From Candidatus Fermentithermobacillaceae bacterium (GTDB lineage Bacteria > Bacillota > Sulfobacillia > Fermentithermobacillales > Fermentithermobacillaceae): DNA of 64,000 bases. Positions 1 to 64,000 of this stretch are shown piece after piece. Location of the stretch: assembly GCA_012842685.1 (NCBI GenBank), contig DUSI01000004.1:1-64000 (forward strand), given 5' to 3'. The number at the start of each line of letters is the position of its first letter. Positions within the stretch are counted from its first letter, which is position 1. The notes under the pieces were generated by a model. It was not told the origin of the DNA and did not search any database. It saw only the letters and a program-made list of their open reading frames with translations. The position numbers were made by a program, and so were the translations under genes.

Positions 1-83
1 AAGTTTCCCCGCCTCCTAGCAAGAATCGCACCTCCGAAACTTGGCTCGTTACGGAGTGCTTCTTCGAGGGGGTGGGGGATTTT

Positions 84-473
84 TCATCCGGCCCTAATGG
101 CGGATTTTACAACCGGCCGTAACAAACGACCTTCTTCGACGGTCTTCACATACAGGTAGTTGTACCTTTTTCTCGCGTATTCCTCCAGCGCCAGATAGAG
201 CCTGGTCCCAATACCCCTCCTGTGGTAGGCCTTCTTGACACCCATGCAATGTATCTCGCCGGTTTCCGGACTGCTCTCTCTCAGGGTGATAAACCCGACT
301 ACTTCCCGACCGATCCTCGCTACCCACAAGGGTAAGCTCTTTGATTCTTCGATGAACGCCTTGGTGCTTTCGGGAAGCCCGAACCAGTCCGGCAAGTCCA
401 AGAGCACTTCCGACGCTATCCTTGACTTTACCTCCGGGTCTTGAACTTGTTCGATCGTGAGACAGTCTTGCAT
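84..473 (-). CDS. GNAT family N-acetyltransferase
   Basis: Predicted acetyl-CoA-dependent N-acetyltransferase of about 129 residues; the substrate cannot be told from sequence. The core shows the GNAT pattern: a strand ending in GFITLRE, then a HCMGV strand and the acetyl-CoA pyrophosphate loop RRGIGT followed by a helix. The frame opens five codons further upstream, but those codons contain the Shine-Dalgarno GGGAGGT (minus strand of 480-486), so ATG at 473 is the likely start. It is a single gene facing left at the window edge, divergent from the transporter at 736. Nothing is recognisable in bases 1-83. Confidence 0.8.
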   Translation of the reverse strand: MQDCLTIEQVQDPEVKSRIASEVLLDLPDWFGLPESTKAFIEESKSLPLWVARIGREVVGFITLRESSPETGEIHCMGVKKAYHRRGIGTRLYLALEEYARKRYNYLYVKTVEEGRLLRPVVKSAIRAG

Positions 474-488
474 GTAAGTACCTCCCAA

Positions 489-735
489 GAAAGATAAGCC
501 GGGGTCACCTGAAACCGTGAAGTCCTACCGGGTGTACGGTCCTCCTCTCACTCTCTATCACTTCAACCAATAGATCGTCACACCTCCAGATGGAGAGACG
601 AATACCGCGGGAACGGCGAGAGCTCCGAGAAACCATACTCGTGGAGGCCGGAGACTCGGTCAGAGCGCAAGTCAGGTAGAATATGTGATGGGCGTCATCT
701 GAGCCTTCATACCCAGACTAAAGGAAGTGTGTGTA
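489..735. other. Divergent intergenic region
   Basis: About 240 bases separate the leftward acetyltransferase from the rightward iron transporter, so promoters for both should lie here. A TAGAAT hexamer at 677-682 could be a -10 box for the transporter, but no convincing -35 stands at the right distance. I find no tRNA, no clear riboswitch core and no coding frame. Confidence 0.4.
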
Positions 736-1617
736 TTGAGTAACGGAGCGATAGACGCCGATACGCTTAGGTTCTTGGAGAAAGCCCAAGAAAACGAGAT
801 AACGGAGCACCACATCTACTCGCGATTGGCCTCGTACGTGAAGGACGAGCACAACAGCCAGGTTCTCAGAAGGATCGCCCAGGACGAGCTCAAGCATCAC
901 GACGCGCTCAAGAGGTTTACCGGCGTCGACAAGAGGCCAAACCCTCTCAAGGTACGCCTTTACACCCTTATCTCGCTGGTTTTCGGCATTACTTTCGGCA
1001 TAAAGCTCATGGAGAAAGGGGAAAAAGGCGCGGAGAGGCTCTACCGGGACCTGGCAGGCCAGGTTCCGGAGTTTAGGCGGATAGCCGAGGAAGAAGACAG
1101 CCACGAAAGAGATCTGGTGGGGATAATCGAAGAGGAACGCCTCCAGTTTGTGGGCTCCATGGTCCTAGGCCTGAACGATGCCCTGGTAGAGCTCACCGGA
1201 ACTCTAGCGGGTCTCACATTTGCCCTCAAGAACACCCGCCTCACAGCCCTGGCAGGCCTCATCACGGGTATAGCCGCTTCGCTCTCAATGGCGGCCTCAG
1301 AGTACCTTTCGGCAAGGACCGAGGAGGATAACGCCAGAGCCCTGAAGTCTGCGTTTTACACTGGAGGCGCCTACGTGTTCACAGTCGCGTGTCTGGTACT
1401 TCCCTATCTCGTGCTCTCCAACTACATACTGAGCCTCGCGTTTACGATCCTTGCGGCGATACTCATAATACTCGTCTTCAACTTCTACATCTCGGTGGCC
1501 AAAGATCTCCCCTTCAAGGAGAGGTTCCTCGAGATGGCCGCCATAAGCCTCGGGGTCGCGGGCATTTCCTTCGTGATCGGGTACCTCGTCAGGCTATTCC
1601 TCGGGGTCGATGTTTGA
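736..1617 (+). CDS. Ferritin-like/VIT1-CCC1 family iron transporter fusion
   Basis: About 293 residues. The first 130 or so residues form a ferritin/rubrerythrin-like four-helix domain, with Glu/His motifs EHHIYSRL, ELKHHDAL and EEDSHERDL. The rest is a VIT1/CCC1 membrane domain with about five hydrophobic helices, including the family-type stretch MAASEYLSARTE. Family members move Fe2+ or Mn2+; the soluble domain is presumed to bind the metal before or after transport. The start is chosen as TTG at 736, eight bases after AAAGGAAG; a GTG at 727 overlaps that ribosome site. It converges on bacterioferritin, which fits a shared role in iron handling. The direction of transport is not shown by sequence. 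Confidence 0.85.
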   Translation: MSNGAIDADTLRFLEKAQENEITEHHIYSRLASYVKDEHNSQVLRRIAQDELKHHDALKRFTGVDKRPNPLKVRLYTLISLVFGITFGIKLMEKGEKGAERLYRDLAGQVPEFRRIAEEEDSHERDLVGIIEEERLQFVGSMVLGLNDALVELTGTLAGLTFALKNTRLTALAGLITGIAASLSMAASEYLSARTEEDNARALKSAFYTGGAYVFTVACLVLPYLVLSNYILSLAFTILAAILIILVFNFYISVAKDLPFKERFLEMAAISLGVAGISFVIGYLVRLFLGVDV

Positions 1618-1630
1618 GACAAGAAACATA

Positions 1631-1655
1631 AGGGGCTGTGGTTCCACAGCCCCCT
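1631..1655. terminator. Bidirectional terminator hairpin
   Basis: A near-perfect GC-rich inverted repeat, GGGGCTGTGG then CCACAGCCCC with a tiny loop, lies between two convergent genes (iron transporter and bacterioferritin). There is no strong T tract on either side, so efficiency is uncertain. Confidence 0.6.
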
Positions 1656-1676
1656 GGATAGACTTGCCCGAAAGAG

Positions 1677-2153
1677 TTACTCTTCTTCTCCGACCTGGGT
1701 CGAGAGGAAGATAGGCAGGGACATCTGCTCGACCTGGTCGAGGAGTTCCTCGAGTTCATCGATGTGGCGGTCTTCGTCGTTCAGGATGTCTACGAGCATG
1801 TCCCGCGTCGCATGGTCGCCTACTTCAGCGGCTAGGGCGATTGCCTCGTTGTAGTCCTTGATCGCACGCTCCTCGGCCTCGCGGTCATATTCCAGCTGCT
1901 TCGGGACGTCTTCTCCGATATGGATCTTGCCGAGGTTTGTCACGATGGGCTTCCCGCCGAGGAATAGGATCCTCCCGATAAGCTTTTCGGCATGCCTCAT
2001 CTCCTGTATCGAGCGCTTTTCGAAGCTCTCATGGAGCTTGCCGTAACCCCAATCCGCGCACATCTCCGCGTGCACTATGTACTGGTTGATGGCTGCAAGC
2101 TCGTCGGCAAGCAAGGCGTTGAGTTTATCGATGAGTTTGGGATCTCCCTTCAT
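1677..2153 (-). CDS. bfr: Bacterioferritin
   Basis: 158 residues, the usual family length. It stores iron as a ferric mineral in a 24-subunit shell. All ferroxidase ligands of the family are present at the canonical positions: E18, E51, H54, E94, E127 and H130. The haem ligand M52 is also present in QEMRHAEKL, so this looks like a true haem-binding bacterioferritin. AAGGAGG lies seven bases before ATG. It is transcribed alone, with a plausible promoter upstream, and divergent from cutA. Confidence 0.95.
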   Translation of the reverse strand: MKGDPKLIDKLNALLADELAAINQYIVHAEMCADWGYGKLHESFEKRSIQEMRHAEKLIGRILFLGGKPIVTNLGKIHIGEDVPKQLEYDREAEERAIKDYNEAIALAAEVGDHATRDMLVDILNDEDRHIDELEELLDQVEQMSLPIFLSTQVGEEE

Positions 2154-2176
2154 AGGTGTGCCTCCTTATTCTGAGG

Positions 2177-2206
2177 ATAAAACTGGCATCCGATGGCTCT
2201 AAGCAA
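2177..2206 (-). promoter_or_regulatory. Putative sigma-A promoter of bfr
   Basis: On the minus strand TTGCTT (2201-2206) is followed after 18 bases by TTTTAT (2177-2182), just upstream of the bfr ribosome site. I see no clear Fur or PerR box. Confidence 0.35.
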
Positions 2207-2335
2207 GTAATACTACTCTGCGGCTCCTCGTTCCTCCTGATTTCCAGCACGTGTTCACGATCTTCTCCGCGCACACCCCTTCTTATTCGCGGGCCCTTCG
2301 ATCCAGCCTTACCAGGGTTCAGGGCAACTGTCGCC

Positions 2336-2341
2336 TATAAT
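2336..2341 (+). promoter_or_regulatory. Putative -10 box of cutA
   Basis: A perfect TATAAT stands 20 bases upstream of the cutA start codon. No good -35 hexamer is visible at 16-18 bases spacing, so the promoter is tentative. Confidence 0.35.
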
Positions 2342-2360
2342 AGACCCGGGGGGTATCGAT

Positions 2361-2681
2361 ATGGGTGGATATGGGATAGTCATGACGACGTTTCCAGATG
2401 AGGAACAGGCGAGGCACGTGATAGAGGAGATCGTCAAACGCAAACTGGCCGCCTGCATCCAGGAGATCAAGATAAAGAGCCATTACACCTGGAAAGGCAA
2501 TCTCTGCCATGACGATGAGATCCTGGTGCTGCTTAAGACCAGAAAAGAGCTATACGCTGAACTCGAAAGGACGCTCCTGGAACTCCATCCGTACGAAACG
2601 CCAGAGATATTGCTCGTGGATGTCGAAAAGGGAAGCGCCGCCTATTTGGCCTGGATAGATGATGAGACGCGCGAGCCGTGA
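2361..2681 (+). CDS. cutA: Divalent-cation tolerance protein CutA
   Basis: 106 residues, the standard size for this trimeric ferredoxin-fold protein. Family features are the opening strand IVMTTFPDEEQA, LAACIQEIKIKSHYTWKG, and HPYETPEILLVDV near the C-terminus. The family is linked to copper and divalent metal tolerance, but its molecular function is unsettled. A GGGGGG ribosome site lies seven bases before ATG. Its position next to bacterioferritin and the VIT1-type transporter suggests a metal-handling neighbourhood. Confidence 0.92.
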   Translation: MGGYGIVMTTFPDEEQARHVIEEIVKRKLAACIQEIKIKSHYTWKGNLCHDDEILVLLKTRKELYAELERTLLELHPYETPEILLVDVEKGSAAYLAWIDDETREP

Positions 2682-2823
2682 TTGCGATCGCTGCTGCCGC
2701 GTAGTGACGAACCGGTCCACGGCGCCAAGAGGCTCTCAGAAAGGATAAGAGACGCTCTGTGCCCTAGCCTTTTCGGTTGTCCGTCACGATATGTTCGATC
2801 CCTTGTTTGGACGGTACCTCAGT

Positions 2824-3669
2824 CTACCCGGTTCGCCTGGCCGCAACCGCCAACCAGTCTCCGGCGCCTGTATATGGGGTGCCCGTAAGGTCGTCCCAAA
2901 CCTTTTCGACGACAAACCCTGCCGCCTTGAGCACGGGCTCAAGCGTCTCCATGGAGTAGTCGTGGTACCAGTTCCGGTAGACCTTGAGGCCCATTTCATC
3001 AATGACGATATACTGGTCCAGCCAGACGTCCTTTTCGGGATAGTCATAGCCTTGTTCGAGAACCAGGTGCCTACCCGGCCTCCAGAAGCCGCCGTCGCTA
3101 AGATACCACCTATTGGAGATACCCTTCTTAGTACGGAGCGTTCTGGTGGTCACATCGAAGATGAAGACTCCACCCGCTTTCAGGGCACGGCAGACCGCTC
3201 GTAGAAGCTTGTCACGCATCTCATTCGAAAACACGCACAGCTCCCCGTATATCTGGATGGCAACGTCAAACTCATGCTCGAAGTCCATGTCGAGGAAGTT
3301 CATATGCCGGTAATCTATGTCGAGGCCGGCTTGGGCTGCAGAGTTGCGGGCATAGTCAAGCGATCGCTCAGAAGTATCGACCCCCACAACGCGGGCCCCG
3401 CGCCGTGCCATCCGCTCCGCATACAGTCCGGGTCCACACCCAAGGTCAAGCACCCTGAGTCCTTCTCGGAGGAAACCTGAGGCGAAGAGATGGTCGATGG
3501 TAGCGTCAATGATCTCCGGACGGCGGCTTGCCGCGTCGTGGCTTGGATCGAGATGCGCCTTCAGCATCGATTTCGATATGTGAGGATCGTCCCAGAACCT
3601 CGGCTCGCCCGGCTCGAAGAGGGGCGGCTTCCTGCATAGCCGGGCTATGTAGTCAACCAGTTCTTTCAA
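2824..3669 (-). CDS. Class I SAM-dependent methyltransferase
   Basis: Up to 281 residues. The SAM-binding core is clear: motif I VLDLGCGPGLYAERMA, the acidic strand end VVGVDTSERS, and motif IV-like FDVAIQIYGELCVF. A variable N-terminal helical part (about 70 residues) precedes the Rossmann fold. The substrate is unknown. The start is uncertain: TTG at 3669 sits directly against GGAGG (3670-3674), leaving no spacer. CTG at 3660 has a nine-base spacer and may be the real start. It converges on cutA; I see no terminator in the 142 bases between them. Confidence 0.8.
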   Translation of the reverse strand: MKELVDYIARLCRKPPLFEPGEPRFWDDPHISKSMLKAHLDPSHDAASRRPEIIDATIDHLFASGFLREGLRVLDLGCGPGLYAERMARRGARVVGVDTSERSLDYARNSAAQAGLDIDYRHMNFLDMDFEHEFDVAIQIYGELCVFSNEMRDKLLRAVCRALKAGGVFIFDVTTRTLRTKKGISNRWYLSDGGFWRPGRHLVLEQGYDYPEKDVWLDQYIVIDEMGLKVYRNWYHDYSMETLEPVLKAAGFVVEKVWDDLTGTPYTGAGDWLAVAARRTG

Positions 3670-3816
3670 CCTCCGTCACCCACACACTATACCGCATTAT
3701 GAAACCCATTGAGATTCTTGATAGACGTAATGTTGTTTGTGAACAGACTCGCCATACCTGCAACTTCTGTTTCGGTAAGCATTCCTGCACCCCAGCAAAC
3801 TCAGTAGAATCAAGGC

Positions 3817-5253
3817 TTACAGACGCGACATTAGGACGACACATTCAACATGGGGCGTCATGGGGAACATGTCAACCGGTTGTACCCACTTTGGACGGTA
3901 CCCTTCGGCCCTCAGCGTGATAAGGTCTCTGGCCAGAGTGGAAGGATTGCATGATACATACACAATGGCAGGCGGTCTGGACCGGGCTATCGCCACAAGG
4001 GCCTCTTCTTCGGCGCCGCCTCTCGGAGGATCCAGGATCACCGCTTGAGGCCGGCCGAATCGCCTGAGCAGGGACCCGAGGACCCTCTCAGCTTTGCCCT
4101 CGTAGAACCTAACGTTTTCTATGCCGTTCAGCCGGGCGTTTGCCCTTGCGTCCCGTACGGCGTCACCGACTTCTTCGATGCCTATCGCCAAGGCGGCGCG
4201 CTGGGCCGCGAAGAGCGTGATGGTACCGATACCCGAGTATACGTCGAACACGAGCCCACCGTCTAAGGATGCCGCATCCAGCGCGATCTTGTACAACCTG
4301 GCCGCTTGGGGTGAGTTGACCTGGTAGAAAGAAAGAGGCGATATGCGGAACCTGAGGCGCCCCAGCTCATCGTCTCCAAACAGGTCTTCAATGTGATACC
4401 GGCCCCGGAGCACCTTGTTTTTCTGGCCCAGTATGATGTTTGTGCGGTCCGTGTTGGTATTCAGGACAACGCTGACCAGACCATCCAGTCCCTCCATGAG
4501 GGATGACGCAAGTCCCGCTTCTCCGGGCAGAGAATAGCCGTTTGCGACGACGACCGCCATGCGCTCTCCGGTACCGGGCGCCACCCGCGCCATAAGGTGC
4601 CTGATGAGGCCCCTGCCGGTCCGTTCATCGTAGATGGTGTACTTCCGGCTCCTCACTTCATCCAGCATCCGGGAGATGACGTCCCTCGCCAGGGGATGCT
4701 CCAGCTGGCACTCCTCACTCGGGACCACTTCATGCGTGTAAGGCTTGTAGAAACCCGCGACTACTCGTCCGCGCTGGACCGCCACCGGTACTTCTACCTT
4801 GTTCCTGTAGCCGGTGATATCGGGAGACGGCAGGCAATCTCTCACTTCGCAGTCCTCTATGTGGGCAATCCTTGAGAGTGCTTCGACCACTATGCGCTTT
4901 TTCCACTCGAGCTGGAGGGGGTAGGAGATATGTTGCCAGGAACACCCGCCACAGTGGTGCGCGACCGGGCAGACTTCGGCCGCCCTTCCCGGGCCTTCTT
5001 CCAACAGAGACACAAGCTGCCCGCGCATGTAGTTCTTCTTGCGCTCGATGACGGAGAACTCGACTACGTCGCCGGGGACAGTGCCCGAGACGAAAACCGC
5101 CATGCCTTCATCGGGTCCTCCGAGCACCCGGCCAACTCCCTCTCCTCTGTGGTTAAGTCCAGTTATCCTGGCCCGGTGGAGGGAGCGGCTGGAGCCGGCC
5201 TTGGACGGAGAAGGCATGGCTTCCTTTCGCCCCTTAGACGATTCCTTACTCAC
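3817..5253 (-). CDS. rlmD: 23S rRNA (uracil-5)-methyltransferase, RlmD/RumA family
   Basis: About 478 residues. It methylates C5 of a uridine in RNA (U1939-type in 23S rRNA for RlmD; Gram-positive homologues can act on two sites). An N-terminal TRAM domain (about residues 25-90) precedes the iron-sulfur motif CPVAHHCGGC, with the fourth Cys in PSEECQLEHP. The C-terminal methyltransferase domain has LDPPRGG and the catalytic Cys in YVSCNPSTLARDL. The start GTG at 5253 overlaps the murB stop, so translation is probably coupled; an internal ATG at MPSPSK would remove a short basic tail. Which uridine is modified cannot be told. Confidence 0.88.
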   Translation of the reverse strand: MSKESSKGRKEAMPSPSKAGSSRSLHRARITGLNHRGEGVGRVLGGPDEGMAVFVSGTVPGDVVEFSVIERKKNYMRGQLVSLLEEGPGRAAEVCPVAHHCGGCSWQHISYPLQLEWKKRIVVEALSRIAHIEDCEVRDCLPSPDITGYRNKVEVPVAVQRGRVVAGFYKPYTHEVVPSEECQLEHPLARDVISRMLDEVRSRKYTIYDERTGRGLIRHLMARVAPGTGERMAVVVANGYSLPGEAGLASSLMEGLDGLVSVVLNTNTDRTNIILGQKNKVLRGRYHIEDLFGDDELGRLRFRISPLSFYQVNSPQAARLYKIALDAASLDGGLVFDVYSGIGTITLFAAQRAALAIGIEEVGDAVRDARANARLNGIENVRFYEGKAERVLGSLLRRFGRPQAVILDPPRGGAEEEALVAIARSRPPAIVYVSCNPSTLARDLITLRAEGYRPKWVQPVDMFPMTPHVECVVLMSRL

Positions 5254-6190
5254 GCGGATCCTCGCCTATCACGACTATCTCGGGTTCGAGGTCCACGCCA
5301 TAGGTGGCTTTCACTTTTTCCTGGATTATCCTCATGAGGGTCAAGACCTCGGAAGCCGTAGCTCCTCCCGTGTTCACGATAAACCCGGCGTGTTTGGGAG
5401 ATATCTGTGCGGCTCCAACCTTGAACCCCTTGAGCCCCAGCTCCTGTATCATAGACCCCACGTAATACCCGGGTGGGCGCCTGAAAGCGCTTCCCGCCGA
5501 GGGGAGGTCCAGGGGTTGTTTGGCCTCTCGTTCGGCGCTGCGGGTATCCATGACCGACTTGATCGCGGCCTTGTCCCCAGGCACCAGCCGGAGCTCGGCA
5601 GACAGGATCAAGAGGTCGTCCCTCTCTGTAAACAGCGAGTGCCTGTACGAAAAGCGAAGTTCTTCGGCGGGCAGCCAGCGGATCTCGCCCTCGGGGAAAG
5701 CCACTTCCACGCGTTTCACAAGCGAGGCGATGTCTCCTCCGTATGCTCCCGCGTTCATGGTTATGGCACCGCCGACGCTGCCAGGGATCCCCACGGCCCA
5801 CTCCAGGCCCGAGAGACCCGCCTCAAGGGCAGCTTCAACCACGTTCGGCAGGAGGGTTCCTGCTTTCACGTGGAGGGTTACATCATCTATCCGCCTTATC
5901 CCGGAAAAGCCCGGGGCGAGTTTCACGACGCACCCGCGGACTCCTCCGTCCTTGACGAGAAGGTTTGTCCCGTTTCCGATTATGTAGCACGGGATCGACT
6001 GTTCCCTGCACTTCACCCACGCCGCGACTACGTCGTGTTCATCGGACGGGAGCACCAAGAGGTCGCAGGGACCGCCTATCCGAAACGAGGTATGTAGTGA
6101 CATGGGCTCGTTATAGAGGACTCGAGAACCGTGCAGCACAGAAGTCACTTCGTCGAAGTCCCACTTCCCCTGCGCCTCACCGGTAGCCAT
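5246..6190 (-). CDS. murB: UDP-N-acetylenolpyruvoylglucosamine reductase
   Basis: 314 residues. FAD-dependent, NADPH-using reductase that turns UDP-GlcNAc-enolpyruvate into UDP-MurNAc, the second committed step of peptidoglycan precursor synthesis. The FAD-binding region shows TSFRIGGPCDLLV and GNGTNLLV. The glycine-rich GSVGGAITMNAGAYGG, the substrate-side YRHSLF, the proton-donor segment AGSAFRRP and the C-terminal EPEIVVIGE are all present. It is separate from the other mur genes, as is common. It overlaps the downstream rlmD-like gene by eight bases. Confidence 0.95.
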   Translation of the reverse strand: MATGEAQGKWDFDEVTSVLHGSRVLYNEPMSLHTSFRIGGPCDLLVLPSDEHDVVAAWVKCREQSIPCYIIGNGTNLLVKDGGVRGCVVKLAPGFSGIRRIDDVTLHVKAGTLLPNVVEAALEAGLSGLEWAVGIPGSVGGAITMNAGAYGGDIASLVKRVEVAFPEGEIRWLPAEELRFSYRHSLFTERDDLLILSAELRLVPGDKAAIKSVMDTRSAEREAKQPLDLPSAGSAFRRPPGYYVGSMIQELGLKGFKVGAAQISPKHAGFIVNTGGATASEVLTLMRIIQEKVKATYGVDLEPEIVVIGEDPRE

Positions 6191-6235
6191 GCCACGCCCC
6201 TCCTTGCATCCACATATCAGGTTATGCCCCGAGCA

Positions 6236-7681
6236 CTAAGATAGTATCTTCTCCTTCAACATTATGTTCACCTTTGCCGGGTTAGCCCTTCCCTTGGTAG
6301 CCTTCATGACCTGCCCGACCAGAAACCCGATGGCCTTTTCCTTACCATTCCTGACGTCTTGGACGGGCCCGGGGTTCGCGGCGATGACCTGTTCGATGAT
6401 GGCGAGAAGTTCTCCCTCGTCAGAAACCTGCCTAAGCCCTTCCTCTTCCACGACGACCGAAGGGCTCTTGCCGGTCTCGATCGTCTTTACGAGGACGTCT
6501 TTGGCTATCTTCCCGCTGATGGTCCCCGCCTTAATGAGTTCCAGGAGCTCGACGAGGTTTTCGGGTGTAACCGGTATCTCCTCATACGTAAGGCCCGCGC
6601 GGTTCATGTATCCCAGTACTTCTCCCATGATCCAGTTGGCCGCCATCTTGGGCTCCGCGCCTTTCTCCACACACTTCTCGAAGAAGGAGCAGAGGTTCGG
6701 GTCAAGGGTAAGCACCTGGGCATCGTACTCGGTGAGACCGAGTTTCTCCGTGTAGTAGGCCGCGATCTCGTCGGGAAGACGGGGCATGTTGTCGCGGACT
6801 TCCCGGATGAAAGCCTCGTCCAAGACAAGAGGCGGCAGATCCGGCTCGGGGAAGTACCTGTAGTCTTCGCTCGTCTCTTTAGCCCGCATCGGACGGGTTA
6901 CGTTCTTGGCTTCGTCCCAGTGCCTGGTCTCCCGGACCACTCTCTCTCCCGCCTCGAGGGCCGCCACTTGACGCTCGAACTCGTAGGAAAGGGCTTTCAC
7001 CACAGCCCTGAAAGAGCTCAGGTTCTTTATCTCAACAGGCACGCCCGGCCGGGTAGAGCCCGTCGGCCGCACGGAGATATTGCAGTCAACCCTCATTGAG
7101 CCCTCTTCCATCTTCACGTCGGACACACCGGCAAAGCGCAGGGTCCGCTGGAGCTTCTCGAGGTACTGCCTTGCCTCTTCGGGAGAGGCGATATCCGGCT
7201 CCGAGACTATCTCTATGAGAGGTACTCCGGAGCGGTTGAAGTCGATGAGCGAGTATCCGGCGGTCGTGATGTCGTCCCCGGCGTGGATGGATTTCCCCGT
7301 GTCTTCCTCCAGGTGGATCCGCCGGATCCTTATCCTCTTCTTGGGCTCGGAGATCTCTATGGACCCGTCCTGAGCGAGGGGCGTACGGTACTGGGTTATC
7401 TGGTACCCCTTCGTGAGGTCCGGGTAGAAGTAGTTCTTCCTGTCAAATCCGCTCTCCAGGTTTATCTTGGCCCCAAGTCCCAGGGCGGCCCGCAGGGCAA
7501 GCTTGACAGCTTCCAGGTTCGGAACAGGAAGGGCCCCCGGAAGCCCGAGACACACGGGGCACACGTTGGTGTTTGGGGGATCTCCAAACCGTGTCGAGCA
7601 GCGGCAGAACATCTTGCTGCGCGTCAGAAGCTCCACGTGGACCTCGAGTCCGACGGTCATCTCATAGGCTTTCTCAGTCAA
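6236..7681 (-). CDS. gatB: Asp/Glu-tRNA amidotransferase subunit B
   Basis: About 481 residues. GatB binds misacylated Glu-tRNA(Gln) or Asp-tRNA(Asn) and activates it for transamidation. Diagnostic segments are [11 protein letters not shown], zinc-type cysteines in FCRCSTRFG and [28 protein letters not shown], and the C-terminal YqeY-like tail ending [12 protein letters not shown]. The frame is open upstream to 7741. TTG at 7681 aligns with the usual family N-terminus, lies ten bases after GAGGAG, and overlaps the gatA stop, so it is taken as start. Confidence 0.95.
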
Positions 7682-9199
7682 CAGGCTCACACTCCTCGGC
7701 GAGAAGGAGGTTCCTCCGCATCTGGGCCGACTTCTCCTCAAGCTCCTCCTTCACGAACGACTCTACCGCGTAGGCAGCTGCGAGAACGGTCTCTTCGTCA
7801 AAAGGCTTGCCTATGATCTGAAGCCCACAGGGCATCTCCTTGCCCGCTCCATCCGGGATCTCAGCGAACCCGCAGGGCACCGACACCGCCGGAAGCCCGG
7901 CGAGGTTTATCGAGACCGTCATAACGTCTGCCATGTACCTGGTCATCGGATCTTCGGATTCTTCGCCTATCTTGAAAGCCACGGTCGGGGTGGTCGGCGA
8001 AAGCAGCACGTCGTAGGACTGGAAAGCGCGTTCAAAGTCTCTCCTAATCAGGGTACGGATCTTCGCCGCCCTCAGGTAGTAGGCTTCGTACTGGTCTGCC
8101 GAAAGCGCGAAAGTGCCGAGCATGATCCGCCTGCGCACTTCGGGCCCGAAGCCTTCTCCCCGCGTTTCCCGGTACATGTCGAGGTACCCCTTGCCCCGCT
8201 TGGAGAGTCCGTACCTCACCCCGTCGAACCTCGATAGGTTCGAGGAAGCCTCGGCTGGCGCTATCACATAGTAGACATCCAGGGCGTATGCGAGGGAAGG
8301 TAGCGACGTTTCTTCCACGATGACGCCCATCCCGGCGAGCCTCTCGAGGGCGCTATAGAACGCAGATTTCACTCCTTCTGAGACTCCAAAGCCCAGAAGC
8401 TCTTTGGGCACGCCGGCTCTTAGCCCCTTGACCGGTCGTTCCAGACGCTTGCTCCACGGCACGACGGGTCTATCTGAGGACGTGGCGTCGGCAGGGTCGA
8501 ATCCGGCCATGGCCTCCAAGACCAGCGCAGCGTCGCGGACATCCCTGGCGAACGGGCCTATCTGGTCGAGGGAAGACGCGAAAGCCACAAGTCCGTACCG
8601 GGATACGCGTCCGTAGGTAGGCTTCAGACCCACGATGCCCGTAAACGCGGCGGGTTGTCTTATGGAACCGCCGGTGTCGGATCCCAAAGCGACGGTTGAA
8701 AGCCCCGCCGCGACCGCTGCCGCCGAACCGCCGCTGGACCCGCCCGGAGCTCTGTCGGTATCCCAAGGGTTCCTGGTAACCATGAACGCCGAGCGCTCTG
8801 TGGAAGAGCCCATGGCGAACTCGTCCATGTTGGTCTTCCCCGTGATGACCGCGCCCTGCTCGATGAGCCGCGCCACGGCGGTCGCGGTATAGGGAGATAT
8901 GTAGCCATCAAGGATCTTGGAGGCGCACGTGCAAGCCGTGCCCCTCAGGTTGAGGTTGTCCTTCAGGGCGCAAGGCACTCCTGCCAGGATACCCGGGTCT
9001 TCGCCGCCGGCGATCTTGGCGTCCACCCTAGAGGCAGCGATCCTGGCCTCTGCCTCAAGCACGCTGAGGAATGAGCAAATCGAGGGGTCAACTTCAGCTA
9101 TCCTCGAAAGGTGGGCTTCAAGGACTTCTTGGGCGGAGACTTCCTTGGCCTTAACTTTCTCCGAGATTTCCCATGCGCTGAGTTCCCAGAGTTCCACCC

Positions 9200-9203
<4 letters not shown>
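7674..9203 (-). CDS. gatA: Asp/Glu-tRNA amidotransferase subunit A
   Basis: About 509 residues. Amidase-signature enzyme that releases ammonia from glutamine for tRNA-dependent amidation. The Ser-cisSer-Lys triad region is intact: Lys in CALKDNLN, cis-Ser in [15 protein letters not shown], and nucleophile Ser in [14 protein letters not shown], followed by [14 protein letters not shown]. The frame extends 25 codons further upstream, but ATG at 9203 overlaps the gatC stop as ATGA and gives the normal N-terminus, so it is preferred. It is the middle gene of gatC-gatA-gatB. Confidence 0.96.
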
Positions 9204-11624
<2,421 letters not shown>

Positions 11625-13556
11625 TTAGTCTCCCCAGGTTTTCACATCCAAGAGTTCCCTGGGTATTTCAGAGATGAACCTCGATACTCTCGACCTTCCG
11701 AGTCCAAGGCTCATCTCTCTGGTCCAGGAAAACGTAAGGTAAAGGAGGTGTCTGGCTCTGGTCATGCCGACGTACATGAGCCGGCGCTCCTCTTCGATCT
11801 GGTATTCATCGTCCATAGACCTGGCGTGAGGAAGGAGCCCCTCTTCCATGCCAACCATGAAAACGACGTCAAACTCCAGCCCTTTGGCCGAATGGAGAGT
11901 CCCCAGGACACATGCTTCCCTGCTCTCGTCGTAGACGTCCTGGTCGGAAACCAGGGAAAACATCTCCACGTACTCCTCTAGAGTTCCCCCCGCCTCCCCG
12001 AAGACCCTGGCGGAGATGATGAGTTCCCGGAGGTCGTCGAGCCTTTCCTGGCTTTCTGGAGTGCCCTCGGCCTCAAGGTGGGACAGGTAGCCGGTGCTTT
12101 CCAGGACGTCCTTGAGCGTCACATGGACGGGCTGGTCCTGGGCCTTCCGGGAAGCGGCTTCGATGGCCTTTCCAAGGCTCTCCGCGCTTTTCTTCTGGGG
12201 TCCCGTGAGCCCCTTTATCTCCGCCGCCGAACACAGGGCTTGTACGAGGTCTCTGCCACTAGTCGCGGCGTGATCGATGATCTTCCTCACTGCGGCGGGT
12301 CCAAGACCCCGCGGCGGCTCGTTCACGATCCGTTCAAAGGCCACCACATCCCTGGGGTTCACTACGAGCCTGAGGAAACTTGCGGCGTCTTTTATGTGCT
12401 TCCGGTCGTAGAACCTTCGGCCTGAGAGGACCGAATAGGGGATGCCCCTCTCAACCAGGGCTTCTTCGTAGATCCTCGACTGGGCGTTCGTCCGGTAGAG
12501 GACGGCGATAGAGTTTAGGGGAAAGCCCTGAACGACCAGGTTTTCAATCTCGGCCGCCACGAACCTTGCCTCGTCGCTTCCATCCTCGGCCGCGTAGAGA
12601 GTGATCGGCGCCCCGCCTTGTCTCGCCGTCCAGAGGCGCTTTTCTTTCCTCCTCATATTGTTCCGCACGACGTGGAAAGCCCCGTCCAGTATGACCTGGG
12701 TAGACCTGTAGTTTTGCTCAAGTTTCACTACCTTGCAGCCCGGATAGTCCTTTTCGAACTCGAATATGTTGCGGATGTCGGCCCCGCGGAAGGTGTATAT
12801 GCTCTGGTCATCGTCGCCCACAACCGCTATGTTGCGGTGCGATGCGGCCAGGAGTTTCGTGAGCTCATACTGCGCCCTGTTTGTGTCCTGGTATTCGTCG
12901 ACGAGGATGTGGGCGAATTTCCTCTGGTACTTGGCCAGCACCTCCGGGTGCTCCCGGAACATGAGCACGGTTTCCATGATGAGGTCGTCGAAGTCCATGC
13001 CGTCCAGCTCTCTAAGGGTATTCTGGTACAGCCCATACGCCTGCGCCACCTTCGTTTCGTAGAAGGTGAGGGCCTGCCGGGCGTATTCCTCCGGGCCGAT
13101 CAGCTCGTCCTTGGCTCCGGAAATCGCCCGCAGGACCCCCGCGGGAGGGTACTGCTTTTCGCTCAAGTTTAGCTCTTTGAGGACCTTCCGCATGATCTTG
13201 AGCTGGTCGTCGGAGTCCATTATGGTAAACGCGCCCGAGCGCCCGATGCCGGGAAGTTCTGTCCTCAAGATCCGCGCGCAGGCCGAGTGGAAGGTCATGG
13301 CCCATACGCCCCTGGCCCTCTCTCCGAGGAGAGCCTCGATCCGGGTCTTGAGCTCATCCGCCGCCTTGTTGGTGAAGGTGATGGCCAGGATCGCTCCAGG
13401 TGGGACTCCCTGGGATATGAGATAGGCCACCCGTCTGGTGAGGACGGTGGTCTTTCCGGAACCTGCTCCTGCAAGGATGAGGAGAGGTCCTCCGGTATAC
13501 CTTACGGCTTCGGCTTGCTCTGGATTCAGTCCTTGGAGAATGTCGTTTTCAGGCAT
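11625..13556 (-). CDS. pcrA: UvrD/PcrA-type DNA helicase, shortened C-terminus
   Basis: About 643 residues. Superfamily 1A 3'-5' helicase for repair and rolling-circle replication. Motifs seen: Q motif LNPEQAEAVRY, Walker A AGAGSGKT, motif II LVDEYQDTN, motif III GDDDQSIYTFRGA, motif IV EQNYRST, and late motifs LGTLHSAKGLEFDVVF and EERRLMYVGMTRAR. The frame is open to 13685, but ATG at 13556 gives the normal N-terminus. The protein stops just after SRFISEIPRELL. B. subtilis-type PcrA continues for roughly 70-90 residues with a Tudor-like RNA polymerase-binding domain, which is absent here. Confidence 0.92.
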   Translation of the reverse strand: MPENDILQGLNPEQAEAVRYTGGPLLILAGAGSGKTTVLTRRVAYLISQGVPPGAILAITFTNKAADELKTRIEALLGERARGVWAMTFHSACARILRTELPGIGRSGAFTIMDSDDQLKIMRKVLKELNLSEKQYPPAGVLRAISGAKDELIGPEEYARQALTFYETKVAQAYGLYQNTLRELDGMDFDDLIMETVLMFREHPEVLAKYQRKFAHILVDEYQDTNRAQYELTKLLAASHRNIAVVGDDDQSIYTFRGADIRNIFEFEKDYPGCKVVKLEQNYRSTQVILDGAFHVVRNNMRRKEKRLWTARQGGAPITLYAAEDGSDEARFVAAEIENLVVQGFPLNSIAVLYRTNAQSRIYEEALVERGIPYSVLSGRRFYDRKHIKDAASFLRLVVNPRDVVAFERIVNEPPRGLGPAAVRKIIDHAATSGRDLVQALCSAAEIKGLTGPQKKSAESLGKAIEAASRKAQDQPVHVTLKDVLESTGYLSHLEAEGTPESQERLDDLRELIISARVFGEAGGTLEEYVEMFSLVSDQDVYDESREACVLGTLHSAKGLEFDVVFMVGMEEGLLPHARSMDDEYQIEEERRLMYVGMTRARHLLYLTFSWTREMSLGLGRSRVSRFISEIPRELLDVKTWGD

Positions 13557-13596
13557 ATCGCACCGCCGGGACTTCATTTTCGGTTCGAACAGAACC

Positions 13597-13627
13597 AGTA
13601 TAACGGATTGGCGGCACATGGGACCAA
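13597..13627 (-). promoter_or_regulatory. Putative promoter of pcrA
   Basis: On the minus strand TTGGTC (13622-13627) and TATACT (13597-13602) are separated by 19 bases, about 40 bases upstream of the chosen pcrA ATG. A terminator lies just upstream, so an own promoter is expected. The spacing is slightly long. Confidence 0.3.
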
Positions 13628-13700
13628 GCCCCCGCCGATACTTTATCCGTTCCAGCCCCGAAAACCTGCCCGGGGACAAGGACACCTGAAGCGGAAAGAT

Positions 13701-13738
13701 AAGGCCCGACGGGATCCCCCAGAATCCCGCCGGGCCTT
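13701..13738 (-). terminator. Rho-independent terminator after tldE
   Basis: Fifteen-base arms (AAGGCCCG... and ...CGGGCCTT) pair with one mismatch around an eight-base loop. On the minus strand the hairpin is followed by TTATCTTT, so it should end the first tldD-tldE transcript. Confidence 0.75.
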
Positions 13739-13785
13739 CTGAGTTTCGGGCTCAGGCCGTCGCCTCTCGCCGAGGCTCCCGACGG

Positions 13786-15120
13786 CTAGAACTCGGTAAC
13801 TCCCGTGAAGTTGAACGCAGGCACGTGGATGGCCGGGACGACGCTGCGACCTGCCCTGTGGAGGTCTTTGCCGACCATGTCCATAGTGCCGAAGACCCTC
13901 AGGGCGCTCTCGGTGAACCTGAGGTTCTTCACTGGCTTTGTGATCCTCCCGTCCTCGACGAGGAACGTTCCGTCACGGGTCATCCCGGTGACGAGCACTC
14001 TCATCGGGTGGGCCATGTTGGTGTAGTGGAACCTGGTGATCAAGATGCCCCGTTTGGTGTTCTTGATCATATCCTCCACGGTCGCATCGCCGGGAGCCAT
14101 GAAGAGGTTGCTGGCCATGGGCCCCCATCCGCCGAAGCCGCCGTGCCCCGTGGGTTTCCGGCCCTCCTTCTTGGCCGTCTTGAAGTCGTAAAGCAGGTCC
14201 TTGACGACACCCTTTTCGACCAGCACGACCTTCTGTTTGGGAACGCCTTCAAGGTCGAATGGCATCGGGAACCCCCTGGGATCGAGACCATCGTCCCAGA
14301 GGCTGAACTGCTCGGCGAAGAGTTTCTCACCGACTTTCCCAGAGAGGAAACTCCGCCCCTCCCTGACGGCTGACGCCGAGAAACCTCCCCTGACCAGGTA
14401 GCCAAGCATGTCGGCAACCGCCCGGGGCTCAAGGATAACCTCGTATTCACCGGGGGGCACAACCTCGGGGTTCTGGGCCGCCTCGCACTTCTCCACGGCT
14501 ATCCTGGCAACTTCGGCCGGATCGATCTCTCGTACGTCAGTGGCCAACGCATCGGCGTATCCCGAACCGGTATCCGACATGACCACCGTGCGTAGGTGAG
14601 CCGAAGTGGAACGGTGGTATGCCCTGACCCCTAGAGAATTGGCGATGCAGATCTCCGACGCGCCTGTTTGGAAAGCTCCGGCGGCCTTGAAACCCTTGGC
14701 CTGCGCGGCGTCGGTTATGATCTTCACACCTCTGGCCCTGTCGACCGGAGAAAACTCAAAGGTAGACTCAAAGAAGGTATTCACTTCCGGGATAGGCTCC
14801 GGCCCGGGGATGCCCTCGAATTCCTCGTTGGGCTTCTGGAGCTCCGCCACCCGGGCGGCGGTCTCAATCGCTTCTTTCACGGCGTCCTCATCTAGAGAGT
14901 TGGTTGAAGCCGTGCCTATTTTCTTCCCGAAGATGACCTTAACCCTCAGGCTGTGGCCTGAATCGGCCACGTTCTGGTGGATGTAGTTGTCCGAGAACCT
15001 TGTGAGATACGATACTCCGCCCGAGAGGAGGACTTCCGTCATATCTCCTGGAGAAGACTCCAGGACCCGTCCCACGATCCGGAGCGCTTCTTCCTTGCCG
15101 AGGAGACCCCTTACTGCCAC
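13786..15120 (-). CDS. TldE/PmbA-type metalloprotease partner (copy 1)
   Basis: 444 residues. TldE subunits form a heterodimeric zinc protease with TldD and hydrolyse small unfolded peptides, in some bacteria maturing RiPPs such as microcin B17. The C-terminal PmbA segments are clear (GFGGWGPMASNLFM, RGILITRFHYTNM, TGMTRDGTFLVEDG, FNFTGVTEF). No HExxxH motif is present, as expected for TldE. The start overlaps the tldD stop by ten bases, so subunits are probably made in equal amounts. A second pair lies at 43515-46288. Confidence 0.9.
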   Translation of the reverse strand: MAVRGLLGKEEALRIVGRVLESSPGDMTEVLLSGGVSYLTRFSDNYIHQNVADSGHSLRVKVIFGKKIGTASTNSLDEDAVKEAIETAARVAELQKPNEEFEGIPGPEPIPEVNTFFESTFEFSPVDRARGVKIITDAAQAKGFKAAGAFQTGASEICIANSLGVRAYHRSTSAHLRTVVMSDTGSGYADALATDVREIDPAEVARIAVEKCEAAQNPEVVPPGEYEVILEPRAVADMLGYLVRGGFSASAVREGRSFLSGKVGEKLFAEQFSLWDDGLDPRGFPMPFDLEGVPKQKVVLVEKGVVKDLLYDFKTAKKEGRKPTGHGGFGGWGPMASNLFMAPGDATVEDMIKNTKRGILITRFHYTNMAHPMRVLVTGMTRDGTFLVEDGRITKPVKNLRFTESALRVFGTMDMVGKDLHRAGRSVVPAIHVPAFNFTGVTEF

Positions 15121-16574
15121 TTTCCGACACCTACCTTCACGCCCCGGAACCTGGCAGGCGCCGCGCCGTGACCTACATGGGCGACCTGGCCGGGCTCACC
15201 CTTGCCGCAGTTGGGAAGACCCCAGAGGCGCCATTCGTCTTTGTTTGCCACGGCATCGCAGGACCTCCAGAACTCGTAGGTTATCCCGGTGTAGTTGGCG
15301 TTCTTGAGCATGGCACCTATGGAGCCATCCTTTATCTCGTAGGCGACCTCCACACCGAACTGGAAGTTCAGCCTCTTGTCGTCTATGGACCAGGACTTGT
15401 TGGTCTCCATGAGGATGCCTTCTTTGGTGTCCTTGATTATCTCGTCCAGCGTCCAGTCACCGGGTTCCAGGTTGATGTTGGTCATCCTGACAATCGGGAT
15501 CCTGTTCCAGCCGTCTGCCCTCGCGGCGCCCGTGGATGTCTCGCCGAGCTCCGCCGCGGTATCCCTGGACGACAGGTAGTTCATGAAGATACCCTTGTCG
15601 ACAATGGTAGTCCGCTGGGCAGGCACGCCTTCATCGTCGAAACCGAAGGAACCCAGGCCTCCTTCGAGAGTGGCGTCAGCAACGATGGTGACGTTCGGGG
15701 AGCCGTACTGGAACGTACCTTTCTTTTCGGTGGTCAAGAAGCTGGTCCCGGCGTAGCTGGCCTCCTGCCCGAAAACACGGTCAAGCTCGATAGGATGGCC
15801 GCAGGACTCGTGGATCTGGAGCGTAAGCTGGGAGCTGTCAAGGATGAGATCCGTGACCGTCTCGGGACACTGCTTGGCCGTGAGGAGTTGGACTGCTTCG
15901 TCGGCCACCCTTTCGGCGTGGTCGAGGATGTTCATGGACTCGACGAATTCCCATCCCCTCGAGGCGTAATCCCCGCCCGCCGAGTTGGGGTAGGAACGCC
16001 GCTGGAGCTCTCCCTTGTCGGCCGCGGTGGCCTCGATACCGGCACCCGTCTCGATCTTTGTCTGCTCTATGTAGCTCCCTTCGGTCGACGCGAAGATCTT
16101 GTCTTCCCTGAGGGCCATGAAGTTGCCCGAAGCGACCCTCACGCCCTTGTTTTGCCGCATGAGGCGGTCGGCTTCGAGGAGGAGGGCGATCTTGTCTTCC
16201 GTCTTAACCGAGAACGGATCGACCTTGCACTTGGACTCCCACTTGGCCGTGACCGGCTCGACTGGCGCCAGAGTCACGTCTTTGTCCCGCTTCACCGTGG
16301 CCGATGCCTTTGCTATTGCCACGGCCTCTTCGGCGACGCGGCGGACCTCTTCTTCGGTTACGCGAGCGCTTGACGAAAAGCCCCAAGCGCCGTCGTAGAG
16401 TACCCTTACACCAAAACCCCTGCTCCTAGACGACCCCAAAGACTCGACATTTCCGTTTCTCGTGCGAACCGTTTCCTGCTTCCTGTCGACGATCCGGATG
16501 TCCGCGTAAGAAGCGCCCAGCTTCTTTGCGACATCCAGCGCCTTGGACGTAAGACCTCTCAAGAACGCATACAC
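15111..16574 (-). CDS. tldD: TldD-type zinc metalloprotease (copy 1)
   Basis: 487 residues. Catalytic partner of TldE. The zinc motif HExxxH is visible as LQIHESCGHPIELDRV in the middle of the chain, and the later GSFGFDDEGV and YAGTSFLT regions match the family. The tail ends at a conserved C-rich GLPNCGKGEPGQVAHVGHG stretch that could supply another metal ligand. GGGAGG is close (three bases) to the ATG used here, so TTG at 16562 is an alternative start. It is divergent from the XPB-type helicase, with 180 bases between. Confidence 0.9.
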   Translation of the reverse strand: MYAFLRGLTSKALDVAKKLGASYADIRIVDRKQETVRTRNGNVESLGSSRSRGFGVRVLYDGAWGFSSSARVTEEEVRRVAEEAVAIAKASATVKRDKDVTLAPVEPVTAKWESKCKVDPFSVKTEDKIALLLEADRLMRQNKGVRVASGNFMALREDKIFASTEGSYIEQTKIETGAGIEATAADKGELQRRSYPNSAGGDYASRGWEFVESMNILDHAERVADEAVQLLTAKQCPETVTDLILDSSQLTLQIHESCGHPIELDRVFGQEASYAGTSFLTTEKKGTFQYGSPNVTIVADATLEGGLGSFGFDDEGVPAQRTTIVDKGIFMNYLSSRDTAAELGETSTGAARADGWNRIPIVRMTNINLEPGDWTLDEIIKDTKEGILMETNKSWSIDDKRLNFQFGVEVAYEIKDGSIGAMLKNANYTGITYEFWRSCDAVANKDEWRLWGLPNCGKGEPGQVAHVGHGAAPARFRGVKVGVGKWQ

Positions 16575-16756
16575 CTCCCGGTGTTTCGGTTTGGCAGCTA
16601 ATACGACAGGGCGTTGGAATTACCCTCCAGGTGGGACTTCTTTGTTGCGCATACCGAAACTTCCTGCATGGGCAGGAGCTTGGTCATGTACGTAGAATCA
16701 CTATTGTTTAATGCGAGCGTTCTTTTCCTTGATCTTGAGATAATCGGGGGGATCAC

Positions 16757-18460
16757 ATGACTTACGGAGGACCTGCGGTAGTCCAGAGCGACGGGACGAT
16801 CCTCGTTGAGGTAGAGCATCCGGAATACGAGGCAGCGCGAGACAGCCTCATGCGATTCTCGGACCTCGTTAAGAGTCCGGAGTACATCCACACTTTCAGG
16901 CTGTCCCAGCTCTCCCTTTGGAACGCCGCGAGCGTGGGGCTTACGGCCGATGAGGTCATAGAGACCCTGAGTAGGCTCTCTCGCTACCCGGTCCCCCAAA
17001 ACACGGTGGCCTTTATAAAGGACACCATGGGCAAGTTCGGCCTCCTCAAGATCACCCGCGAAGACGGGAGGCTTGTACTAAAGTGCGCCGACCCGCTTGT
17101 CTTCGCCGAGATAACCAATTCCGACAAAGTCCGTCCGTTCATAGCGGTAATAACTGGCCCCGACTCCCTTATCCTCGAGCCCATGTCCAGGGGCACCTTC
17201 AAACAGGCCTTGATCAGGATGGGCTACCCTTGCGAAGACCTGGCGGGTTACGTCGAAGGAGATCCCCTCGAAATTGAGTTGCTGGAGAGTACATCCCAAG
17301 GGAAACCTTTCGCCCTAAGGCCCTACCAGAAAGCAGCGGTGGACGCCTTTTGGGCCGGAGGCAGCGTCCGGGGCGGTAGCGGGATCGTGGTTCTCCCCTG
17401 CGGCGCCGGGAAGACCATCGTAGGAATGGGCGTTATGGCGAAGGCCAAGACCCACACGCTCATCCTTACAACAAATGTGGTCGCGCTCCGCCAGTGGATT
17501 TCCGAGCTTCTGGACAAGACGACCCTGGAACCCGACATGGTCAAGGAATACAGCGGGGAGATCAAAGAGGTCGGTCCGGTGACGGTCACGACCTACCAGA
17601 TCCTGGTCCACAGAAAGCGCCAGGGCAACGAGGAATATCCGCACTTCGCGCTTTTCTCCGAGAAAAACTGGGGTCTCATAATCTACGACGAAGTCCACCT
17701 CCTGCCCGCCCCCGTGTTCAGGATAACGGCCGACCTTCAGGCCAGGAGGAGGCTGGGCCTTACCGCCACCCTGGTCAGGGAGGACGGGCGCGAAGACGAA
17801 GTGTTCAGCTTGATCGGGCCGAAGCGCTTTGACAAGCCGTGGAAAGAGCTGGAGGAGCAAAACTGGATCGCCCAGGCCCACTGCCACGAGATAAGGGTGG
17901 ACCTGGATCCCGAAGACAGGCTCGCCTATGCGGTAGCGGGGGAACGGGATAAATATCGAATCGCTGCTACCAACAAGAGAAAGATAGAACTCGTCCAGGA
18001 GATCCTGAAGAGGCACTCAGACGACCAGGTCCTGGTCATAGGCCAGTACCTTGACCAGCTGGAGACGTTGGCCGGGATACTGGGAGCGCCGCTCCTCTGC
18101 GGGCAAACCCCGGTAGCCGAGCGGGAATCTCTGTACGCCCGTTTCAGGGAAGGTTCTCTCAAGGTGCTGGTGGTTTCCAAGGTGGCCAATTTCTCCATCG
18201 ACCTTCCAGACGCAAACGTGGCCATCCAGGTATCGGGCACTTTCGGGTCGCGTCAGGAAGAAGCCCAGAGGCTGGGCAGGATACTCAGACCTAAACCCCA
18301 TGGCGAAAGCGCTACTTTCTACTCCCTGGTAACCCGGAATACCAAAGACCAGGAGTTCTCGCAAAAACGCCAGCTGTTCCTCACCGAACAGGGCTACAAA
18401 TACACGATTTGGGAAGCACGGTCCTTCTTGGAGGCCGTTCATGGAGGGACTAAGTCATGA
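16757..18460 (+). CDS. XPB/Ssl2-type DNA helicase
   Basis: 567 residues. Superfamily 2 3'-5' DNA helicase or translocase related to the TFIIH subunit XPB; bacterial forms are thought to act in DNA repair. Order: an N-terminal XPB-specific damage-recognition-like region, then FALRPYQKAAVDAF, Walker A GAGKT (about residue 218), DEVH (about 310), TATLVREDGRE carrying the XPB RED motif (about 340), and motif VI QEEAQRLGRILRPK. GGGGG lies five bases before ATG. The stop overlaps the next gene as ATGA, so the two products are probably partners. Confidence 0.92.
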   Translation: MTYGGPAVVQSDGTILVEVEHPEYEAARDSLMRFSDLVKSPEYIHTFRLSQLSLWNAASVGLTADEVIETLSRLSRYPVPQNTVAFIKDTMGKFGLLKITREDGRLVLKCADPLVFAEITNSDKVRPFIAVITGPDSLILEPMSRGTFKQALIRMGYPCEDLAGYVEGDPLEIELLESTSQGKPFALRPYQKAAVDAFWAGGSVRGGSGIVVLPCGAGKTIVGMGVMAKAKTHTLILTTNVVALRQWISELLDKTTLEPDMVKEYSGEIKEVGPVTVTTYQILVHRKRQGNEEYPHFALFSEKNWGLIIYDEVHLLPAPVFRITADLQARRRLGLTATLVREDGREDEVFSLIGPKRFDKPWKELEEQNWIAQAHCHEIRVDLDPEDRLAYAVAGERDKYRIAATNKRKIELVQEILKRHSDDQVLVIGQYLDQLETLAGILGAPLLCGQTPVAERESLYARFREGSLKVLVVSKVANFSIDLPDANVAIQVSGTFGSRQEEAQRLGRILRPKPHGESATFYSLVTRNTKDQEFSQKRQLFLTEQGYKYTIWEARSFLEAVHGGTKS

Positions 18461-20046
18461 ACCTGCTGCAGGCGCTTCTGCAATCATCAGGCGAGAGGGC
18501 GAAGAGCATCGCGAGTTTCTACGGCCTTGTGGGACCCACGGGGATTCTACCTGAAAGCGCTTCCCACGAAGAGTTCGCGAAAGCCATAGCGTCCCACCTC
18601 TTGGTCCCTGCCAATACCCTCGTGGCCATGCACGGGCTAGACCCCGAGGAAATGCTCGCCCTGCGCCTCATAACCATCGCTTCCGGCGGGAGCGGCGTCG
18701 TCATAGAGCAGTGCCACCAGAAGCTCAACCAGCTCTCCCGCAAGTGGCGCAGAAACGGCGCGAAGGTAATCGAAGCCCTCCTTTCGAGAGGCCTCGTGTA
18801 CATACGCAAGGAAGGGTACCGGCACATCTACTACGTGCCTGAAGACCTGCGAAAAGTGCTGTCACCGTTCTTCCTGGAGAGCGTTTTCAAGACAACCTGC
18901 GCTGATCTCCAGAAGTTCGTCCCCAGGCACCGCTCGGACGTGGCGGCTCCTCTCCGGCACATGGCCCTTTTCCTCTCGTACTTCAGAAAGCACGAGGTCA
19001 GAGTTGCCCAGTCCGGGATCATGTTCAAGAAGGCCCAGAATGACCTCATGGCCCTTCTCGGCGAGGAGAACGCGAGCATCGGAGACTCCCTTTTTGCGGT
19101 GCGTTACCCGCCGAGGCTGGCTTTCCTCTTGTACTTCGCCAAGTCCAAAGGCCTCGTCGAGGAGCGAAACGGCATGATCCGCTTGAGCAGCCGGGCCGAG
19201 GCTTGGGTGAAGGGAGATTGCCGCCAGTGCAGGCAGGAGCTCTTCGACTACTGGCGCCAGAGTTTCGTGGTCCAGGACCCCGACCTTCAGACCATGCTCT
19301 GGATCATAATGCACACCCCGGAGGACCAGGCTATTTCCCTGGCCTCTCTCCTCGAAGCCATGAATACGCTGTCCACCAGCCATTCTTCCCACGGGCTCAA
19401 CTTACGGGCCGAGCGGAACTTGGTTGACACTCTTGAATACCTGGGCGGGCTCGAAGTGGCCGAGACCTTGAACGGGCTTTACGTGAGGCCGACCCCCCTG
19501 GGCCGCGCGATGTTCGGGCTCAGGCCGTGGCCGGAGGAACAGTGGGATAGCCACATCTACGTCCAGTCCAACTTCGAGATCCTTGTGCCGTGCACCGTCT
19601 CTCCCGAGATGCTCTGGTCTATAGACGCCTTCGCGGAGCTCCTCAAACACGACCAGATGATGGTCTATAAACTCACGCGGAATTCGGTGTACCGGGCCAT
19701 GCTCCATTCCTATACGCCGGAGACCATCGAAGAATTCCTGGTTAGGCACTCCAAGACTCCAGTGGCCCAAAACGTGAAGTATTCGATCGCCCATTGGGGG
19801 ACCTCTTACGGCCGCATCGAGTTCGAGGAGACCATCCTCATGAAGTGCGACACCGAGCAGCTGGCCGAAGAGATCATGCTTCACCCGAAGATAAGGCCGT
19901 TCATCAAGCAGAGAGTCGGCCCGAGGTACCTCTCGGTGGACGGCTCGCAGTACGAGCAGCTGGTAACCGTGCTCTCCAACGAAGGTTACATGCCGAAAGT
20001 ACACGGGGCGCGGAAGCTTTCTCCCCAGGTGGTAGGGCAGACGTAA
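18457..20046 (+). CDS. Helicase-associated protein, partner of XPB-type helicase
   Basis: 529 residues. The C-terminal third (about 360-460) resembles the helicase-associated domain often annotated as 'helicase C-terminal 3' or XPB N-terminal-like: YVQSNFEILVPCTVSPEM, then YKLTRNSVYRAM, TPETIEEFLVRHSKTP and a WG...GRIEF strand. The first 300 residues are mostly helical and look like winged-helix modules (VIEALLSRGLVYIRKEGYRHIYYV). There is no ATPase motif. In eukaryotic XPB an equivalent domain is fused to the helicase; here it is a separate, translationally coupled gene. The function as a loading or regulatory subunit is inferred. Confidence 0.75.
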   Translation: MNLLQALLQSSGERAKSIASFYGLVGPTGILPESASHEEFAKAIASHLLVPANTLVAMHGLDPEEMLALRLITIASGGSGVVIEQCHQKLNQLSRKWRRNGAKVIEALLSRGLVYIRKEGYRHIYYVPEDLRKVLSPFFLESVFKTTCADLQKFVPRHRSDVAAPLRHMALFLSYFRKHEVRVAQSGIMFKKAQNDLMALLGEENASIGDSLFAVRYPPRLAFLLYFAKSKGLVEERNGMIRLSSRAEAWVKGDCRQCRQELFDYWRQSFVVQDPDLQTMLWIIMHTPEDQAISLASLLEAMNTLSTSHSSHGLNLRAERNLVDTLEYLGGLEVAETLNGLYVRPTPLGRAMFGLRPWPEEQWDSHIYVQSNFEILVPCTVSPEMLWSIDAFAELLKHDQMMVYKLTRNSVYRAMLHSYTPETIEEFLVRHSKTPVAQNVKYSIAHWGTSYGRIEFEETILMKCDTEQLAEEIMLHPKIRPFIKQRVGPRYLSVDGSQYEQLVTVLSNEGYMPKVHGARKLSPQVVGQT

Positions 20047-20093
20047 CTTAGATCTGCTCCCAGCCTGGGCACGGGTAACGGGTGTTTCCTCCG

Positions 20094-20528
20094 TCAGTCT
20101 TCTTCCCTGACCGGCCTCGCAAGCGGAAGATAGCGGCCAGTCCTGGCTGCGGCTTTGTCGTACTGGTTCAGCCACAGGAAGGAACCTGCCATCCCGATAA
20201 TGGCGAAAACCCCGCCCCAAAGCCCGGGGTTCCCCATGGCGCGTCCCAGAAGATAGCCGATTCCCAACCCGGCGCCTGCCGCCAGAAGCGGGAGCACGTA
20301 TACCAGGAAGGAAAGCCGGAGGTAGTCCCGCCCGGTCATCTCGAGTTCCACCAGGTCTCCTGGCTTTACGTCGCCTACCGGGACCGCCTCTACGATGAGC
20401 ATCTCGTTCTCGCCGAAACCTATATGGGCATGCCGGCACTGCTGGCATCTCTCGCATGCGGCAGTGCGCTTTACCGCGACGGTTATCTTCCCGCCGGATA
20501 CGCCTGTAACCCTTCCGAACTCTTTCAA
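20094..20528 (-). CDS. RseC/MucC-family membrane protein
   Basis: 144 residues. The N-terminal cysteine cluster CERCQQC is followed by a beta-rich segment (VKPGDLVELEM). Two membrane helices come next (LSFLVYVLPLLAAGAGLGIG and GVFAIIGMAGSFLWL) and a short basic tail. This is the SoxR-reducing-system/RseC family. In proteobacteria RseC is linked to the sigma-E and Rsx/Rnf systems; in Clostridia the role is unknown. It is last in the cell-shape operon, 43 bases after rodA. An Rnf complex lies nearby at 29.7-34.1 kb, but in another transcription unit. Confidence 0.82.
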   Translation of the reverse strand: MKEFGRVTGVSGGKITVAVKRTAACERCQQCRHAHIGFGENEMLIVEAVPVGDVKPGDLVELEMTGRDYLRLSFLVYVLPLLAAGAGLGIGYLLGRAMGNPGLWGGVFAIIGMAGSFLWLNQYDKAAARTGRYLPLARPVREED

Positions 20529-20571
20529 AACGCGGCCTCCTCAGTCAAGACCTCATCAATAGGATACACCG

Positions 20572-21690
20572 CTAGAACAAGATCTTGTGTTTCTGCCACC
20601 CCACGTTGAGCACCATCCCGACCGCGAAAGAATTGGTAAGGAGCGCGGTGCCACCGTGGCTCAAGAAGGGGAGCGGGATCCCCGTGACGGGCATGATCCC
20701 CATGGTCATGCCTATGTTGACCGCAAGCTGGAAGACGAACATGGAGAGCACCCCGCCTGCGACGATGGTCCCAACCCGGTCGGTGGACGTGACGGCGGCG
20801 ATAAGGCAGCGGTAGCAGATCAAGAAATACAGGGCGAGGACGCCCAGGCCTCTCACGAAGCCCAGTTCTTCTCCGACGACGGAGAAAATGAAGTCGGTAT
20901 GTTGCTCGGGGATGAAGTCCAGCCGGTTCTGGGTACCCTGACCCAGCCCCTTACCCCAAACCGAACCGGATCCGATGGCGATCTTGGACTGGAGCACCTG
21001 GTATCCGGTGCCCAGCGGATCGGCGTTGGGGTTAAACAGGGTGAGGAGCCTCTTGAGCTGGTAGTCCTCTAGCGGCAAAGGCATTCCTGCGTAGAAGTGC
21101 AGGCACAGCACGATCGCTATCGCAAGAACCCCTGCAAGAGCGAGTTTGGCAATGGTTTTCCCAGAGGTGCCGCTGAAATACAGGGCGCCTGTGCACAAGG
21201 CTACAAGGACCATGGCGGTGCCCAGGTCGGGCTGACGCATGATAAGAAGCATAGGTACGACCGCCCACGCGTAGTAGGCGCCGAGGGCAAAGATGCCATT
21301 GGGCGGTTCTTCCATCCTACCGAGGATCTTGGCGCAGAAAAGTATCATGACGATCTTGGCGGTTTCCGACGGCTGAAGGTCGAAAAAGCCTAGAGAGAGC
21401 CACCTGGTGGAACCTCCTACTGTCCTCCCTACCAGGAGCACCAGAACCAGGAGAACCCCGTTGAGCCCGTAGAGCCACGGAGACATCTCCACGAGGTCCC
21501 GGTGATCGATGGCGGTACCCAAGAAGAGCACGACCAGCGACACGGCCACCAGGGCTGCTTGTTTCTTGGCGTAATAATGGTCGCCCGAGCCGTGGGTCGC
21601 GCTGTCTATGAGGGGGATAGAAAGAATATCCAAGAGGAGCACGGCGATGATAAGGTACCAGTCGATCCGCCGTACTATCCTTCTCTCAAT
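20572..21690 (-). CDS. rodA: Rod-shape SEDS glycosyltransferase RodA, probable ATT start
   Basis: About 372 residues with roughly ten membrane helices. RodA polymerises peptidoglycan glycan strands together with the class B PBP encoded upstream. SEDS features include TRWLSLGFFDLQPSETAKI, QPDLGTAMV, the loop QSKIAIGSGSVWGKGLGQGTQ, and FIFSVVGEELGF. The first ATG/GTG/TTG in frame is GTG at 21642, but that would cut transmembrane helix 1 in half. Conserved coding (RRIDWYLIIAVLLLD) continues upstream, with no ATG, GTG, TTG or CTG before the in-frame stop at 21733-21735. ATT at 21690 overlaps the minE stop (ATTGA) and is my best start. Confidence 0.88.
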   Translation of the reverse strand: MERRIVRRIDWYLIIAVLLLDILSIPLIDSATHGSGDHYYAKKQAALVAVSLVVLFLGTAIDHRDLVEMSPWLYGLNGVLLVLVLLVGRTVGGSTRWLSLGFFDLQPSETAKIVMILFCAKILGRMEEPPNGIFALGAYYAWAVVPMLLIMRQPDLGTAMVLVALCTGALYFSGTSGKTIAKLALAGVLAIAIVLCLHFYAGMPLPLEDYQLKRLLTLFNPNADPLGTGYQVLQSKIAIGSGSVWGKGLGQGTQNRLDFIPEQHTDFIFSVVGEELGFVRGLGVLALYFLICYRCLIAAVTSTDRVGTIVAGGVLSMFVFQLAVNIGMTMGIMPVTGIPLPFLSHGGTALLTNSFAVGMVLNVGWQKHKILF

Positions 21691-21970
21691 ACGAACGCTG
21701 GGTAACTCGATCGTTGGAGTTCGCGCCTCTCTTTATGGATATTACGGGGATATTGGCAACCAAAGCCCGCTTCCTGTCGGTTTCCTTCCAGGTAAACTCT
21801 ATGCCAGGCCTGTCTATCTCCACATACTTGGAGATAGCCATGATCACTTCGTCTTTTATCTCTTCCATGAGGCCTTGGCTGAGGGACAGGCGGTCCTGCA
21901 TGAGCACTACCCGGAGCCTGTCTTTGGCCACATCCTTTGTCTTTGTCTTTCCACGGAACCAGTTAAACAT
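21686..21970 (-). CDS. minE: Cell division topological specificity factor MinE
   Basis: 94 residues. MinE stimulates MinD ATPase and drives the pole-to-pole Min oscillation. It shows the short N-terminal amphipathic helix MFNWFRG, the MinD-binding region DRLRVVLMQDRLSLS, and a C-terminal dimerisation domain ending VANIPVISIKRG. It lies 15 bases after minD and its stop overlaps the probable rodA start. MinE in a Gram-positive-type genome is typical of several Clostridia and replaces DivIVA-based control. Confidence 0.92.
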   Translation of the reverse strand: MFNWFRGKTKTKDVAKDRLRVVLMQDRLSLSQGLMEEIKDEVIMAISKYVEIDRPGIEFTWKETDRKRALVANIPVISIKRGANSNDRVTQRSY

Positions 21971-21985
21971 CGGTCGCCTTCCCCC

Positions 21986-22780
21986 TCAGTTTCGCCGCAC
22001 AAGCCTACGCAGGCGACTCCAGATGGTCTCCTTTTCCGATATATCCATAAACGGGACTTCTTCTCCCTTGATGCGCCGGGCGATGTTCCGGTAGGCCTGC
22101 CCCGCTCGAGACGTGTCGGACATCACCGCGGGCTCGCCGCGGTTCGTGGACACCACTATGTAGTCGTCTTCGGGCACAACACCCAGGAGATCTATGGCGA
22201 GGATGTCTATGATGTCGGGGATGTCCATCATATCCCCTCTTGCTACCATCCTGGGTTTTATCCTGTTTATGATGAGCTCCGGCTTCTCGAAACCTGAAGC
22301 CTCCAGGAGCCCCGTGATACGGTCGGCGTCCCTTACGGCGGAAACCTCGGGCGTCGTGACTATGATCGCCCGGTCGGCTCCAGATATGGCATTCCGGAAT
22401 CCCTGCTCTATCCCCGCGGGACAGTCGACCAGGATGTAGTCGTGTTCTTCCTTGAGCGCCGTTATGAGGTCCCTCATCTGATCCGGGTTTACGGCGTTCT
22501 TGTCTTTGGTCTGGGCAGCGGGAAGGAGATAGAGCCCATCTACCCGCTTGTCCTTTATCAGGGCCTGCCTCAGGCGGCAATAACCTTCTACCACGTCCAC
22601 AAGATCGTACACGATCCGGTTTTCGAGACCCATTACCACGTCCAGGTTCCTCAGCCCGATATCGGCGTCGACCACCACGACCTTTGAGCCGCCCAGGGCA
22701 AGGGCAACCCCCAGATTCGCCGTCGTCGTAGTCTTGCCGACTCCGCCTTTGCCGGATGTAACCACTATCGCTTGACTCAA
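21986..22780 (-). CDS. minD: Septum site-determining ATPase MinD
   Basis: About 264 residues. Membrane-binding P-loop ATPase that recruits MinC. It has the deviant Walker A TSGKGGVGKT, switch regions VVVDADIGLRNLD and ILVDCPAGIEQGF, and a C-terminal amphipathic tail (SRLRRLVRRN) for membrane attachment. An upstream ATG at 22795 exists, but it precedes GGGAGGGAG. TTG at 22780 sits at the right distance from that ribosome site, overlaps the minC stop as TTGA and gives the usual N-terminus, so it is used. Confidence 0.95.
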   Translation of the reverse strand: MSQAIVVTSGKGGVGKTTTTANLGVALALGGSKVVVVDADIGLRNLDVVMGLENRIVYDLVDVVEGYCRLRQALIKDKRVDGLYLLPAAQTKDKNAVNPDQMRDLITALKEEHDYILVDCPAGIEQGFRNAISGADRAIIVTTPEVSAVRDADRITGLLEASGFEKPELIINRIKPRMVARGDMMDIPDIIDILAIDLLGVVPEDDYIVVSTNRGEPAVMSDTSRAGQAYRNIARRIKGEEVPFMDISEKETIWSRLRRLVRRN

Positions 22781-23514
22781 CGGTCTCCCTCCCATCGGAC
22801 TCCCTCGAGAGGCTCAACGACGATCATCCCGTCTCTCAGCCTCGCAACTTCGGGCTCACTACCGGCGCTCCGCTCTCCTTCGGGGGGACGTCCGATAACG
22901 TCTCCTATCCTGAGCTGAGTGGGCTCGAGCTTTAGAGCCACTACAGAAGCGTTCGTATCTCCGTCCGCACCCGCGTGGGCCAGCCCCCTCAAGGCTCCCA
23001 TGACCACGATGTCACCTGAGGCCCTCACTTCGGCGCCCGGGTTCACGTCGCCGACTATGACCACGGACCCGCCGTAGGCGATACGCTGGCCTGACCTCAC
23101 GGTCCCTTTATATAGAAGCGTGTCTGGCAGCCGTCCGGAAACGCTCGCATACCGGGGCCTTTCAGCCACGCGACTCTCCGATACCTCCCGGGGCTTGTCC
23201 TGTGCCGCGGTCCTCACTGTCCTGCGCTGCGTCTCAGGTTCCCTTCTCTCGGCTCTTTCCCTGTGTTTCACTTTCTTGAGTTTGAGCCCGTAAGGATAGG
23301 CCAGTATGTTTTGGATCTCCAGTATCTCATCCAGAGAAAAGCCCTCTTCACCGGTCTCCAGGATCACATCGGGAGCACCCTTGAAGAAGAACTCGGATTT
23401 CTTGAGATGTTCCCTGAGCTTCTCTTTGAGGACCTCAAAGTCTTGTTTCGCGTTGAGTATCAGATATAGCCCTTCTTTGGTCCCCTTAAAGACCACGTCT
23501 TGTGTAGTCTCCAA
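22777..23514 (-). CDS. minC: Septum site-determining protein MinC
   Basis: About 245 residues. Inhibits FtsZ ring assembly away from midcell. The N-terminal FtsZ-binding domain (VVFKGTKEGLYLILN) is followed by a basic linker. The C-terminal beta-helix domain (LLYKGTVRSGQRIAYGGSVVIVGDVNPGAEV) dimerises and binds MinD. The start TTG at 23514 is eight bases after GGAGG. The frame is open further upstream into mrdA but has no matching family sequence there. Confidence 0.92.
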   Translation of the reverse strand: METTQDVVFKGTKEGLYLILNAKQDFEVLKEKLREHLKKSEFFFKGAPDVILETGEEGFSLDEILEIQNILAYPYGLKLKKVKHRERAERREPETQRRTVRTAAQDKPREVSESRVAERPRYASVSGRLPDTLLYKGTVRSGQRIAYGGSVVIVGDVNPGAEVRASGDIVVMGALRGLAHAGADGDTNASVVALKLEPTQLRIGDVIGRPPEGERSAGSEPEVARLRDGMIVVEPLEGVRWEGDR

Positions 23515-23545
23515 ACTCCGCACCTCCGCGCAGGTCCGGGGCGGA

Positions 23546-25423
23546 TCACTCATCTGCCTCGCTCGAGGCGTTGAGCCTGTCCGCAAAATACGCGTCGAAA
23601 ATTGCCCTGGCTACGGGCGCGGCGACTTCCGACCCGCTTCCCCCCTGGTCGATAACAACCGCCAAGGCGATCTCAGGGTTGTCGAACGGTCCGAACCCCA
23701 CAAACCACGCGTGATTCTCTCCCAGTGGATTCTCTGCGGTACCTGTTTTCCCTGCTACCTTAACGGGAAGATCGCGAAATGCCCAGTAAGCCGTTCCCAG
23801 GGGATCGCCGGTGACCATCGCCATCCCCTTCTTAACTTCGTCGAATATCCACTGTTCCGCTTCGAGGACCCCCGCGACTTCCGGTTCAAACGTCTGCACC
23901 ACTTCTCCGTCTTGAGTGAGTATCTCTTTCACCAGGAACGGCCTCATCCTCACACCGTCGTTGGCTATGGCCTGGGTGAGGGAAGCCATCTGGATCGGGG
24001 TATCCAGGTGGAAAACCTGGCCCATGGCCCCCATCATGTGTTCCGCATAGAGAACCTCGGGTTCTCTGACCCGGCCTTCGGCGTAGGCCTTGGCTTTCCA
24101 CGCCGAATCGGGCACGGTCCCGTAGTTCTCACCGTAGAGGTCGATGCCGGTTTTCGCCCCCAAACCCAGCGCCCTCGCGTACTCCGCGTAGGTGTCCATA
24201 CCGAGCCTCCGGCCCATCTCGTAGAAGTACACATTGCACGAGTCCCTGATGGCTTCCGCCAGGTTGACTGAACCGTGCCCCCACCGCCGGTGACAGACGA
24301 GGCTCGGGACGCTCGGGTGGTACCCCGGATCGAAAATCTCTTCTTCGGGCGTGGTCTTGCCTTCGCACAGAGCCGCGATGGCTGTAACGAGCTTGAACGT
24401 GGATCCCGGCGGGTATAGGCCCGTCGTGGCGAGGTCGCTGAACCTCCACTGGCCACTCGAGAGGAATTCGTTGAGCTCCGCCTGGCTTATGCCGGACACC
24501 AGCTTATTGGGGTCGAATCCCGGCGCCGAGACTATCGCCAACACGCCGCCGGTCTTGACGTCCAACACTACTGCCGCCCCTCCTTTGGCCGAGGGGTGTT
24601 GCTCCAGGGCATCCCGCACGGCCTCCTCGGCGGCCCGCTGGATGTCCAAGTCTATGTTCAGCCTGAGGTCATGACCGGGCTCGGGCTCTATACCCGGTCC
24701 CCGGTTGCCTGTCGGTCTCATCAGGTAGTCGACCTCAACCTGATACCCGCCGTCCTTGCCTCTCAGGACAGACTCGTAGTAGGACTCCACCCCTTGCTTG
24801 CCTATGATGTCGCCTATCCTGTACCCCTGGTCTCTAAGCTGTGAAAGCTCTCGCTCTGAGATCTCTCCCACGTATCCCAAGATGGGCGACATGAGGCTTC
24901 CTTCCGGGTAGTAGCGAATGGGCTCCGGCTCGATGAACACTCCCCGCAAAAGGGGAGCGTTTTCGACAATGGCTGTGTATGCTTCGGGAGATATGTCTTT
25001 GGCGATGGGGATGGGCTCGAAGTACCTGCCCTGGTACTGGAGAACCCTCTTCTCTATGTCGGCCATGTCCATTCCCAGTATTTCCGCCAGGTGAGGGAGG
25101 GTCTTTTCCGCGTCTTCCCTATTGGTGTACCAGTAGTACACGGAAAAGGAAGGGCGCGACGTAACGAGAGGGTTATCATCCCGGTCGAGTATGTCCCCCC
25201 GGGGAGCCGGGATGCTTATGATCCTCGTCCGATTCTGGTGGGACATGGCGGTGTAGACTTCGCCCTTAATGATCTGCAGGTAGAACATCCTCGACGCTAG
25301 GAGAAGGAAGACCAGGATGAGCCCGATGGTCACCGCTTCCTTCCTGCTCTTGAGCAAGTCCGGGGCCAGGCTCTCGCTGGTCTCCGGTGTCACGTGAGAG
25401 TCTCTCTTCATAGGGCGGCTCAT
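23546..25423 (-). CDS. mrdA: Penicillin-binding protein 2 (transpeptidase)
   Basis: 625 residues. Class B PBP of the elongasome; cross-links peptidoglycan together with RodA. A single N-terminal membrane helix (AVTIGLILVFLLLASRMFYL) precedes the pedestal region. The transpeptidase motifs are SxxK in PPGSTFKLV, SxN in RDSCNVYF and KTG in VAGKTGTAENP. The acidic C-terminal tail (NASSEADE) is short. It overlaps the mreD stop by four bases (ATGA). The operon order mreBCD-mrdA-minCDE-rodA puts rodA four genes away from its partner. Confidence 0.95.
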   Translation of the reverse strand: MSRPMKRDSHVTPETSESLAPDLLKSRKEAVTIGLILVFLLLASRMFYLQIIKGEVYTAMSHQNRTRIISIPAPRGDILDRDDNPLVTSRPSFSVYYWYTNREDAEKTLPHLAEILGMDMADIEKRVLQYQGRYFEPIPIAKDISPEAYTAIVENAPLLRGVFIEPEPIRYYPEGSLMSPILGYVGEISERELSQLRDQGYRIGDIIGKQGVESYYESVLRGKDGGYQVEVDYLMRPTGNRGPGIEPEPGHDLRLNIDLDIQRAAEEAVRDALEQHPSAKGGAAVVLDVKTGGVLAIVSAPGFDPNKLVSGISQAELNEFLSSGQWRFSDLATTGLYPPGSTFKLVTAIAALCEGKTTPEEEIFDPGYHPSVPSLVCHRRWGHGSVNLAEAIRDSCNVYFYEMGRRLGMDTYAEYARALGLGAKTGIDLYGENYGTVPDSAWKAKAYAEGRVREPEVLYAEHMMGAMGQVFHLDTPIQMASLTQAIANDGVRMRPFLVKEILTQDGEVVQTFEPEVAGVLEAEQWIFDEVKKGMAMVTGDPLGTAYWAFRDLPVKVAGKTGTAENPLGENHAWFVGFGPFDNPEIALAVVIDQGGSGSEVAAPVARAIFDAYFADRLNASSEADE

Positions 25424-25953
25424 AAGACGGCCTCCCTACCCTTCCCGCTCAAGGGTGGAAGCACAGAACCTGCCCAAGCGGCCAGGCGCATCAGCGCGAA
25501 GTGCATAGGCCCGACAAGGAAGGCAGCCCAAAGGGCCGACGGCATCCATATTGATCTCACGAAGTACAAAGGCACGATCCTTATGCCCTTGGCCGCCAAG
25601 ATCCCCCACGTGGCGTAGTCGGCCACGGTAGATCCCGCCAAGGCCGCGAGCATTTTGGAAGAAAGGCTTTCCGGACTCAGTATCGACTTAAGGCTTCCCG
25701 CGAGTAGTGCAGCGATCGCCAGAGGTATGGCCCGGGAGCCGAGGCATCTGGCGACCACCAGGTCTTCAACAAGCCCCAAGGCGAATCCGGCGGGGGTGGC
25801 GTGCCACGGATCGCAGAGCCACCCCACGCATACGGCAAGGACCAGAAGCAGGTCCGGCCCCCCGGTCGCGGGAGCCGCGACGGACTCAACTACCTTTGCA
25901 AGGGGCGCGAGGATAAGAGATACGACTATTACCGGCCCATCCCGGAGGCTCAT
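25420..25953 (-). CDS. mreD: Rod shape-determining protein MreD
   Basis: 177 residues, strongly hydrophobic, with about five membrane helices (VIVVSLILAPLAKVV, LLLVLAVCVGWL, TPAGFALGLVEDLVVARCLG). MreD is an integral membrane part of the elongasome that balances MreC. Assignment rests on hydrophobicity, the G-L-V-E-D motif region and the position between mreC and mrdA, both overlapping by four bases. Sequence conservation in this family is weak. Confidence 0.88.
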   Translation of the reverse strand: MSLRDGPVIVVSLILAPLAKVVESVAAPATGGPDLLLVLAVCVGWLCDPWHATPAGFALGLVEDLVVARCLGSRAIPLAIAALLAGSLKSILSPESLSSKMLAALAGSTVADYATWGILAAKGIRIVPLYFVRSIWMPSALWAAFLVGPMHFALMRLAAWAGSVLPPLSGKGREAVL

Positions 25954-26762
25954 CGACCTATCACCATGACCTCTTCCAGGTGCTCAAAATCCACCGACGG
26001 TTTGACGATGGCTTCCTTCACGAGTCCCGGCTGGGGGACCCTCACGGCGACCACTTCGCCGATAAGGAGACCTTCCGGAAACTTGCTGCTTATCCCCGAT
26101 GTGACTATGAGGTCTCCAACTTTCACGTCGGCGTCCTTGGAGAAAAACCTGGCGGTAAGAGCGCGCGGGTCTCCTCCGCCAAGCACCACCCCCAGGTCCC
26201 TCGACCTCTGGACCACGGCCCCCACGCCGCTCTCAGGGTCCGTGAGGAGCAGGACGGTGGAGACGTCTTTCCCCACCGAAAGGACGCGGCCCACCAGGCC
26301 GGCCTGGCAGACCACCGCCGCGTCGGGCTCGACACCCTGCTCGCTCCCCGCGGCAATTGAGACAGAGGAGAACCACTTGCTGGGGTCCCGGCCGTATACC
26401 TCCGTTACCAAATACTTCCCTGGGGACGTCTCTTGGAAATCCAGAAGGTCCCTGAGGCGCTCGTTCTCGGCCTGGAGCTCTTGCAGCCTCGACTCGAGCG
26501 CCTTCAGGGCTCCCAACGCGGTCTCAAGTTCCCGGTTCTTGCGGATGAGCTCTTCCTTGTCGGCGAAAGCAGTCTTCAGGGACTGAAACCATCCTCCTAC
26601 CGAGGAGTAGACCGAAGATACGGGGCGAGCCATCCGCTGAAACAAAGAGCCCCAGAACGAAGGGCCGTCCTGAGGCTTCCCTGTCACGTTCATGAGGACC
26701 ACTGAGGCAGCCACCAAGACAGCCAAGATCGCTATCTTCTTGAACTGGAAGCGCCGCCTCAC
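25950..26762 (-). CDS. mreC: Rod shape-determining protein MreC
   Basis: 270 residues. Bitopic protein linking cytoplasmic MreB to the periplasmic-side synthases. It has a basic N-terminus, one membrane helix (IAILAVLVAASVVLMNV), a coiled coil (about residues 65-105) and a beta-rich domain with GLVGRVLSVGKDVSTVLLLTDP and a GISSKFPEGLLIGEV strand pair typical of MreC. It lies 16 bases after mreB and overlaps mreD by four bases. Confidence 0.93.
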   Translation of the reverse strand: MRRRFQFKKIAILAVLVAASVVLMNVTGKPQDGPSFWGSLFQRMARPVSSVYSSVGGWFQSLKTAFADKEELIRKNRELETALGALKALESRLQELQAENERLRDLLDFQETSPGKYLVTEVYGRDPSKWFSSVSIAAGSEQGVEPDAAVVCQAGLVGRVLSVGKDVSTVLLLTDPESGVGAVVQRSRDLGVVLGGGDPRALTARFFSKDADVKVGDLIVTSGISSKFPEGLLIGEVVAVRVPQPGLVKEAIVKPSVDFEHLEEVMVIGR

Positions 26763-26778
26763 CGTATTCCCCTCTTAT

Positions 26779-27810
26779 TCACTTGGATCTTCTCGATGAC
26801 GCCAGGACTTTCCTGAGCTTGTCGGGGTCCTCCAGCATGATCCCGGTCCCGCGGGCCACCGTCGAAAGGGGATCATCCACGATGTGCACGGGCATTCCGG
26901 TCTCCTGGCTCACCAGCCTGTCCAGGCCTTTGAGGAGAGAGCCTCCGCCCGTCATGACTATCCCCCGGTCCATGATATCGGCGGCCAGCTCGGGAGGCGT
27001 GCGCTCCAGCGTCTCCTTTATGGCCTCGATGATCGCCCCAACAGGTTCTGCAAGGGCCTTCCTTATCTCCCTGGAATCGACCGTGATGGTCCTGGGGAGG
27101 CCGGTAACCAGATCGCGACCCTTTATCTCCATGGTCTGCTCTTCGTCGAGCTCGTAGGCCGAGCCTATGGTCATCTTAACCTCTTCGGCCGTACGCTCGC
27201 CGATAAGCAGGTTGTACGCGCGTTTCACGTAGTTCACGATGGCTTCGTCCATCTCATCGCCGGCCACGCGTATGGACCTGGAGGCAACGATACCTTCCAG
27301 AGATATGACGGCAACCTCGCACGTCCCGCCGCCTATGTCCACTATCATGTTGCCGGTGGGCTCGTTTACGGGCAATCCGGCTCCGATGGCCGAAGCCATG
27401 GGTTCCCACACCGTCTCGGCATCTCGCGCCCCGGCAGATACGGCCGCGTCGATAACTGCGCGCCTTTCAACTTCGGTGCATCCCGAAGGTACGGCGACGA
27501 GGACGAAGGGCTTTAGGATGCGGCGCCTGTAGGCTTTGCGGATAAAATAGCGCATCATCGCCTGGGTGATGTCGAAATCCGCGATGACCCCGTCTTTCAT
27601 GGGCCTCACCGCGATGATGTTCCCGGGAGTGCGGCCGATCATCTGCTTGGCCTCCGTCCCGACGGCCAAGACCTCCTTGGTATCGGCGTTTATGGCCACG
27701 ACCGAGGGCTCCATGAGGACTATTCCCTTACCTCTTACGTGTACCAGAGTATTTGCCGTACCCAGGTCGATGCCTATGTCTTTGCTTAGGTAGTTGAACA
27801 GCCACTGCAC
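26779..27810 (-). CDS. mreB: Actin-like cell shape protein MreB
   Basis: About 343 residues. Forms membrane-bound filaments that guide lateral wall synthesis. Actin-fold motifs are [13 protein letters not shown] (phosphate 1), [16 protein letters not shown] (phosphate 2) and [13 protein letters not shown] (adenosine). GTG at 27810, ten bases after GGGAG, is preferred to the upstream codon at 27837 because it yields the normal family N-terminus. It heads the mreBCD part of the operon, 31 bases after radC. Confidence 0.96.
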
Positions 27811-27840
27811 CGTATCCACTCTCCCTTTCAGTCTCAAGTC

Positions 27841-28545
27841 CTAGAGGAACCAGCCGGGGCTTATCTCTCTAAGGCTCACGAACGACGACCTGGACACGAT
27901 CACATGGTCAAAGACCGATATGCCCAGGATCTTCCCCGCCTCGACCAGCTTCTTCGTTATCTCGATATCATCGTCGCTCGGCGAAGGATCGCCGCTCGGG
28001 TGGTTATGTACCAGCACCATTGAAGCTGCGTTCCTGCGTATAGCGTTCTTGAATATCTCCCTCGGATGGACCAGGGAAGCGTCCAAACTGCCCACCGATT
28101 CTACTTCTTTGCTGAGCACCTGATTCCTCGTGTTCAGGAGGATCACGGCGAAACACTCCCGGTCGTACTCGGTGAGCTCGGTCTTTACGTACTCATAGAC
28201 ATCCCTTCCGCACCTAACCGTGAAAGGTCTACCTCCGGGTTTGACCCCACGGTAAAGCCTCCTTCCGAGCTCCACCCCCGCCTTGATTCGGGCGACCTTG
28301 GCCGGCCCCACACCGGCTATCTCCTTTAGTTCCTCGAGGGAAAGTCCGCTCAGGAAGCCCAGACTCGTACCGTACTTTTCTTCGGACAGGGCGAGCATCC
28401 TCCGGGATATGTCCATGGCCGTCTCCCTGGGATTACCCGTCCCGAGGAGTATTGCGATGAGTTCCGCATCGGAAAGGGCCTCGGCGCCAACCCGGAAGAG
28501 ACGCTCCCTCGGCTTGTCCTCCGAAGGCCAGTCTTTAATTGTCAA
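27841..28545 (-). CDS. radC: RadC-family JAMM-domain protein
   Basis: 234 residues. The N-terminal helix-hairpin-helix part (LSLEELKEIAGVGPAKVARI) is followed by a JAB/MPN metalloprotease-fold domain. That domain carries the zinc motif HNHPSGDPSPSDDD preceded by an acidic Glu in a VGSLDASLVHPREIF context. Its true function is unclear; the old link to DNA repair is not supported by all studies. The start codon is TTG without a strong ribosome site. It sits between maf and mreB, a common order in Bacillota. Confidence 0.9.
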   Translation of the reverse strand: MTIKDWPSEDKPRERLFRVGAEALSDAELIAILLGTGNPRETAMDISRRMLALSEEKYGTSLGFLSGLSLEELKEIAGVGPAKVARIKAGVELGRRLYRGVKPGGRPFTVRCGRDVYEYVKTELTEYDRECFAVILLNTRNQVLSKEVESVGSLDASLVHPREIFKNAIRRNAASMVLVHNHPSGDPSPSDDDIEITKKLVEAGKILGISVFDHVIVSRSSFVSLREISPGWFL

Positions 28546-28614
28546 TCGTCTGTGGGATATATGGGACTCCTCCCCTCAGGCCACCCTTCGCAAGCCCCAT
28601 ATTCCCAAAAACCT

Positions 28615-29211
28615 CTAAACGGTCAGAAGCTCCTCCAGCCTCACTCCCGCAAGCCTGAGGAGCCTGTATACCTTGGGCAAGGGGAGACCAATCACGCTGG
28701 AGAAGTCGCCGTTTACCCTCTCCACAAACATCCCGCCAATGCCCTGGAGCGCGTAGCTCCCCGCCTTATCCATGGGCTCGCCGGTAGAGACGTACCAGGC
28801 GATCTCCTCCTCGGTGAGCGGGCACATGGTCACCTCGGTCTTGTCGAAATCGTCCAGTACTCTCTTTCGCCCCGGATCCCAGAGGGCGACGCCCGTATAC
28901 ACCACGTGAGTCCTTCCGGCGATCTTCTGGAGCATCCTCCGGGCATCTTCAGGGCTTTCAGGCTTCCCCAAGACTTCCCCGTCTATATACACGATGGTGT
29001 CTGCCCCTAGGACGAGCTCGTCCGGCATAATCTCCGCCACTTTGCCTATCTTCCTGCGAGCGAGAAGCCTCACCAGCTGGTGAGGTTCAAGCCCTTCCTC
29101 CTTGACCGCCTCGGCAGCGTGGGAAGGAACGACCACGGGTCTTATCCCCACTGCCTCCAGGAGGGCTTTTCTCCTCGGCGACTCAGAAGCCAGGACCAGC
29201 CTCAATGCCAT
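28615..29211 (-). CDS. maf: Maf family nucleoside triphosphate pyrophosphatase
   Basis: 198 residues. Hydrolyses non-canonical or pyrimidine nucleoside triphosphates (dTTP/UTP type) to monophosphates; overexpression in Bacillus blocks septation. Family motifs are LASESPRRKALLEA at the N-terminus, VLGADTIVYIDGEVLGKPESPEDARRM in two successive parts, and AGSYALQGIGG with FSSVIGLPL near the C-terminus. It follows the DUF4321 gene with no gap. Confidence 0.95.
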   Translation of the reverse strand: MALRLVLASESPRRKALLEAVGIRPVVVPSHAAEAVKEEGLEPHQLVRLLARRKIGKVAEIMPDELVLGADTIVYIDGEVLGKPESPEDARRMLQKIAGRTHVVYTGVALWDPGRKRVLDDFDKTEVTMCPLTEEEIAWYVSTGEPMDKAGSYALQGIGGMFVERVNGDFSSVIGLPLPKVYRLLRLAGVRLEELLTV

Positions 29212-29457
29212 TCACCGCCCAAGGAGGAGGACGATCAGGAGAGCGACGAGACCCCCGGCCAGGTTAAGGCGCAACGTGAACCCGAAAGTGAAGGTTAGCG
29301 CATTGAGATCCAGCGTAAACGGCGGATCTATGCCTATGCTGATCCCTCTCGTGAGGACCGGGACGGATCCAGACAGGATTCCCTCCAGTATGGTTCCCAC
29401 GATCGCGCCGATAACCAGCGCGAAGATAATGATCCAGGTAAGTCTCCCTCTCCTCAT
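29212..29457 (-). CDS. DUF4321-type small membrane protein
   Basis: About 81 residues with two hydrophobic segments (LTWIIIFALVIGAIVGTIL and LAGGLVALLIVLLLG) separated by a polar beta-like stretch. It resembles the small proteins called DUF4321 found just upstream of maf in Clostridia; the function is unknown. ATG at 29457 is eight bases after GGGAGG and is preferred to the longer frame from 29520. A TGGTATAAT extended -10 sequence (29474-29482 on the minus strand) lies so close that a transcript from it would have almost no leader. Confidence 0.7.
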   Translation of the reverse strand: MRRGRLTWIIIFALVIGAIVGTILEGILSGSVPVLTRGISIGIDPPFTLDLNALTFTFGFTLRLNLAGGLVALLIVLLLGR

Positions 29458-29614
29458 ACCCGAGTCCTCCCAGATTATACCAATATCATTACCCCGCCGC
29501 CACCCGCTCATTCGCGCCAAACTTCGTGTCTTACTGGCAAGATTCTATGTTAAGCGGGATGTGACCACAAGATCCGAGACGGCGGAAAACACGATGCTGT
29601 TCCGCAAGGAGAAG

Positions 29615-29646
29615 GCGCCGCCCCTCGCTGACTGGAAGGGCGGCGC
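29615..29646 (-). terminator. Putative terminator of the rnf operon
   Basis: Nine-base perfect arms GCGCCGCCC and GGGCGGCGC lie around a 14-base loop, 35 bases after the rnfB stop. On the minus strand the following bases are CTTCTCCTT, a weak T tract. Confidence 0.55.
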
Positions 29647-29680
29647 TCTGTGCGTTCAAGAAGCACGTCTTTCCGGCTCG

Positions 29681-30490
29681 TCACGAAGCGGCAGCTTCTG
29701 CCTTTTCTTCGTAGGACTTTATGGTCTTCACGGGACACTTGGTCACGCAGATGCCGCAGTTGTCGCAGCCTTTGTAGTCGATCTTCGCAAGCGTGCCCCG
29801 GTCCATGAAGATGGTTTTCTGCGGGCAGGCCCTCACGCAAGCCTGGCACGCGATGCAACCCACCTTGCAGTTCTTGCGCGTCACTGGTCCTTTGTCGTAG
29901 GACCTGCACAAGATGTGGACCTTCTTGGAGGCGGGGACCATCTCGATGATGCCCCTCGGACACGCTTTGGCACATGCGCCGCACCCCGTGCACTTCTCCC
30001 TGTCGACTACGGGGATCCCGTCTTCGCCCATGTGGATGGCGTCGAAGACGCACGCCTTCACGCAAGACCCCAGCCCGACGCAGCTGTAGGAGCACTTCTT
30101 GGTGCCCCCCAGGGCGTGCAGGGCATGGCAATCTTCCAATCCTTCGTACTCCGCGGAGATCACGGCGTTGTCGCAGTTGCCCTGGCAATAGACCACGGCG
30201 ACGACAGGCTCAGCGGCTTCCGACTCAACTCCCATTATCTTGGCTATCATCTCAGCCACTTTGCTTCCGCCGACTACGCAGGCGTTGGTCGCAGCCTTTC
30301 CCTCTGCTATGGCCTGAGCCAAGGCCGCGCAGCCCGGAAACCCACACCCGCCGCAGTTGGCTCCGGGGAGCACCGAGATGATCTCGGCTACCCTGGGATC
30401 CGTCTCAACCTTGAACTTGTGCGCAGCGTAGGCCAAGAGGATCCCGATGACCAGGCCGGAAAGCCCGAGCGAGATAATCGCGCTTACCAT
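29681..30490 (-). CDS. rnfB: Rnf complex iron-sulfur subunit B
   Basis: 269 residues. RnfB accepts electrons from ferredoxin for the membrane Rnf complex. An N-terminal membrane helix is followed by the four-Cys motif NCGGCGFPGC, with its fourth Cys further on. Then come several ferredoxin-type CxxCxxCxxxC motifs: around CVGLGSCVKAC, CTGCGACAKACP, CIACQACVRACP and CDNCGICVTKCP. The short Ala-rich tail is unremarkable. It is last in rnfCDEAB, 12 bases after rnfA. Confidence 0.94.
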   Translation of the reverse strand: MVSAIISLGLSGLVIGILLAYAAHKFKVETDPRVAEIISVLPGANCGGCGFPGCAALAQAIAEGKAATNACVVGGSKVAEMIAKIMGVESEAAEPVVAVVYCQGNCDNAVISAEYEGLEDCHALHALGGTKKCSYSCVGLGSCVKACVFDAIHMGEDGIPVVDREKCTGCGACAKACPRGIIEMVPASKKVHILCRSYDKGPVTRKNCKVGCIACQACVRACPQKTIFMDRGTLAKIDYKGCDNCGICVTKCPVKTIKSYEEKAEAAAS

Positions 30491-30502
30491 CTCGTCTCCC
30501 CC

Positions 30503-31090
30503 CTACTTGAGTATTGTCTTGAACAGCCCGGAGAATCCCAAGAACGCCAGGGACATAAGCCCCGTCGAAACGAGGGCGAGCGGGAAGCCCTTGAGCACTT
30601 CCGGGATCTTCATGAACTTCCAGCGCTCCCGGATCCCGGCAAAGATCAAGATGGCCAGGCTCCAGCCGAGAGCGCCTGCAAGGCCGTTCACGGTGCCCCA
30701 CAGGATGCCGTAGTCGTTCTTGACATTGAGCATCGCCGCCCCGAGCACGGCACAGTTGGTCGTTATGAGCGGCAGGTAGATGCCCAGTGCCTTGTACAGG
30801 GAAGGCGCCGTCTTCTTGAGGAAGATCTCCACCAGCTGTACAAATGCGGCGATGACCAGAATATAGGCTATGGTCCTCAGGTACTGGAGACCGAAAGGCA
30901 CCAGGATAAACTGCTCGAAAGCGGCCGCCACCGTGCACGCGAACGTCATCACGAATAGGACTGCTCCCGACATACCCAAGGCGGTCTCGAACTGCTCCGA
31001 TATCCCCACAAAGGCACATAGGCCCAGATACTGCATGAATATGAAGTTCGAGGTAAGCACTCCGGCCAGCATTATCGAGATGAACTTCAT
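30503..31090 (-). CDS. rnfA: Rnf complex membrane subunit A
   Basis: 195 residues, six membrane helices. RnfA and RnfE are paralogous inverted-topology subunits that share a membrane Fe-S cluster and help couple electron flow to ion pumping. The signature SNFIFMQYLGLCAFVG carries one conserved Cys, and LITTNCAVLGAAMLN carries the other. It is 35 bases after rnfE. Confidence 0.95.
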   Translation of the reverse strand: MKFISIMLAGVLTSNFIFMQYLGLCAFVGISEQFETALGMSGAVLFVMTFACTVAAAFEQFILVPFGLQYLRTIAYILVIAAFVQLVEIFLKKTAPSLYKALGIYLPLITTNCAVLGAAMLNVKNDYGILWGTVNGLAGALGWSLAILIFAGIRERWKFMKIPEVLKGFPLALVSTGLMSLAFLGFSGLFKTILK

Positions 31091-31125
31091 TGTCTATCCC
31101 CCCACCAGGTCACGATGCTGAAGCT

Positions 31126-31764
31126 CTAGGCACTGGCCTTGGCCTTCCTGAGCTGGGCGCGCCGGACCAGGATGTTCAAGATCGCCATGAGGACGCCGAG
31201 AGTGACGAACCCTCCGGGCGGGGTAAGCATGACGGCCATAGGTTCGAACAGGGGTTCAGCCGGGAAAGCGACCGACCCGAAAGCAAGCCTCCCGGTGCCC
31301 AGGAACTCCCTTATGGCTCCTATCACCATGAGGTTGATCATGAAACCGGTCCCTATGCCCAACCCGTCAAGCGCCGACCGGATGACCGAGTTCTTATACG
31401 CGAAAGCCTCGGCCCTGGCGATGATAAGGCAGTTCACGACGATGAGAGGCACGAAAATACCCAGCAGCCTGTACATCTCCGGAAGGTAAGCGTTCATCAC
31501 GAGCTCGACGATCACGACCGGCGTAGCGATCAAGATCACGAATATGGGTATGCGGATCTCATCGGGGGTGACTTTCCTCAAGATCGAGACAAACACGTTG
31601 GAAAACGTCAGGACGAATATGACGGCGACCCCCATCCAGAACCCGTTCACCAACGACGTAGTGACGGCCAAGGTCGGGCACATCCCAATAGCCATCCGGA
31701 ACGTCGCGTTTTCCTCAATCAAGCCCTTTGTGAACTCACCTATTAGAGACCTCTTGCTTTCCAT
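31126..31764 (-). CDS. rnfE: Rnf complex membrane subunit E
   Basis: About 212 residues with six membrane helices. The Cys-bearing segments RMAIGMCPTLAVTTS and LIVVNCLIIARAEAFA match RnfE. GTG at 31773 overlaps the ribosome site GGGAGG, so ATG at 31764 with an eight-base spacer is used, starting five bases after rnfD ends. In most operons rnfG stands between rnfD and rnfE; here nothing does. Confidence 0.93.
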   Translation of the reverse strand: MESKRSLIGEFTKGLIEENATFRMAIGMCPTLAVTTSLVNGFWMGVAVIFVLTFSNVFVSILRKVTPDEIRIPIFVILIATPVVIVELVMNAYLPEMYRLLGIFVPLIVVNCLIIARAEAFAYKNSVIRSALDGLGIGTGFMINLMVIGAIREFLGTGRLAFGSVAFPAEPLFEPMAVMLTPPGGFVTLGVLMAILNILVRRAQLRKAKASA

Positions 31765-31769
31765 CAAGC

Positions 31770-32753
31770 TCACCTCCCGCCCTCTCTCGCTCTGCGCCTA
31801 GCCTCTACATCGTGCATATACCCGTAGTACTTGGGGACCACAAACCTGTCTATGAGAGGCGTCGCCAGGTTCATGAGGAGGATGGCGTAGGTCACACCTT
31901 CCGGATAGTCGCCCCAGTACCTTATAAGGAGCGTTATTAGGCCTGCGCCTATTCCGAAATAAGTCCGTCCCTTAGGAGTGACGGGCGATGTCACGTAGTC
32001 GGTCGCCATGAAGAACGCTCCCAAAAGGGCCCCGCCGAGCAGGATCCCCCTCAGGGGGTCTCCCTGGAAAAGCGCTCCCGGCTTTCCGAATACGAAAACC
32101 CCGAGCCCGAGCGTCCCGAGGTAGGCTACCGGGATGCGGTAATCGATGACTCCCCTGACCAGGAGGTATATCCCTCCGAGGAGGATGGCCACCGCGCTGG
32201 TCTCACCCAAGGACCCCAGGCGGTTCCCAATCAGCAGGTCGGTAAGGGAACCCACGGCCTGTCCGCCCTTAAACGCGTGGAGCGGGGTGGCCCCCGTCGC
32301 CGCGTCCATGGTAAGCGGGTTAAGCCACGCACTTGTCACGTGGAGCGGCCAAGCCGCCAGGACAAAGGCTCTGCCGGCCAGGGCCGGGTTCACGAAGTTC
32401 GTGCCCAGGCCGCCAAATATCTGCTTGGCGATCACTATGGCGAACGCCGAACCTACGATGGGCACGTAAAGCGGCACTCCCGGCGGGAGCGTAAGGCCCA
32501 AGAGGACACCCGTCACCACCGCCGAGAAGTCGCCGACGGTAACGGGCCTCTTCACCGCCTTCTCGTACAGGTACTCTGACACGACGGCAGATACCGTCGA
32601 AGCCACGAGCACCATGAGCGCTTTAACACCGAAAAAGATCACAGCCGCCACGCAGGCCGGGACCAGAGCGATGACGACATCGAGCATGATGCCCCTCACG
32701 GTCTTCGGCGCCCTTATGTGGGGCGATGATGTGATCAAGAGTCTGTCTGTCAT
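31770..32753 (-). CDS. rnfD: Rnf complex membrane subunit D
   Basis: 327 residues, about eight membrane helices. RnfD carries covalently bound FMN. The flavinylation motif DAATGATP is present at about residues 150-157, with T156 as the expected attachment site. Other family segments are GGLGTNFVNPALAGRAF and GAFFMATDYVTSPVTPKG. Flavin transfer needs an ApbE-type enzyme, which is not in this window. It lies 30 bases after rnfC. Confidence 0.95.
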   Translation of the reverse strand: MTDRLLITSSPHIRAPKTVRGIMLDVVIALVPACVAAVIFFGVKALMVLVASTVSAVVSEYLYEKAVKRPVTVGDFSAVVTGVLLGLTLPPGVPLYVPIVGSAFAIVIAKQIFGGLGTNFVNPALAGRAFVLAAWPLHVTSAWLNPLTMDAATGATPLHAFKGGQAVGSLTDLLIGNRLGSLGETSAVAILLGGIYLLVRGVIDYRIPVAYLGTLGLGVFVFGKPGALFQGDPLRGILLGGALLGAFFMATDYVTSPVTPKGRTYFGIGAGLITLLIRYWGDYPEGVTYAILLMNLATPLIDRFVVPKYYGYMHDVEARRRAREGGR

Positions 32754-32783
32754 GCGTTTCCCTCCGTCTCCTCTCAGGTCCCC

Positions 32784-34130
32784 CTATTTCTTGGCGGCAG
32801 CGCGCCTCTTCGCAGCGATCTGCGATTTGGCCAGCCTGATGGACTGGGTAAGCGGCCTTCTGGACGGGCACACGTAGGAACAGACGCCGCATTCGCAGCA
32901 ATCCATAACCCGCATCTTCTCTGCCTCTTCCAGATAGCCGTTCTCGGCGTAAGCCGCCATCCACACGGGGAGAAGCCTCATGGGACACGCCTCGACGCAC
33001 CTTCCGCACCTTACGCATGGGAGCACCGGCTCGCTCTTCACCGCCTGGGCGGGAAGCACCAGGACTCCCGATGTCCCCTTGAGGACAGGGACATCCGTGT
33101 CCTTGACCGCCACACCCATCATCGGGCCCCCGAGGATGACCTTGCCGGGTTTCCCCGAGAACCCGCCGGCCTTCTCGATCAGGTATGACACGGGCGTTCC
33201 GATAAGGGCCCGGAAGTTGGACGGGCGCGCCACGCCTTCTCCCGTCACCGACACTATCCGCTCGACGAGCGGCAGGCCGGTCTTGAGGGCAACCGCAAGG
33301 GCGTGGGCCGTCCCGACGTTGGACACTATGACGCCCACGTCAAGCGGAAGCCCCGGAGGTGGAGGCACCTCTCTGCCCAGGACTGCTTCGATGAGCTGCT
33401 TCTCGCCGCCCCGAGGATAGCGGTGGCTGAGGACCGCGACCTCCAGCTCGGGGTAGGGCTTCGCAGCTTCCTCCATCGCCCTGATGGCGTCGGGTTTATT
33501 GTCTTCTATACAGATGATGCCTTTCTCCACTCCCGCTCCCTTCATGAGGGCGCGGAAACCGAAGACTATATCTTGAGCGGCTTCCTCCATTAGCTTCTGG
33601 TCTGCCGTCAAGTAAGGTTCGCACTCAGCACCATTAAGCAGGTAAGTGTCGATCTTCTTGTCCGGCGGAGGCTGGAGCTTGACTGCGGTCGGAAACGCAG
33701 CTCCGCCGAGTCCTACCAGCCCGGATTCCCTGACAACTTCCCGGATTTTATCCTGGCTAATCGCCTCGAGGTCGTCCCCGACGGGCGCGAGCCCCTCATA
33801 TAGGGCATGCTCACCATCGGGCGCGATAACGATGGCGTCGGACTCTCGTCCAAGGACGGGCTGGTACCGGGGTTCTATGGCCTTCACTTTACCTGAGGTT
33901 GGCGCATGTAGGCAGGCACTCACCGCTCCTTGGGCTTCGGCAATCTTCTGGCCACGCTTCACTTCGTCGCCAACATTCACCAAGGGCTTCGACGGCGCTC
34001 CGGTGTGCTGGGACAGAAAGAGCGTGAGCTCGGCCGGAATACCGGCATCTTCTATTGGCATGCGTCCCGAAAGCTCTTTCTTGTCCGGGACCGGCACGCC
34101 GCCTGAACCACGTCTGGCCTTGACCACCAT
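32784..34130 (-). CDS. rnfC: Rnf complex NADH-binding subunit C
   Basis: 448 residues. Peripheral subunit related to the flavin/NADH part of complex I. The N-terminal barrel-sandwich region (LFLSQHTGAPSKPLVNVGDEV) is followed by the NADH/FMN-binding core (GLGGAAFPTAVKL, LLNGAECEPYLT). Two 4Fe-4S motifs, CVRCGRCVEACP and CCECGVCSYVCP, end the chain. It is first in the rnfCDEAB operon behind a strong candidate promoter. Confidence 0.96.
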   Translation of the reverse strand: MVVKARRGSGGVPVPDKKELSGRMPIEDAGIPAELTLFLSQHTGAPSKPLVNVGDEVKRGQKIAEAQGAVSACLHAPTSGKVKAIEPRYQPVLGRESDAIVIAPDGEHALYEGLAPVGDDLEAISQDKIREVVRESGLVGLGGAAFPTAVKLQPPPDKKIDTYLLNGAECEPYLTADQKLMEEAAQDIVFGFRALMKGAGVEKGIICIEDNKPDAIRAMEEAAKPYPELEVAVLSHRYPRGGEKQLIEAVLGREVPPPPGLPLDVGVIVSNVGTAHALAVALKTGLPLVERIVSVTGEGVARPSNFRALIGTPVSYLIEKAGGFSGKPGKVILGGPMMGVAVKDTDVPVLKGTSGVLVLPAQAVKSEPVLPCVRCGRCVEACPMRLLPVWMAAYAENGYLEEAEKMRVMDCCECGVCSYVCPSRRPLTQSIRLAKSQIAAKRRAAAKK

Positions 34131-34171
34131 CCCACCTCAATCCCCCAAAATTGCAAAAAAGGTTTACCACT

Positions 34172-34273
34172 ATCACAATTGCTTAGCGCACAAACATAAT
34201 TCTAGTCCTCCGCATCACAATCAGTCAAACTGTAGGGAGAGCACAAAAGGGGTTTACCGTGAGGTATCACAAT
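34172..34273 (-). repeat. Three phased ATTGTGAT elements before rnfC
   Basis: The eight-mer ATTGTGAT (minus strand) occurs at 34172-34179, 34214-34221 and 34266-34273. Start-to-start distances are 42 and 52 bases, close to four and five DNA turns. GGTAAACC occurs next to the first and third copies (34161-34168 and 34251-34258). TTTGTGCGCT and TTTGTGCTCT add two related half-sites near 34185-34194 and 34238-34247. TTGTGA is a half-site of the NADH-sensing Rex regulator and resembles CRP/FNR half-sites; the regulator here is unknown. Confidence 0.6.
34199..34228 (-). promoter_or_regulatory. Putative promoter of the rnf operon
   Basis: On the minus strand TTGACT (34223-34228) and TAGAAT (34199-34204) are 18 bases apart, about 70 bases before the rnfC start. 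One of three ATTGTGAT elements lies inside the spacer, the usual place for a repressor site. Confidence 0.6.
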
Positions 34274-34286
34274 TCTCCGCGGGGCT

Positions 34287-35651
34287 TTATACGGATTTCC
34301 TCTTGTTCTTAGGCATTATGCCCAGTTCAGCGCGGTATTTCGACACAGTGCGTCTTGCCACTTTCATGCCGAGCTTCTCGAGCTCCAAACAGATCTCCCG
34401 GTCTCCCAGCGGGTTCCTTATGTCTTCTGTCTTCACAATCTCCAAGATCTTGGACTTGACCGATTCCTGGGAAAGAGAAGCCCCGGAGGTTCTGAGCCTC
34501 GGGCTGAAAAACGCCCTGACCGGGAAGATGCCGTAAGTCGTGTCCACATACTTGTTGGCGATCGCCCTGCTGACGGTGGACTCGTGGAGGCCCACTTCCT
34601 CGGATATCTCTCTGAGGGTAAGAGGCTTGAGCGAACCGGGCCCCTTGAAGAAGAAGGACCTCTGCCTCTTAACTATCGCTTCCATAACCCTGATGAGCGT
34701 CATTTTACGCTGCTCGATGCACCTTACAAGGTTGCGGGCCCTCCTGAGCTTATCTTTGAGGTAGGATCTTGCTTCCCTATCCCCGCCCCTCAAGACATCC
34801 GCGTAGAACCTGTTCCACCGGATCCTCGGTTCGGCCGCGTCGTTCAGCTCCACCGTGAGCCGGTCTCCTTCCTTGCGTATCACTACCTCGGGGATCACGG
34901 GCGATAGCGGCTCACACGCCAGGGAGGCGCCCGGTTTGGGGTTGAGCTTCATTATGGCGGCTTTAGCGAGGAGCACGGCTTCGAGAGTCGTACCCTGCTC
35001 CTTCGCTATCCTCCGGTACCTGCCTCTCGCCAGGTCCTCCAGGTGAGACTCGATGATCCTAAGCTCGAGGCCCGTCTTTCCCAGGGCTTTGGCTTGCAGC
35101 AGGAGGCACTCGCGCAAGTCCCGGGCTCCCACTCCCGCAGGCTCGAGGGACTGCACCACTCTAAGTGCTCTCTCGACGACCTCCGGTCCCTGTCCTGAAA
35201 TCTGGGAGATCTCCCCGAGCTGGGCTCTCAAGTAGCCGTTGTCGTCCAAGCTTCCGATTATCGCGAATATGGCTTTCCGTTCGGCTTCGGTTACGGGCAT
35301 GACTCCGACTTGGGCCATAAGGTAATCCCTGAGGGATATGCGGCTCCCTGACAAGAAGCTTTCCGGCTCGCGGCCCCGGCGGTCTGCCGGATCCCGGGCA
35401 AGGTCGCCGGCCGCTTCGGCCGAATCCAGCAAGAAAGAGAGGATCTCGTCTTCCTCGTCGTCTTCGCCTGAAAGGGTTTCTTCCGAGTATCTATCCTCGA
35501 TTTCAATCAGGGGGTTTTCCTGGACTTCCTGCAAAATGATCTCACGGAGCTCGAGGGCGCTCACTTGAAGGACCGTAAGCGCCTGTCTCATCTCGGGTGT
35601 GAGGCTTAGTTTCTGGGTTTGGACGAGTTCCAGTCCGTAGGCAGCTTTCAT
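34287..35651 (-). CDS. rpoN: RNA polymerase sigma-54 factor
   Basis: 454 residues. Directs polymerase to -24/-12 promoters and needs an AAA+ activator. Region I (LELVQTQKLSLTPEMRQAL) is Gln/Leu-rich as usual. An acidic region II, the core-binding domain, and the C-terminal RpoN box as ARRTVSKYR (family ARRTVAKYR) follow. GGGGGG is five bases before ATG. It lies between the P-loop/Asp23 gene and the rnf operon. No sigma-54 activator gene is in this window, and I found no clear GG-N10-GC promoter in the gaps. Confidence 0.95.
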   Translation of the reverse strand: MKAAYGLELVQTQKLSLTPEMRQALTVLQVSALELREIILQEVQENPLIEIEDRYSEETLSGEDDEEDEILSFLLDSAEAAGDLARDPADRRGREPESFLSGSRISLRDYLMAQVGVMPVTEAERKAIFAIIGSLDDNGYLRAQLGEISQISGQGPEVVERALRVVQSLEPAGVGARDLRECLLLQAKALGKTGLELRIIESHLEDLARGRYRRIAKEQGTTLEAVLLAKAAIMKLNPKPGASLACEPLSPVIPEVVIRKEGDRLTVELNDAAEPRIRWNRFYADVLRGGDREARSYLKDKLRRARNLVRCIEQRKMTLIRVMEAIVKRQRSFFFKGPGSLKPLTLREISEEVGLHESTVSRAIANKYVDTTYGIFPVRAFFSPRLRTSGASLSQESVKSKILEIVKTEDIRNPLGDREICLELEKLGMKVARRTVSKYRAELGIMPKNKRKSV

Positions 35652-35706
35652 GATGTCCCCCCATTTGATCTATTAGCCACAGGCTGCCTTATTGCCTGCC
35701 GGCGGT

Positions 35707-36567
35707 TTATTCCAGCCCGATCTTCTTGGTGGAGACATCTACCCGTTGGAGGTATATTCCGGTGAGGTACTCTACCCTGTCTTTGAGGCGGCGCTGTACA
35801 TCCTCCATGACCTTAAACACTTTGACCCCGCGCTCGAGCACCAGCTCGACGTCTAATATGGCCCCATCGGTCACGGTGAGGACGAGCGCCCTGAGGACCC
35901 TCTTCACGCCCGGCACTTCAAGGGCCACCCGCTGCGCGATCTGCATCACGACCGAATCATAAATGTAAAAGCGACCGAAATAGCTGTAGGTTGGCCTGAC
36001 AACCGACCGCTCCGGGACCGGATAGCGCTCCCGGGAGCGCGTAAAGACACGGATGGGATCCACCAGGTAACCCGAGAACGTCTTCTTCACTTCGAAGGCC
36101 GGGGCGGGTATGACGTGCTTGCCCTCCTGCCTCCTGTGCCAGAGAGCGCGGCTAATCTCTTCGCCGGTGGCAAACTCGGTTATGTGGAGGTACTCGAGAG
36201 GCTCAGACAGGCCAAGCCTGAAGATGATCCTGTCTACCATGGTCTTGGAGGTCCCAAGGATCAGCACTCGCCGGGGCGAGATGGACATGAGGCCTTCCCT
36301 GACCTCCAGGGCGTGGCCAGGAGAAGAGAAAATAGCCCTCCTTATGGCGGCAGTCTTGGTCTCTTCCCTCTTTGCCGAGCGTCCGGCCACGATGCGGGAA
36401 CCGGCTATGAGGAGGCCGTCGTCAATGATGGCATCGCACGACTTCTCCTGGGCTACGGTCATGGCGTGGTGAGACTTTCCCGTGCCGCTTGGCCCAATGA
36501 GGGCGACCACCTCGATAGACTGGAGGTCGCCCTCTCTCTTTACTTCTTCTTTCCCCGGGAAAACCAC
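35707..36567 (-). CDS. P-loop ATPase fused to an Asp23/Gls24-like domain
   Basis: 286 residues. The N-terminal half has a Walker A motif GPSGTGKS (residues 25-32) and an acidic strand CDAIIDDGLLI, like a small nucleotide kinase. The last 100 residues resemble the Asp23/Gls24 (DUF322) envelope-stress fold: IYDSVVMQIAQRVALEVPGV, a DVELVLERGVKV strand, VEYLTGIYLQRVDV. Asp23 proteins usually stand alone and bind membrane anchors. The joining of both in one chain suggests nucleotide-controlled assembly, which is inference. GTG at 36567 follows AAGGGTGG and overlaps the TPR gene by 28 bases, so the two are co-translated. Confidence 0.72.
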   Translation of the reverse strand: MVFPGKEEVKREGDLQSIEVVALIGPSGTGKSHHAMTVAQEKSCDAIIDDGLLIAGSRIVAGRSAKREETKTAAIRRAIFSSPGHALEVREGLMSISPRRVLILGTSKTMVDRIIFRLGLSEPLEYLHITEFATGEEISRALWHRRQEGKHVIPAPAFEVKKTFSGYLVDPIRVFTRSRERYPVPERSVVRPTYSYFGRFYIYDSVVMQIAQRVALEVPGVKRVLRALVLTVTDGAILDVELVLERGVKVFKVMEDVQRRLKDRVEYLTGIYLQRVDVSTKKIGLE

Positions 36568-37997
36568 GGAAAGCCACCCTTCTTCTCGGCTTTCTCTTTT
36601 TCGGGCTCAGGCGACCTCATGGGCCTCGGAAGGGCATCTTCGCTCACGAGGGAGCCCACAAGCCTGGCGGCTTTTCTCTGGTCCTCCGTCTTGGCCCCGT
36701 TTTGGGCCGCCTCGACCAGCTCGCGCCAGAGAGTTTTCCCGATGAAAGTAGCGTTCGAAAGGGCGAAGTTGGGATCCAGCTCCATAGCTCTCCGCCAGTG
36801 CTCCACGCCCTTCCCCGCGTGACCTTTGGCGAGCAGGATCGACCCGTAAAGGAGCTCCACGCTGGCCCTGAATTCCTTGTCGACTCCGCCGGACTGGTCT
36901 TCCGCCGCATCCAGCCTCTCAATGAGCTTGAGGACGCTATCCTCGGCCTCGTCATACTGGCCGTTTCTGAAGTATAGGTCGCCCAAAGCCAGGTAAGGCT
37001 CGTGGAGCGCAGGCATCATCCTGCTCGCCTCGACCCACTTCTGTATCGCGCCATCCAGGTCGCCGGCCATAGAGCACGCCGCGGCGTAGTTCTTATACGC
37101 GGGGAGATAGGTGGGATCGATCTGTATGCACTTCTGCCACATGGCCTTGGCCTCTTCGGTCTCGCCCTTCTGGAGCAGCCCGAGGCCAAGGTTATAGGTT
37201 ACATACAGAGAATTAGGCTCTTTCTCCAGGGCTTTTCTCCAGATCTCGACCGCCTTGTCAATCTCTCCTGAGGTGGCATACGCCTCGCCCAGGGTGTTCA
37301 TGGTCGACACGTTTTCGGGCTCGAGCTCGTGGGCCTTCTCGAGGGCATCCACGGCTTTCGCGCCCTCGCCGGTCGCCAGGTAACAGAGGCCGAGGTTGAA
37401 ATGCACTCCGGGGTTCTCAGACCCCAGTCTGAGCGCCCTGGTCAAGTGGGATATGGCCTCTTGGTATCTCCTCATATCGGTATAGATGGCGCCCAGGTTG
37501 TGGAGGGCCTGCAGGTTGGAAGGCTCGAGTTCCAGGACCCTCTGCCACTGCTTTTCCGAGTCCGAAGGCCTGCCCACGGCTATGTACAGCTCTCCGAGCT
37601 GGGCATGGGCCATAACGTTCCCCGGGGAATGCGCCACCGCCGCCTCGGCTTCCTTGAGCGCGCCCTGGATGTTTCCTCTCAAGACCAGGAGTTTGGCCAG
37701 GAAGTAATGGGCCGGGCCGTGTTTGGGGTTAAGCTGCACCGCTTTCTCGAAGGACTCTTGAGCGGTATCCAGGTCCCCTTCGTCGGCAAAGAGTATTCCT
37801 TTGTAATAAAGGGCCTCTACGCTCCGCCTGTCTATGGCCAAGATCTCGTCGATGGTTTTCTTGGCATCCTCGCGGCGGCCCTTCTTCATGTAGGACAGGG
37901 CAAGCTGGAGGCGGAGAGGGATGTCTCTCGGCCTTTTTGCCACTTCCCGTTCAAGATTGGCGATTATCTCATCGATCGCTCTCTCGTTAGGTTCCAC
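36540..37997 (-). CDS. Tetratricopeptide repeat protein
   Basis: 485 residues, made of about ten TPR units from residue 20 to 420 with typical spacing (for example ALYYKGILFADEGDLDTAQE, AHYFLAKLLVLRGNIQGA, HFNLGLCYLATGEGAKA). The C-terminus is charged (EPEKEKAEKKGG) and ends GFPWFSRGKKK. No signal peptide or membrane helix is present, so it is cytosolic and probably a scaffold. It is first in the unit TPR - P-loop/Asp23 - rpoN. The partner is unknown, though the downstream overlapping P-loop protein is an obvious candidate. Confidence 0.85.
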   Translation of the reverse strand: MEPNERAIDEIIANLEREVAKRPRDIPLRLQLALSYMKKGRREDAKKTIDEILAIDRRSVEALYYKGILFADEGDLDTAQESFEKAVQLNPKHGPAHYFLAKLLVLRGNIQGALKEAEAAVAHSPGNVMAHAQLGELYIAVGRPSDSEKQWQRVLELEPSNLQALHNLGAIYTDMRRYQEAISHLTRALRLGSENPGVHFNLGLCYLATGEGAKAVDALEKAHELEPENVSTMNTLGEAYATSGEIDKAVEIWRKALEKEPNSLYVTYNLGLGLLQKGETEEAKAMWQKCIQIDPTYLPAYKNYAAACSMAGDLDGAIQKWVEASRMMPALHEPYLALGDLYFRNGQYDEAEDSVLKLIERLDAAEDQSGGVDKEFRASVELLYGSILLAKGHAGKGVEHWRRAMELDPNFALSNATFIGKTLWRELVEAAQNGAKTEDQRKAARLVGSLVSEDALPRPMRSPEPEKEKAEKKGGFPWFSRGKKK

Positions 37998-38088
37998 ACC
38001 GCATCCCCCGCTTTCATTGCCTACGTATCTTCTTCCCGAAGCTATATATTACCTCCACGCCGCAAAACCTCGATGCTGCCGAAAATCC

Positions 38089-38123
38089 TTGACGGGGGAT
38101 AATCCTATTATAATAATAGGATT
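38089..38123 (+). promoter_or_regulatory. Promoter with palindromic operator of the isc operon
   Basis: A perfect 23-base palindrome at 38101-38123 has half-site AATCCTATTAT around a central A. It contains the -10 region: TATAAT at 38109-38114 or TAATAA at 38111-38116. A TTGACG -35 box stands at 38089-38094, giving 14 or 16 bases of spacing. It precedes an Rrf2 regulator gene by about 25 bases, so it is very probably that regulator's own operator. Confidence 0.75.
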
Positions 38124-38147
38124 AGTGTAGGTCAGGGAGTGTGGATG

Positions 38148-38600
38148 ATGCCTTTCAGGCTGTCGACGAGAGGACACTACGCGGTGCTGGTCATGTATGA
38201 ACTGGCCAAGGCCGGGGGTTCTTACTCGTCTCTCCAGGATATCTCCGCCTACTGGAGCCTCTCCCAGGGTTACCTCGAGCAGATAGTGAGGCCCCTCAGA
38301 GAGGCGGGGCTCGTCGAGGGCAAGAGAGGATTCGGTGGCGGATACACTTTGGCCAAAGACGCTTCAGAGATCACGGTCGGCGAGATCGTGAGGACCGTGG
38401 AAGGGCCAGTAGTTCCGGTCCAGTGCGTCGCCGATGACTTGCACCCTGAAAGATGTCCGGACGACTGCAGAGCGAAGGCCGTCTGGCAGAAAGTGGGGCA
38501 AGCCATAGACCACGTCTTGGACTCAATAACGCTGGCAGACCTGATCCGGGAAGACTTCCCGTCCACTCCAACTTCGAAAGGAGATAGGTCCCGTGACTAG
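38148..38600 (+). CDS. Rrf2-family (IscR-like) transcriptional regulator
   Basis: About 150 residues. A winged-helix DNA-binding domain (RLSTRGHYAVLVMYELA, then LSQGYLEQIVRPLREAGLV and a wing FGGGYTLA) is followed by three cysteines in VQCVADDLHPERCPDDC that fit an Fe-S cluster site. IscR-type members sense Fe-S status and repress isc genes. ATG at 38148 is eight bases after AGGGAG; ATG at 38145 is also possible. It overlaps iscS by eight bases and is preceded by a perfect palindrome, implying autoregulation of the whole unit. Confidence 0.9.
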   Translation: MPFRLSTRGHYAVLVMYELAKAGGSYSSLQDISAYWSLSQGYLEQIVRPLREAGLVEGKRGFGGGYTLAKDASEITVGEIVRTVEGPVVPVQCVADDLHPERCPDDCRAKAVWQKVGQAIDHVLDSITLADLIREDFPSTPTSKGDRSRD

Positions 38601-39783
38601 CGAGCACGCAAGCCCCACCCGCCTGGTTTACCTGGATCACTCCGCGACGACTCCCGTGAGGCCCGAGGTCCTTTCTGTGATGATGCCCTACTTCGCGCAA
38701 GCCTTTGGCAACGCGTCCAGCATCCACAGGTGGGGCCGGGAGGCCAGGGTAGCAGTGGAGACGGCCAGGGAAAAGGTGGCCTACCTTCTGGGAGCCGAGC
38801 CGTCTGAGATCATCTTCACCTCGGGCGGCACCGAGGCAGACAATCTCGCCCTGAGGAGCACGGCCTACAGGCTCCGGTCGAAAGGAAACCACATAATAAC
38901 TTCCGCGGTGGAACACCATGCCATCCTCCATACTTGCGAGGCCCTGGAGAAAGAAGGGTTTGAAGTGACCTACCTGCCCGTGGATAAGTACGGCATGGTC
39001 TCGGTGGAGAGGGTCCGCGAGGCGATAAGGCCCGAGACCATACTCATCTCCGTCATGCACGGTCAAAACGAGGTAGGCACCATACAACCCATAGAGGAAA
39101 TCGGGAGCCTCGCCAGGGAAAAGGGGATACTCTTTCACACCGACGCCGTACAGAGCGCAGGAAAGGTTCCCCTCAAGGTAAAGGACATGGACATTGACAT
39201 GGCGACTATATCCAGCCACAAGTTGTATGGTCCCAAAGGCGTGGGCGCCCTGTACGTGAGGAAAGGCGTCAGGATAGCGCCCCAGATCACCGGAGGGTCC
39301 CACGAGCGAGGGCGCAGGGCTGGTACCGAAAACGTCGCAGGCATCGTAGGCTTCGGCGAGGCATGCTACCTGGCCGAGCGCGAGATGGCCGAAGAGTCCA
39401 AACGGCTCAGCGACCTTAGAGACAGGCTTATAAACGGCATCCTCGAGAAAATACCCGATACGGTGCTCAACGGACACCCGACCAAGAGACTCCCGCACAA
39501 CGTCAACGTGAGTTTCAAGTACGTGGAGGGCGAGTCGATCCTCCTCAACCTTGACAGGGTCGGAGTCGCCGCTTCATCGGGCTCCGCCTGCACCTCGGGT
39601 TCCCTGGAGCCGTCTCACGTCCTCTTGGCGATGGGGATACCCCATGAGCTCGCCCATGGCTCGATCAGGATGACGCTGGGACGCTCCAACACTGTAGAGG
39701 ACATCGACTACGTCCTGGAGGTCCTCCCACCCATCGTGGCAAGGCTCCGGGAGATGTCCCCCTTCAGCGCCAAGGCAAACTGA
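38593..39783 (+). CDS. iscS: Cysteine desulfurase
   Basis: 396 residues. PLP enzyme that takes sulfur from cysteine for Fe-S clusters and thiolation. Motifs: LDHSATTPVRPEV, the PLP-stacking His in TSAVEHHAIL, PLP Lys in ISSHKLYGPKG, and the catalytic loop Cys in SSGSACTSGSLEPSHVL with the long flexible loop of group I (IscS/NifS). AGGAG precedes the GTG start by nine bases. It sits between the Rrf2 regulator and the scaffold gene. Confidence 0.95.
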   Translation: MTSEHASPTRLVYLDHSATTPVRPEVLSVMMPYFAQAFGNASSIHRWGREARVAVETAREKVAYLLGAEPSEIIFTSGGTEADNLALRSTAYRLRSKGNHIITSAVEHHAILHTCEALEKEGFEVTYLPVDKYGMVSVERVREAIRPETILISVMHGQNEVGTIQPIEEIGSLAREKGILFHTDAVQSAGKVPLKVKDMDIDMATISSHKLYGPKGVGALYVRKGVRIAPQITGGSHERGRRAGTENVAGIVGFGEACYLAEREMAEESKRLSDLRDRLINGILEKIPDTVLNGHPTKRLPHNVNVSFKYVEGESILLNLDRVGVAASSGSACTSGSLEPSHVLLAMGIPHELAHGSIRMTLGRSNTVEDIDYVLEVLPPIVARLREMSPFSAKAN

Positions 39784-39807
39784 AAATCCTCCGGGGGAGG
39801 CGGGACG

Positions 39808-40185
39808 ATGTACAACGACAAAGTAATGGACCACTTCTTCAACCCGCGGAATGTGGGAGAGATCGAAAACCCTGACGGGGTAGGACGTGTCGGGAATCCC
39901 ATCTGCGGAGACGTCATGCAGATGCAGATCAAAGTCAAAGACGGCCGCATCGAAGACATTAAGTTCAAGACCTTCGGCTGCGGAGCCGCCATCGCCACCA
40001 GTTCGATGGTTACGGAACTCGTGAAAGGTCTCACCCTGGAAGAGGCCATGGAGGTTTCAAACAAAACGGTGGCCGAAGCCCTGGGAGGGCTCCCGCCCCA
40101 GAAGATGCACTGTTCGAACCTGGCTGCCGACGCCCTCCACGAGGCGATAAAGGACTACTTGTCGAAGACTTCCGCCCCAAAGTAG
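39808..40185 (+). CDS. iscU: Fe-S cluster assembly scaffold IscU/NifU
   Basis: 125 residues. Scaffold on which 2Fe-2S or 4Fe-4S clusters are built. The three ligand cysteines are in GNPICGDVM, KTFGCGAAIA and QKMHCSNLA. It has no C-terminal NifU thioredoxin-like domain, so it is an IscU-length protein. The start MYNDKVMDHFFNPRNVG is typical. It is last in the Rrf2-iscS-iscU operon, followed by a strong terminator. Confidence 0.95.
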   Translation: MYNDKVMDHFFNPRNVGEIENPDGVGRVGNPICGDVMQMQIKVKDGRIEDIKFKTFGCGAAIATSSMVTELVKGLTLEEAMEVSNKTVAEALGGLPPQKMHCSNLAADALHEAIKDYLSKTSAPK

Positions 40186-40215
40186 CGGCTGCCAAATAGC
40201 GCCGGATACGGCTCA

Positions 40216-40239
40216 GGCCCCGGAGTCCCGGGGCCTTTT
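40216..40239 (+). terminator. Rho-independent terminator of the isc operon
   Basis: Perfect eight-base arms GGCCCCGG and CCGGGGCC around AGTC are followed by TTTT, 30 bases after the iscU stop. Confidence 0.85.
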
Positions 40240-40375
40240 CGTTTCAGGTCGCCCGGCGTCTACAAATCCCTGCTTCTTGTCGATGTATGTCAATAATATG
40301 GGTTCTGTGTGGAACAAGACTGCAGGAAATGCATTCTAAGAGTAGAAATGGGTGCACATCAAGGGGAAAACCGGG

Positions 40376-42610
40376 GTGACCAGGGTGAAAGCTGGAAATC
40401 TGGCGAAAGGTGCTGCGTGGGCCATACTGTTTGCGCTCCTATTCTCGTATGTCCCCCTCAAAGCAGTGCAAAAGGTCCAGGCTGCTCCGGTACCTTCCAC
40501 CTTTGAAGGTTTTAGGGCGACCGTTGTAGGGGACGTGTGCAACGTGCGATCCGGCCCAGATACGACATACAAGGTACTCGGTCAGGTGACGATGGGCACG
40601 ACCGTCGACGTCCTTTACTACGAGAACAACTGGGCTAAGATAAAGGCAGGAAATCTAACCGGTTACATAGCAGGATGGCTTATCGACATTGACCTCAGGT
40701 CCAAGGGTATAACCGCCAGGATCACCGCCACCGACGTCAACGTGAGGGAAGGCCCGGGTACAAACTACCGGGTAAAAACCATGACCACGAGAGACAAGGT
40801 CTACCCGGCCGAGGTGAAGCGGGGGGAGTGGATCAGGGTCACCCTCTCAAGTTCTGGCTCTACCGGGTGGATATCGGAAACCCTGCTCAGGCTCGAGTAT
40901 GAGGAAGTATCTCAGCCGCCTGCCGGAACCCCGGCTCCGCCCGAGGTTTCGGTGCCCCCGCTGAACACTGACCTGGTAGTCTACCCTGCCCGCGATACTC
41001 TCACGATCTATTCCAACCCGGTGGCCGGCTCGTCTCAGCTGGCCAAGCTGTCCAAAGGCGAATCCGCTAAGGTGATAGGCGCTCAAGGAGCCTACCTGAT
41101 GGTAGAAACCATAAACGGGCTCAGGGGATGGGTCTACGGTCCCTACGCCCGCGTAGCCTCTCTTTCCGACCCGAGCATCCAGTTCATCGTGTGCCAGAAC
41201 ACGTGGGTCGTGGGGAAATACCCGGTATCCACGGTGACCGCTACCGACGTCAATTTCAGAAGCGGGCCCGGAACCAATTACCCCGTCATCGGTTCCCTGG
41301 ACAGGGGCGATAACCTCTGGGTCCTGGGAACGTCTGGCGACTGGAAACAGTGTGTCTCACCCACAGGGCTCACCGGTTGGGTCGCAGGCTGGCTCACTTC
41401 TCCCACGACGCCCGCCAAAGGAACCGCCTTTACCGTGACGGCCAAGGCAAACGGCGGAGACAGGACGCTCACCGTAACGGGTCCCTTTGAAAGCGCGGTG
41501 GTCATACCCTCGCCCGACAAGACTTCTGTCGTGGTAAGCACTTCCATCTTCTTCAACACTTCAGTGGAACTTCCGGTAGGCGCCTTCGAGTTCGCGTCCG
41601 TCAGAGTTGCCACGAGCGACGTAACGGTAAGCTTCCTGGGCAAGGCGAACTACGAGATCGTAGAGCTCTCTCCCGGCAAGGTAGTCCTCCGGTTTACGCC
41701 GGTCGTCACCTCATTGGACGTGCGGTCCTCGGGGAACACAGATATCGTGACCATCAATACGGTGGGCTATGCCTGGGCGGATGTGAGGCGGGACGGAGAC
41801 GTCGTCACATTGTTCCTCCCGGGAGCGTCGCTGGCCGATGAACTCCCGGTCGTGAAAGGGAAAACGGTCAGGGACGTCACGGTCTTCCCCGGAGAAGGCG
41901 GCGTAAGCGTGGCGGTGAGGACCAACGGGTCAGCCGCGTACCAGATAAAACAGACGGCCAATTCGATCCAAGCCACTTTCGGGGTCTCCGGACTTGAGGG
42001 CAAGAAGATAATCGTCGATCCCGGTCACGAAGCCAGCGACCCCGGCGCCATCGGGCTCACCGGCCTCGCCGAGAGGAACGTGAACTGGGAGATGGCCGTG
42101 AGGCTCGTGGAGCTCTTGAACCAGGCGGGAGCCAACGCGATACTCACTCGCCAGAGCCTCTACGCGAATTCGGAAGGTCCTCCAGGCTGGACGCCAGAGC
42201 CAGGCAATTATTCTCACTCTCTCTCAGAACGAGCTGCTTGGTCCCACGGGGCCGACCTGTTCATCTCCATCCACAATAACTGGAATTACGACAGGTCGAT
42301 ATCGGGTACCACGGTCTACGTGTGCGACAGGAACCCGAACGCGGCGGAATCCAGGCGGTTCGGCGCCCTGGTGCTGTCGGAACTCACCCTCAGCCTCGGT
42401 ACGAGGGATATGGGCGTGAGAGATTCCAACTTTTACGTGGTCCGGGAGGCCGGCTGTCCCTCGGTGCTCATAGAGGTGATGTTCCTCTCAAACCCGGTCG
42501 AAGAGGCCTACCTCCGCCAGGCAGAGACATGGGACAAGACCGCCCAGAGCATCTTCAGGGCCGTGCAGCGCTACTTCGGCGCCGGATCGATCTCTACCCC
42601 TGGAGTATGA
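40376..42610 (+). CDS. Secreted N-acetylmuramoyl-L-alanine amidase with SH3b and AMIN domains
   Basis: About 744 residues. A signal peptide (LAKGAAWAILFALLFSYVPL, cleavage near VQAAP) is followed by four SH3b repeats: residues about 40-100, 110-175, 195-260 and 275-345, three with the VNVREGPGTNY-type motif. An AMIN-like region (about 370-530) and a C-terminal Amidase_3 domain come next. The zinc ligands of the amidase are seen in IIVDPGHEA, GLAERNVNW and FISIHNNW, with catalytic Glu in VLIEVMFLSN. It should cut the stem peptide from peptidoglycan outside the cell. GTG at 40376 is eight bases after AAGGGG and gives a positively charged n-region. Confidence 0.92.
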   Translation: MTRVKAGNLAKGAAWAILFALLFSYVPLKAVQKVQAAPVPSTFEGFRATVVGDVCNVRSGPDTTYKVLGQVTMGTTVDVLYYENNWAKIKAGNLTGYIAGWLIDIDLRSKGITARITATDVNVREGPGTNYRVKTMTTRDKVYPAEVKRGEWIRVTLSSSGSTGWISETLLRLEYEEVSQPPAGTPAPPEVSVPPLNTDLVVYPARDTLTIYSNPVAGSSQLAKLSKGESAKVIGAQGAYLMVETINGLRGWVYGPYARVASLSDPSIQFIVCQNTWVVGKYPVSTVTATDVNFRSGPGTNYPVIGSLDRGDNLWVLGTSGDWKQCVSPTGLTGWVAGWLTSPTTPAKGTAFTVTAKANGGDRTLTVTGPFESAVVIPSPDKTSVVVSTSIFFNTSVELPVGAFEFASVRVATSDVTVSFLGKANYEIVELSPGKVVLRFTPVVTSLDVRSSGNTDIVTINTVGYAWADVRRDGDVVTLFLPGASLADELPVVKGKTVRDVTVFPGEGGVSVAVRTNGSAAYQIKQTANSIQATFGVSGLEGKKIIVDPGHEASDPGAIGLTGLAERNVNWEMAVRLVELLNQAGANAILTRQSLYANSEGPPGWTPEPGNYSHSLSERAAWSHGADLFISIHNNWNYDRSISGTTVYVCDRNPNAAESRRFGALVLSELTLSLGTRDMGVRDSNFYVVREAGCPSVLIEVMFLSNPVEEAYLRQAETWDKTAQSIFRAVQRYFGAGSISTPGV

Positions 42611-42621
42611 CCCGAGACGTC

Positions 42622-43425
42622 CTATTTGGGCTCCGTACACTTCTCTGAAGCCGGGAACATCTCGGGAAGCGTGACGAAACGGTAACCTTGGGCGGTAAGG
42701 ATATCGATGATCTCCGCGACCGCCAGAACCGAGCCGGAGAGATCCTCGCCGGGGCCACCCGCCGAGTGCTGAAGGATCACCGAACCAGGCTGTACGTAGC
42801 CTTCGACGTTCCTTACTACCTCGGTCTTGGATAGCCCTCGCCAGTCGAGGGAGTCAACCGACCACATGGCCACCCGGTAACCGAGGTCTGCGGCCTGCTC
42901 TACGAGTGAGGGTTCGGCCGCCCCGTATGGAGGCCTGAAAAAGCCGTTATCGCCGAGCCCCAGCTTCTCCAGAGCCTCTCTGGTCTTCCGCAGTTCTTCT
43001 GCCAGCAGCGGCGACGCCTTGGTCAGTTTCGGGTGGGAATACGTGTGGTTTCCTATGGCGTGCCCTTCATCCGCTATCCTCTTGGCGATCTCAGGGTCTT
43101 CTTCTACCCTGCTGCCGATTAAGAAGAAAGTGGCCTTCACGCCCTTTTCCTTCAAAATGTCGAGTACCTTGGGCGTGTAAACCCTATCGGGACCGTCATC
43201 GAAAGTGAGGGCCACGATTTTTTCCGGCCCCTTGGCCGACCGGAGTACCAGCCCCGGATAGAGCTTTTCCAGGTCTATCTCCCCGATGGCCCGGTTGTCG
43301 CGCTCGTTGCCTCCCCTGAGAGGGAGCGGGTCGTCGGGGCTTCTCCGGGGAGCAGACCGGTAGGCAAGCAAGGTGAGAATTATGACAACCAGGATTCCTG
43401 TTATATAGGGAGCGGCTTTCTTCAA
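42622..43425 (-). CDS. Membrane-anchored polysaccharide deacetylase
   Basis: About 267 residues. NodB-type deacetylase probably acting on peptidoglycan or another GlcNAc polymer outside the cell. A signal-anchor helix (YITGILVVIILTLLAYRSAP) is followed by the NodB core: TFDDGPDR (catalytic Asp and metal Asp), GHAIGNHTYSHP (two metal His), and late motifs RPPYGA and ILQHSAGG. TTG at 43425 follows GGGGGTG with a short spacer; that site lies in a hairpin arm. It ends 11 bases from the convergent amidase. Confidence 0.88.
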   Translation of the reverse strand: MKKAAPYITGILVVIILTLLAYRSAPRRSPDDPLPLRGGNERDNRAIGEIDLEKLYPGLVLRSAKGPEKIVALTFDDGPDRVYTPKVLDILKEKGVKATFFLIGSRVEEDPEIAKRIADEGHAIGNHTYSHPKLTKASPLLAEELRKTREALEKLGLGDNGFFRPPYGAAEPSLVEQAADLGYRVAMWSVDSLDWRGLSKTEVVRNVEGYVQPGSVILQHSAGGPGEDLSGSVLAVAEIIDILTAQGYRFVTLPEMFPASEKCTEPK

Positions 43426-43431
43426 GAGAAC

Positions 43432-43460
43432 ACCCCCGGCACTTATTGTGCGCCGGGGGT
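43432..43460 (-). promoter_or_regulatory. Hairpin upstream of the deacetylase holding its ribosome site
   Basis: Nine-base perfect arms ACCCCCGGC and GCCGGGGGT stand around an 11-base loop. On the minus strand the second arm carries GGGGGT, five bases before the TTG start. It could act as terminator of the upstream tldD-tldE unit, as a lock on deacetylase translation, or both. The following TTCTCTT is a poor T tract. Confidence 0.5.
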
Positions 43461-43514
43461 AGAAGTTTAACCCTTCTCGCCTGCTCCCTGAGGCGTAGCC
43501 TTCAGGACGCGCGG

Positions 43515-44861
43515 TCAGAACATGGTGCTGCCCGTGAACGAGAACTCCTTGATCTTCACGCACGGCAGGACCGAGTCGAAAGTGCCCCACCAGTCTCTGG
43601 TCAGCCTGGCGGTAGAGGCAATTGCCTCAACGCGGTTAAAGGCCTCTACCATAGATTCTGTGAAGCGGAGGTTCTTCACCCTGGCCACTATCTGTCCGTC
43701 CTCGATGAGGAACGTGCCGTCCCGAGTGGTACCCGTGGCGACCACGTTCATCGGCTCGGGGCAGTGAGTGTAGTGGAATCTCGTGACCAGGAGGCCCCGT
43801 TTCGTGGAGCGGAGCATCTCCTCTCTCGTGGAGTCGCCCGTCCCGAAGAACATGTTGGAGGGTCTCGGAACAAAACGGCTACCCCTCATCTCCGACGCAT
43901 GGCCGGTGGATCTCACCCCGTCCTTGGCCGCCGTCCTCGAGTCGTACACAAATCCCCGGGCGACGCCGTTCTCGATGAAAACCACCTTCTTCTTGGGCAT
44001 CCCCTCGGCGTCAAAAGGAACGGCCAGGGAAGCCGGATCAAGCCCGTCGTCCCAGATGGTCACGTTGTCCCCCATGACTTTTTCGCCGAGGCGCCTGGCC
44101 ATAAAGCTCCGCCCGTGCTGTTTGGCGTCGGCCCCAAAGGCTATCATGCCGAGGAACCTGATTAGGTCCGCCAGGGCGTACTCCTCGAAGATGGTATCGT
44201 AGCGCCCCGGAGGAAGCTCTATGGCCTCGGGGAATAAGGTGGCTTTCCCCAGGGCTTCTTCCGCCACCGCCTGGGGGTCGATATCCCGGACGTCTCTGGT
44301 CAGCCGGTCCGCGTACCCGGTGTTATCTCCATCCTGAACGATGGTGCGGAAGAAGGCCTCTGTACCCACGTGGTAAGCCCTCACGCCAGTGGTCGAGGCG
44401 ACGGCCACTTCTCTTACCCCCGTCGAATACGTACCCGAGGCCTGAAGGCCTCTCGCCTTGGCCGCATCGATGACCACGGCGCAGGCCTCGGCACGGTCTC
44501 TGGGCTTCAGGTTGGCCGTCGCGGGGATGTAACAGTTTATCTCCTGGACAGGTTCGGGCTTGGGAAGCCCGGGGAACTCCTTCTCCTCGCCCGAGGCTTC
44601 CATGCTTTCCACTGCCGCCTGGACGGCCCACCGCAAAGAACCGTCATCCAAGAGGTTTGTGGAAGCTATCCCCGTGCTCTTTCCCTTGACCACCCTCACG
44701 GTGAGGGCCTGGACGTGGCGCCTCAGGTTCTGGTGGATGTGGTTGTCGTAATACCTGGTAAGGCTCAGGTCCGACGCAGTGAGGGTAACCGAAGCCTCGA
44801 ATCCTTTGCAAAAGGAAAGGACCTTCTCAAGGACTTTGAGCGCGTCTTCTTTACCGATCAC
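43515..44861 (-). CDS. TldE/PmbA-type metalloprotease partner (copy 2)
   Basis: 448 residues. The same family as the gene at 13786, with shared C-terminal segments RGLLVTRFHYTHC, TGTTRDGTFLIEDGQI and FSFTGSTMF, but clearly diverged (for example KSTGIASTNLLDDG against copy 1's KKIGTASTNSLDED). No HExxxH motif. The GTG start overlaps the tldD stop by four bases. This copy lies downstream of three M42 aminopeptidases in the same orientation. Confidence 0.9.
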   Translation of the reverse strand: MIGKEDALKVLEKVLSFCKGFEASVTLTASDLSLTRYYDNHIHQNLRRHVQALTVRVVKGKSTGIASTNLLDDGSLRWAVQAAVESMEASGEEKEFPGLPKPEPVQEINCYIPATANLKPRDRAEACAVVIDAAKARGLQASGTYSTGVREVAVASTTGVRAYHVGTEAFFRTIVQDGDNTGYADRLTRDVRDIDPQAVAEEALGKATLFPEAIELPPGRYDTIFEEYALADLIRFLGMIAFGADAKQHGRSFMARRLGEKVMGDNVTIWDDGLDPASLAVPFDAEGMPKKKVVFIENGVARGFVYDSRTAAKDGVRSTGHASEMRGSRFVPRPSNMFFGTGDSTREEMLRSTKRGLLVTRFHYTHCPEPMNVVATGTTRDGTFLIEDGQIVARVKNLRFTESMVEAFNRVEAIASTARLTRDWWGTFDSVLPCVKIKEFSFTGSTMF

Positions 44862-46288
44862 GCGCCGACACCTACCTTTACCTTGCGGAACCGCGCCGGA
44901 GCGGCCCCGTGGCCAACGTGAACCACCTGGACCGGTTCACCTTTGGCGCAGCCGGGGGTACCCCAGATGCGCCATTCGTCCTTTCCGGCGACCGCATCGC
45001 AAGAATTCCAGAACTCGGGCGTCATCCCGGTATACGCTGGGTTTTTCAGCATCTTCCCCAGGGAACCGTCTTTGATCTCATAGGCTATCTCTTGACCGAA
45101 GTGGAAGTTCAGCCTCTTGTCGTCCAGGCTCCAGCTCTTGGGGGTATCGACGAAGATACCTTCCTTGGTATCCTTGATGATCTCGTCCAGGGTCCAGTCG
45201 CCTGGCTCAAGGTTTATGTTCGTCATCCTGATGAGAGGGATGTTCTCCCACCCAACCGCCCTCATCGTCCCGTTTGACTCCTGCCCGAACATGGGGGCGA
45301 GCTCCCGGGAGGTAAGGTAGTCGGTGAAGATGCCCTCTCTCACTATGTCCACTCGCTGGGCTTCTACGCCTTCATCGTCGAAGCCGAAACTACCAAGCCC
45401 ACCTGGAAGAGTGGCGTCCGCGACGATGTTCACGCACTCCGAGCCGTAGCGGAAGCTTCCTTTTTTCTCAGGAGTCAAGAACGACGTCCCGGCAAAGGTG
45501 GCTTCCTGGCCTACAACCCTGTCAAGCTCAATCGGGTGCCCACAGGATTCGTGGATCTGGAGCGCAACCATCGAGCCGCCCATCACTATGTCCGTAACCC
45601 CCGTGGGGCAGACGGGAGCCTTGAGGAGCTCCACGGCTTCTTGGGCAAGCTTCTCTGCTTGCGCCTTGAGGTCTAGGCTCTCTACGAACTCGAACCCGCC
45701 GCCGGCGTAGTCGGCGAAGGACCGGGACTGCACGTCGCCCTCTCCCCTCGCCATCACCGCAACGGAACCGCCCGAGTGGACGATGGTCTGCTCTATCTCC
45801 CTGCCATCGGTGGACATGAACTGCTTTTCTTCCCGGTAGCTCATTATGGTCGCGGTGGCCCGGAAGACTCCCGGGATCTCTTTCGCCGCCTTCACCACAT
45901 CGGTGAGAAACTCCACCTTCTCCTCGGGCTTCACCGAGAACGGATCCACCTTGCAGGGCGTCTGCCACCTCGCCCGTTTGGGCTCGAGAGGCGTAAGCGA
46001 GACGCCGTCCCCTTTCTTCCTGAGCGCCGAGGCGTACGCGATCTTCACCGCCTCGTCAGCCGTCTTCTCCAGACTCCTGGGGTCAATGTAAGGGGTCGCG
46101 GCGAACCCCCATGCTCCGTCCACGAGCACGCGGAGGCCGAGGCCGGTGCTCCTCGACACCGAGACCTCGGGCGCACCGTCCGTGCTCACCGATATGGGCT
46201 CCTGGGTTATGGAGACGTACCGGGCGTCGGCATATTCGGCGCCCAGCTTCTGGGCTAATCCCAGTATCCGGTTGAGCTCGGCAAGCAA
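44858..46288 (-). CDS. TldD-type zinc metalloprotease (copy 2)
   Basis: 476 residues. Zinc motif HExxxH in LQIHESCGHPIELDRVVGQE; other family segments are YAGGGFEFVESLDL and LGSFGFDDEGVEAQRV. The tail GTPGCAKGEPVQVVHVGHG is very like copy 1. The start TTG at 46288 is eight bases after GGAGGG. With tldE and three M42 peptidases it forms a peptide-degradation cluster; it starts 25 bases after the first M42 gene ends. Confidence 0.9.
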   Translation of the reverse strand: MLAELNRILGLAQKLGAEYADARYVSITQEPISVSTDGAPEVSVSRSTGLGLRVLVDGAWGFAATPYIDPRSLEKTADEAVKIAYASALRKKGDGVSLTPLEPKRARWQTPCKVDPFSVKPEEKVEFLTDVVKAAKEIPGVFRATATIMSYREEKQFMSTDGREIEQTIVHSGGSVAVMARGEGDVQSRSFADYAGGGFEFVESLDLKAQAEKLAQEAVELLKAPVCPTGVTDIVMGGSMVALQIHESCGHPIELDRVVGQEATFAGTSFLTPEKKGSFRYGSECVNIVADATLPGGLGSFGFDDEGVEAQRVDIVREGIFTDYLTSRELAPMFGQESNGTMRAVGWENIPLIRMTNINLEPGDWTLDEIIKDTKEGIFVDTPKSWSLDDKRLNFHFGQEIAYEIKDGSLGKMLKNPAYTGMTPEFWNSCDAVAGKDEWRIWGTPGCAKGEPVQVVHVGHGAAPARFRKVKVGVGA

Positions 46289-46313
46289 CTGCGGCTCCCT
46301 CCTACGGCTTTCT

Positions 46314-47306
46314 CTAGAACTCTAGCGGGCTCTCGCAGAGGGCCTTGGCCAGGAGCACGCACGCCTCCACGTCTTCCATGTCTACCATCTCGCAGGGGCT
46401 GTGGATGTAGCGGCACGGGATGGATATGCACCCGGCGGGGATGCCGGCCTTGGTGAGCTGTATCGCCGAAGTATCTGTGCCGCCGGCCTCGAGCACCTCC
46501 ATCTGGTACTTGATCCCCTTCTCCTTGGCGATCTTCACCATGTAATTCCTGAGACCCGGGTGGGTTATCACGCTCGAGTCTTTCACCTTAATGGCGGCGC
46601 CGCCGCCGAGGGAGACTTCCATGGGCCTCGCCTTGGGAGTATCGCCCGTCCTGGTCACATCGAAGGCGATCCCAACGTCGGGAGTGATGCCGTAGGCTGC
46701 CGCCCGGGCTCCCCTAAGACCCACCTCTTCCTGGGCAGCGAAGACTGCGTATACGTCGTGGGGCGAGTTCTCAAGCCTCCTCAGGACCTCTATTATCACG
46801 GCGCAAGCCACGCGGGCGTCCATGGCCTTGGCGACGACTCTATCCCCCAGGTCCGCAAAGGGCTGGAAGAAGGCACAAGAATCGCCCACGTTCACCTTCT
46901 TGGCGGCTTCTTCTTTGTTCTTGGCACCGATATCTATGAAGAGTTTCTCGAGCTTGAGGTCCTTGGGGTCGTCCAACCGTTCGGAACCGATCACTCCCAT
47001 GGTCCCGTTCTCGAAGTAGACCCGCTGGCCAAGGGCGACGATGGGGACCACCCCGCCGATGTTGCCGAAACGGACGAACCCCTTATCGTCTATGTGAGTG
47101 ACCATGAGCCCTATCTCGTCCATGTGGGCGTCAAGGAGCACTTTCTTGCCGCCCTTGCCTTTCTTGAGGGCTATGAGGTTCCCCAGGGCATCGACTGAAA
47201 TCTCATCTACATAAGGTTCGACTTCCTTGCGTATCACTTCCCGGACCGAATCTTCGGCCCCCGACGGCCCAAAAGCCTCAGTGACCTTCTTTATCAGATC
47301 CTTCAC
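46314..47306 (-). CDS. M42 family metallo-aminopeptidase (paralogue 1)
   Basis: 330 residues. Dinuclear metal aminopeptidase forming large tetrahedral particles that trim oligopeptides. Metal and catalytic residues: HxD in LLDAHMDEIGL, Asp in AMDARVACAV, EE in AAQEEVGLRGA, Asp in AFDVTRTGD and His in CRYIHSPCEMV. It overlaps paralogue 2 by four bases. Substrate preference (Glu, Leu, Lys types exist) cannot be told. Confidence 0.93.
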   Translation of the reverse strand: MKDLIKKVTEAFGPSGAEDSVREVIRKEVEPYVDEISVDALGNLIALKKGKGGKKVLLDAHMDEIGLMVTHIDDKGFVRFGNIGGVVPIVALGQRVYFENGTMGVIGSERLDDPKDLKLEKLFIDIGAKNKEEAAKKVNVGDSCAFFQPFADLGDRVVAKAMDARVACAVIIEVLRRLENSPHDVYAVFAAQEEVGLRGARAAAYGITPDVGIAFDVTRTGDTPKARPMEVSLGGGAAIKVKDSSVITHPGLRNYMVKIAKEKGIKYQMEVLEAGGTDTSAIQLTKAGIPAGCISIPCRYIHSPCEMVDMEDVEACVLLAKALCESPLEF

Positions 47307-48319
47307 GGTCTGAAACCTCCTTCAACACTCCTAAGGAATAGGACCAAGATGTCTCTGGCAGCTTTCATGTCGGACATGGAAGCAAGGGCAAAGGGCGTGT
47401 GTATGTACCTGCACGGGACCGAGATGGATGCCACGGGACATCCCGCCCTGGCCGCCTGGATGGCACCCGCGTCGTTCCCGCCGGATGTGGCTTCCCTGTA
47501 CTGGACGGGGATATTGTGCTCCTTCGCCAGCTTCATGATCTGTGCGACCATCTTCCTGGAAGGTATGGAGCCCCTGTCCATGACCGAGATGGCCGCGCCG
47601 TGGCCGATCCTCGTTGCGTAGGCCTCCTTATCCGCCAGGGGGATATCCGCGCAGACGGTGCCCTCAAGTGCTATGCCCATGTCTGGACCTACCCTGTAGG
47701 CGGCCACCCTTGCGCCGCGGGTACCGATCTCCTCTTGGGCCGCAAATACCGCGTACAGCTGGATGCCCGTCCATTCTTCTTTCAGGATATCCAGGAGGAT
47801 AGCGCATCCGACCCTGTCATCCAGGGCCTTGGCCTTCACGATGCCGGGCGAAAGCTCTTCAAACTGGGTGTCGAAAACGGCGTAGTCGCCGACTTTCACC
47901 TTCTTCTCGGCCTCTTCTCTTGACTTGGCCCCAATATCGATAAACAGCTGGTCGGGAGGTATTATGTTCTCTCTTTCTTTGGGATCCTGGAGGTGGATCG
48001 CCTTCGCGCCGATCACGCCGGGTACCTTGTCTTTCCCGATGAGGACCCTTTTCGAGACCATGACCGACGGCGGGACCCCTATGGCCCTGAAGCGAAGGAA
48101 ACCGTTCTTCTCTATGTGGACTATCATGAACCCGACTTCGTCCATGTGGGCGTCTACGAGAACCTTCGGACCTTTGTCGCCCTTCTTGGCGATCACGTTC
48201 CCTAAGACATCGGTCTCAAAAGGCACGCCCATAGACTCGAGCTCTTTCATTATCGCGTTACGGACTTCGGTCTCGCACCCGGACACGCCCGCCAAAGAGG
48301 TAAGTTCCCTCAGTTCCAT
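47303..48319 (-). CDS. M42 family metallo-aminopeptidase (paralogue 2)
   Basis: 338 residues. Metal ligands are present: LVDAHMDEVGF, ALDDRVGCAI, AAQEEIGTRGA and CRYIHTPFAL. The fourth region (IALEGTVCADIP) has Glu where the other two copies have Asp, a known variation that may bear on substrate choice. It overlaps paralogue 3 by ten bases, so the three are co-translated. Confidence 0.92.
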   Translation of the reverse strand: MELRELTSLAGVSGCETEVRNAIMKELESMGVPFETDVLGNVIAKKGDKGPKVLVDAHMDEVGFMIVHIEKNGFLRFRAIGVPPSVMVSKRVLIGKDKVPGVIGAKAIHLQDPKERENIIPPDQLFIDIGAKSREEAEKKVKVGDYAVFDTQFEELSPGIVKAKALDDRVGCAILLDILKEEWTGIQLYAVFAAQEEIGTRGARVAAYRVGPDMGIALEGTVCADIPLADKEAYATRIGHGAAISVMDRGSIPSRKMVAQIMKLAKEHNIPVQYREATSGGNDAGAIQAARAGCPVASISVPCRYIHTPFALASMSDMKAARDILVLFLRSVEGGFRP

Positions 48320-49377
48320 ACTGTCAACTCCTTCACAAAACGGCTGTCCACGGAAGCTATGAACGCCGCCAGAAGCCGCCCTGCCTTCTCCACGTCACCC
48401 ACCGACAAGGTCTCCACCGAGGTGTGCATGTACCTCAGGGGGATGGACACGAGACCCGTGGCGACGCCTTCGGCGGTTATCTGGATGCCCCAGGCGTCGG
48501 TCCCTGTGGCGGCGGGCGCCGGTTCGGGCTGGGTGGGGATCCCCAGTTCTTTGGCGGCCTTCATGAGACCCTCATAGACCTTCGGGTGGATGTTTGCCCC
48601 TTGGGCTATGGCGGGGCCTTTGCCCAGAGAAGCGGTACGCCATTCGGGCACTCCGGGCGTTTCGGCGTGGCAGACGTCTATGGCGATCCCTATGTCCGGA
48701 CGGATCCCGTAGGCCGACACGATGGCTCCTTTGAGGCCGATCTCTTCCTGGGTGGTGGCGACGGCGAACACGTCCGCCTGTACCTTGTACTTCCGCAGGT
48801 GGTCGAGGGCCACGAGGATCACGGCGACGCCGGCACGGTCATCCATGGACTTCCCTGCCAGGACGTCTCCCATGAGCTCTGTGACCTCTCGCTTGAAGGT
48901 CACCACGTCGCCGACGGTGACCAGCTCCCTGACTTCTTCTTCGGGGAGTCCGAGGTCGATGGCGAGATCCCACATCTTCACGGCTTTGTTGGCCTCTTCA
49001 GGCGGTGTGAGGTGCGGAGGTTTCACGCCGATGAGGCCTGTCAGGGGCCGTTTGCCGTAAACGATGACTTCGTGCCCGGGAAGTATGCGCTGGTCCACCC
49101 CACCGACCTGGGTGAACCTCAGGAAGCCTCCTTCCTCGATCTTGGTGACCATGAGGCCGATCTCGTCATTGTGGCCGGCCAGCATGATCTTGGGCCTTTC
49201 GCCTTCACCTTCGCCTTTCCTGTAGCCGATGACATTTCCCAGAGTATCACACCGGATCTCGTCGACGAGCCCTTTCATGGCCTCTTCGACCACGGCCTTC
49301 GCGTTCATGAATTCATGGCCGGAGATGCCATGGCCCATCGACGCCTTCTTGAGGAACTCTTTCGCGCAAAAGCTCAG
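48310..49377 (-). CDS. M42 family metallo-aminopeptidase (paralogue 3)
   Basis: About 355 residues. Metal and catalytic residues: HxD in MLAGHNDEIGL, SMDDRAGVAV, TTQEEIGLKGA, AIDVCHAETPG and RYMHTSVETL. The frame is open to 49569, but family similarity begins near FCAKEFLKKASMGHGISG. GGAGG (49386-49390) is exactly eight bases before CTG at 49377, while GTG at 49386 overlaps that site; CTG is therefore the best-placed start. It is first of six same-strand genes running to 42622. Confidence 0.88.
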   Translation of the reverse strand: MSFCAKEFLKKASMGHGISGHEFMNAKAVVEEAMKGLVDEIRCDTLGNVIGYRKGEGEGERPKIMLAGHNDEIGLMVTKIEEGGFLRFTQVGGVDQRILPGHEVIVYGKRPLTGLIGVKPPHLTPPEEANKAVKMWDLAIDLGLPEEEVRELVTVGDVVTFKREVTELMGDVLAGKSMDDRAGVAVILVALDHLRKYKVQADVFAVATTQEEIGLKGAIVSAYGIRPDIGIAIDVCHAETPGVPEWRTASLGKGPAIAQGANIHPKVYEGLMKAAKELGIPTQPEPAPAATGTDAWGIQITAEGVATGLVSIPLRYMHTSVETLSVGDVEKAGRLLAAFIASVDSRFVKELTVWN

Positions 49378-49490
49378 ATCTGACACCTCCAATACTTGTG
49401 AAGGTTTCTTGGGGACGTCCTGAACTATTCTTTGGCAGCACGAAATAGTCCTGCCGAATGGACCGGAATTGGAGAATCGTGGTAATAGGT

Positions 49491-50843
49491 CTAGCCGGCC
49501 AGCACCACCGGCACCCCCGTCTCTTGGGTGAACACGCGGTAGTGGACGCCCTCGAGATCCCGGCCCCAAGCGTCAAAGGCCCGGGCCGGAAGGGTAACTG
49601 TGTGGGGCTTGCCGTGCCTCACCGTCCTCTTGTAGGCGGCGAGGAAATCCCTCACCGTCAGGAGCCCCGCAACCTGGATGTTGCCGCCGAAGAAATAGGA
49701 ACGCACCGCCACGACGCGGGCTTCCAGGCCCCTCCTCGCGAGGGCCACCTCGACAAGGCTCTTCGCGGGCTTCGAGGTGAGCACCAAGACGTCGTGCCCC
49801 CTCAGGATCCCCGAGGCGCGTTCCCAGGAAAAATACTCGCGGGGGTCTAGGTCGTCGTACATGATGAACCCAGGAGGCGAGGCTTTCCTCTTGTGGAGCT
49901 TGTATTCGATGTGCCCTTCCCTGAGCACGGTCACGACGGGGTTTTCGGCCTCGTAGGCCTTCTGGAAGGCGTCTCTCCTGGAGAAAACATCTCTTCCCGC
50001 TACCTTGATTACCACGTCGCCCGGAAGTATCCCGGCTTTCGCCGCGGGAGAGCCGGGGAGTACGTACTCCACCCTCGCATCCAGGTCAGAAAGCTCGGGT
50101 GGGTCGGCGAGGACAGGTATCTTCTCGCGGGCGGAGAGCTCCACCGCCATTTCCCTCAGCTCCTCCCACGTACCCTCGGGCATCATTTTGTAGAGTGGGT
50201 GGCGGCGGGAAAACCCGGGAAGAAGCAACCGGACCGTGGTAGCGCCGGAGTGCTTGAGGAACTTCACCGATTCCCGTATGTCGGGATATCCGGTGAGGAA
50301 GGGAAGCGCAACGATGCTCCCGTCGAACTCCACTTTCCCCTTCAAAGAGCTGATTGCCGCCAGGGTTCTCTGGGGATCTCGGTCACCCATGATCTCCCTC
50401 CGCTTGGACACGGTGTTCAGGGAGACCGTCAGCTTCACTTGGGCCTCAGACATGAGCTCCACCAGCTCGGGCGTGAGGAGCATCCCGTTGGTGGTGACCT
50501 TGATGACCCGGTCCGGGTATGCCCTCCTGACGTTGCGCACTATGTGCGCGAAGTCCGGATGGCAAAGGGGTTCGCCTTCGTTGATCCTCGTGACCGACTC
50601 GCCGATCACGATAGGGCCGGGCGCAGGGCTAAGCCACGGAAGCGATTCTTTCACCTCGTCCAGGCTGCGCCTCCCGATGTTCAGGACTTCGCAAGACGGT
50701 GGGTTAAACCTGTTGGAACAGAAGACGCAGTGGGACGTACACTCCGACGTTATGGGAAGTATCCCGCGTTTCTGCGCCTCGTAGAGAAGGGCTTCCAAAG
50801 AGGGAGTATCTGTCCTGGGCAGTCTCTTCCGGCTCAAGTTCAA
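49491..50843 (-). CDS. Radical SAM protein with PDZ and DUF512-like domains
   Basis: About 450 residues. The radical SAM core comes first: CTSHCVFC gives the CxxxCxxC cluster site at about residue 35, then VTRINEGEPLCHPDF and KVTTNGMLLTPELVELM. A PDZ-like segment follows (about 260-310: VLPGSPAAKAGILPGDVVIKVAGRDV). The C-terminal part resembles DUF512 (VRSYFFGGNIQVAGLLTVRDF). The well-known DUF512 family has PDZ first, so this order is unusual. TTG at 50843, with AAAGG before it, starts just after the tsaD stop; GTG at 50876 is an alternative. The substrate is unknown. Confidence 0.78.
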   Translation of the reverse strand: MNLSRKRLPRTDTPSLEALLYEAQKRGILPITSECTSHCVFCSNRFNPPSCEVLNIGRRSLDEVKESLPWLSPAPGPIVIGESVTRINEGEPLCHPDFAHIVRNVRRAYPDRVIKVTTNGMLLTPELVELMSEAQVKLTVSLNTVSKRREIMGDRDPQRTLAAISSLKGKVEFDGSIVALPFLTGYPDIRESVKFLKHSGATTVRLLLPGFSRRHPLYKMMPEGTWEELREMAVELSAREKIPVLADPPELSDLDARVEYVLPGSPAAKAGILPGDVVIKVAGRDVFSRRDAFQKAYEAENPVVTVLREGHIEYKLHKRKASPPGFIMYDDLDPREYFSWERASGILRGHDVLVLTSKPAKSLVEVALARRGLEARVVAVRSYFFGGNIQVAGLLTVRDFLAAYKRTVRHGKPHTVTLPARAFDAWGRDLEGVHYRVFTQETGVPVVLAG

Positions 50844-50854
50844 AGCAACCTTTC

Positions 50855-51874
50855 TTACGATGATGTGCGGGCCCACGAACTCAGCGGCAGACTCGCTTCC
50901 GCGCTAAGGTCAGGGCCAGACACCACCCCTGCCTTGAGGCGGAAGTAACCTGCCGAAGCGATCATGGCGCCGTTGTCGGTGCAATACTCCCTGGGAGGGA
51001 CATAGAGGGGGACCCCCACCTTGGCCGCGAGTTTCTCCGCCTCTCTCCTCAGGAGGCTGTTGGCCGCCACTCCGCCGGAGATCGCGAAGGCCCTGGCGCC
51101 CGTCTCGACCAATATCTCGGGCACGTGGTAGAGGAGGTCTCTCACGATCGCCTTCCTGAGCCCAGCGGCGATATCCCTCACGGTCTCCTGGGAATGCCCG
51201 CGCTTCTCCAGCTCCTGCAGGGCCCTGGTCTTCGTGCCGCTGAAGCTGAAGCCGTACTTGTGCCCGCGGATCTTCGGCCTCGTGAACTTCACTTCGTCTT
51301 CGTTTCCCAGCTCTGCGGCCTTGTCCAGATATGGCCCTCCGGGGTACGGCAGCCCGAGCTCCCTTGCTACCTTGTCGAACACCTCGCCGGCCGCGTCGTC
51401 CACAGTCTCGCCCAGCACGACGTAGTCCCCGTGTCCACGCATGAGGATGAGGTCGGAATGGCCTCCCGACACAACGAGGTTCAGGAGCGGGAAAGGAGGC
51501 GGGTCTTCTCTCAGGAAATTGGCGGCTATGTGCCCTTCCAGGTGGTGGACTCCCGCGAGTGGCACCCCCAGGCCGTAGGCCAGGCTCTTCCCGTAGCTCA
51601 CTCCCACGAGGAGGGAACCCAGAAGGCCGGGGCCGTAGGTCACGGCGACCGCGTCCAGATCGGCGAGGGCAATGCCTGCCCGCTCGAGACACTCCTCGAC
51701 CACGGGGATCATCATCTCCATGTGCCTCCGGGAAGCTATCTCGGGCACAACCCCTCCGAACCTGGCGTGCAGGTCTACCTGGGAAGACACTACGTTTGAG
51801 AGAACCCTGTGCCCGTCCTCGACGACGGCGCAGGAGGTATCATCGCAGGAAGTATCAATGCCAAGGATCCTCAA
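50855..51874 (-). CDS. tsaD: tRNA N6-adenosine threonylcarbamoyltransferase TsaD
   Basis: 339 residues. Transfers the threonylcarbamoyl group to A37 of ANN-decoding tRNAs, working with TsaB and TsaE. ASKHA-fold motifs: GIDTSCDDTSCAVVEDG, the iron-binding HHLEGHIAANF, VVSGGHSDLILM, and AISGGVAANSLLRRE with YCTDNGAMIASAGY. It follows rimI by four bases in the tsaE-tsaB-rimI-tsaD unit. Confidence 0.97.
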   Translation of the reverse strand: MRILGIDTSCDDTSCAVVEDGHRVLSNVVSSQVDLHARFGGVVPEIASRRHMEMMIPVVEECLERAGIALADLDAVAVTYGPGLLGSLLVGVSYGKSLAYGLGVPLAGVHHLEGHIAANFLREDPPPFPLLNLVVSGGHSDLILMRGHGDYVVLGETVDDAAGEVFDKVARELGLPYPGGPYLDKAAELGNEDEVKFTRPKIRGHKYGFSFSGTKTRALQELEKRGHSQETVRDIAAGLRKAIVRDLLYHVPEILVETGARAFAISGGVAANSLLRREAEKLAAKVGVPLYVPPREYCTDNGAMIASAGYFRLKAGVVSGPDLSAEASLPLSSWARTSS

Positions 51875-51878
51875 GAGG

Positions 51879-52391
51879 CTACACCATCCACTTGATCCTC
51901 TCGGCCTCCGGTTTTTGCGGGCCTAAGTCGTCTTTCCACATTATGATTGCATCTTCATTTGTATCGGTATAGTACCCTTTCCTTATGCCCCTCTCGGCAA
52001 ACCCCAGCTTCTTGTAGAGGTTTTGGGCGGTTACGTTGGAAACGCGCACTTCCAGGGTCATCCGCGTCGCCCCGAACTCCCGGGCCTTTTCGAACATGGT
52101 CTCCAGCATGTGCTGTCCGATCCCCATCCGCCTGTAATCGGGATCGACCGCGATGTTGGTTATATGGGCCTCTTCAAGGATGACCCACATCCCGACATAG
52201 CCCACTATCAGGTCATCGAGTTTCGCGACGTAGTAGTGGGCGTAGGTGTTGTCTGTAAGTTCGCATACAAAAGCCCCCCTCGACCAGGGATTCCCGTAAG
52301 ACCGGGACTCGATTTCAAGCACGCGGTCTAGATCTTTCAGGGTCATCGGTTCGATCTTTATGTCTCTTACGCTAGAGCTCCCGCTTTTCAT
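51879..52391 (-). CDS. rimI: Ribosomal-protein-alanine N-acetyltransferase RimI
   Basis: 170 residues. GNAT enzyme that acetylates the N-terminus of ribosomal protein S18 in model bacteria. Family segments are IESRSYGNPWSRGAFVCEL near the N-terminus, ITNIAVDPDYRRMGIGQHML (acetyl-CoA loop), and EVRVSNVTAQNLYKKLGFAERGIRKGYY. Its place between tsaB and tsaD is standard in Bacillota. It overlaps tsaB by 20 bases. Confidence 0.93.
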   Translation of the reverse strand: MKSGSSSVRDIKIEPMTLKDLDRVLEIESRSYGNPWSRGAFVCELTDNTYAHYYVAKLDDLIVGYVGMWVILEEAHITNIAVDPDYRRMGIGQHMLETMFEKAREFGATRMTLEVRVSNVTAQNLYKKLGFAERGIRKGYYTDTNEDAIIMWKDDLGPQKPEAERIKWMV

Positions 52392-53145
52392 CTTGTCTCG
52401 CCTCGCTTGCTTTTCGCGCCGCCAAAACCTCAGCCTGGTGCTTCCGGTAATACAGAGGGATCGCCGCCTTGGGTTCTACCGACAGACCCTGTTTAACCAT
52501 CCCCACCGCAAGCCGTCCCACGGTGCCCGGCAAGGGCAGGCGATCTCCCTCACTGGCCAAGACGACCTGGATATCCAGGAGACCTTCTTTCCTCTGAGAC
52601 TCAACATATTCGGCGAACAGGTCGGCCGCGTCACCGGCCGCTATAACAGTGCTTGGGGCAAACGGCTTCAGCGCGAGGGCAAATTCCTCTATGGACCGTC
52701 CCTCCGGTGGAACCAGCTCCTTGCCGCCCTTCGAATAGAGGGCGGTCACCGTCTGGGCCTTTGCCCTCCCCTGGACGGCGGCTATGCTCGGAGCCCGGCT
52801 TCCTCCCGGCCCTCCTTTCCTCGCTTGCTCCACCAAGACCGCGAACGTGGGCACCGGGACCACACGCTTCCCCCAAGCATGGGCAAGGCCTTGGGCGGTG
52901 GCGCAACCGATCCTGAGCCCGGTAAACGACCCCGGTCCTATGGACACAGCGACCGCGCTGAGGCGGCGCGGGTCCACTCCCGCCTCTCTAAGGACCCGGT
53001 CGCACGTGGGGAGCAGTCTGTAGGAATGGACCTTGGGCTTATCTACGAAGCCTTCCGCCACCACTTCTTCTCCCACCACCACCGCCGCGCCCATAAGGCT
53101 GGTGGTGGTCTCTATGGCAAGGACAGCGATCTCGTCAGCTAGCAT
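52372..53145 (-). CDS. tsaB: tRNA threonylcarbamoyladenosine biosynthesis protein TsaB
   Basis: About 257 residues. Inactive TsaD-like partner that bridges TsaD and TsaE. Motifs: LAIETTTSLMGAAVV and VSIGPGSFTGLRIGCATAQGLAHAW. The frame is open to 53286, but ATG at 53145 gives the family N-terminus and overlaps the tsaE stop by seven bases. Confidence 0.95.
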   Translation of the reverse strand: MLADEIAVLAIETTTSLMGAAVVVGEEVVAEGFVDKPKVHSYRLLPTCDRVLREAGVDPRRLSAVAVSIGPGSFTGLRIGCATAQGLAHAWGKRVVPVPTFAVLVEQARKGGPGGSRAPSIAAVQGRAKAQTVTALYSKGGKELVPPEGRSIEEFALALKPFAPSTVIAAGDAADLFAEYVESQRKEGLLDIQVVLASEGDRLPLPGTVGRLAVGMVKQGLSVEPKAAIPLYYRKHQAEVLAARKASEARQDEKREL

Positions 53146-53618
53146 GTCTTCTGTACCTCGAGAAGGAAAGACTTCCACGCGGGGTTCTTGGCTTCTATGG
53201 ATATGCTCCTGTTTTCTTCTTCTGACGTCCTCTCTATCTTCACTTCGAGATCGGCATCTATGAGGCCTTCCGCCCTTTCCGCCCACTCTATGACCGTGAC
53301 CTGGTCGTCTCCAATATCTGAAAGGAGGCCTGCCTCCAGGGCCTCTTCTCCGCTCAGGCGGTAGAGGTCAAGATGCCTGAGCTCGAGCCTGCCCCTGTGG
53401 ATCCTTTCCAGCACGAAGCTGGGGCTCTGCACCGGGCCCTCGATCCCGAGGCCCCTGGCGATCCCCTGCACCAGGGTCGTCTTGCCGGCTCCCAGGGGTC
53501 CCTTCAGGAGGATCACTTCCCCGCCCCTTGCGAGCCGTCCAATCGCCTTCCCGATTCTCCTGGTCTCTTCTGGGCTCCGGCTGTCTATACGGATAACGTT
53601 CCCGCGATCATCTTCCAC
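53139..53618 (-). CDS. tsaE: tRNA threonylcarbamoyladenosine ATPase TsaE
   Basis: 159 residues. P-loop ATPase needed for turnover of the TsaB-TsaD complex. Walker A in KGPLGAGKTTLVQGIARG, PVQSPSFVLERIH, HLDLYRLSGEEALEAG and the late VTVIEWAERAEGL are diagnostic. The start overlaps the uracil-DNA glycosylase end by 11 bases. Confidence 0.96.
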   Translation of the reverse strand: MEDDRGNVIRIDSRSPEETRRIGKAIGRLARGGEVILLKGPLGAGKTTLVQGIARGLGIEGPVQSPSFVLERIHRGRLELRHLDLYRLSGEEALEAGLLSDIGDDQVTVIEWAERAEGLIDADLEVKIERTSEEENRSISIEAKNPAWKSFLLEVQKTC

Positions 53619-54351
53619 TTTGGATCTTGTCCCACTTCTCCCTGAGGCTCCTCATGTCCCCAATGAAGTCTTTCATCTTGTTGGCCTCGTCCCTGAGCAC
53701 CGCTGCGGGGTGGTACGTCACCAGGTATTCTACCCCTTCCCTGGTGAACCACTTCCCCCGGTCCTTTGTGACCCTTATGGCCGGGTTAATCAAGGTCTGA
53801 CTCGAGAGAGCGCCAAGGAGGACCACCACTCGAGGCTTTATTATCCTCATCTGGGCTTTCAGGTGAGGGAGGCAGGCTTCAACTTCGGGCGGGAGCGGCA
53901 ACCTGTTGTTGGGCGGCCTGCATTTCACTATGTTGGCTATGAAGACGTCCTCGCGAGAAAAACCTATAAACCTGAGAGCCCGATCGAGCAGCTGACCTGC
54001 CCGCCCCACGAACGGCCGGCCCGTCTCGTCTTCGGTCTGCCCGGGTCCTTCGCCTATGAACATGATGCCCGCGCGGGGGTTCCCTTCTCCGAAGACCACT
54101 CCTTTGGCCCCGCTCCTCAGGACACACGCCCTGCACGGGAGGATCCGCCTCTTGAGCTCGTCCAGGTCGTCTATGCCTGCCCACTCGTTCTCCCGGCTCG
54201 GCTCCAGCAATGGTGGCCCCGCCGGACTGGCGGCTTTGTCTGCCGCTTGCTCTTCCACGATGGGAAAGAGGGATGCTTGTCCCTTGGGGACGCGCAGGCC
54301 ATCTAGGGAGTCAAACAAAGAACGCTGCTCTATCTTGATGCTGTCACTCAA
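53608..54351 (-). CDS. Family 4 uracil-DNA glycosylase
   Basis: 247 residues. Removes uracil from DNA; family 4 enzymes carry a 4Fe-4S cluster and are common in thermophiles. Four cysteines fit the cluster: LPCRACVLR (two), IVKCRPPNN and VEACLPHL. The active site motif A is [23 protein letters not shown], and the C-terminal motif is [11 protein letters not shown] variable N-terminal extension (about 60 residues) comes first. It is translationally coupled on both sides, to the DUF483-type gene and to tsaE. Confidence 0.93.
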
Positions 54352-55330
54352 CCGTATCGCCTTCCTGAGCTTTCGCTGATGCCGCCATCTTCTCGAGCGC
54401 CTCGATCTTCTTCTTGATGATCTCCGGGTACTGGCGCACCAGTTCGACGTTTTCGGCGAGGTGCCGCTGGTACTCCGCAGCGACCTCGGAGTCTATAGCT
54501 GCCAGAGCTTCGTAGAGCGCCCTACCCATCTGGCCGGCCTCCTCACAGTCGGGCTGGCACGGGAAGAAATCCTTGGTGAAAAAGGCGTAAGGATCGTATT
54601 CCTCTTCCACGAGGTTCACAAGCTGGTTGGAAGCCCGCTGCTCGGGCGTCAGGATGGCCGACTCCCTGTCAAAGGCATAACGCTCGATACAGCATGCAGG
54701 GAAGCCCAGGATGCGACCGAGCTTTTTCACAAAAGCGGGGTTCTGCTCTTCAGGGAAGGCCCTCACATAGGCCGGCTCGCCCGCGACGGGAGCCCGCGTT
54801 TTCTCCCACCTTATGTCTTTCCGCATCTCCTGGAGCTCATCCAGCTCCACGGCGACGTCCGGGTCTTTGAAAAGGTATATCTCGCGGATGGTGGGTCTTG
54901 ACTCCAGTTCCTTGTAAGAGAGGCCGAGCTTCCTGGCCCAACCTATGTAGGTCTGGTACGAGTGGGAGTTCTCCACCACGTCTTTGTACATGTCCCTCAG
55001 GACATCCAGGCGGTAGCGGATCTCCTGGGCACGGCTGCGCCGCAGGTACCTTCCCATCTTGTTCTTCATGAAATCGCTCAGAGACTCTCCCGGCAGCCTC
55101 CGGCCCTCCATCTTCTGGCGGAAACGGGCGTCAATGGTTGACCCCAAAATAGCCGCGTCGGGCAGTTCCGCCGGGGAGATGAACTGGGACGCCCTCCTTA
55201 CACCCAGCGCAACAGCGAGAAAATCGTCGAACTTGGCCCGTAAGGGGATGGCTTGTTCGGCCATAAACTCCTTGAGAAGGCCTTTGTCCATGCTCTCGCC
55301 CAGCCTCCCTTCCGTGCCTTCCTCAGACAC
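54344..55330 (-). CDS. DUF483-like cysteine-containing protein
   Basis: 328 residues, mostly helical, no signal peptide. I recognise it tentatively as DUF483-like from the C-terminal half: [18 protein letters not shown], then [29 protein letters not shown]. Four of its cysteines (ACC and CQPDC) are in positions that could bind a metal or Fe-S cluster. The function is unknown. The GTG start follows GGGAAG; ATG at 55291 is an alternative. It overlaps the Fe-S uracil-DNA glycosylase gene by eight bases, so it heads the UDG-tsaE-tsaB-rimI-tsaD unit. Confidence 0.65.
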
Positions 55331-55402
55331 TTGTTCTTCCCATTAGTGTACCATTTTTCTCTCCGCAGGGATTTTATCCCTCTATACGAGGCGACTTAAC
55401 GT

Positions 55403-55434
55403 AAAAAGGACCCGCCGCGGGGCGGGTCCTTTCG
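55403..55434 (-). terminator. Rho-independent terminator of the MutL-ATPase operon
   Basis: Twelve-base perfect arms AAAGGACCCGCC and GGCGGGTCCTTT stand around a four-base loop. On the minus strand it is followed by TTTTT counting the arm end, 20 bases after the stop at 55453. Confidence 0.85.
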
Positions 55435-55452
55435 CGTCTTACGCGTAGGGCC

Positions 55453-56574
55453 TTAGGCCTCGATGATCTCGACGTTGGCGCGAGGCACCGTGACGATGGT
55501 GCCGTCGGTGAGCTTTGCCCTGAGGATCCTCACCTTTGCCTCGGTCTCGATGACCTGCAGCTCGGGCGGGAGATCCACGACTTCAGCCAGTTTTCCGAAG
55601 TAAGGCTCGCGGATTATGCGGATCGGCGTTCCCGGCACAAGACCCTGCGAAAGATCCTGTTCCTGCGTAACGCCCTGCGCCTGGTAGCCGGGGACGATGA
55701 TCTCCGGCCTCATGACGCCGGCGCGGATCTGGGTGGCGCCGTTAATCGACGCCGTGAACCCTTCGAGTCTCTTGAGGAGCTCGAAGGTCCTGTTCGCCAT
55801 CCGCATCCTACCGAAGCCCTCGGTGATAATCACGGTAACGGGCACATCTTCGTGTCCGGTGATGGCAACGCCGATATCGAAGCCAAGGTACTCGATGAGG
55901 TCGCTGTCGATGATTCCGCCTGCGACGATACCGCGAGACCCGATCTCGGCCGCCTTCTTGATGGCGGCAGCGGTGACGAGAGAGCCGCCCACTATGATCT
56001 TGCCGCAGTCGTCGGGCCTTATCTGAGGCGCGTCCAGAACGTCGTCGGGACCTTCGACGGCCACCCTGATGACGCCCTGGGTTTCGCCTCCGACGCCGAA
56101 GATGCCCTGGATAAAGGCTCCCTCGGTCCTTATGATGACGCCCTCCCTGGGCAGGACTTCTTCGACGACACCGTCGATGTAGGCGTCGACCTGGATGGGG
56201 ATCGGGGGTTCACGCAGGGTTACCTGACCGGTAACCGTGGAGATCATCTCCACGATGCCGTCCACCGGAGAAGTGACGGTGTGCTTGAAGAGCCCGAAGA
56301 ACGACTTGTACTCTGCCAGTATGTCGCCCTTCTTAATCGAGTCTCCCTGCTTGACCTTCATGAAGTCGACGATGTCCTCGGGTTCGACCCCGAGAGCGTT
56401 CGCCACGTTAACCGTCTGCGGGTTGCCGGGGATGTTGGTGCGGGCAACGATCGTATCGGGCGATACTGCCGCCCCTTTTTCGACAAGGACTTCTCCGAGG
56501 AGGGGCAGGCGACGCGTTTTGCGGATAACCGCCCTTTCGGTGACTTTTAACCCAGGCGTGTATGCGTGTGCCAT
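55453..56574 (-). CDS. Barrel-sandwich and KOW-like protein, MutL partner
   Basis: 373 residues, very few Cys, no membrane helix. The N-terminal third contains two biotinyl/lipoyl-like (RnfC-type) barrel-sandwich segments: LPLLGEVLVEKGAAVSPDTI and KVKQGDSIKKGDILAEY with TSPVDGIVEMIS. There is no obvious acceptor Lys. The middle has a glycine-rich alpha/beta part (GIVAGGIIDSDLIEYLGFD). The C-terminus looks like a KOW/SH3-type barrel (GTPIRIIREPYFGKLAEV). GGAGGAGGG precedes ATG by eight bases. It is 17 bases after the MutL-like ATPase gene, so they surely work together; the task is unknown. Confidence 0.7.
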   Translation of the reverse strand: MAHAYTPGLKVTERAVIRKTRRLPLLGEVLVEKGAAVSPDTIVARTNIPGNPQTVNVANALGVEPEDIVDFMKVKQGDSIKKGDILAEYKSFFGLFKHTVTSPVDGIVEMISTVTGQVTLREPPIPIQVDAYIDGVVEEVLPREGVIIRTEGAFIQGIFGVGGETQGVIRVAVEGPDDVLDAPQIRPDDCGKIIVGGSLVTAAAIKKAAEIGSRGIVAGGIIDSDLIEYLGFDIGVAITGHEDVPVTVIITEGFGRMRMANRTFELLKRLEGFTASINGATQIRAGVMRPEIIVPGYQAQGVTQEQDLSQGLVPGTPIRIIREPYFGKLAEVVDLPPELQVIETEAKVRILRAKLTDGTIVTVPRANVEIIEA

Positions 56575-56591
56575 CTTTCAAACCCTCCTCC

Positions 56592-58448
56592 TTACACTTC
56601 CGCGTATTTCTTGAGCAGCTCTTCGGGATACATGTTCATCGCGACGAACCACTCAACCAGTTTCTTGTTCCTCTGGGCCTTGTCTTCGGGGATGGTCAGA
56701 GGACGCCCGCGGCAATCGACGGTCACCCCGACTACTCCGCCGTTCACAGTCGTCTCGAGAGTATGGCCGTAACCCTTGCCGACGTCGAACTGCCTGGTCG
56801 GATGGATAATCGCCTTGGCCTTCTTTCCGTCCTCCAGCGGTATCCGCTTCATGGAGCCGAAGGGGACTTCCTCCACTATCTTCTGGCCGTCAACCTCGAG
56901 CTCCACCTTGACGCAGGCATCGCCTTCTCTGGCGCTGCCATTGGGACCAGCAGGAGCTATAGCGGTACCCAGTTTGATGAGGCAGTCGCGGTCAAATACC
57001 TGCATGGCGGCCTTCTCGTGCACCGTGGAAAGGATCCCGAGCTGGGGCATCATGAAGATGGAGTCGACCGCCAGCATGGTGAGACCTTCGGGCTGGAAGG
57101 CGTCAAGCAGCATCATGGCCGACTGCACTCTCCTCGGTGCGTGGGAAAGTACTCCGCCCGAACCGATGAGGAGCCCGAGTTCCATCATGTCGATGTAGGT
57201 TTCGCCGGAACCGGTCTGCTCGAACGTATCTCCGATAGTCCTCTGCCTGTGGACGCCGCGGAGTCCTACGGCCAGGCTCTTGTGGTGGATGAAAGCGAGC
57301 CTCAGCGCTTCCCTAGCGATGGCCTGTTCGATGATGAGGTCATCGAGGGTCTGGGGGATCGTGGTCGGACGGATCATCTTGTTGCGGATCCTGTTTCTGA
57401 GCTCTCCTTCGCTAATGTCGAAGGGGATCCACCTCATGATGTTGGCTACTCCGGTCTCAAGGAGAACGTTGCAGATGGAGTAGCTCATACCGAGGTTTGC
57501 GGAAACCGTCCTGTTGAAGTACTCGCCGAACACGGAGAATACGTCAGTCGTCGCGCCTCCGATGTCTACGCCGATAACCGACAAGTCGTATTCCTTGGAA
57601 GCAGTCTGCATGCAGATACCCACAGCCCCCGGGGTCGGCATGATGGGGACAGGGGTCCAAGTCATGAGTTTGTTGTAGCCTGGTGCCTGGGCCATAACGT
57701 GTTCCATGAACAGGTTGTGGATCTCTTCCCTCGCGGGACCCAGGACCTCTTTCTCCAAGACCGGGCGCAGGTTGTCCACGACGCGCAGGTCGGTTTTCTC
57801 TCCCAGGCTGTTTTTGATGTGGGGCCTGGCGTCCTTGTTTCCGGCGTAGATGACCGGAAGCTTGTAGCCGATACCCAGCCTGGGCTTCGGCTCTGCCGCG
57901 GAGATAAGTTCGGCGATCTCTACAACGTGGGTGATCGTACCGCCGTCAATACCTCCCGACAGAAGGATCATGTCCGGACGCAGCTGCCTGATCCTCTGGA
58001 TCTTCTCGTGGGGTTTACGCCCGTCGTCAACGGCAATTACGTCCATAACGATGGCGCCTGCTCCGAGCGCGGCACGGGCGGCTGACTCGGCAGTCATGGT
58101 CTTCACGACGCCCGCGACCATCATCTGGAGGCCGCCGCCAGCCGAAGAAGTGGACATGTAGATGTCAACGCCGGACCCGTCGGGACGCCTGGGGGTTATT
58201 ACGCCCTTTTCATCCAACAGGGTCTTACCTGTGAGCTCCTCGACCTCCCGGATGGCGTTGCGAGCACCGGCGGTCACATCTTCGAAAGGAGCTTCAACAG
58301 TCGTGGGTGCCTCGCCGCGGGTTATGAGGCGGTACTCGTCACCCACTTTTTCGATGAGAATCGCTTTGGTTGTTGTGGAACCGCAGTCTGTAGCCAGAAC
58401 AGAGGTGATCTCTCTGTCCAGCTTGAAAGCAGCCTTCTCTTCCGGCAC
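56592..58448 (-). CDS. MutL (GlmL-like) family ATPase
   Basis: About 618 residues. Actin/Hsp70-fold (ASKHA) protein of the MutL family, first known as the product of the gene between the two subunits of B12-dependent glutamate mutase. Nucleotide motifs: VLATDCGSTTTKAIL (phosphate 1), a second IGVDIGGATTDVFSVFG (phosphate 2) and LIGSGGVLSHAP (adenosine-like). Middle segments ILLSGGIDGGTITHVVEIA and VIYAGNKDAR are typical. GTG at 58448, nine bases after GGAGGGG, is preferred to TTG at 58475. No mutase gene is in the window, so the client is unknown. Confidence 0.88.
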   Translation of the reverse strand: MPEEKAAFKLDREITSVLATDCGSTTTKAILIEKVGDEYRLITRGEAPTTVEAPFEDVTAGARNAIREVEELTGKTLLDEKGVITPRRPDGSGVDIYMSTSSAGGGLQMMVAGVVKTMTAESAARAALGAGAIVMDVIAVDDGRKPHEKIQRIRQLRPDMILLSGGIDGGTITHVVEIAELISAAEPKPRLGIGYKLPVIYAGNKDARPHIKNSLGEKTDLRVVDNLRPVLEKEVLGPAREEIHNLFMEHVMAQAPGYNKLMTWTPVPIMPTPGAVGICMQTASKEYDLSVIGVDIGGATTDVFSVFGEYFNRTVSANLGMSYSICNVLLETGVANIMRWIPFDISEGELRNRIRNKMIRPTTIPQTLDDLIIEQAIAREALRLAFIHHKSLAVGLRGVHRQRTIGDTFEQTGSGETYIDMMELGLLIGSGGVLSHAPRRVQSAMMLLDAFQPEGLTMLAVDSIFMMPQLGILSTVHEKAAMQVFDRDCLIKLGTAIAPAGPNGSAREGDACVKVELEVDGQKIVEEVPFGSMKRIPLEDGKKAKAIIHPTRQFDVGKGYGHTLETTVNGGVVGVTVDCRGRPLTIPEDKAQRNKKLVEWFVAMNMYPEELLKKYAEV

Positions 58449-58550
58449 TGAAGCTTTCCCCTCCTCGATTGCCAACCCCTATGAGTAAAAGTCCATAAGA
58501 AGTCTAGTACGATGTCAAAACCAAAAAAACCTTCTTACTTGGGGCCAATC

Positions 58551-58970
58551 TTATTTAGACTGTCCCGGTTTGTCTTCAGCGGCCATCTTAATGGCCTCAT
58601 CCAGCATGGTGCCACCGGCCTTTTCGGCCTTCTTGGCGGCTTTCTGAGCTTTTCGTTGGGCCTTGAGTTGCCTGGCTCGTTCCTCCTCCTTTGCCGCAAT
58701 GCTTTCTAGTTTCTGGATAAGGAGTTCGACGTTCTTCCTGTCGTCGAAGAAGTACGCGTAATCCTCAAAAGTGTTGAAAAGCACGCTCGCGAACGGGGAT
58801 ACAAAGTGTAGCGCCTGGCCTCCCAGGAAACTAAGCGGCTTGTTGAGCTCTAGGAAGAATATGGCGGGCACGACCATACCAAACTGTTCGATGCGGCTCG
58901 CTATCGCCTCAATTATCTCATCGCGCCTCTTCTCATCGATGGGTTCCCTAAACCCGAACAACGGCTTCAC
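58551..58970 (-). CDS. Uncharacterised protein of the MutL-ATPase operon
   Basis: About 139 residues, family not recognised. A central hydrophobic-rich segment (VVPAIFFLELNKPLSFLGGQ, then LHFVSPFASVLF) could sit in or on a membrane, though it is short of a classical helix pair. It is followed by DDRKNVELLIQKLE and a long basic coiled coil (EEERARQLKAQRKAQKAAKK). GTG at 58970 or TTG at 58961 both have good ribosome sites. It lies 100 bases before the MutL ATPase and 115 bases after the membrane protein gene. Confidence 0.65.
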   Translation of the reverse strand: MKPLFGFREPIDEKRRDEIIEAIASRIEQFGMVVPAIFFLELNKPLSFLGGQALHFVSPFASVLFNTFEDYAYFFDDRKNVELLIQKLESIAAKEEERARQLKAQRKAQKAAKKAEKAGGTMLDEAIKMAAEDKPGQSK

Positions 58971-59085
58971 CCCTTTCCCCCGACAGTTCACCAATTATCC
59001 TGATTATTCTACAGTATTTCGTTGTTTTATCGTCTATCCAAATGCTTCTAGAATAAAAGAAGATTGCCGCAATAGGACAACCGGA

Positions 59086-59733
59086 TCACTTCGGCCCTTT
59101 GTCCTTTAGCCTCCTCACCCGCTTGAACGCAGAGCTCACTCCCCCCTTGAACTCGGTTTCGTCTTTGGGCTTCATTGCCTCCTGGGGAGACGGAAGCTTG
59201 GAGGCTACTATGGCGAGGACTTCATCCACTGGAGTGTCATTTCCGTAGTACATAAAAAGCCCTTCCCGGAGCCGCCCTCTCAGAGTCCGTGTATCGTTTG
59301 AAAGGAGCACTCCGTCGGGGAACTTGTAATACGTGAAAAACCGGTCCCAGGTCCTCGAATCGGCAGCCAGGAAAGTCTTGTATCCAGCCTTCTGCTCAGT
59401 GAGGAAGTACTTAACCGGGAAGAGGTACGGCGCAAGCCTGTTCACCATGATGAAAGTTATGAGCACAACGAAAAGGAGCTGTGGGATAGCCCAATACGCG
59501 AGATAGATGCTCAAGAGGAGGACAGCCACTACGAGAGTCGAAACAACGGGTCTCCTGGGGAGAAGCCACACTCGCCACGACAAGAGTTCCCTGTCTTCCT
59601 CGGGTTCGGGCTGGCTCTCCTTAGGCGGCCGAGCGCTCTCCGGTGAGTCCCCTTCGGAGGTACGTATTGGAGGCGGGGCACCCGGCCCCGACAGGTACGA
59701 AGGCCTCCTTGATCTCCGGGGCGGTTGGGACAT
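59086..59733 (-). CDS. Uncharacterised two-helix membrane protein
   Basis: 215 residues, family not recognised. A Pro/Ser-rich, charged N-terminal tail (about 55 residues) precedes two adjacent membrane helices (VVSTLVVAVLLLSIYLAYW and QLLFVVLITFIMV). A cytosolic domain of about 110 residues with mixed alpha/beta character follows (VKYFLTEQKAGYKTFL, DGVLLSNDTRTLRGRL). The C-terminus is basic. AGGAGGATAACC precedes ATG. As first gene of the block it may anchor the MutL ATPase group to the membrane; this is inference. Confidence 0.65.
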   Translation of the reverse strand: MSQPPRRSRRPSYLSGPGAPPPIRTSEGDSPESARPPKESQPEPEEDRELLSWRVWLLPRRPVVSTLVVAVLLLSIYLAYWAIPQLLFVVLITFIMVNRLAPYLFPVKYFLTEQKAGYKTFLAADSRTWDRFFTYYKFPDGVLLSNDTRTLRGRLREGLFMYYGNDTPVDEVLAIVASKLPSPQEAMKPKDETEFKGGVSSAFKRVRRLKDKGPK

Positions 59734-59833
59734 TGGTTATCCTCCTCCGCTTCTCACATATAAGGCCGAGACAAGATAGTTCTACGATCGCCCCCGGTAT
59801 CCTTCCGCCACAGCTGATCTTTCTGCCCGATTC

Positions 59834-60946
59834 TTAGGTGAGCAAAGCTCCCCTGGATTCGAGGATCTCTCTCACTTCGTCGAGGGGCAGGCCTTCGCGG
59901 AAGTTGCCGTCTCTCCCGGTCATGGATTCGGCGGCGAAAAGGGCGTTCAAAATGGCCTCTTCCACAGCTTCCACTGTAGCCCTGAAAAGCCCGGCCATCT
60001 CTCGGGAGTCGTCGCCTATCCTCCTCTCCACTATCATTCCTTGAGAGGCGTGGCTCACTCTCCCGTCGGTGGAAAAAGCGATCACAAAATCGCCGCTGCC
60101 GTTCGAGAAAACCGAACCGACCCTCGCCAGTCCTCCCTGTGCCCGGCGGGCAATCCTACCGAGCTGCCTGTCAGAGAGGGGAGCATCGGTGGCGATCACG
60201 ATGACGATGGAACCGGGAGGCTGGGGCGGTACTCTACGGGACTCCAATACCGCCCCCACCGGGACCCCCGCGATGGTGAGGTCCCTTGTGGAGCCGAAGT
60301 TGGCGAGGACCAAGACTCCCAGGAACCTGTCTTCAATCTCGCCGGCAAGGCGCCTGGACGACGTGCCTATCCCGCCTTTGAACCCGAAACAAGACATGCC
60401 CGTCCCTGCTCCCACGTTGCCCTCGGGGCAGGCTTCGGTGGAAGCATTCCTCAAGGCGCTCAAAACGTGCTCTTTCTTTACGTGCCTTCCCCTTATGTCG
60501 TTGAGGTACCCGTCGTTGCATTCGGCAACCAGGGGATTCACGGTCCCCGTGGTGACGCCGATGTCTTCGTTTGTCTCGAGCATGTACTCGCACAGGGCGT
60601 CCCACGCCGTGCCGACCGACAACGTGTTGGTGAGGACGATGGGGGTCTCGATAACCCCCAGCTCCTGCACCTGGGCGATGCCGGTGGCCTTCCCGAAACC
60701 GTTTATCACGTGGATGGCGCCCCGTACTTTCTCCTTGAAAACATTCCCTCCATGGGGCAAGATGGCCGTGACGCCCGTCCTGACGGGGCCTTTACCTACG
60801 ACGAGTTTTCCCTCGCCCTCGATCAGGGTCGTATGGCCCACGGCCACACCGGGCACGTCCACGATGCTGTTCTTGGGTCCCGGAGACATAAACCCTATCT
60901 CCAGGCCAAATTCCCTCGCGCGGGGCCTTCCGGAAGGACTGGGCAT
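59834..60946 (-). CDS. P1 family (DmpA-like) aminopeptidase
   Basis: 370 residues. N-terminal nucleophile hydrolase made as a precursor that cleaves itself before an internal Ser. The DmpA-type segment GNVGAGTGMSCFGFKGGIGTSSR is present in two adjoining parts, with the Ser of TGMS as expected nucleophile. SIVDVPGVAVGHTTL at the N-terminus and the late GSGDFVIAFST are also typical. Family members release N-terminal residues, including D-Ala or beta-amino acids. ATG at 60946 abuts the stop of the upstream amidotransferase gene. Confidence 0.92.
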   Translation of the reverse strand: MPSPSGRPRAREFGLEIGFMSPGPKNSIVDVPGVAVGHTTLIEGEGKLVVGKGPVRTGVTAILPHGGNVFKEKVRGAIHVINGFGKATGIAQVQELGVIETPIVLTNTLSVGTAWDALCEYMLETNEDIGVTTGTVNPLVAECNDGYLNDIRGRHVKKEHVLSALRNASTEACPEGNVGAGTGMSCFGFKGGIGTSSRRLAGEIEDRFLGVLVLANFGSTRDLTIAGVPVGAVLESRRVPPQPPGSIVIVIATDAPLSDRQLGRIARRAQGGLARVGSVFSNGSGDFVIAFSTDGRVSHASQGMIVERRIGDDSREMAGLFRATVEAVEEAILNALFAAESMTGRDGNFREGLPLDEVREILESRGALLT

Positions 60947-61654
60947 CTATATTTCCTCTCCTTTAGCGGCCCTCACAAGCGCTTTGAAGGGCTCAAGGTA
61001 GACCGGGTTCTTCCTCCACATACCTTCCGGATGCCACTGGATGCAGAGGCAGAATCCCTTGTTCCTCTCGGCACCTTCGGCAACACCGTCAAGGGCATGG
61101 GCCGTCACCGAGAAACCGTCTGCCGGATGCTTAATGGCCTGGTGATGGTAGGAATTGACCCAGAGCCGCCGGGTCTTGTGCACGCGTTCCATGAGGGACC
61201 CTTCGACCAGCACTACTTCGTGGGTCCCGTGCCAGCGCGGGGCCTGCTGGGAATGTTTCATCGCCCCTCCCACCTGGGTACCGATGTCCTGAACGAGGGT
61301 GCCGCCGGCCGCCACGTTGATGACCTGGCATCCCCTGCAGATCCCGAGCATGGGCATGCTCATTTCCAGGGCTTTCTTCACCAGCCCGATCTCAAGCTCA
61401 TCCAGGAGCGGGTTGATCCTTCCCAGCTGCGGCATGGGGCGCTCGTTGTAGTAGCGGGGGTCTACGTCGACTCCCCCGGGGATAAGCAGGGCATCGATCA
61501 CTGAAAGGTTCTCTTCGGCAACCTCCTGGGGCATGACTGGAATGAGGAGAGGCTTGCCGCCCGCTTCGAGCACTGCCTCTATATAGGTCATGGGTACACC
61601 TGCGGCGTTGCGTTCCTCATCGTAGGTTGCGGTGATTCCGATAATGGGCCTCAT
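60947..61654 (-). CDS. Class I glutamine amidotransferase-like hydrolase (PuuD type)
   Basis: 235 residues. Resembles gamma-glutamyl-gamma-aminobutyrate hydrolase: a Cys-His-Glu triad enzyme cutting gamma-glutamyl bonds. Nucleophile Cys in MLGICRGCQVINVAAGG; the catalytic His and the following segment in VNSYHHQAIKHPADGF; C-terminal Glu in IQWHPEG. The opening RPIIGITATYDEE is typical. It lies in line with a DmpA-like peptidase and an amino-acid lyase, suggesting amino-acid or small-peptide breakdown. Confidence 0.9.
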   Translation of the reverse strand: MRPIIGITATYDEERNAAGVPMTYIEAVLEAGGKPLLIPVMPQEVAEENLSVIDALLIPGGVDVDPRYYNERPMPQLGRINPLLDELEIGLVKKALEMSMPMLGICRGCQVINVAAGGTLVQDIGTQVGGAMKHSQQAPRWHGTHEVVLVEGSLMERVHKTRRLWVNSYHHQAIKHPADGFSVTAHALDGVAEGAERNKGFCLCIQWHPEGMWRKNPVYLEPFKALVRAAKGEEI

Positions 61655-61682
61655 CTACGGTTCCTCCTCTTCATTTATGGAC

Positions 61683-61705
61683 AAAAGCGGCGCCCGGCGG
61701 CGCCG
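61683..61705 (-). terminator. Putative terminator after the desulfhydrase gene
   Basis: Seven-base arms CGGCGCC and GGCGCCG around a four-base loop are followed on the minus strand by CTTTTGT, directly after the stop at 61709. Confidence 0.65.
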
Positions 61706-61708
61706 TCT

Positions 61709-62749
61709 TCAATTCCGCACAAGCACGTTCGTGAAAGCGAAATCCGCCGGCACACCTCCGGTGTGCACGAAGATCAGCGAATCGTCCTCCGAATACATGC
61801 CCGACCGGGCGTCCTTTATCAGCCCCGCCAGGGCTTTCCCCGTGTACACGGGGTCGGTTAGGACCCCTTCGCTCCTGGCCAGGAGCCTTATCGCTTCGAG
61901 CCCGGCTTCGGTCGGAATCGCGTAGCCTTCCCCTACCTGGCTCTCGTCGACGCTCACGAGCCCGCGCAAGTCCTCACGGCTCAGGTCGAAAAGGCGGCTC
62001 AGACCGGCCGGGGCGCCGGACAGGGGAGCGCGAGACTTTAGGAGCGAGATGGCGTCTTCCATGAGCCCGACGGTCCGCTCTGCTTTGGCGTCGGCTCCAG
62101 GGCTTACAGCGATGCCTTTCACCGAGAACCCTGCTTCGAAGACGACTTTGCCCATGATGAGCCCGGCCAGAGTGCCTACCGAACCGGCGGCCACGTAAAG
62201 CGCTTTGGGCGCTATCCCAAACTGCCGGCACTGGGAGACGATCTCTTCCACGCACTCTATGTAGGCAAGCGCGCCCAGGGGGCTCGAGCCGCCTAGGGGG
62301 ATGACATACGGTTTTCTTCCCCGGGCGGCCACCCTACCTCTCACTTCGTCGAGGAGCTCGCCCGAGCTCCGCTCTCCGGAGAAGATAATCTCCGCGCCCA
62401 GCAGGTGGTCGATGAGCAGGTTGCCCTGGCGCGTCCCCGGATCGTCCCCATCCAGGACTAAGACCGGGTGAAGGCCCAGTTTCCTCGCGGCGGCCGCTGT
62501 CATCCGGGCATGGTTCGACTGAGGACCACCGCAGGTAATGACGGTATCTGCCCCGGCCTTCAGCGCCTCTCCCATGAGGAGCTCAAGTTTCCTCGCTTTG
62601 TTGCCGCCTAGCGCCAGTCCTGTCGCATCGTCTCTCTTGAGGAATATCTTCGGGCCCCCCACGGCTTTGGAGAACCGGGGAGCCTCCTCAAACGGGGTGG
62701 GAGTTTCCGCGAGCTTCGCCCTGGGAAACCCCATCTTCTCGAAATCCAC
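61709..62749 (-). CDS. D-cysteine desulfhydrase/ACC deaminase-like PLP enzyme
   Basis: 346 residues. Fold-type II PLP enzyme. The internal PLP lysine is in ALGGNKARKLELLM, followed by TCGGPQSNHARMTAAAARKLG (substrate and phosphate contacts) and the late SVDESQVGEGYAIPT and FVHTGGVPADFAF. D-cysteine desulfhydrase is more likely than ACC deaminase in bacteria of this kind, but sequence alone does not settle the substrate. It lies 17 bases after mazF. Confidence 0.88.
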   Translation of the reverse strand: MDFEKMGFPRAKLAETPTPFEEAPRFSKAVGGPKIFLKRDDATGLALGGNKARKLELLMGEALKAGADTVITCGGPQSNHARMTAAAARKLGLHPVLVLDGDDPGTRQGNLLIDHLLGAEIIFSGERSSGELLDEVRGRVAARGRKPYVIPLGGSSPLGALAYIECVEEIVSQCRQFGIAPKALYVAAGSVGTLAGLIMGKVVFEAGFSVKGIAVSPGADAKAERTVGLMEDAISLLKSRAPLSGAPAGLSRLFDLSREDLRGLVSVDESQVGEGYAIPTEAGLEAIRLLARSEGVLTDPVYTGKALAGLIKDARSGMYSEDDSLIFVHTGGVPADFAFTNVLVRN

Positions 62750-62766
62750 TTTTACCTTCCTTTCTC

Positions 62767-63117
62767 TTATATATCTCTTAGCCCCAGAGAGATGGCCAGG
62801 GCTTCATCTACTTTCCTCATGAGGTCATCGGAGATCCTCGAAACCCGTCTCTTGAGCCGCCTCTTGTCAATCGTGCGCAGCTGCTCCAGGAGCACGACAG
62901 AATCCCTATCCAACCCGGAATCGCGGGATGAAAGCTCAACGTGGGTGGGGAGGCGAGCCTTCTGGATCTGCGACGTGATGGCGGCAATGATGACGGTAGG
63001 GCTGTACTTGTTGCCGATGTCGTTCTGGATGATCAAGACAGGCCTGAAACCGCCCTGTTCCGAGCCTATCACTGGACTAAGATCGGCGAAATAGATATCG
63101 CCTCTTGCCGGTTCCAA
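62767..63117 (-). CDS. mazF: MazF/NdoA-type endoribonuclease toxin
   Basis: 116 residues. Sequence-specific mRNA interferase. Family segments: [56 protein letters not shown], and [13 protein letters not shown]. Conserved Arg and Thr of the active site are present. The TTG start directly follows the antitoxin stop (TGATTG). The position after nnrD and the antitoxin mirrors the Bacillus ndoAI-ndoA locus. Confidence 0.95.
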
Positions 63118-63393
63118 TCAGTCTTTCCTCCAGACCCATACCTCGGCGGACATCTCTTCCCCGTCCAGGTCCGCGCCTAGTTCTTCCGCAAGGGCGAGGT
63201 TAAGGTCCGCCATCTCGAGGTAACCGTTCTTCATCTTTTCCCGAAGCATCGCGCGGCGCATCTCTGCGACATAAAAGCAGCACGCCTCTCTGATCAGCAC
63301 GGAGCGGCAGCGGTTGGTCTCCTGCGCAAGGCTGTCTATATCGGACAATATTTCCTCTGTAAAACCTACTACGACTCTTTTTAGTCCGGCCAA
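63118..63393 (-). CDS. mazE: Ribbon-helix-helix antitoxin of MazF
   Basis: 91 residues. The N-terminal RHH DNA-binding strand and helices are seen in RVVVGFTEEILSDIDSLAQ. A C-terminal acidic region (LAEELGADLDGEEMSAEV) is expected to wrap MazF. Three cysteines lie in CRSVLIREACCFYV. The TTG start is two bases from GGGAG, so translation initiation may be weak or the start may lie elsewhere. It is coupled to mazF without a gap and likely represses the pair. Confidence 0.85.
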   Translation of the reverse strand: MAGLKRVVVGFTEEILSDIDSLAQETNRCRSVLIREACCFYVAEMRRAMLREKMKNGYLEMADLNLALAEELGADLDGEEMSAEVWVWRKD

Positions 63394-63414
63394 CTCTCCC
63401 GACCCGGGGACGGG

Positions 63415-64000
63415 TCATTCACCTCCCACCAGTGTCTTGCGGGCTTCGGGCAAAGCCTCGCATATCTCGCCGGCGAGGATCCCGTAGGATCCCGCTTTCC
63501 TCGCTGCTATCTCGCCGGCAAGGCCATGCCAGAAGACTCCCAGCCAAGCCGCCTCGTAAAGCGGAAGGCCCTGAGATACCAGGGAAGCGATCACTCCCGC
63601 CAAGACATCTCCGGCCCCTGCAGTGGCCATCGCCGGGTCTCCCGTGGTACCTACGGTAACGCTACCTACCGAGTTCGCCACGCATGTCCCGGCTCCCTTC
63701 AAGCACACCACACTTTTGCCTCTCGACGCTGCTTCTCTGGCTGCAGATATACGGTCTCTCTCGATTTCGGGGATGCCAGCGCCCAAGAGCCTCGAAAGCT
63801 CCCCCGGGTGAGGGGTCAGGATAAACTTGCCCTCCAGACCCGCGAGATATGATAGCCCGCCACGGGCCGCGAGATTGTTGAGCCCATCTGCATCTACCAC
63901 GCAAGGTACCCCTTTGGAGGCTATAAGCCGCAGGCACTCCTCGACAAATCTTTCTTGAGCGGCACCCCTCCCCAAACCTGGCCCCAGCACCACGCCCTTC
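63415..64000 (-). CDS. nnrD: ADP-dependent NAD(P)H-hydrate dehydratase, truncated by window edge
   Basis: About 195 residues visible; the gene runs off the right edge. Repairs the damaged cofactor NAD(P)HX. Ribokinase-like motifs: VLGPGLGRG, CVVDADGLNNL, LTPHPGELSRLLG, VCLKGAGTCVA, and TTGDPAMATAGAGDVLAG with the catalytic Asp. In many bacteria this domain is fused behind an epimerase domain, which would lie outside the window. The stop is 21 bases before the antitoxin start. Confidence 0.92.
   Translation of the reverse strand, partial: KGVVLGPGLGRGAAQERFVEECLRLIASKGVPCVVDADGLNNLAARGGLSYLAGLEGKFILTPHPGELSRLLGAGIPEIERDRISAAREAASRGKSVVCLKGAGTCVANSVGSVTVGTTGDPAMATAGAGDVLAGVIASLVSQGLPLYEAAWLGVFWHGLAGEIAARKAGSYGILAGEICEALPEARKTLVGGE

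Follow-up and report, generated by a model that had tools for sequence, protein, structure and literature searches.

From our analysis of the junction between minE and rodA in Candidatus Fermentithermobacillaceae, the rodA gene probably starts at the ATC codon 21711-21709, inside the last codons of minE, a reading to which we give a probability of about 0.8 from the sequence comparisons. The gene is most likely a weak AUH-initiated gene of the class of infC and sigR, overlapping minE. Across the order Candidatus Fermentithermobacillales, a group of uncultured thermophiles, the start column reads AUC, AUA, AUU or, in one genus, GUG, and never AUG; coding in the rodA frame begins at this column, and 10 of the 17 genomes offer no usual start codon for it. 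The conserved non-canonical start is real, and it lies seven codons from the place assigned to it in a preliminary description of the same DNA. The window, by which we mean the whole 64,000-nucleotide stretch that was analysed, comes from a draft genome of 1.89 Mb in 66 contigs. The named records related to it belong to Candidatus Fermentithermobacillaceae, among them CP062796.1, the closed chromosome of Candidatus Fermentithermobacillus carboniphilus Bu02. This strain is predicted, in its published description, to be a rod-shaped fermenter with MreBCD, RodA and MrdA (PMC10215811). The product of the gene in the window carries the FTSW_RODA_SPOVE domain of the RodA (SEDS) family. A rodA match was found in 99 of the 101 genomes searched, and all 17 Fermentithermobacillales genomes carry this rodA.

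The rodA gene is encoded on the minus strand, and the features of the junction are collected in Table 1. Its frame is closed upstream by a TAA at 21735-21733, after which the codons run AGA GAG GCG CGA ACT CCA ACG ATC GAG TTA CCC AGC GTT CGT ATT GAG AGA AGG ATA GTA CGG CGG ATC GAC TGG TAC CTT ATC ATC GCC GTG, the last of these being the GTG at 21642, which is the earliest in-frame ATG, GTG or TTG. The preliminary description had noticed that rodA coding extends upstream of this GTG, that neither ATG, GTG, TTG nor CTG occurs between it and the in-frame stop, and that the ATT at 21690-21688 shares its T with the minE TGA at 21688-21686; all three observations are borne out, and the identities that it gave to the two genes agree with their Pfam matches.

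Table 1. Features of the minE-rodA junction (positions in the window)
Feature	Position	Strand	Evidence and remarks
minE	21686..21970	-	PF03776 MinE, E 1.5e-20 (Pfam); ATG 21970, TGA 21688-21686; overlaps first 26 bases of rodA
rodA as re-started, 379 codons + stop	20572..21711	-	PF01098 FTSW_RODA_SPOVE, E 8e-95, 318 bits (Pfam)
ATC, most likely rodA start codon	21709..21711	-	sole column that is ATH or GTG in 17/17 genomes of the order; rodA-frame protein conservation starts there
rodA codons 2-7 (ELPSVR)	21691..21708	-	conserved in the rodA frame only
ATT of the preliminary description, here codon 8 (Ile)	21688..21690	-	TTT in 3/17 genomes; without a good Shine-Dalgarno-like match
purine tract AAGAGAGG, possible Shine-Dalgarno, also MinE-coding	21726..21733	-	-6.2 kcal/mol with the anti-Shine-Dalgarno core; 14 nt before ATC, a long spacing

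The junctions of the 17 Candidatus Fermentithermobacillales genomes were aligned without gaps, and the 18 columns of codons 2-7 were shuffled in 20000 permutations; as the shuffle ignores the tree, the permutation counts given here are not strict probabilities. In the rodA frame, the codons 21708-21691 had a mean pairwise amino-acid identity of 0.707 against 0.432 in the shuffled columns, a value reached in 0 of the 20000 permutations. In the same 17 genomes these columns were not conserved in the minE frame (0.338; 18692/20000) or in the third frame (0.322; 19562/20000), and the six codons upstream of 21711 gave no rodA-frame signal (7610/20000). The signal in codons 2-7 persisted within the family alone (14 genomes; 2/20000) and with one genome per genus (0/20000), whereas in the six genomes in which minE has already ended (as ATTGA) it was weak when taken alone (1857/20000) because these are close relatives. 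The codons turn over synonymously, with TTA, CTG, CTT and CTA for leucine, CGT, AGG and AGA for arginine, and CCC, CCA and CCG for proline. The family reads ELPSVR or near it, with ALP or GLP in place of ELP in genus g3, and the sister family reads ELP[ST]G[YH]. Since the rodA-frame signal is present in codons 2-7 and absent above 21711, the coding boundary is at 21711, seven codons upstream of the ATT at 21690; frame-specific conservation thus begins at an AUH codon. Comparing the junction in relatives had been suggested along with the ATT start, and the comparison upholds a rodA without a usual start codon and moves its boundary from 21690 to 21711.

At column 21711 we found ATC in four genomes (our own genus), ATA in four, ATT in six, GTG in three (genus g3) and ATG in none of the 17, so that AUH stands in 14 of them and no other column has a possible start in every genome. 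The codon directly above is ACG in 12 genomes, TCG in two, CTC in two and CCG in one. Ten genomes (our own and nine of the 16 named loci) lack any ATG, GTG or TTG up to the conserved block. The other seven have GTG at 21711 itself, together with a second GTG 15 nt upstream (the three of g3), a GTG 15 nt upstream (two) or a TTG 12 nt upstream (two); four of the 14 AUH genomes therefore have one of these upstream codons in frame, and order-wide conservation over the 17 genomes is seen for none of them. The absence of ATG at 21711 is not significant by itself and is no proof of selection, because the genomes represent about five independent states and because the third base is constrained by the minE frame as well (a stop or Arg).

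As in coupled gene pairs, stop and start are close together in all 17 genomes: counted downstream from the first base of the 21711 codon, the minE stop starts at a distance of 23 nt in seven genomes, 17 in three, 11 in one and 2 in six (range 2-23 nt). In the last six, the stop and the 21711 codon overlap as ATTGA. MinE is longer in the sister family and in genera g1 and g5, and in g2 and g4 the ATT at 21711 makes a TGA in the minE frame; conceivably, the change to ATT shortened MinE in g2 and g4. Along 21686-21711, MinE of our own genus runs 7 codons beyond the place where that of g2 and g4 stops. Sixteen of the 17 genomes have a purine tract that might pair with 16S rRNA at 10-14 nt upstream of 21711; in G008, the remaining one, the best-matching stretch is 5 nt upstream. 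The pairing of the tract, given in Table 1 for our own genome, reaches -11 kcal/mol in four of the five genomes of g4. The tract is weak support for a start at 21711, because it also codes for MinE and is spaced more widely than is usual for the window genes, of which 26 were compared and 21 have 4-9 nt.

Initiation could lie just upstream, at the ACG at 21714 or at another non-AUG codon, with the ATH of column 21711 as an internal isoleucine, and an internal Ile or Val would likewise give ATH or GTG at that column. The occurrence of ACG at 21714 in 12 of the 17 genomes, its spacing from the Shine-Dalgarno tract, which is closer to normal, and the GTG or TTG 12-15 nt upstream in some genomes are in line with such a start. 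Nevertheless, the 21714 column reads TCG, CTC or CCG in five genomes, rodA-frame conservation is lacking above 21711, and the minE frame (NAC GAT) accounts for the ACG, so that we regard initiation there as unlikely. The start at ATT 21690 that the preliminary description proposed is probably wrong on the same comparisons. Column 21690 is ATT, ATA or ATC in all 14 members of the family, and the codon overlaps the minE stop in our own genus; however, an ATH there is expected of a conserved isoleucine, the column reads TTT in the other three genomes, conserved rodA-frame coding continues 6 codons above it, and its best Shine-Dalgarno-like match is poor (-2.5 kcal/mol). A pattern of Shine-Dalgarno and ATTGA matches four places in our own genome. 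The overlap had also been likened to the geometry of ATGA coupling, but the first base of the stop is base 3 of the ATT here and base 2 of the start codon in ATGA, and the frame relation is different; the ATTGA arrangement does recur in relatives, at 21711. What survives of the earlier proposal is a start of AUH type, in a gene without a usual start codon, overlapping the end of minE; the codon named does not.

Two further readings are highly improbable. A MinE-RodA fusion made by ribosomal frameshifting would suit two frames that share 26 bases and have no usual start between them, but no slippery sequence was seen by eye, and the offset of the minE stop varies by genus while the rodA boundary stays fixed. 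A start at the GTG at 21642, the codon that a gene finder would choose, has in its favour that this is the first usual codon in the frame; it would cut into the first membrane helix and drop 23 codons that are conserved across the order. It is scarcely credible that a wrong base in the draft assembly, with its 66 contigs, hides an ATG, as the same ATH column is found in 14 genomes from independent assemblies of several projects, the closed chromosome CP062796.1 among them.

We then compared rodA with other genes and other genomes. The window has 58 ORFs of 60 codons or more for which stretches of six relatives contain homologues. Among them rodA was the only one lacking a usual start above the conserved block (0 of the 57 others), in a survey whose codons were read by eye without a statistical cut-off. 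A survey by BLAST only of coding above the usual start flagged many window ORFs, because overlapping genes and chance lengthen the alignments. By the same test as for the order, none of 64 named rodA loci outside the order lacked a usual start, the test being looser in seven of them, where the alignment began beyond residue 12. From the 82 class genomes outside the order with a rodA match, 53 were covered (13 loci and 40 fetched), and one (G023) had no usual rodA start. The infC gene served as positive control: its start column is ATH in all 16 order genomes with an infC match (16 of the 17 genomes), the 17 copies reading ATC in five, ATT in four and ATA in eight; one genome (G007) has two IF3_N matches. 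The infC starts of genus g4 and of the sister family are less certain, because an ATG also stands three codons downstream of the column in g4 (five genomes) and usual codons lie further upstream in the open frame in the sister family.

Some observations made during these surveys concern other genes and loci. In G007 (L169), the ORF matching window 28618-29211, which we take to be Maf-like, has ATA where 13 of 14 genomes have TTG, and this codon makes it a possible additional AUH start, confined to one genome. In the window, two pairs of adjacent ORFs, at 13789-16619 and 43518-46321 and presumably TldD/TldE-like, look like copies of each other because both match the same ORFs in relatives. One rodA match (G091, L224) has one internal TGA, which may reflect an error, decay or recoding.

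An ATC start of rodA, with no minE ahead of the gene, seems to occur in a second family of the class. In G023 (L218) and its congener G076 (L219), which by search grouping belong to a different order of the class, rodA reads ATC GAA CTG CGG CTT TGG CG[TG] CGC, and conservation starts at the ATC. In G076 a GGGGAGG tract, read from the letters by eye, stands 8 nt before this ATC, and the sole usual rodA start is far upstream. The infC column is also ATC in both genomes (L246 and L247). In G023 the neighbouring upstream gene points away from rodA and no minE lies upstream, and coupling to minE therefore cannot explain this rodA. For the gene upstream of rodA in the second lineage, the first frame compared with Pfam was without a match; another frame, from its look, presumably encodes a membrane pyrophosphatase. 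One more genome, G098 (L228), which is outside the 53, has a rodA without a usual start above the conserved block, and it is possible from the codons present that G098 and G101 (L227), of another family, start rodA at CTG.

With the start at ATC 21711, RodA would begin (M)ELPSVRIERRIVRRIDW. The ordinary initiator tRNA would act, weakly, on a near-cognate AUH codon, and help would presumably come from ribosomes that terminate on minE no more than 23 nt downstream of where the start codon begins. The established AUH-start gene is infC (AUU, AUC or AUA), which encodes IF3 and regulates itself. In Fermentithermobacillales the infC column wanders among ATC, ATA and ATT as that of rodA does, but infC encodes the discriminating factor itself, whereas rodA encodes a cell-wall glycosyltransferase and has its start buried in minE. 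The E. coli gene pcnB has an AUU start and is thus like rodA in being a gene other than infC, although it is a different gene in a different lineage, and we know of no overlap of pcnB with an upstream stop. Few bacterial genes outside infC are, to our knowledge, known to have AUH starts, and we know of start-codon control of the IF3 type only in infC, pcnB and sigR. In ATGA-type stop-start coupling, as in rodA, the downstream gene starts inside the final codons of the gene before it; the frame relation of rodA is different, and the stop overlaps its start codon only in the six ATTGA genomes of the 17. Among the matches listed in a search of the literature on start codons, no title dealt with the start codon of rodA. 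According to PMC5472188, infC starts with ATT in E. coli and with ATC in Streptomyces, and Streptomyces sigR has a GTC start that is held down by IF3. The sigR gene resembles rodA in having a weak start outside infC that is conserved within a lineage, and differs in that its start is GTC and not AUH, that it is experimentally proven and that the product is a sigma factor. By analogy with infC and sigR, IF3 would hold rodA down, and rodA may be under IF3 control. It is a tentative suggestion, which we consider rather doubtful at present, that selection for IF3 repression has kept rodA on AUH in Fermentithermobacillales and, as a separate case, in another family of the class.

Judged by its start column, the AUH-started rodA would be an addition to an already known class of weak-start genes. 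Gene finders mostly accept only ATG, GTG and TTG, and AUH starts are therefore miscalled, with RodA losing part of its first membrane helix. The comparison of codon turnover in overlapping frames can shift a start codon by seven codons without an experiment. In Fermentithermobacillales the case is conserved order-wide and concerns a gene of morphogenesis; infC serves as an internal control from the same genomes, and the set of rodA and infC is suited to asking whether weak starts are selected for regulation. If true, an IF3-repressed rodA with an AUH start would link how fast the cell wall elongates to the state of translation initiation.
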